From positions 1-24,269 of IMG/VR virus record IMGVR_UViG_3300027849_000059: a stretch of 24,269 nt of DNA; one strand, written 5' to 3'. A program made the position numbers and the translations under genes. Positions 1 to 24,269 of this stretch are shown one piece after another; position 1 is the stretch's first letter; each line of letters opens with the position of its first letter. This DNA comes from a virus. Below the pieces are notes generated by a model that worked only from the letters and a program-made list of their open reading frames with translations, did not search any database and had not been told where the DNA came from.

Positions 1-318
1 GAAGAAGAAAAGCTTCTCATTAAAAAGCAAGTTTTAGAAATACTAGAGCAAGCTGATACAAATGCTCAAGCTCAAGTAACAGATCGCTGGAAGTCAGATA
101 TGGCAAGTGACAGTTTCTTGTCTAAAAATATTCGACCAATTATACTTATATATATAACGGTTATATTTACAGCATTGGCATTTACTGATGGTAACATCGG
201 GGAATTTCAAATAGCAAAAGAATATATACCTATATTTCAAACGTTACTAGTTACTGTCTACGGAGCATACTTTGTAGGAAGGACTTGGGAAAAAGCAACA
301 AAAATAAACAATAAATAA
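1..318 (+). CDS. Holin-like membrane protein (3TM, GTA-holin type), 5' truncated
   Basis: The reading frame is open from the first base of the window to the TAA at 316-318, so the gene starts upstream; the ATG at position 100 is an internal methionine. The visible 105 residues begin with a charged, helical stretch ending in a VTDRWKSDM segment. Two hydrophobic segments follow: PIILIYITVIFTALAF, and one ending TLLVTVYGAYFVGRTWEK. This arrangement (charged helix, 'W..DM.SD.WLSKN.RP', membrane helices, then 'YG.YF.GR..EK') matches my memory of the three-TM holin family described for gene transfer agents (GTA_holin_3TM). Such proteins permeabilise the inner membrane at lysis or particle release. 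The gene sits 5 bases before the next one and ahead of the late structural genes, which fits a lysis role. An endolysin, if linked, would lie outside the window. Family assignment is from pattern memory only. Confidence 0.7.
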   Translation, partial: EEEKLLIKKQVLEILEQADTNAQAQVTDRWKSDMASDSFLSKNIRPIILIYITVIFTALAFTDGNIGEFQIAKEYIPIFQTLLVTVYGAYFVGRTWEKATKINNK

Positions 319-323
319 ACAAA

Positions 324-845
324 ATGGGACAATTTTTAAATCAGCCAGATTTTATAGAGTTTGGCAAGGTAGTAGTACCAAGCAATACAATCAATGCTTC
401 TACAAATCTTAACAAAGCTTCTTTGTGGGTTGGTGGAACAGGAACAGTAACAGCAATATTATCAAGTACACTTGGAGGTGTTGTAACAAATTTTACAATA
501 ACATCGCCAGGAACGGGTTATACTACAGCTGATGGAGTAGCAACATTAAATGACGACGGTACAGTAGCAACTGGATTAACAGTGGATGTTACTGTTGACG
601 GGGCTGGTGGACTTGATACTGTAGTTTTAAGCAATACAGGTAGCGGTTATACCGTAGGACAAACACTTAGAATAGCAGGTGGTGTTTTAGGTATAATTAC
701 AATTACAGGAATTGACAATACACCTTTAGCATCTCAAGCAGTATCCTTTAAAGGAGTACAAGCCGGAACATACTTACCAGTGATTGTTGATTATGTGTTA
801 ATAGAACCTACCACTCCAGCTTCTCTGATAGTCGCATGTCATTAA
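324..845 (+). CDS. Small beta-rich virion-type protein with duplicated inserted module
   Basis: A 173-residue protein, Gly/Thr/Val-rich, without cysteine-rich or catalytic motifs and with no signal peptide. The ends look like one compact domain: residues 1-40 finish in SLWVGGTGTVTA, and residues 138-173 contain VSFKGVQAGTYLPVIVDYVL. That shape is common among short beta-sandwich decoration or virion proteins next to phage head genes. Between them, about residues 50-130 hold two related beta segments, marked by GTGYTT (63-68) and GSGYTV (106-111), which look like an inserted or duplicated beta module. The ATG at 324 follows the holin stop by 5 bases. The role is inferred from size, composition and context; it could equally be a minor tail or spike component. 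Confidence 0.45.
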   Translation: MGQFLNQPDFIEFGKVVVPSNTINASTNLNKASLWVGGTGTVTAILSSTLGGVVTNFTITSPGTGYTTADGVATLNDDGTVATGLTVDVTVDGAGGLDTVVLSNTGSGYTVGQTLRIAGGVLGIITITGIDNTPLASQAVSFKGVQAGTYLPVIVDYVLIEPTTPASLIVACH

Positions 846-903
846 GAATACTCAAAAACAAGTAACTATATAATTATTATATAAACAATTAAATCATATT
901 ATT
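846..903 (+). promoter_or_regulatory. A/T-rich leader upstream of the small-gene/terminase cluster
   Basis: This 58-base gap is one of the few real intergenic spaces in the window. It is almost entirely A/T, contains TATAATTATTATATAA-like sequence, and has no Shine-Dalgarno motif. The 11 bases AATCATATTAT at 892-902 recur at 9525-9535, just ahead of the gene at 9539, and a looser version lies before 6847. It could carry a late promoter or a translation-initiation element, but I see no clear Bacteroidetes-type TTTG/TAnnTTTG promoter pair. In DNA this A/T-rich the match may be chance. Confidence 0.25.
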
Positions 904-1140
904 ATGTCTAAAAAATTATCAGAAGTAGAGTTAAAAGAATTACAAGAAGTCATTGGTAAAATCAACGAGGTGCAAATGCAAATTGGTGGTTTAGAAATGC
1001 AAAAACAAGAACTTATTTTAACGGGGTTTGAAGCTAAAAAAGCTTTAGGTGAAACTCAAAAGAAGCTAGAAGAGACTTATGGTCAGGTTTCTATTGATAT
1101 CCAAAATGGAGAAATCAAAGAAAATGAATCAGATAGTTAG
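904..1140 (+). CDS. Small coiled-coil protein, function unknown
   Basis: A 78-residue, highly charged protein. Residues 1-60 have regular hydrophobic spacing with many Glu, Lys and Gln, predicting one long coiled-coil helix. The end is a short beta-like segment (YGQVSIDIQNGEIKE), a pattern I associate with small conserved proteins in the late region of marine Bacteroidetes phages and cyanophages. No enzyme motif, membrane segment or signal peptide is present. The start follows an A/T-rich leader, and the end overlaps the next gene by 17 bases, suggesting translational coupling. The biochemical role is unknown; an assembly factor or minor virion protein is possible. Confidence 0.6.
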   Translation: MSKKLSEVELKELQEVIGKINEVQMQIGGLEMQKQELILTGFEAKKALGETQKKLEETYGQVSIDIQNGEIKENESDS

Positions 1141-1345
1141 AAAAATAAGTATTGGTAAAGACTATAAAAATGATGCCATGCACTATTCTGTTGGACAGGA
1201 AGTGTATGGTGGTCATACCATAAAAAATATAATTGAAGAAGAAACTAAGTACTCAATTTATATAGAAAAAAATAACGAGCTATTGCCTTGGAAAGACTTT
1301 AATAAAAACATGGCGATTGCAGTAGAATATGATTTGCAATATTAA
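1124..1345 (+). CDS. Conserved small phage protein, function unknown
   Basis: A 73-residue protein if the ATG at 1124 is used. I chose this start because the product then begins MNQIVRKISIGKDY, which matches the N-terminus I recall for a small family in marine Bacteroidetes phages (basic beta strand, then 'MHY.VGQ.V'). An in-frame ATG at 1079 would give 88 residues but overlap the upstream gene by 62 bases instead of 17. The protein looks like a small mixed alpha/beta fold with aromatic residues (PWKDFNKNM near the end) and no catalytic motif. Its stop overlaps the next start as TAATG (1343-1347), so it is probably co-translated with the GroES-like protein. Function is not known. Confidence 0.6.
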   Translation: MNQIVRKISIGKDYKNDAMHYSVGQEVYGGHTIKNIIEEETKYSIYIEKNNELLPWKDFNKNMAIAVEYDLQY

Positions 1346-1935
1346 TGAAATCATTAATAAATTTTATTATAAAGCCGGTAGGCGATAGATATAATAATGT
1401 AAAAAATATTGACGGCAATGAATTACTTTTAAATACAGAACTTCATAATCATAACTATTCAAACAGAATAGCGAAAGTTATGTCTATTCCTACTTTAGCG
1501 GATACAGATATAAAAGAAGGGGATGAAGTAATAGTACATCACAATGTATTTAGACGTTTTAAAGACATTAGAGGAAACGAAAAAAACAGTAGATCATATT
1601 ATAAAGATGATATATATTTTGCAACAGAAGATCAAGTTTATGCTTATAAGAAAAAAGATAAGTGGGTTAGTTGTAAAGGATATAATTTCGTTAAGCCTAT
1701 AAAAGAAACAAAAGCATTTTCATTAGATAAAGAAAAAGAAGGTGTGGGAGTTTTATACTTCAAAGATCCAAGCTTAAAAGGATTAAAAGAAGGAGACTTA
1801 ATTGGGTTTAGGCCCGGGGCAGAATATGAATTTGTAATCGGCAGCGATAGAATTTATAGAGTACCCACCAATTCAATCACAATTAAATATGAATATCAAG
1901 GAAACGAAGAAGAATATAATCCTAGCTGGGCATAA
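1345..1935 (+). CDS. GroES-like tandem beta-barrel protein (putative co-chaperonin)
   Basis: A 196-residue protein that reads as two copies of the cpn10/GroES layout. Module 1 runs from about residues 6 to 102: it begins FIIKPVGDRY, continues RIAKVMSIP, then DIKEGDEVIVHHNVFRRF, and ends in a strand-rich DDIYFATEDQVYAYKK. Module 2 runs from about 112 to 181: it begins YNFVKPIKET, continues GVGVLYF, LKEGDLIGFRPG and YEFVIGSDRIYRVPTNSITIKY. The 'KP', 'G.V', 'K.GD.V' and final 'Y.V....I' landmarks of co-chaperonin barrels are present in both. Phage co-chaperonins such as T4 gp31 cap the host GroEL chamber for capsid-protein folding, so the position before the terminase and capsid genes fits. I see no obvious long mobile loop, so chaperonin binding is uncertain; the barrel could serve another role. 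The next gene starts 47 bases before this one ends. Confidence 0.6.
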   Translation: MKSLINFIIKPVGDRYNNVKNIDGNELLLNTELHNHNYSNRIAKVMSIPTLADTDIKEGDEVIVHHNVFRRFKDIRGNEKNSRSYYKDDIYFATEDQVYAYKKKDKWVSCKGYNFVKPIKETKAFSLDKEKEGVGVLYFKDPSLKGLKEGDLIGFRPGAEYEFVIGSDRIYRVPTNSITIKYEYQGNEEEYNPSWA

Positions 1936-2164
1936 AGCAGTCGAAGAATTAATTAAAGTAGCTAACGCAGCTATAGTTGATTCTGGAGATGATATAACAG
2001 CAGATAGATTAAAGAATGCAGCGGCCACAAAAAAGCTAGCTATATTTGATGCTTTTGAAATTCTTACTAGAATACAACTTGAGCAAGATATTCTTGACGA
2101 AAAGCCAACCGAAATAAAAGAAGATAAAGCTTTTAAAGGGTTTGCTGAAAAAAGATCTAAATAA
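1889..2164 (+). CDS. Candidate small terminase subunit
   Basis: A 91-residue, mostly helical protein directly ahead of the large terminase gene, with which it shares a TAATG overlap (2162-2166). Residues 14-70 form an amphipathic helical region (AVEELIKVANAAIV, then DRLKNAAATKKLAIFDAFEIL, then RIQLEQDIL), followed by an acidic/basic tail. Size, helical content and position fit a small terminase subunit (TerS), which recognises phage DNA and starts packaging. TerS sequences are very variable, and no helix-turn-helix can be called with confidence. The only ATG start in this frame before the core lies at 1889, inside the upstream gene, giving a 47-base overlap; a weaker non-ATG start nearer 1930 cannot be excluded. 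Confidence 0.45.
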   Translation: MNIKETKKNIILAGHKAVEELIKVANAAIVDSGDDITADRLKNAAATKKLAIFDAFEILTRIQLEQDILDEKPTEIKEDKAFKGFAEKRSK

Positions 2165-4377
2165 TGTATCAGCAATCATTATATAAGATCATAACTCCCG
2201 TAAAACTTACTACAATTTCAAGACTTAATAAATCTAAAAAATGGGAGTATGGCTATAACAAAGAACACGATGTTGTTGTTATAAGTAAGACTGGACAGAT
2301 TGGTGATATATATGAAATACAAAATCTCAAAATAGCATTACCTAAAGCTCCAAGTAATATAAGCAAATTAACAAAAAAATGGACAACTGAGGAATACCCT
2401 AAAGAATTAAAAACAATTGAAAGTATATTTGATTGGAGGGATTATCCAGAAAAGTTTAAAATAAAATGGGAAAGCTATATAGATGAACAATTTAATAAAA
2501 GAGAAAACGGCCATTGGTTCAATAATAAGGGTTTGGATACTTATATTACTGGTACTCACTTTATGTACCTGCAGTGGTCCAAGATTGATGTTGGGCAGCC
2601 AGACTTTAGGGAATCAAACAGATTATTCTATATATTCTGGGAAGCTTGTAAAGCAGACACCCGATGTTATGGTATGTCATATCTCAAGAATAGACGTTCA
2701 GGCTTTTCATTTATGGCATCAGGGGAGACTGTTAACATGGCAACCATATCAAGCGATTCACGGTTTGGAATTTTGTCCAAATCTGGCTCCGATGCGAAGA
2801 AAATGTTTACAGATAAAGTTGTACCCATATCAGTCAACTATCCATTCTTCTTTAAACCGATCCAGGACGGTATGGACAGGCCGAAAACAGAACTTGCCTA
2901 TCGTGTCCCCGCCTCTAAGCTCACCAGAAAATCCATTACAAGATCAAAAGGTCACGAAACGCTTAATGGTCTTGACACCACGGTCGATTGGAAAAACACC
3001 GGTGATAACGCCTACGATGGAGAAAAATTAAAACTACTAGTACACGATGAAAGTGGAAAATGGGAAAGGCCAAATAACATATTAAATAACTGGCGAGTTA
3101 CAAAAACGTGTTTAAGATTAGGTTCTAGAATTATTGGAAAGTGTATGATGGGCTCAACCTCAAATGCATTAGATAAAGGTGGAGATAATTTTAAAAAATT
3201 ATATAACAATTCAGATGTTACCAAAAGAAACAGGAACGGTCAAACCGCTTCAGGTTTATATTCTTTGTTTATTCCTATGGAATGGAATTATGAGGGATTT
3301 ATTGACGAATATGGGATACCTGTATTTAATACCCCTAAAGAATCTGTTCTAGGTCCATATAACGACGTTATAGACACCGGAGTTATAGAACACTGGAGTA
3401 ATGAGGCAGAAGGATTAAAGTCTGACCAGGATGCTTTAAACGAATTCTACAGGCAATTTCCAAGGACAGAGGAACACGCTTTTAGAGATGAAACAAAAAA
3501 TAGTATATTTAATTTAGTTAAAATATACGAACAAATAGATTACAATGAAGATCTAGGTAATACAAATGTATTAACAAGAGGTAGCTTTCAATGGGTAAAT
3601 GGAATAAAAGATTCTACAGTTATATTTACACCTAATCCATCTGGAAGATTTTTAGTATCTTGGGTTCCTGGAGAACATTTGCAGAACAAGCAAGTTATAA
3701 ACAAAGGATTAAAATCACCAGGCAATGATCATATGGGTGCATTTGGTTGTGATAGTTATGATATATCTGGAACAACTGATGGTCATGGATCTAAAGGAGC
3801 TTTACACGGATTAACTAAGTTTAGTTTAGAAGATGCTCCAGCTAATACATTTTTTTTAGAATACATAGCTAGGCCACAAACCGCTGAAATATTTTTTGAA
3901 GATGTATTAATGGCTTGTATATTTTATGGAATGCCTTTGTTATGTGAAAACAACAAACCTAGGTTATTGTATTATTTTAAAAGAAGAGGCTACAGAGGTT
4001 ATTCTATGAATAGACCTGATAAGCTTTGGAATAAGTTATCTGTAACAGAAAGAGAGATTGGTGGAATGCCTAACTCTAGTGAAGATATAAAACAAGCTCA
4101 CGCGGCTGCTATAGAAACATATATAGATAAACACGTAGGTTTGCAAGAAGATGGTCAATACGGTGCAATGTATTTTAACACTACTTTAAATGATTGGGCT
4201 GGATTCGATATAAACAAAAGAACAAAGTTTGATGCTGCTATAAGTTCAGGCTTAGCAATAATGGCGTGTAATCGACATTTATATTATCCAAGACAACAAG
4301 TACAAAAAGAAACAATAAGTTTAAACATAGCTAAATACACTAATCAAGGTGGTTTATCAAAATTAATAGAAAAATAA
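2164..4377 (+). CDS. terL: Large terminase subunit (packaging ATPase and nuclease)
   Basis: A 737-residue DNA-packaging motor protein. ATPase half: a deviant Walker A at residues 175-183 (KNRRSGFSF, no classical GKS/T), Walker B at 291-296 (LLVHDE, catalytic E296), and a coupling-type segment MMGSTSN near 328-334. Nuclease half, RNase H-like: first acidic residue D530 in FGCDSYDI; second E595 in PLLCENN after RPQTAEIFFEDVLMACIFYG; third D690 in TKFDAAISSGLA. These three match the metal-binding acidic triad of TerL nucleases. The nuclease half recalls Crassvirales-like terminases. It would dock on the portal encoded 4 bases downstream, translocate DNA and cut concatemers. Bases about 2641-3020 are clearly richer in G/C than the rest of the gene, see the separate entry. 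Confidence 0.93.
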   Translation: MYQQSLYKIITPVKLTTISRLNKSKKWEYGYNKEHDVVVISKTGQIGDIYEIQNLKIALPKAPSNISKLTKKWTTEEYPKELKTIESIFDWRDYPEKFKIKWESYIDEQFNKRENGHWFNNKGLDTYITGTHFMYLQWSKIDVGQPDFRESNRLFYIFWEACKADTRCYGMSYLKNRRSGFSFMASGETVNMATISSDSRFGILSKSGSDAKKMFTDKVVPISVNYPFFFKPIQDGMDRPKTELAYRVPASKLTRKSITRSKGHETLNGLDTTVDWKNTGDNAYDGEKLKLLVHDESGKWERPNNILNNWRVTKTCLRLGSRIIGKCMMGSTSNALDKGGDNFKKLYNNSDVTKRNRNGQTASGLYSLFIPMEWNYEGFIDEYGIPVFNTPKESVLGPYNDVIDTGVIEHWSNEAEGLKSDQDALNEFYRQFPRTEEHAFRDETKNSIFNLVKIYEQIDYNEDLGNTNVLTRGSFQWVNGIKDSTVIFTPNPSGRFLVSWVPGEHLQNKQVINKGLKSPGNDHMGAFGCDSYDISGTTDGHGSKGALHGLTKFSLEDAPANTFFLEYIARPQTAEIFFEDVLMACIFYGMPLLCENNKPRLLYYFKRRGYRGYSMNRPDKLWNKLSVTEREIGGMPNSSEDIKQAHAAAIETYIDKHVGLQEDGQYGAMYFNTTLNDWAGFDINKRTKFDAAISSGLAIMACNRHLYYPRQQVQKETISLNIAKYTNQGGLSKLIEK
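2641..3020 (+). other. G/C-rich mosaic patch within the terminase ATPase domain
   Basis: Hand counts per 60-base line give about 40, 43, 38, 45, 48 and 45 percent G+C for the lines starting 2641 to 2941, against about 30 percent at 2461, 32 percent at 3061 and only 20-odd percent near 4321. Codon choice shifts as well: GTC, CCC, GCC, CTC, ACC and CGT appear where the rest of the gene prefers A/T-ending codons and AGA. The patch runs from just before Walker A to just before Walker B and keeps the reading frame. It looks like a recombined segment from a relative with different composition, although unusual local codon constraint is possible. Confidence 0.6.
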
Positions 4378-4381
4378 AAAT

Positions 4382-6814
4382 ATGGCTGAGTCAGTTATAA
4401 CAAGTTATTTTCCAAGCCAGATTGCTAGCGATGAGGAGAAAATGTCAATGGATTATGGTACTACTGTCGGTAGAGCTATAGAAAGTGAGTGGTTTAATAA
4501 TAGCAACGGAGGCAGCAGTAGCCGATTCCAAAGTAATCAAGTTAGTTTTCATAACTTAAGGCTGTACGCTAGAGGAGAACAATCTATACAAAAATATAAA
4601 GATGAATTATCTATTAATGGTGATTTATCATATTTAAATTTAGACTGGAAGCCAGTACCAATTATACCTAAATTTGTAGATATAGTTGTTAACGGTATTT
4701 CTGATAGACTTTTTGATATACGTGCTTATTCGCAAGATCCTTACGGAGTAGATAAACGTACTAGATATATGGAATCTTTAATAAGAGATATGCAAACTAA
4801 AGAGCTTAATGAATTTGCTTCTGCGGAATTTGGCGTTAACTTATTTGAAAATGACCCAACAACATTACCTAAAAATAAAGAAGAGTTAGATCTTCACATG
4901 CAACTTACTTACAAGCAGCAAGTTGAGATTGCTGAAGAGCAAGCTATTAAAGTTTTATTGGATGGCAATAATTATGACTTAACAAAAAGACGTTGTAATT
5001 ATGATTTAACCACTATAGGTATTGGTGCTGTAAAAAATCTTTTTACAAAATCAGAAGGTGCTAAAGTAGAATACGTTGATCCTGTTAATTTAGTTTGGTC
5101 ATATAGTGACTCCCCTTACTTTGATGATGTTTATTATGTAGGAGAAGTAAAATCTGTACATTTAAACGAACTTAAAAAAGAATTTCCTTGGCTAAGTAAT
5201 GATGAACTAAAAGATATAGCAGGTCAATCTGTTACTAACAATGGATTTTACAATAGATCTATTACTAATGTTGATAAGGACGATTCCAATACTGTACAAG
5301 TATTATATTTTAATTATAAAACATTTACAAACGAAGTATACAAGGTTAAAGAAACAGCTACAGGAGCAGCTAAGTTAATACCTAAAACAGATCAATTTAA
5401 TCCACCTCCAGAATTATATGAAGAATATGGTATTGAAAAGTTATCTCAATCAATTGAAGTATTATACGAAGGAGTAAAGATTGTGGGCGGTAGAATGCTT
5501 AAGTGGGAATTAGCTAAGAATATGATTAGGCCTAAAAGCGATTATTCTAAAGTTAAGATGAACTACAGCATGGTAGCTCCTAGAATGTATCAAGGAAGAA
5601 TAGAATCTATAGTAAGTCGTATAACTGGCTTTGCTGATATGATTCAGCTTACTCATTTAAAGCTACAACAAGTTATGTCAAGAATGGTTCCAGATGGAGT
5701 TTATCTTGATGCAGACGGTTTAGCTGAAGTTGATTTAGGTAACGGTACAAATTACAATCCGCAAGAAGCACTTAATATGTTTTTTCAAACAGGATCTGTA
5801 ATAGGTAGATCATTCACTCAAGATGGTGATATGAATCCAGGTAAAGTTCCAATTCAAGAAATAACTACAGGAGCAGGTGGTGGAAAAATGCAAGCTTTAA
5901 TTGGCAATTACAATTACTACATGCAAATGATTCGTGATGTAACTGGTTTAAATGAAGCAAGAGATGGTAGTACTCCTGATTCAAGAGCTTTAGTAGGTGT
6001 ACAAAAAATGGCTGCTGCAAATTCAAATGTGGCAACAAGACACATATTAGATGCAAGTTTATTTTTAACGTCAGATTTATGTCAAGGATTATCATTAAGA
6101 ATTTCAGATATATTAGAATACTCACCAACAAGAGAAGCGTTTATTCATAAAATAGGTAATCAAAATGTTGCGGTATTAGAAGAAATGAAAGATTTATATC
6201 TTTATGATTTTGGTATATTTATTGAATTACAACCAGACGAAGAAGAAAGAGCAATATTAGAAAGTAATATACAAGCTGCTGTGCAAAGCGGGTTGATTGA
6301 TTTATCTGATGCTATTGATCTTAGGGAAGTTAGAAATCTTAAGCTAGCTAATCAGTTGCTGAAAATAAGAAGAATTGATAAGCAAAATAAAGATCAAGAA
6401 ATACAGCAACAAAATATACAAGCACAAGCACAAGCAAATGCACAAGCTCAACAAGTAGCTGCTCAAGCGGAAGTACAAAAAGGTCAGGCTTTAATACAAC
6501 AAAAAATAGAATTAGCAAATGCTCAAGCACAAATAGATACTCAAAAATTAATGCAAGAAGCTACTTTGAAAAAAGAGTTAATGCAATTAGAGTTTGAAAT
6601 GAATATGCAGCTTAAAGGTATTGAAGTTCAAGGACGTAAAACAGAAGTAGTAGATAAAGAGGATAGGAAAGACGATAGAACTAAATTACAAGCTACTCAA
6701 CAAAGTGAATTAATACAACAAAGACAAAATAACTTGCCAGCTCAAAATTTTGAATCAAGTGGATTCGATACAATGGGAGGTGGGTTTAACTTAGGTTCGT
6801 CAGACCCTAGGTAA
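4382..6814 (+). CDS. Portal protein
   Basis: An 810-residue protein immediately after the large terminase, the usual place for the portal: the dodecameric ring at one capsid vertex that docks the terminase and later the tail. The core (about 25-640) has portal-like features: an early YARGEQS/KYKDEL segment, the stretch LDWKPVPIIPKFVDIVVNGISDRLF, a long mixed alpha/beta wing-stem region, and RDVTGLNEARDGS followed by helices typical of the stem/crown. From about residue 660 the protein becomes a long Gln/Ala-rich coiled coil, matching a C-terminal helical barrel pointing into the capsid, and ends in a Gly/Ser-rich flexible tail. At 810 residues it is on the large side, similar in size to P22-like and Crassvirales-like portals. 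The ATG at 4382 is preceded only by A/T. Confidence 0.85.
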   Translation: MAESVITSYFPSQIASDEEKMSMDYGTTVGRAIESEWFNNSNGGSSSRFQSNQVSFHNLRLYARGEQSIQKYKDELSINGDLSYLNLDWKPVPIIPKFVDIVVNGISDRLFDIRAYSQDPYGVDKRTRYMESLIRDMQTKELNEFASAEFGVNLFENDPTTLPKNKEELDLHMQLTYKQQVEIAEEQAIKVLLDGNNYDLTKRRCNYDLTTIGIGAVKNLFTKSEGAKVEYVDPVNLVWSYSDSPYFDDVYYVGEVKSVHLNELKKEFPWLSNDELKDIAGQSVTNNGFYNRSITNVDKDDSNTVQVLYFNYKTFTNEVYKVKETATGAAKLIPKTDQFNPPPELYEEYGIEKLSQSIEVLYEGVKIVGGRMLKWELAKNMIRPKSDYSKVKMNYSMVAPRMYQGRIESIVSRITGFADMIQLTHLKLQQVMSRMVPDGVYLDADGLAEVDLGNGTNYNPQEALNMFFQTGSVIGRSFTQDGDMNPGKVPIQEITTGAGGGKMQALIGNYNYYMQMIRDVTGLNEARDGSTPDSRALVGVQKMAAANSNVATRHILDASLFLTSDLCQGLSLRISDILEYSPTREAFIHKIGNQNVAVLEEMKDLYLYDFGIFIELQPDEEERAILESNIQAAVQSGLIDLSDAIDLREVRNLKLANQLLKIRRIDKQNKDQEIQQQNIQAQAQANAQAQQVAAQAEVQKGQALIQQKIELANAQAQIDTQKLMQEATLKKELMQLEFEMNMQLKGIEVQGRKTEVVDKEDRKDDRTKLQATQQSELIQQRQNNLPAQNFESSGFDTMGGGFNLGSSDPR
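6416..6460 (+). repeat. Low-complexity CAA/GCA-type codon repeat in portal C-terminus
   Basis: A short run of alternating Gln and Ala codons encodes IQAQAQANAQAQQVAA (from residue 679), with a weaker echo at about 6510-6540 (ELANAQAQID). It makes a Gln/Ala-rich helix in the portal barrel. Such near-repeats can vary in length by slippage; here the frame is intact. Confidence 0.6.
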
Positions 6815-6846
6815 TAATAATAATAACAATTATATAATATTTTATC

Positions 6847-8013
6847 ATGTCAGAAGAATTAGAACAAAAAACACCTGTTGTTGAAGAAGTCAAAACAGAA
6901 GAGCCTAAGCCTGTATCAGTAGATGATGGCATTATCAAGGTTGATTTAAGATCATTAAATAAAGAAGAAGAAAATACTATTCCAGAGCAAGAAATAATTG
7001 CAGAGGAAGTTAATCAACCAGTCGCTGTTATAGAGGAAGTTGCTGAAGAAGCGCCACAACAACAAGAAGTGGTTCAAGCTGAAGAATCTTTTATTGAAGA
7101 AATAACAGACGAAGAAGTTGCAGAAGCCGTAGAAGAACTCGAAGAGCAAGTTGAGCAAGCAATTGTAGAAAAAGATTTAGGTATTGAATTACCTGAAAAT
7201 TTACAGAAAGCTGTAGATTTTATGAATGAAACTGGAGGTAGTTTACAGGATTATGTAAAGCTTAACACAGATTATTCAGCATTAAATGAAACACAATTGC
7301 TAAGAGAGTTTTACGAAGCTACCAAACCTCATTTAGATAGAGAAGAAATTGACTTTATAATGGAAGACAATTTTGCTTATGATGAAGAGGTTGATGAGGA
7401 TAGAGATATTCGAAGAAAAAAATTAGCTAGAAAAGAAGAGCTTGCAAAAGCTAAAGGACACTTAAACGGATTAAAGTCTAAGTACTACGAAGAAATAAAA
7501 GCTGGATCTAACTTAAATCCAGAAACAAAAAAAGCGGTTGATTTTTTCAATCGTTATAAAAAAGAAAGCGAAGAAGCGAGTAAAGTAACTGAAAACCAGG
7601 TATCTACATTTAACAGTAAAACAGAAAAGCTTTTTTCCAATGATTTCAAAGGTTTTGATTTCAACGTTGGTGAAAAGAAATTTCGTTACAAAGTTAAAAA
7701 TGCAGATCAGGTTAAAGACTCCCAAGGCGATATCAATAATTTTGTCAAGAAGTTCTTGAACGATAAAAATGAAATGAGCGACGCCGCTGGATATCACAAG
7801 TCTTTATTTACAGCTATGAATGCAGATGCAATTGCAAACCACTTTTATGAACAGGGTAAAACCGACGCTATGAAGTCAAGTGTACAAAGATCGAAGAATA
7901 TTGATATGGACCCAAGAGGTGTTCATGAAAACGTCAAGACATCTTCAGGAACTACATTTAAGTCAATTCAATCTACTGGACCTTCTAAGTTTGGAGTAAA
8001 AACAAGAAATTAA
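6847..8013 (+). CDS. Putative capsid scaffolding protein
   Basis: A 388-residue, strongly charged protein lying exactly between portal and major capsid protein, the standard place for a scaffold. Residues 1-110 are extremely acidic and low in complexity (Glu-rich, with repeated VEE/EEV blocks) and are probably disordered. Residues about 120-330 are helical and mixed charge, with a DYVKLNTDYSALNETQLLREFY segment resembling coiled-coil scaffold cores. The last ~40 residues are basic and Gly/Ser/Thr-rich (MDPRGVHENVKTSSGTTFKS), as expected for a basic tail that contacts the capsid protein. Scaffolds guide procapsid assembly and then leave or are cleaved; I see no protease domain in it and no maturation protease gene nearby. 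Identification rests on position and composition. Confidence 0.65.
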   Translation: MSEELEQKTPVVEEVKTEEPKPVSVDDGIIKVDLRSLNKEEENTIPEQEIIAEEVNQPVAVIEEVAEEAPQQQEVVQAEESFIEEITDEEVAEAVEELEEQVEQAIVEKDLGIELPENLQKAVDFMNETGGSLQDYVKLNTDYSALNETQLLREFYEATKPHLDREEIDFIMEDNFAYDEEVDEDRDIRRKKLARKEELAKAKGHLNGLKSKYYEEIKAGSNLNPETKKAVDFFNRYKKESEEASKVTENQVSTFNSKTEKLFSNDFKGFDFNVGEKKFRYKVKNADQVKDSQGDINNFVKKFLNDKNEMSDAAGYHKSLFTAMNADAIANHFYEQGKTDAMKSSVQRSKNIDMDPRGVHENVKTSSGTTFKSIQSTGPSKFGVKTRN

Positions 8014-8030
8014 ACTTAAAAATTAAAATT

Positions 8031-9458
8031 ATGGCATTAGGATCATTTACAGGAAGTGCTGGCGCATTGGCGCATTTAACACCACGACCTACACAAACAT
8101 TATTTAATGACAATTACCTGTCTTTATCAGACATGGATTTTACAAAACAATTCTTACCAGAAGTATATGAGAAAGAAGTAGAAAGATACGGAAATCGTAC
8201 TATCTCTGGATTCTTACGTATGGTAGGTGCAGAAATGCCTATGGCTTCTGACGTAGTAGTATGGTCTGAACAAGGTAGATTACACGCAGCTTATGACCCA
8301 GTAGTTACTACAACTACAACAGTGGTTATTCCAGCTAATGCAGCAGGAGCTTCTCAAAACGTTATTGGCCCAGGTGCTACTATCGTTGTTGCTTCAGCAA
8401 ATGGATTAGTAGTTGAAAAAGCTTATGTACAGTCTGTAGCAGTTGCAGCAGGTGTTGCAACATTAACAGTAACTGGATACGCAGCAGCAACTATTACTGC
8501 ACACGCAGCGGCTAAAGTATTTGTATACGGTTCTGAATATGCAAAAGGAACATCTAACGCAGGAACTTCTGTTGATGCAGCTTTTGAGCAATTCAACAAC
8601 AAACCAATTATCTTAAGAGATAAGTACAATGTGAACGGTTCTGATACTGCTCAAATTGGATGGGTTGAAGTTACTACTGAAGCTGGAACTTCTGGATATT
8701 TATGGTATTTAAAATCTGAGCACGAAGCTAGAATTCGTTTTGAAGATCAATTAGAAATGAGTATGTTAGAAGCTGAAAAAGCTGTTGCTCCTATTGTACC
8801 AACTGGAGACTTTGGAACTTCAACAGGAACTCAACTTACTGGTTCTGATGGATTATTTTCTGCATTAGAAACTAGAGGATTAGTTTATTCTGATGTTGAT
8901 TTTGGTGGAGCAGACGGACTTAACGATTTTGACGTGATATTACAAGAACTTGATAAGCAAGGATCAATTGAAGAGAACATGATGTTCTTAAATAGATCAG
9001 CATCTTTAGGTATTGATAATATGTTAGCATCTGTTAATTCAGCTTACGCAACAGGATCTTCTTATGGAGTATTTAATAACAGTTCTGAAATGGCATTGAA
9101 CTTAGGTTTCTCTGGATTCAGACGTGGTTCTTATGATTTCTATAAGACTGACTGGAAATACTTAAACGACGCTACTACTCGTGGATTAGTTGGAGATATT
9201 GAAGGTGTATTAGTACCAGCAGGAACTTCTACTGTTTACGATCAATCATTAGGACAGAATATTTCAAGACCATTCTTACACGTACGTTATAGAGCTTCAG
9301 AAGCTGATGACAGAAAGATGAAATCTTGGATCACTGGATCTGTTGGTGGAAACTTTACAAGCGACGAGGATGCAATGAACGTTCACTTCTTATCAGAAAG
9401 ATGTTTATGTGTACAAGCGGCAAATAACTTCGTGTTATTTAAGAAAATCGCAGCATAG
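8031..9458 (+). CDS. Major capsid protein (HK97 fold)
   Basis: A 475-residue protein whose sequence matches my memory of the major capsid protein of marine Bacteroidetes and related short-tailed phages. Landmarks: N-terminal FNDNYLSLSDMDFTKQFLPEVYEKEV; an Ala/Thr/Val-rich beta region at about 85-190, likely an insertion or E-loop-side domain; NGSDTAQIGWVEV and SGYLWYLKSEHEARIRFEDQLEMSM in the core; DKQGSIEENMMFLNR; NLGFSGFRRGSYDFYKTDWKYL; and a C-terminal LHVRYRASEADDRKMKSW. CGT arginine codons and C-ending Phe/Asn codons are more frequent here than in neighbouring genes, as expected for the most highly expressed product. A hairpin follows the stop. There is no classical N-terminal delta domain to cleave, consistent with a separate scaffold protein. 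Confidence 0.9.
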   Translation: MALGSFTGSAGALAHLTPRPTQTLFNDNYLSLSDMDFTKQFLPEVYEKEVERYGNRTISGFLRMVGAEMPMASDVVVWSEQGRLHAAYDPVVTTTTTVVIPANAAGASQNVIGPGATIVVASANGLVVEKAYVQSVAVAAGVATLTVTGYAAATITAHAAAKVFVYGSEYAKGTSNAGTSVDAAFEQFNNKPIILRDKYNVNGSDTAQIGWVEVTTEAGTSGYLWYLKSEHEARIRFEDQLEMSMLEAEKAVAPIVPTGDFGTSTGTQLTGSDGLFSALETRGLVYSDVDFGGADGLNDFDVILQELDKQGSIEENMMFLNRSASLGIDNMLASVNSAYATGSSYGVFNNSSEMALNLGFSGFRRGSYDFYKTDWKYLNDATTRGLVGDIEGVLVPAGTSTVYDQSLGQNISRPFLHVRYRASEADDRKMKSWITGSVGGNFTSDEDAMNVHFLSERCLCVQAANNFVLFKKIAA

Positions 9459-9474
9459 TAAATTAATGTAATTT

Positions 9475-9501
9475 TTACCCTCGTTATATGAACGGGGGTA
9501 A
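9475..9501 (+). terminator. Hairpin after the major capsid gene
   Basis: TTACCCTCGTT (9475-9485) pairs with AACGGGGGTAA (9491-9501) across a 5-base loop ATATG. This is an 11-bp stem with a single G-U wobble. It lies 17 bases after the capsid stop and is followed by a T-biased stretch (CTATTACTTTTAT) but no perfect run of T. It probably ends or stabilises the abundant capsid transcript, with partial read-through into the next gene. The stem is far richer in G/C than its surroundings, so it is unlikely to be accidental. Confidence 0.65.
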
Positions 9502-9524
9502 CTATTACTTTTATAAAATTATTT

Positions 9525-9535
9525 AATCATATTAT
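9525..9535 (+). promoter_or_regulatory. Repeated 11-base leader motif AATCATATTAT
   Basis: The same 11 bases occur at 892-902, in both cases within a few bases of a start codon that follows one of the longer intergenic gaps. The leader at 6836-6846 is similar but not identical. It might be part of a late promoter or an A/T-rich translation enhancer used in place of Shine-Dalgarno. Given the A/T-rich background the evidence is weak. Confidence 0.2.
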
Positions 9536-9538
9536 ATC

Positions 9539-10357
9539 ATGGCTATAAAAGCACAAGCAAAGCAAGTTGAGGTTGCTCCTCAGGCACAAGTAATAGCAGC
9601 ACCAAAAAAAGCTGCAAAACCACAATGGGAATTTAAAGATAGAGTATATTACTTAACAGGTAATAAAAGCCCATTAATTTTTACAATACCTTCTAAGCAT
9701 TCAAGGAATAAACCATTATTATATTTTGACAAAGAATCTGGTTATCAAAGAGAACTTAGATATGCTACAAATCAACCAACACCTTTTGCTGATGAACAAA
9801 AAGGAGAGTCAACGTTAGGAAGAATTGTAATGAAAAACGGAACATTAACTGTTCCTAAAGAACAAGTTGCATTGCAACAATTATTATCAGTATATCATCC
9901 ATTAAAAGATTTAGTTTACAAAGAACTTAATAAAGAACAAGATTCTGTAAATCAAATAGATTGGATTGAATTAGAATTAGAAGCTCTTACAGCGGCTAAA
10001 AACCTTGATGTGGATCATGCAGAAGCTATATTAAGATCTGAATTTGGAGAAAAAGTTACACAACTTTCATCTAATGAATTAAAAAGAGATCTAATGATAT
10101 TTGCTAAAAACGATCCAATATTATTTCTAGAGCTAGCAGCTGACGATCATATTCAATTAAGGAATATAGGAGCTAAAGCAGTAGAAGCTGGTATTTTAAA
10201 TTTATCTTCTGATCAACGCACATTTACTTATGGAGCTGGAGGCAGAAAATTAATGACAATACCTTTTGATGAACATCCTTATTCAGCATTAGCGTCTTTC
10301 TTTAAGACAGATGATGGTATGGAAGTTTACAAAGCAATATTAAAGAAACTTAAATAA
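9539..10357 (+). CDS. Conserved virion-associated protein, function unknown
   Basis: A 272-residue protein that I recognise as a conserved late gene next to the capsid gene in marine Bacteroidetes-type phages, without a named function. Residues 1-30 are Ala/Lys/Gln-rich and probably flexible. Residues 30-115 form a beta-rich domain (QWEFKDRVYYLTGNKSPLIFTIPSKHSR, then LLYFDKESGYQRELRYATNQ). Residues 125-215 are helical (IDWIELELEALTAAKNLDVDHAEAIL and ELKRDLMIFAKNDP), and the end is a compact RKLMTIPFDEHPYSALASFF segment. No catalytic motif is visible. Hairpins on both sides make it a possible single-gene transcript unit read through from the capsid gene, which suggests a product needed in fairly high amount, such as a head or neck component. 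Function is inferred only from position. Confidence 0.6.
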   Translation: MAIKAQAKQVEVAPQAQVIAAPKKAAKPQWEFKDRVYYLTGNKSPLIFTIPSKHSRNKPLLYFDKESGYQRELRYATNQPTPFADEQKGESTLGRIVMKNGTLTVPKEQVALQQLLSVYHPLKDLVYKELNKEQDSVNQIDWIELELEALTAAKNLDVDHAEAILRSEFGEKVTQLSSNELKRDLMIFAKNDPILFLELAADDHIQLRNIGAKAVEAGILNLSSDQRTFTYGAGGRKLMTIPFDEHPYSALASFFKTDDGMEVYKAILKKLK

Positions 10358-10366
10358 GTTACCTTA

Positions 10367-10403
10367 TAGTGGTTAGGCTACTGTAATCGTGGCCTAACTA
10401 TTA
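10367..10403 (+). terminator. Hairpin after the 9539-10357 gene
   Basis: GTTAGGCTAC (10372-10381) pairs with GTGGCCTAAC (10389-10398) around the loop TGTAATC, with one G-U pair. Five further pairs (TAGTG with TATTA, two of them G-U) can lengthen the stem to 15 bp. It starts 10 bases after the upstream stop and is followed by TATAATAATAAAAAAA, not a T run. So it may be a transcript-stabilising or processing hairpin and not a strong intrinsic terminator. Confidence 0.5.
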
Positions 10404-10424
10404 TAATAATAAAAAAATACAACA

Positions 10425-11156
10425 ATGGCAATAAGCGTAAATACTGTTTATCAAAGAGTACTTGGTATACTCAATAAAGAACAAAGAGGTTATGTAACTG
10501 CTCAAGAATTTAACTTATTCGCTAATCAAGCACAGCAAGATTTATTTGAACAATACTTTTATGACATAAACCAATTTGGTAGAGTTTCAGGTAATGATAC
10601 GGAATATTCGGACATGCTTACATTGCTTAATGAAAAAATTAACATATTTGAAACAATAGCCGCACCAACAAGAAACGCAGGGTATTTTATTGCTCCTGCA
10701 AACTTATACCGGTTAGGGACTGTTGTTTATAAAAACACAACAACAAATTCATTTGGTACGTCTTCTACAGAACAGATTGAAGCCGAGCGCATTAATGCTA
10801 ATGAGTTTTTGTATATTAATTCTTCACCTTTAACAAAGCCTACGAATACTAGACCTGTATATACTTCAAATACAAGTGGTATAAAAGTATATGCTAATTC
10901 TGAAATAGATAGCGTTGCTTTAGTAGATTATCAATACATAAAGAAACCTGCTACAGTTAACTGGGCATATCAAATTGTATTTAACGAACCTTTATACAAC
11001 GCAAATAATTCTACAGACTTTGAATTACACCCGGCAGATGAAGCTGATCTTGTTATAAAAATATTAGAATTAGCTGGTATATTGATAAAAGATTTAAACT
11101 TATATCAAGTAATGAATCAAGAAGAACAAGAAACTATTCAACAAGAAAAATCATAA
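10425..11156 (+). CDS. Putative head-tail connector / ring protein 1
   Basis: A 243-residue protein starting MAISVNTVYQRVLGILNKEQ, followed by a helical region RGYVTAQEFNLFANQAQQDLFEQYFYDINQF. This resembles a conserved family in marine Bacteroidetes-type phages that sits just after the capsid gene. The N-terminal 100 residues are helical, as in adaptor proteins that bind the portal ring. The rest is a mixed beta region (about 85-185), ending in a long helix (residues 200-243, Glu/Gln-rich). It is followed after 3 bases by another connector-like gene and then the large tail hub, the order expected for neck and tail-ring proteins. No enzyme motif is present. A role as adaptor or minor neck protein is inferred from context. 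Confidence 0.55.
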   Translation: MAISVNTVYQRVLGILNKEQRGYVTAQEFNLFANQAQQDLFEQYFYDINQFGRVSGNDTEYSDMLTLLNEKINIFETIAAPTRNAGYFIAPANLYRLGTVVYKNTTTNSFGTSSTEQIEAERINANEFLYINSSPLTKPTNTRPVYTSNTSGIKVYANSEIDSVALVDYQYIKKPATVNWAYQIVFNEPLYNANNSTDFELHPADEADLVIKILELAGILIKDLNLYQVMNQEEQETIQQEKS

Positions 11157-11159
11157 CAT

Positions 11160-12071
11160 ATGTCCTTACCTTTACAAACAGATGAACAATATTATTTAGG
11201 CCCGGATGGTATTTGGAATAGCTGGGACGAAAATTATGGAAATTATCAATTCACCAGTATAAAAGATGTTATAAATAATTTTATTATATCTTATGTAGGT
11301 GAAGAAAAAATTATCCCTAAAGCTAAAAGAACAGACGTTGCATTTCATGCTCAGCGAGGAATACAGGAATTTAGTTTTGATATACTTCCTTCGGTTAAAA
11401 GTCAAGAAATTGAAATTGGACCTAACTTAAATATGATATTACCTAAAGATTATGTAAACTATGTAAAAGTTACATGGACAGATTCTAGCGGTATTGAAAG
11501 AGTTGTATATCCAGCTATTAACACAAGCAACCCTTTTCCTATATTGCAAGACGCTAATTACGAATACTTATTTGATGAGCAAAAACAAGAAATTATATCT
11601 GCGCAATCATCAGAAACACAAAAAAAATTTCAAAGTCCAACTTCGCAAAATCAAAACACCGACAATATAGTACCTAATGATTTAACTTTTCAAAAAGGTT
11701 ACGGCAGAAGATATGGTATTTCACCTCAGCAAGCTCAATCTAATGGGGTATTTTACATAGATCAATTGCAAGGAATTATATTTTTTGATTCATCATTTGT
11801 AAACAAAATTGTTACTTTAAAATATATATCCGATGGTATTGGATGTACAGATGAAGATATGACTGTGCATAAATTTGCAGAAGATGCTTTATATAAGTAT
11901 ATAGCTTACGCAATATTATCTACAAGAGCTAATACACCAGAATATTTAGTATCTAGGTTTAAAAAAGAAAGATCAGCTGCAAAGCGAAATGCAAAATTAA
12001 GATTATCTAATATTAAGATAGAAGAAATTACGCAGGTTATGCGTAACAAATCTAAGATCATAAAACACTAG
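11160..12071 (+). CDS. Putative head-tail connector / tail accessory protein (ring protein 2)
   Basis: A 303-residue protein with N-terminal segment YQFTSIKDVINNFIISYVGEEKIIPKAKRTDVAFHAQRGIQEFSFD, a helix-rich block seen in connector proteins of phages related by late-gene order. It is followed by a beta segment KSQEIEIGPNLNMILPKDYVNYVKVTW that I associate with the P22 gp4/T7 gp11-like class of tail accessory or ring proteins. A Gln/Asn/Ser-rich loop (about 145-175) precedes a second beta block (GVFYIDQLQGIIFFD), and the C-terminus is a basic helix (FKKERSAAKRNAKLRLSNIKI). Such proteins form the ring below the portal that holds packaged DNA and receives the tail. The spacing of 3 bases to genes on both sides implies tight co-expression. 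Confidence 0.55.
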   Translation: MSLPLQTDEQYYLGPDGIWNSWDENYGNYQFTSIKDVINNFIISYVGEEKIIPKAKRTDVAFHAQRGIQEFSFDILPSVKSQEIEIGPNLNMILPKDYVNYVKVTWTDSSGIERVVYPAINTSNPFPILQDANYEYLFDEQKQEIISAQSSETQKKFQSPTSQNQNTDNIVPNDLTFQKGYGRRYGISPQQAQSNGVFYIDQLQGIIFFDSSFVNKIVTLKYISDGIGCTDEDMTVHKFAEDALYKYIAYAILSTRANTPEYLVSRFKKERSAAKRNAKLRLSNIKIEEITQVMRNKSKIIKH

Positions 12072-12074
12072 TAT

Positions 12075-15000
12075 ATGGGAGAGTTTGTTAGAGTTTTCCA
12101 ATCAGGGAGAATGAACAAAGACCTGGATGAACGCTTAGTTCCGAATGGCGAATACAGAGATGCCTTAAATTTAGACTTAGCTAATTCTGACGGAAGTGAC
12201 GTTGGTGCTTTACAAAGTATAAAGGGTAACTCAGAACTTAAATTTAAAGTTTCTAGCGGAAAAGATCAAAGCTGGACATCTAATTATATAAATAGCTTAT
12301 CTAATGCTCAATGTATAGGTACATATAGAGATGATGCTAACGAAAAAATCTACTGGTTCATAGCCAGTGATACCGTAAGCGCTATAGCTGAGTATGATCA
12401 AACTTCAAATACAGTATCTCCTATTTTAGTTGATGCGCAAAATATATTAAAATTTTCCGCGGATTATCGTATTACTGGAATAAACACAATTGATAACCTT
12501 TTGTTTTGGACTGATGATCAAACAGAACCAAAGAAAATAAATATTGATAAATTTAAAACAGGATCTGTAGACTTTGTTACTCAAACAAAAATACCTTTAT
12601 GGATACCTTCTCAAAACACATATTCAGCAAATTTAACCGGACAACCTGACTTTACAGAAGCGGATGTTACTGTGATTAAAAAATCGCCGTTGCCATCGCT
12701 AACTTTAAATATGGCTCCGTCTTTATTTGGTGCTGACCAACCAGGTACTGGCACTACACCTGTATCAACTTCTTATACAGCTAGTGGATCCACAGGTACA
12801 TTAGAGAATTTTACATACGTACCCGACGTGGCCGCTGCTCCTGGAGATACGGAATCTTTACCTACTTTTGGTACTTGGTCAGATAATGTTGCTTTAGACT
12901 CTGCTTACTATGCGGGAAGTAACTTACCTGCAGGCTATAATGGTACTAATCAAATAGTTATAAGCCAACTTGCTCCAGCTTGGTCACAAGAACCTAATTC
13001 AATAATTGTATTATCAGGATCATATACTAATGAATACAACGAAGTATTTAATTACGATCTAAGAGCTTTAATAGTATCAGTAAACAATACTACAGTTACT
13101 ATAAAGATATTATCAATAACAAATGAAATACAAATATTTGCTTCTCCTGTCATATGGGATTGTTTAATTGTAGAAAAAGAACCATTATTTGAATATGTTT
13201 TTCCTAGATTTGCATATAGATGGAAATACATAGATAATGAATATTCTTGTTTTTCTCCTTTTACAGAAGTAGCTTTTATAGGTAGTGAATTTGAATATTT
13301 ATCTTCAGACGGGCACAATGCTGGTATGACTAATAATATTAGAAAGCTTATACTTGAAAATATTAACTGGGGATCTGAAGAAGTAAGCGAGGTTGACTTG
13401 TTATATAAAGAATCAAACAGCCAAGCTATATATGTTGTTGAAACATTAAAAAGAAAAGATTACACCGTTAACAATGTATTAACTACTACATTTAATATAG
13501 AAAACGAAATATTAGGAGCTATTGTCGAAGCTAACCAAATATTAAGAACATGGGATAATGTACCTAGAGCTGCTAAATCACAAGAAATAACAGGTAATAG
13601 AATTGTATACGGTAATTACTTACAAAATTATAATGTAGATCCTATATCTTTAAATACTGCGGCTTTTAGTCAACCTCACCCAAATTCAGACGATGATTCT
13701 ACTACAAACTTACCTATAGCCTCTGTTAAATCTTTAAGAACATATCAAGCTGGTATTGTATTTAAGGATCCATATGGTAGGGAAGCGCCTGTGTTTACTA
13801 ATAAAACAGCAGCTGTTACTTTTCCAATAACAAATTCAAATTCTGTAAACAAAATAAGTATTACGCCTACTGGAGATGCTCCAACGTGGGCTTCCTCTTA
13901 CAAAGTGTTTATAAAAGAAGGTACTACAGAATACTACAACATTGCTTTAGATAGATATTACAATGCAGATGACGGGAACGTGTGGTTATCTTTTCCATCT
14001 TCAGAAAGAAACAAAATAGATGATGAAACTTATTTAATACTAAAAAAACAGCACGCATCTTCTAAAGCTGTAGATGCATTACATAAATATAAGGTATTAG
14101 CAATAGAAAATGAAGCTCCTAGTTTTATTAAAATTAACAATAAGTCAATAGGTAGAGCAGAATGTGAAATTTTAAACAATTCTAAACCTCAGCTTGACAG
14201 TATATTTTTTAAATTCGATGGGCCTAGCACAGATAGCAACCCAAACTTTAGAGATGGATTTAATTCAAATTCATCATTAAGAATATCTGTAAGTAATTTT
14301 TCAACAAAAACTTATAAAATTGCATCAGGTGGCCCAACAGGTACAGGCAACGAATATTCTGTACAATTAGATGAACCTTTAGGTAATGAGGCTTTTTGGT
14401 TAAACGAATTAGGAGAAGGAGATAAAATAATAATAACTTTATTCGAGCAAGAGTCTCAGGATTTACCTGAATTTGCTGGTAGATTTTTTGTAAAAATTAA
14501 TAGAGATTACGGTTTTGATACCAATATAATTGACACATTTCCTATACAACAAACAGATTATGCTGTAAAAAATTCTTTTGAAGTATTATCACAAAAAAAT
14601 CAAGGAAACGGCAATAATTCTCAAGATGCTGTTTGGTATGACAAAGGAAGTACAAGCGGAAGAAGCTCAAAACGAAAACCTCACGGAGGAAATTGCCCTT
14701 GGAAATACCCTGGGGAATGTTCAGATAATACAAAGTTTACCGTTATGGTGCACGGGCTTCATCGAGATGATAGAAATGACCCTCTTAAATGGTTAGGAGG
14801 AGCTATGGCTGAGATTGATAAAATTGGCACTATCGTTAGATTTGCAGATGCTTCAGGAGTTTTTGGTAAACCTTATATAATAAAAGCTACCACTCGAGAA
14901 TTTAAAAGAAGAGGTATGCGTAGGTCAAATAGTAATTACGCAAACTTTAGTAACGGTAGAAACCAGTGGAACATTGAGTTAGAAGAGCCTTACTCTGATC

Positions 15001-16496
15001 AAGATTTGTTTACAAATAGATTAGGATCAAACCCTATTACTCAAATACAAATTTTAGAAAAAGTACAAAAAGACGGTAACAAGACTTTAAGTACTAATGA
15101 TCCTGCAATATTTGAAACAGAACCTAAGGAAAGTGTTGATTTAGACTTTTATCATGAAGCTTCAGGTTCTTTTAGCATAGCTGATTACAATACTACTAAA
15201 ATTATCGATTGGTTTAATGTTTTTGCTTTTGGTAATGGAGTAGAATCCAATAGAATAAGGGATGATTACAATGCAGTAACTATAGATAAAGGCCCTAAAC
15301 TTTCTACAATATTAGACGAACCATATGCAGCTGAAAGACGCGGAAATGGAATGATATTTTCACAAATATATAACTCAACATCCGGCGTAAATAGATTAAA
15401 TCAATTTATTCAAGCATTACCTATAACAAAAGACTTAAATCCTATTTACGGTACAATACAAAAACTTCACTCTAGAGACACTGATTTAATATCTCTATGC
15501 GAAGATAAGTGTTTAAGAATATTAGCTAATAAGGATGCTTTATACAACGCTGACGGCAATGCAAATGTTACATCTAATAATAATGTATTGGGTCAAGCTG
15601 TTCCTTACGCTGGGGAATTTGGTATATCTAAAAATCCTGAGTCATTTGCATCTTATGGTTTTAGAACTTATTTTACAGATAAAAACAGAGGAGCAGTAAT
15701 AAGATTATCAAGAGACGGAATTACTAACATAGCTGACAAAGGCATGGGAGGATTTTTTGCAGATAACCTAAGAACTTCAACAACTGCTATTGGTAGTTAT
15801 GATGATGATAAAGATTTATATAATTTAACTTTAAATAATTTATCTCCTTTCTGGCAATCAAAATTAAGTAGCGATGCAACTTATCAATTAAATGAAGATT
15901 GCTCTGTAGCTACGCCCCTTGTACCAAATACTACGGTTTCATTTAAAGAAGCTGTTGCTGGATGGACCAGTAGGAAAGATTTTATAAAAGAAGGAGGGAT
16001 TACTTTAAATAACATATATTACACATTTAAGAACGGATTATTATGGGAGCATGGAAGTAATTCTTTATATAATAACTTTTATAACATTCAATATATTAGC
16101 TCTTTTAATGTTATTATAAACGAAATGCCGCAATTGGTTAAAGGATTCAGTGCTTTAAATTACACAGGCACACAATCTAAAGTTATTGAATATCAAAACA
16201 ATACTAAATGGTATTCTATAGCAGAAATTAATGCTAATCAACTTATACCAACTGCTACTCAGCAGAAAAAAGCTGGATGGGCGGTAAACTATATTAAAAC
16301 AGATTTAGAAGGTGGAGAAATTAAAGAATTTCAAAATAAAGAAGGTAAATATTTTAATTACATAAAAGCTTTAAGTATTTTTAATGATTGTGATGTAGTA
16401 GGGGACGGAATAGGTAATCCATCTTCAACATCAAGTGATGCTCAAAACTATTTTCTTACTGTAAAAATAGATACTACTTGCAGTAATCCTTCATAA
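12075..16496 (+). CDS. Very large tail hub / 'stabilization' protein with propeller-like N-terminus
   Basis: A 1473-residue protein, the largest complete gene here. Its start, VFQSGRMNKDLDERLVPNGEY followed by DALNLDLANSDGSDVGALQ, matches the family annotated as tail or head-closure 'stabilization' protein in Bacteroidetes phages, comparable in role to P22 gp10. Residues about 80-160 contain blade-like repeats (EKIYWFIASDT, then LLFWTDDQTEPKKINIDKF) that resemble YWTD-type propeller blades. The middle is a long mixed beta region with many Asn/Ser/Thr. A basic, Gly- and Cys-containing insert sits near residues 857-880 (KGSTSGRSSKRKPHGGNCP). Later segments (RDTDLISLCEDKCLRILANKDALY; SYGFRTYFTDKNRGAVIRLSRDG) again look like propeller blades. 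It probably forms the tail-tube hub to which the downstream adhesin attaches. No enzymatic residue pattern is evident. Confidence 0.65.
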   Translation: MGEFVRVFQSGRMNKDLDERLVPNGEYRDALNLDLANSDGSDVGALQSIKGNSELKFKVSSGKDQSWTSNYINSLSNAQCIGTYRDDANEKIYWFIASDTVSAIAEYDQTSNTVSPILVDAQNILKFSADYRITGINTIDNLLFWTDDQTEPKKINIDKFKTGSVDFVTQTKIPLWIPSQNTYSANLTGQPDFTEADVTVIKKSPLPSLTLNMAPSLFGADQPGTGTTPVSTSYTASGSTGTLENFTYVPDVAAAPGDTESLPTFGTWSDNVALDSAYYAGSNLPAGYNGTNQIVISQLAPAWSQEPNSIIVLSGSYTNEYNEVFNYDLRALIVSVNNTTVTIKILSITNEIQIFASPVIWDCLIVEKEPLFEYVFPRFAYRWKYIDNEYSCFSPFTEVAFIGSEFEYLSSDGHNAGMTNNIRKLILENINWGSEEVSEVDLLYKESNSQAIYVVETLKRKDYTVNNVLTTTFNIENEILGAIVEANQILRTWDNVPRAAKSQEITGNRIVYGNYLQNYNVDPISLNTAAFSQPHPNSDDDSTTNLPIASVKSLRTYQAGIVFKDPYGREAPVFTNKTAAVTFPITNSNSVNKISITPTGDAPTWASSYKVFIKEGTTEYYNIALDRYYNADDGNVWLSFPSSERNKIDDETYLILKKQHASSKAVDALHKYKVLAIENEAPSFIKINNKSIGRAECEILNNSKPQLDSIFFKFDGPSTDSNPNFRDGFNSNSSLRISVSNFSTKTYKIASGGPTGTGNEYSVQLDEPLGNEAFWLNELGEGDKIIITLFEQESQDLPEFAGRFFVKINRDYGFDTNIIDTFPIQQTDYAVKNSFEVLSQKNQGNGNNSQDAVWYDKGSTSGRSSKRKPHGGNCPWKYPGECSDNTKFTVMVHGLHRDDRNDPLKWLGGAMAEIDKIGTIVRFADASGVFGKPYIIKATTREFKRRGMRRSNSNYANFSNGRNQWNIELEEPYSDQDLFTNRLGSNPITQIQILEKVQKDGNKTLSTNDPAIFETEPKESVDLDFYHEASGSFSIADYNTTKIIDWFNVFAFGNGVESNRIRDDYNAVTIDKGPKLSTILDEPYAAERRGNGMIFSQIYNSTSGVNRLNQFIQALPITKDLNPIYGTIQKLHSRDTDLISLCEDKCLRILANKDALYNADGNANVTSNNNVLGQAVPYAGEFGISKNPESFASYGFRTYFTDKNRGAVIRLSRDGITNIADKGMGGFFADNLRTSTTAIGSYDDDKDLYNLTLNNLSPFWQSKLSSDATYQLNEDCSVATPLVPNTTVSFKEAVAGWTSRKDFIKEGGITLNNIYYTFKNGLLWEHGSNSLYNNFYNIQYISSFNVIINEMPQLVKGFSALNYTGTQSKVIEYQNNTKWYSIAEINANQLIPTATQQKKAGWAVNYIKTDLEGGEIKEFQNKEGKYFNYIKALSIFNDCDVVGDGIGNPSSTSSDAQNYFLTVKIDTTCSNPS

Positions 16497-16522
16497 TACA
16501 ATAATAAAATAAAAAATAACAC

Positions 16523-17332
16523 ATGCCTGTAACTAATAACAACTACAATTTTACAAATATTGTATACGAAATACCGGAAGCTGCAATTGTTTCAGGACTG
16601 CACCCTACCGCTGTTATTACAATAGCGCCTAATTCTGGGTATAATGCTACTGCATCAAATTTTTCCATGGATCCTGGCTTTTCAGATCCTTCGGTTCTTT
16701 CAATAGTATTTACACAAAATGGATTAAATGTATTATGCACAGTAACATTTGTGACTAATTTTGTTATGCCGTCAAGCAATTATACTATTAATTTATGTGT
16801 TATTGGCGATGCGGATGTTAATTTAATTACTATTGCCGGAGTTGTTAACGCAAGCGTTGGTAGTAATATTAACGGTAATTCTTCAGAAGTAAATACCCCT
16901 TATTCAAATTCAGGTACTTTTCAACAAATTGAAAGCTTATTTACAAGAACTTACAATGCTGATTCTGGGTATTTTTTACAAGCGCCCACTGCTAACATTG
17001 TTACTGGAAATCAATCTAATTATACAATAGCTCAAACACCTACGTATGATGGTGATAATAATTTAACAAATATAAGTTATAACGTAAGTTATATATATCC
17101 CCTACAAAATGTTTCAAGTAATTCTATATCTTTTCAAGTAGCGGCTAAAGCAATATTTACACAAGCTGTAGAAATTACAGCAATACCTTATAGTGGATGG
17201 TTTGTTCCTCAATTGGGAGAAACTAGAACTTTGGAGATATTTGGTGTGCAAGGATCTGTGTATAGCATTACGGCTACAGACGGAACAACTACATTAAATA
17301 TAGCCACCAACGTAACGGAACAACTACATTAA
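16523..17332 (+). CDS. Tail adhesin, N-terminal part (frame broken by 35-bp duplication)
   Basis: A 269-residue open frame made of beta-rich, Ig-like sequence with many Asn/Ser/Thr and very few charged residues, typical of phage tail fibres and adhesins. The last four residues (EQLH) and the stop at 17330-17332 exist only because a 35-bp unit is duplicated at 17282-17351. Without the second copy the frame reads straight into the gene starting at 17353. The fused product would be 857 residues (265 native residues plus 592). The N-terminus would attach to the tail hub encoded just upstream. As drawn, the protein lacks the C-terminal binding modules, so it is probably a truncated form unless the copy number varies in the population or the duplication is an assembly error. 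Confidence 0.7.
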   Translation: MPVTNNNYNFTNIVYEIPEAAIVSGLHPTAVITIAPNSGYNATASNFSMDPGFSDPSVLSIVFTQNGLNVLCTVTFVTNFVMPSSNYTINLCVIGDADVNLITIAGVVNASVGSNINGNSSEVNTPYSNSGTFQQIESLFTRTYNADSGYFLQAPTANIVTGNQSNYTIAQTPTYDGDNNLTNISYNVSYIYPLQNVSSNSISFQVAAKAIFTQAVEITAIPYSGWFVPQLGETRTLEIFGVQGSVYSITATDGTTTLNIATNVTEQLH

Positions 17333-17351
17333 ATATAGCCACCAACGTAAC
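17280..17351 (+). repeat. Perfect 35-bp tandem duplication (period 35, two copies)
   Basis: Bases 17282-17316 and 17317-17351 are identical over all 35 positions, beginning GGAACAACTACATT and ending ACCAACGTAAC; the period extends 2 bases to the left. Because 35 is not a multiple of 3, the second copy shifts the frame and creates the stop at 17330-17332. Removing one copy gives an uninterrupted 2574-base gene from 16523 to 19131. Identity between copies implies a very recent event, slippage still in progress, or an assembly artefact. Confidence 0.95.
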
Positions 17352-17352
17352 T

Positions 17353-19131
17353 ATGATTGCTTCTGGATATCAACAACAGCTTGTTGAATTCCCTGCGACA
17401 ATAGCTTCTAGAACTTGGACTTTTACATATTCAGGAGATATAGGGTCTAGTGTAACACCTAACCCTTTAGTTGTAACTCAATTAGGTTTAAGAGATATAA
17501 TATTTGAACCAAAATCTTCAAGCATTTTTAGCGGAGGATTTGACGTTGTACAACAATTTACCAGTATATCTGAACCTGCTGTTGGGTCTTCTAGTTCTAT
17601 AGCCACTCTTCAGTGGATTATTAGTTCTGTTAGTGGTGATCCTTTAAGTATATTTAATCCTTTAGCAAATGTGGTTTGGGAAGGAAATGAGTCTATAACA
17701 CAATCAGTTACTAGTGCTTCAGGAACCTCTATGACTTTAGATAGCACTACAGGTATAGCTGCCGGCATGAGATTTAATTTAGATGGTAGTACGCAATCAA
17801 TATTAGCATACACTGTTGTTTCTGTGGATTCAGCTACAGCTCTTACTGTAACTCCTAGTTTAACAATATCTAATCCTATAGGTATAACATTTACAAATGA
17901 CAATGGATTTGATGTTGACACTACTGGTTTAACTGCTGTATATACTAACACAGATCAAAGCTCTATAACTATAAGTGGCGATATAATAATAAGTAACTAT
18001 GGAGATACAGATACTGCAATGCAACTTGATTTTAGCGATTGGATTAGTGTTGCAACATCTATTGCATGTAGTGCAGCAACAACATCAGGAGGAGTGGGTA
18101 TAACAGATAATAATGTTGATTTAAGTCCAACTGGCGGTTTATTAGCATTTTTGGTTAATGCACAAGGCGTTCCTGACAAGTTTGAAATAATACACAACGG
18201 AACAAAAAAGGCTACATCCGGAATGACCTCTTTAAATAGTGGTACTTATGATAATTTATACGGCACAACACCTTCTAATACAATTCCTACTAGTTCACAA
18301 ACACTAGTTGTAGATCAATTTATTGGTTCTCAAAAAGGAACAGCTCCTACTAGACAAGCAGCTTTTACAACAGCTACTACTAATAGTGTAACTACAATGA
18401 CAGTTGGCAGTATTACTTATCAACAAGTAATTTGGTGGGAATACACTGCTGCAGATTATACAGCTAGTTCTTTTGCTCAAATAAGAACAACTGGACCTTC
18501 AGGCACAGGTTGGAATATATTAAGACTTTGTTGTCCGGATATAAATTGTACAGGAGCGTCGTCGTCAGCCCCAACAATAACTACAACATCTATAACTAAT
18601 ATAACAAATACAACTGTTGATGTAGGTGGCGTATTAATTAGCGATAACGGATCTGCAATTACAGCTAGAGGTATTCAATATGACACAGACAAATTCTTTA
18701 GTTCTCCTAGTACTTACATTGATTCAGCAACAGGCACTGCTAATTTTAGTACAACCATAACGTCATTAACAGCATGTACTAATTATTTCTTTAGAGCATA
18801 TGCTACAAATAGTATAGGAACTACTTATGGTAATAAACAATCAGCTACAACAACAGGATGTGCATCTATTGCCATGTCTATCTCAAGCAGCTCTTATGCT
18901 TCTGAGACTTTAGCTTGTAATGTTGTACCTACAGGAAATCCTGTAGTTTATTTTACGAATAATACTTTTGACACAGGAAAGTATGCTTATACAGACGCAA
19001 ATTTAACAACCACATTTGTTGGAGATGGTGGCTGGTATTCTATAATGACACCTGATGCTTTAGTAGCTACCAGGATTATTGGTAGTGGTTATACAGGACC
19101 TATAGGAACTATATGCTTAAATCAACCTTAA
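17353..19131 (+). CDS. Tail adhesin, C-terminal part with FN3-like domain
   Basis: A 592-residue frame that continues the 16523 gene once the 35-bp duplication is discounted; the ATG at 17353 is an internal methionine of the original protein (NVT-MIASGY), lying 20 bases after the premature stop, so re-initiation is possible. Modules: an Ig-like beta region at 1-115; a short beta module at 118-170 (SVTSASGTSMTLDSTTGIAAG..., ending ATALTVTP); a further region at 180-400 ending GTGWNILRLCCPDINC; and a fibronectin-III-like domain at about 407-501 with the typical Bacteroidetes ending TNYFFRAYATNSIGTTYGN. The C-terminal cap at about 518-565 (YAYTDANLTTTFVGDGGWYSI) resembles repeat caps in Bacteroidetes-phage tail proteins. 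The likely job is host recognition at the tail tip. Confidence 0.7.
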   Translation: MIASGYQQQLVEFPATIASRTWTFTYSGDIGSSVTPNPLVVTQLGLRDIIFEPKSSSIFSGGFDVVQQFTSISEPAVGSSSSIATLQWIISSVSGDPLSIFNPLANVVWEGNESITQSVTSASGTSMTLDSTTGIAAGMRFNLDGSTQSILAYTVVSVDSATALTVTPSLTISNPIGITFTNDNGFDVDTTGLTAVYTNTDQSSITISGDIIISNYGDTDTAMQLDFSDWISVATSIACSAATTSGGVGITDNNVDLSPTGGLLAFLVNAQGVPDKFEIIHNGTKKATSGMTSLNSGTYDNLYGTTPSNTIPTSSQTLVVDQFIGSQKGTAPTRQAAFTTATTNSVTTMTVGSITYQQVIWWEYTAADYTASSFAQIRTTGPSGTGWNILRLCCPDINCTGASSSAPTITTTSITNITNTTVDVGGVLISDNGSAITARGIQYDTDKFFSSPSTYIDSATGTANFSTTITSLTACTNYFFRAYATNSIGTTYGNKQSATTTGCASIAMSISSSSYASETLACNVVPTGNPVVYFTNNTFDTGKYAYTDANLTTTFVGDGGWYSIMTPDALVATRIIGSGYTGPIGTICLNQP

Positions 19132-19144
19132 TTAAAAATATATA

Positions 19145-19468
19145 ATGGCAAACATAACTATAACATTTCCCAATGCATTACCTGTGGGAATTCAAGTAAC
19201 TGACATAGCTTGGTATGCGGACACGTCTGCAAATACTCAAATAAAAATGGGACCTATAACTTCTATAACCGGGCTTACTATTGTTGTAAATGCTTCAGCG
19301 GGGGTTGTACCTCCAGCTACAGATGATTTTATATTCTATGCTAAAGACCCCATGACCGACACAAGTTCTTTAAAAGGATACTACGCAGAAGCTCAATTTG
19401 TAAATAACTCCACATCGTACGGAGAACTGTTTTCAGTTGGTACAGAGATATTTGAGAGCAGTAAATAA
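19145..19468 (+). CDS. Small conserved virion-type protein
   Basis: A 107-residue beta-rich protein beginning MANITITFPNALPVGIQV and ending SSLKGYYAEAQFVNN...ELFSVGTEIFESSK. I recognise this ending ('S.L.GYYA...NNS...ELF.V..EIFESSK') from small proteins that recur between tail and internal-protein genes of marine Bacteroidetes-type phages and cyanophages; their exact place in the virion is not known to me. It has no signal peptide, cysteine or catalytic motif. The start lies 13 bases after the adhesin stop with an A/T-only leader. A tail or head minor structural role is inferred from genomic position. Confidence 0.55.
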   Translation: MANITITFPNALPVGIQVTDIAWYADTSANTQIKMGPITSITGLTIVVNASAGVVPPATDDFIFYAKDPMTDTSSLKGYYAEAQFVNNSTSYGELFSVGTEIFESSK

Positions 19469-19499
19469 CACGTAATAATAAACTTATAAAACAAATCAA

Positions 19500-20138
19500 A
19501 TGATAGGATCAATAGTTGGCGGGCTTACAGGAATAGCCAGCGGCATAATAGGCAGTGGTAAAAGAAAAAGAGAAACAGCTGCAGCCCAAAACGAATTTAA
19601 TATAAATAAAGCTTCTTTCGAAAACCAAGATACATCTAATGTTTATAAAAACATGGAGAACACTATGGAAGACTTAACTGTTAACCAAGACGCTGCTCAA
19701 TTTCAAGCACAACAAAATAGGCAATCATCAGCAAATATGATGAATACTATGGGAGGTGCTGCAGGTGGTTCAGGTATTGCGGCTCTAACTCAAGCTATGT
19801 TCGGCCAAGCCCAAAAAGGCAATATGGATTCATCAATAGACATTGGAAGACAAGAACAAACAAATCAATCGGCTGAAAGACAACAAGCTGGTAATTTACA
19901 ATTATACGAGAAAAAAGGAGAGCTTATTTCAAGAGATGCCGAAAACGAAAAAGCATCTACAATGCTAGGTATGTCTCAACAAAGATTAGGAGCAGCTAAT
20001 GCGGCTCAACAGGATGCAACTAACGCTATAGTTGGTGGTGTTGGCGGAATGATAGGTGGTGCTGTAGGCGGAGGCGTTCTTGGAGCGGGCTTTAAATCGC
20101 TTACCGATAGGTTTGCTAAAAATGCTCCAGTAGCTTAA
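19500..20138 (+). CDS. Putative internal/ejection protein A (membrane-active, Gly-zipper)
   Basis: A 212-residue protein with hydrophobic Gly-rich segments at both ends: MIGSIVGGLTGIASGIIGSG (1-20), and residues about 177-201 (IVGGVGGMIGGAVGGGVLGAG). Between them is a Gln/Asn/Ala-rich helical region with a second Gly patch (NTMGGAAGGSGIAALTQAMFG). This design is typical of small phage internal or pilot proteins, such as T7 gp14 or P22 gp7. These leave the capsid with the DNA and insert into the cell envelope to build a conduit. It is the first of three consecutive genes with this character, ordered from small to very large, as in T7 and P22. No signal peptide cleavage site is convincing, consistent with delivery from the virion and not secretion. 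Confidence 0.6.
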   Translation: MIGSIVGGLTGIASGIIGSGKRKRETAAAQNEFNINKASFENQDTSNVYKNMENTMEDLTVNQDAAQFQAQQNRQSSANMMNTMGGAAGGSGIAALTQAMFGQAQKGNMDSSIDIGRQEQTNQSAERQQAGNLQLYEKKGELISRDAENEKASTMLGMSQQRLGAANAAQQDATNAIVGGVGGMIGGAVGGGVLGAGFKSLTDRFAKNAPVA

Positions 20139-20150
20139 AAACATAAAAAT

Positions 20151-21557
20151 ATGAATCAAGGATTAGTAAAAGGAGCAGCTTTAGTTGGGCAAAGCAAAAG
20201 ATCTAACTGGGCAGAGGCAATGCAACAAGGGCTTAATTCTAGCTTACAAGCGGCTGCTATAAATAGATCTAAGCAAATAGCTAAAAAACAAAAGATTAAT
20301 GCAACAGTTGCTGGCTATATAGATGGCTTAAACTCTGAAATTGATTTAACTCAATTAACAGGGGAACAACAAGGTGCGGTAACTAATTTTTTAGTAGAAA
20401 ATAAAAACACTTACGCTAGAGCGGCGTCGGAAATAGCTAAAATTGATGATGCTACTGATCCTAGATATATGGAACTTAGAGAGCAAATGAATGGTGTTCA
20501 AAATTCTTTCAAAAACTTAGCAGGGCAAGTTAACGCTTTCAAAGAAGATAAGATTGCTTATCTAAAAGATTTTGATGATAGAAGAATTTCTGACGGTAAC
20601 GGAATAGGTTCTTTAGCAAGTGCTGCTAAAATATACACCGATCAAGGTAATATTGGAGTAGGCAAAGGTGGAAACTTAAATTTCTGGGACGCAGATAAAG
20701 AAGAATATACTAATTATGCTAATGTGCAAAAGCCTTTTTTGAAAGACTTTAAATCCGCAAATAATATTTTATCTCTAAACGAGAGTGTGTATAGCGCAGG
20801 ATCTTCTCTTAGTGGAGCTAGACAAAATATGATACGCAATAAGTTAAAAAATATGATTAGCTCAGGGGGTAGAGATACTTTATTATCTTTAGCTTCCGAT
20901 GATTTTTTAATTGAAGGTGGTTTAAATTTATCTGATCCTTCTTTATTTGAACCAGCTAATCAAGATTTACTTCAAGATGCTGTTCTTAATAGCTATATGG
21001 ATGCTTTATCAGATACTGCAGCTCAAGGAGCTAGAGATAAAAAACCTGCCAGAGGGAAAGGTAGCGGTGGTTTTAGCGGTGCTTTACAAGATGAAATAAA
21101 CTTGTCTGGCCCGGTTGTTAATAAAGCAATGCAATTTTCAGAGATAAGTCAAATGCCAGAGGGTGGGGATAAAGCCTCTTCAGTGGTACAATATATAAAC
21201 TCAATTGATCCAACAGCAAAAGAAAGACCTTATGTATCAAGAAATTACATGTTTAAGGAATTTATGGAAGAGATGGATTATGATGACGATGAGGTTGAAG
21301 AAGCTCAAGAAGATTTTACTAACAATTACGGTAATTTTCAAGTCTTCAAGTTTAATCCTGGTAACGTTGGAGATTCTAGAGGTATTAATATAGACATTAA
21401 TAATCCTCAGGCTTTATATGAGTTTTATATAAAAAATTCTAACTTAAGTGGAAAAGCTACAAATTATCATTTAGGTAACTGGAATAAGTACAACAAATCT
21501 ACACAACAAGAACAAGAACCTACACAAAGCGAAACAAGTACAAGTAACTTCGGTTAA
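20151..21557 (+). CDS. Putative internal/ejection protein B (helical)
   Basis: A 468-residue mostly helical protein beginning MNQGLVKGAALVGQSKRSNWAEAMQQGLNSSLQ, with long Ala/Gln/Asn/Lys-rich helices to about residue 140 and no membrane segment or catalytic motif. The middle (about 200-300) stays helical (SGARQNMIRNKLKNMISSGG). Residues about 295-315 are Gly/Lys/Arg-rich (RDKKPARGKGSGGFSG), an acidic stretch occurs near 375-395 (MDYDDDEVEEAQEDF), and the C-terminus is Gln/Glu/Thr-rich. It starts 12 bases after the Gly-zipper gene and ends 10 bases before the metalloprotease-motif gene, so the three are almost certainly co-expressed. By analogy with T7 gp15 and P22 gp20 it may be the soluble middle component of an ejection apparatus; the assignment is positional. 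Confidence 0.5.
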   Translation: MNQGLVKGAALVGQSKRSNWAEAMQQGLNSSLQAAAINRSKQIAKKQKINATVAGYIDGLNSEIDLTQLTGEQQGAVTNFLVENKNTYARAASEIAKIDDATDPRYMELREQMNGVQNSFKNLAGQVNAFKEDKIAYLKDFDDRRISDGNGIGSLASAAKIYTDQGNIGVGKGGNLNFWDADKEEYTNYANVQKPFLKDFKSANNILSLNESVYSAGSSLSGARQNMIRNKLKNMISSGGRDTLLSLASDDFLIEGGLNLSDPSLFEPANQDLLQDAVLNSYMDALSDTAAQGARDKKPARGKGSGGFSGALQDEINLSGPVVNKAMQFSEISQMPEGGDKASSVVQYINSIDPTAKERPYVSRNYMFKEFMEEMDYDDDEVEEAQEDFTNNYGNFQVFKFNPGNVGDSRGINIDINNPQALYEFYIKNSNLSGKATNYHLGNWNKYNKSTQQEQEPTQSETSTSNFG

Positions 21558-21567
21558 ATCAAATCTT

Positions 21568-24269
21568 ATGGCAGACGATATATTAAAAAACATATGGAGC
21601 GAATTATCTTCAAAAGGTAAAACAGATTCCGAATTTGATGCATGGAAAACTAACATGTATGATAATGAAGAGGTTCAAAATAATGTATACGGTTATTTAA
21701 AAGGTAACGGATATACAAATAGTGAATTTGGTGATTGGAAAACTAACGTTTTACCAGCAAAGACAAACGACTCTGCAAGTGCGGATCCAGCTGTGGAGTC
21801 AAATCAAAACGCTATGGGATCAAAATCGGAAAAGCCTTTATCGGCGTGGCAATCAATTAAAAATTCATTTTCTAACATAGGCGAGCAGGTTGGAGATGTT
21901 TTTGAATTTTGGTTTGACACAAATGAAGAAGAAGGAGGCGGTGCAAGGTCAGCTTTAGATATAGCTACTAATACTGTTTATGCTGGAATATTCGGTCAAG
22001 ACAAAGTAGATCAATTTGTTCAAGAGCAAGGGGAAGACTCTTGGTTAGTTGGTGGCCTTGGAACAAAGCAAACTTTAGAATCTATTGAAAAGTTTAAAAA
22101 AGAACAACTTGAAAGCAAAGAAACACTTGGTATAATAGAAAGTGTAAAAAATGGTGATATTAGCGGGGCTCTTGCAGGGGGTGTAAATGCTATAACTTCA
22201 ATGATTGGTAGTGTTATTTACGGGGCTGGTACATTAGGTACTGGGTTTTTTATGGATTATACTGCTGAAAATTTTGTAGAATTTAACAAATTAAAAGCAG
22301 AAAACCTAGGAGTTAGCCTTGACGAATTATTAAAATCAGGAGAAGCAGATAACGCGATACCAGTAGGTATGGGAGTTATTTCCACTGGGCTAGAGCTTAT
22401 TGGTTTAGGTACTGTTGCTAAAGGCGCTAAAGGCGCGGTAAAAGGAACAGGATCCACAGGCTTAATAGGTATGGGTAGCAAGTATCTTGCTGAAAAACTA
22501 ATATACAATAAGGGGGCTAGAGCTACCATGAGAATGCTTTCTGCTGGAGCTACTGAATTTACCACAGAAATACTACAACATGCCGCTGACCAAGTTAATT
22601 TAGAGTTAGGTAGCGTTGCCGGTACAGATAAAGAGTCTGAAATATTTAAAACAGTTATAGATGCCGTTACTAGTCAAGAAGGCTTAGAAGCGGGATTACA
22701 AGGTTTTATTGGTGGTGGTGGAATGGTTGCAGGTTCTTATTCTGCAAAATCTATGAACACTATAAGAACAGTAGTAGATGGTGATTTAATAAATAAAAAC
22801 ATTAATGATTTATCCGTTTTAAGAAAACAATTTAATACTACAGAAAACAAATTAGTTAAAGAAGGTATACAAACACAAATTAACGATAAAGAATCTGAAA
22901 TTGCGGATGCTGTTAGAAAAGGTAACGATATTTACAATAGCTTAACCGATAAACAAATTAGTAAAATTGAGAACTTAACGGATTTAGCTGATGCTGCTGC
23001 TTTTAAAGTGACTGATCTTAATAAACAATTTAGAAAAAACGAAATTAGCGAAAGCCAATATACTTTGGCAATGGAAGGATTTAAGTCTGAATATGACGGA
23101 GCAAGAAAAGCTTTAACAGCAATGGAACTAGAAAAAAATCTAGAGTTTGCTAAAGAAGAGGCTGAGTCAAAAGGTTTAAAATTTAAAGTATATGAAACAA
23201 CTAAAGCTATTCAAGGAGCTGTAAACAAGTTAACTAATATATCAAAAGAGGATAGACAAGAATTTAAAGACAGCAAAGGTAATGTTCATGGGTTTGCTAT
23301 TGGTAATCAAATATTAATAAATAAAGAAGTAGCCGCAAAAGAAGGAGCTATTAATGTAGGTTCTCACGAAGTTCTTCACCCTGTATTTAATAAACTAATA
23401 GGGAATGTTGCTGATCAAGGAAAAATTGTTAAACAATTTAGAAAAGCAATGACATCATCTCAGCGTTCATTTGTAGATAAAAAAATGAAAGAGCTAGGGC
23501 ATACTACACCTAAAAGATATAACACTGAATACGTAAATGTATTTTCAGATGCATTGCGTAAAAAGCAAATCAATTATGATAAAACTACTTTTGAAAAAAT
23601 AGGCGGTGCTATTGTTGGTCTTTTTAAACCTAAGGGCTATACTAACGTTTCTTTTGAAACAGGGCAAGATGTTTATAATTTTGTAAAAGAGTTTGATGCA
23701 AGTGCGGAACAAGGTAAATTAACCGAAAAAGCTGCCGCTGCTTTAGACAACGTAGATCTTTCAGATGCGGGATTAAAAGAAGGAATATCGTTTTCAAAAA
23801 CATTGACACCTGAACAAGGTACGGAGCTTAAAGCAGACATAGCTAGTATAAAAGAAATAGCAGCAGAGAATGAAGCTTTAGCTAAGAAGTATGGTAAAGA
23901 ACCTATTAAAGGTAGAAAGCAAACTAAGCTAGAAGAAAAAGTTTTAACTGGAATTAAAGCTGTTGTAGATAAATTAATAACAAGTAGAACAAAAGCATTG
24001 TATGATCCAATTGCGGAAGATGCAAAAAGAAACGTTACTAGGCAAGAATTTAAAGATTCGATGCGTACTGATTTAGAAGTAATGGTTTTAAATGAATATG
24101 ATGGATCTCAAGAGTTAGAAAAGTTTATTATAAATAGAGGTTACTTAAGAGCAAACAATTTAGCTAAAAGATTAGGTATTGAATCTCAAGAAGACGGAGG
24201 TATAAAATCCGATGTAGATGCAGCAAAAGACATTGTATCCACAAAAGATACTCAAAGTATTGATCGTAG
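21568..24269 (+). CDS. Very large internal virion protein with HExxH zincin motif, 3' truncated
   Basis: The frame from ATG 21568 stays open for 900 codons to the end of the window, so the C-terminus is missing; the final bases (TAG at 24267-24269) are out of frame. Residues 8-30 and 40-61 are a repeated helical unit (SEFDAWKTN and SEFGDWKTN, 31 residues apart). Three Gly-rich hydrophobic stretches lie near 201-231, 263-285 and 372-394, suggesting membrane insertion. Residues 400-560 are charged coiled coil. Then comes a zincin-like motif: QILINKEVAAKEGAINVGSH, with HEVLH at 600-604 and a possible third metal ligand E654 in NTEYVNVFSDAL. Such large phage internal proteins, including Crassvirales cargo proteins, can carry peptidase domains thought to act on the cell wall or on packaged proteins during entry. 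Confidence 0.7.
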   Translation, partial: MADDILKNIWSELSSKGKTDSEFDAWKTNMYDNEEVQNNVYGYLKGNGYTNSEFGDWKTNVLPAKTNDSASADPAVESNQNAMGSKSEKPLSAWQSIKNSFSNIGEQVGDVFEFWFDTNEEEGGGARSALDIATNTVYAGIFGQDKVDQFVQEQGEDSWLVGGLGTKQTLESIEKFKKEQLESKETLGIIESVKNGDISGALAGGVNAITSMIGSVIYGAGTLGTGFFMDYTAENFVEFNKLKAENLGVSLDELLKSGEADNAIPVGMGVISTGLELIGLGTVAKGAKGAVKGTGSTGLIGMGSKYLAEKLIYNKGARATMRMLSAGATEFTTEILQHAADQVNLELGSVAGTDKESEIFKTVIDAVTSQEGLEAGLQGFIGGGGMVAGSYSAKSMNTIRTVVDGDLINKNINDLSVLRKQFNTTENKLVKEGIQTQINDKESEIADAVRKGNDIYNSLTDKQISKIENLTDLADAAAFKVTDLNKQFRKNEISESQYTLAMEGFKSEYDGARKALTAMELEKNLEFAKEEAESKGLKFKVYETTKAIQGAVNKLTNISKEDRQEFKDSKGNVHGFAIGNQILINKEVAAKEGAINVGSHEVLHPVFNKLIGNVADQGKIVKQFRKAMTSSQRSFVDKKMKELGHTTPKRYNTEYVNVFSDALRKKQINYDKTTFEKIGGAIVGLFKPKGYTNVSFETGQDVYNFVKEFDASAEQGKLTEKAAAALDNVDLSDAGLKEGISFSKTLTPEQGTELKADIASIKEIAAENEALAKKYGKEPIKGRKQTKLEEKVLTGIKAVVDKLITSRTKALYDPIAEDAKRNVTRQEFKDSMRTDLEVMVLNEYDGSQELEKFIINRGYLRANNLAKRLGIESQEDGGIKSDVDAAKDIVSTKDTQSIDR

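Follow-up and report, generated by a model that had tools for sequence, protein, structure and literature searches.

A perfect 35-bp tandem duplication within a putative surface-protein gene of a marine phage contig, most likely technical in source

The locus and its neighbourhood

The window analyzed here is the whole stretch of 24,269 nt deposited as one IMG/VR virus record (IMGVR_UViG_3300027849_000059). It derives from a marine bacteriophage and encodes a terminase, a portal protein, a capsid protein, and a muzzle-type structural protein of 1473 aa. Its phage kin, as judged from sequence matches, are Cellulophaga phi38:1 and the Flavobacterium elemo phages, and the terminase, portal, capsid, and muzzle genes are homologous to those of the Pervagoviridae/Elemovirus flavophages and arranged in the same order. 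The muzzle gene (12075..16496, + strand) matches phrog_14478 with an E value of 5e-144. For the crassvirus muzzle C-terminal domain PF25729, its product scores 25.0 bits, short of the cut-off of 27, and membership of the Crassvirales is therefore not claimed.

Directly 3' of the muzzle gene, on the same strand, lie the two parts of a broken gene for a likely surface protein. The 5' part (16523..17332) encodes 269 aa, and the 3' part (17353..19131) encodes 592 aa from ATG 17353. The break coincides with a perfect tandem duplication on the + strand, of which copy 1 occupies 17280..17314 and copy 2 occupies 17315..17349. The initial annotation had described two identical, adjacent 35-base copies, and the identity was confirmed over all 35 nt. 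The match extends through the dinucleotide AC (17350..17351), a microhomology that brings the maximal repeat to 37 nt at a shift of 35. Anywhere in the record, at shifts of up to 200, a repeat run this long is expected by chance about 2e-14 times, so the repeat is not a chance product; microhomology of at least 2 nt has a chance of about 0.19. The exact 35-mer was absent from the viral contig collection searched, from which the record's own source may be omitted. Strand structures favoring slippage were sought at the duplication, and none was found.

The 5' frame stops at TAA 17330-17332, within copy 2, and its final four residues are out of frame. The 3' frame is stop-free from 17266 to 19131, and across 17266-17332 both frames are open. 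Elsewhere in the record, the reading frames are intact. Removal of one copy had been proposed to fuse the frames of 269 and 592 residues into a single protein of 857 residues. The arithmetic agrees, since (2609-35)/3 gives 857 aa plus a stop, and so do four close relatives, in which a single frame has about 857 residues.

The broken protein has no PHROG match, and in Pfam only an Fn3-like match below the cut-off was obtained. A structure model of the uninterrupted homologue from one close relative, L013 (mean pLDDT 74, pTM 0.40), consists of beta-sandwich domains strung in a chain; its Ig/Fn3-like matches have low TM-scores and include phage minor tail proteins. The modeled beta-sandwich chain and the place of the gene among tail genes make a surface or tail adhesin with a putative role in host binding plausible. 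The earlier label of tail adhesin is thus reasonable on position and fold, although no Pfam or PHROG family above cut-off stands behind it.

The slot after the muzzle gene (16497-19144) differs among related loci. Some relative of the downstream gene is detected at 53 of the 82 distinct muzzle loci and none at the other 29, and in the cultured phages phi38:1 and elemo the place beside the muzzle gene is taken instead by a gene of roughly 400 bp. The gene in this slot is accordingly accessory and variable. Immediately downstream (19145-19468), a 107-aa protein matches, at 32% over 63 aa (E 7e-5), the C-terminal end of a structural protein of MW202828 that is 267 aa long, which suggests a domain shared at this variable site.

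Relatives of the gene

Separate searches with each half of the gene led to the same three close contigs, in each of which the two matches lie side by side. A fourth close relative was found by the search with the first half and again by a profile search. All four (L012-L015, from IMG/VR) carry one uninterrupted frame without the duplication, and DNA alignments against them contain a 35-base gap opposite the extra copy. For twelve more distant relatives (L016-L027), the alignments extend into the second half, and a single frame crosses the junction in 12 of 12. Protein identity is 72-80% among the members of the close set and approximately 38-47% for the distant set. Throughout L012-L027, the homologue lies directly 3' of the muzzle gene, as it does in the record.

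No imperfect or longer array is present near the duplication site in the 4 close and 12 distant relatives, and no second copy occurs in any of them; copy number does not vary among relatives. Two separate genes at the junction were found in none of the 16 relatives that cover it. The duplication is confined to one contig in collections that may leave out near-identical records. A DNA search of annotated phages gave no match, and no relative of the gene was found in bacterial and archaeal genomes. The 267-aa gene that follows the muzzle gene in MW202828 was considered as a precedent for a two-gene arrangement and rejected, as the first half of the broken gene is similar to it in length but unrelated. 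Because all relatives covering the site are uninterrupted there, the split is specific to this contig, and the duplication breaks what was one ancestral gene.

In one distant relative, L025, the gene is broken, but elsewhere than at the junction. This contig (IMGVR_UViG_3300046167_000659, also handled as L197) has frame breaks in the terminase, the portal, the muzzle (four), and the adhesin homologue. It is error-rich and unfit as evidence for gene loss.

Two further observations concern the 3' part. The codon after Met266 (17356-17358, 5 nt 3' of the duplication) encodes Ile; at this position the residues of the close relatives are Asp, Asp, Glu, and Thr. Two or more bases differ from the closest relatives, which may be a further hint that the consensus is locally poor or may simply reflect divergence. 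In the distant L028, L033, L038, and L039, an Fn3-like segment (residues 407-493 of the 3' frame) precedes the segment 236-400 instead of following it, and in L033 and L039 the counterpart of segment 236-400 lies in a separate downstream frame, an arrangement that reads as domain shuffling.

Selection and age of the split

Measured against intact relatives, the 3' part has a dN/dS of 0.13-0.23, the same as among the intact relatives themselves. The codon changes specific to the record in this part comprise 20 synonymous and 6 non-synonymous substitutions, with no stops. The 3' part evolves faster than the muzzle gene. By these substitution patterns, the 3' part is under ordinary purifying selection and free of decay. 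As the two copies are identical and the 3' part is still under purifying selection, the split is recent, and the gene was whole for essentially all its history.

Origin of the duplication

An error of assembly or library preparation has, in our assessment, about an even chance of being the cause of the duplication, and we infer that its source is most likely technical rather than biological. The record carries one surface-protein gene (about 857 residues in relatives), its frame broken once, in this contig only; on this account, the gene would be whole in the phage itself. Two overlapping stretches may have been joined with their overlap left uncollapsed; alternatively, one chimeric molecule may have been taken as the consensus. 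Published curation of metagenomes counts overlaps that failed to collapse (with Ns) and miscounted repeats among assembly errors (PMC7111523). The present case resembles these local errors in being a short, perfect, gene-breaking direct duplication in a single contig, with a parallel in a capsid gene, but differs in that the join has no run of Ns. Duplicated flanks at scaffold gaps, a signature of artefact, were also sought, and the loci examined have no multi-N gaps. The lack of any break or repeat at the site in the 4 close and 12 distant relatives is as expected of an error.

A scan of approximately 3.1 Mb of distinct related sequence for perfect tandem duplications of unit length 18-200 found six. 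In four of them, the unit is divisible by 3 and the frames stay open. The two that break a frame are the 35-bp duplication described here and a 37-bp one in another IMG/VR contig (L169, 4159-4232), which falls among the opening codons of the major capsid gene, so that the frame of the start codon runs for only 19 codons before a stop. The L169 duplication is probably a contig error. Since a viable phage is hardly possible with this capsid break, frame-breaking duplications do occur as contig errors in this material, and the parallel argues for the same source here.

Break rates point the same way. Over 1.94 Mb of control structural genes (terminase, portal, muzzle, and others), frame breaks affect about 9 contigs, L169 and 8 others. 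At this rate, 0.46 breaks are expected in the adhesin set of 99 kb, with a probability of 0.37 for one or more. The set contains two, in this record and in the error-rich L025; with L025 set aside, one is observed. The single break in the record is within expectation, and the record was chosen for study because it is broken.

Several points speak against an error. The other frames are intact and the contig is otherwise sound. A repeat of 37 nt is shorter than the usual short reads, and an assembler should normally cope with it. The 2-nt microhomology fits real slippage, though chance would provide it in about 19% of cases. Finally, L169 is one case, with a unit of 37 instead of 35.

The other reading to which we give substantial weight, though tentatively and at somewhat less than an even chance, is a genuine and very recent tandem duplication. 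Replication slippage or illegitimate recombination at the AC microhomology would have abolished the surface protein, either throughout the phage population or in a portion of it; the change would be tolerated or transient, with passive reversion by loss of a copy possible and no maintained switch. The microhomology at the junction, the identity of the copies, and the undecayed 3' part are all consistent with such an event, as is the accessory nature of the gene (29 of 82 muzzle loci lack a detectable relative downstream). A precedent exists in the side-tail-fiber gene stf of lambda, where biofilm-like culture is known to select fresh frameshifts that remove the tail fiber (PMC2762979). The likeness to laboratory lambda (lambda PaPa), whose stf is frameshifted, is that a small frame-shifting change breaks a fiber gene while relatives are intact and the downstream part is undecayed. 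In stf, by contrast, the mutation was demonstrated in stocks of the phage and its consequences for adsorption were measured (PMC2762979), whereas the 35-bp duplication is known from one metagenomic contig. Purifying selection on the gene in relatives weighs against a fresh loss, no other adhesin locus examined is broken apart from that of the error-rich contig, and the same class of duplication in the L169 capsid gene represents an error or a dead genome.

The initial annotation had listed fresh loss of function and assembly error beside phase variation and a re-initiated split; the first two remain, and the last two fare poorly. We regard phase variation as improbable. In such a switch, slippage would alter the number of units, one copy being on and two or more off, and the 35-bp unit would be gained and lost at the population level. 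A perfect two-copy repeat can lose a copy by slippage, and this one could do so as well; it is perfect, its unit is not a multiple of 3, and it lies inside a likely surface-protein gene. Genes with repeat-number phase variation likewise contain a perfect repeat of non-multiple-of-3 unit within a reading frame. They differ from the present gene, which has two copies only, invariant relatives, and one in-frame copy number. The claim that one or four copies would be in frame proved wrong: a frame begun at 16523 never gets past the TAA inside copy 2, and consequently every array longer than one copy is off. No relative carries more than one copy, or an imperfect array, at the site, no slippage-favoring strand structure accompanies it, and frame breaks are not significantly more common in this gene than in essential genes, so that phase variation of host binding is unsupported. 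L025 was rejected as evidence of recurrent switching, as its contig is also broken in the terminase, the portal, and, four times, the muzzle gene. The literature searched contains no direct precedent for phage tail genes that vary in phase by means of repeats.

Least probable of all, with only a very slim chance, is a functional split, in which each frame would yield a protein of its own, with ribosomes reaching the second through re-initiation at ATG 17353 or through frameshifting. The stop lies 20 nt from ATG 17353, a distance that allows re-initiation in principle, both frames are open over 17266-17332, and selection is apparent on both parts. Against this, ATG 17353 corresponds to Met266, an internal residue that all four close relatives share. 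Its start context scores -9.1 versus +0.8 to +6.8 for 12 of the 17 listed starts (supportive only, as some listed starts are equally low) and is average among internal ATGs (36th percentile). A programmed -1 frameshift was rejected, because a slippery heptamer was sought in the overlap and none was found. In the L013 model, the break falls between strands 257-265 and 271-277 of a predicted beta-domain (pLDDT 83-92); each product would therefore receive half a domain, and two working products are unlikely on this model. The proposal of a split protein re-initiated at ATG 17353 is thus unsupported, given the poor start context and the break inside a predicted domain.

Implications

Were the switch real, a phage would be altering its host-binding protein through repeat number, and this kind of phase variation could be tested directly. 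The present case is ordinary. When a metagenomic phage contig contains a short, perfect duplication that breaks a frame, as here and in the capsid case, it should be checked against reads before it is given a biological reading.
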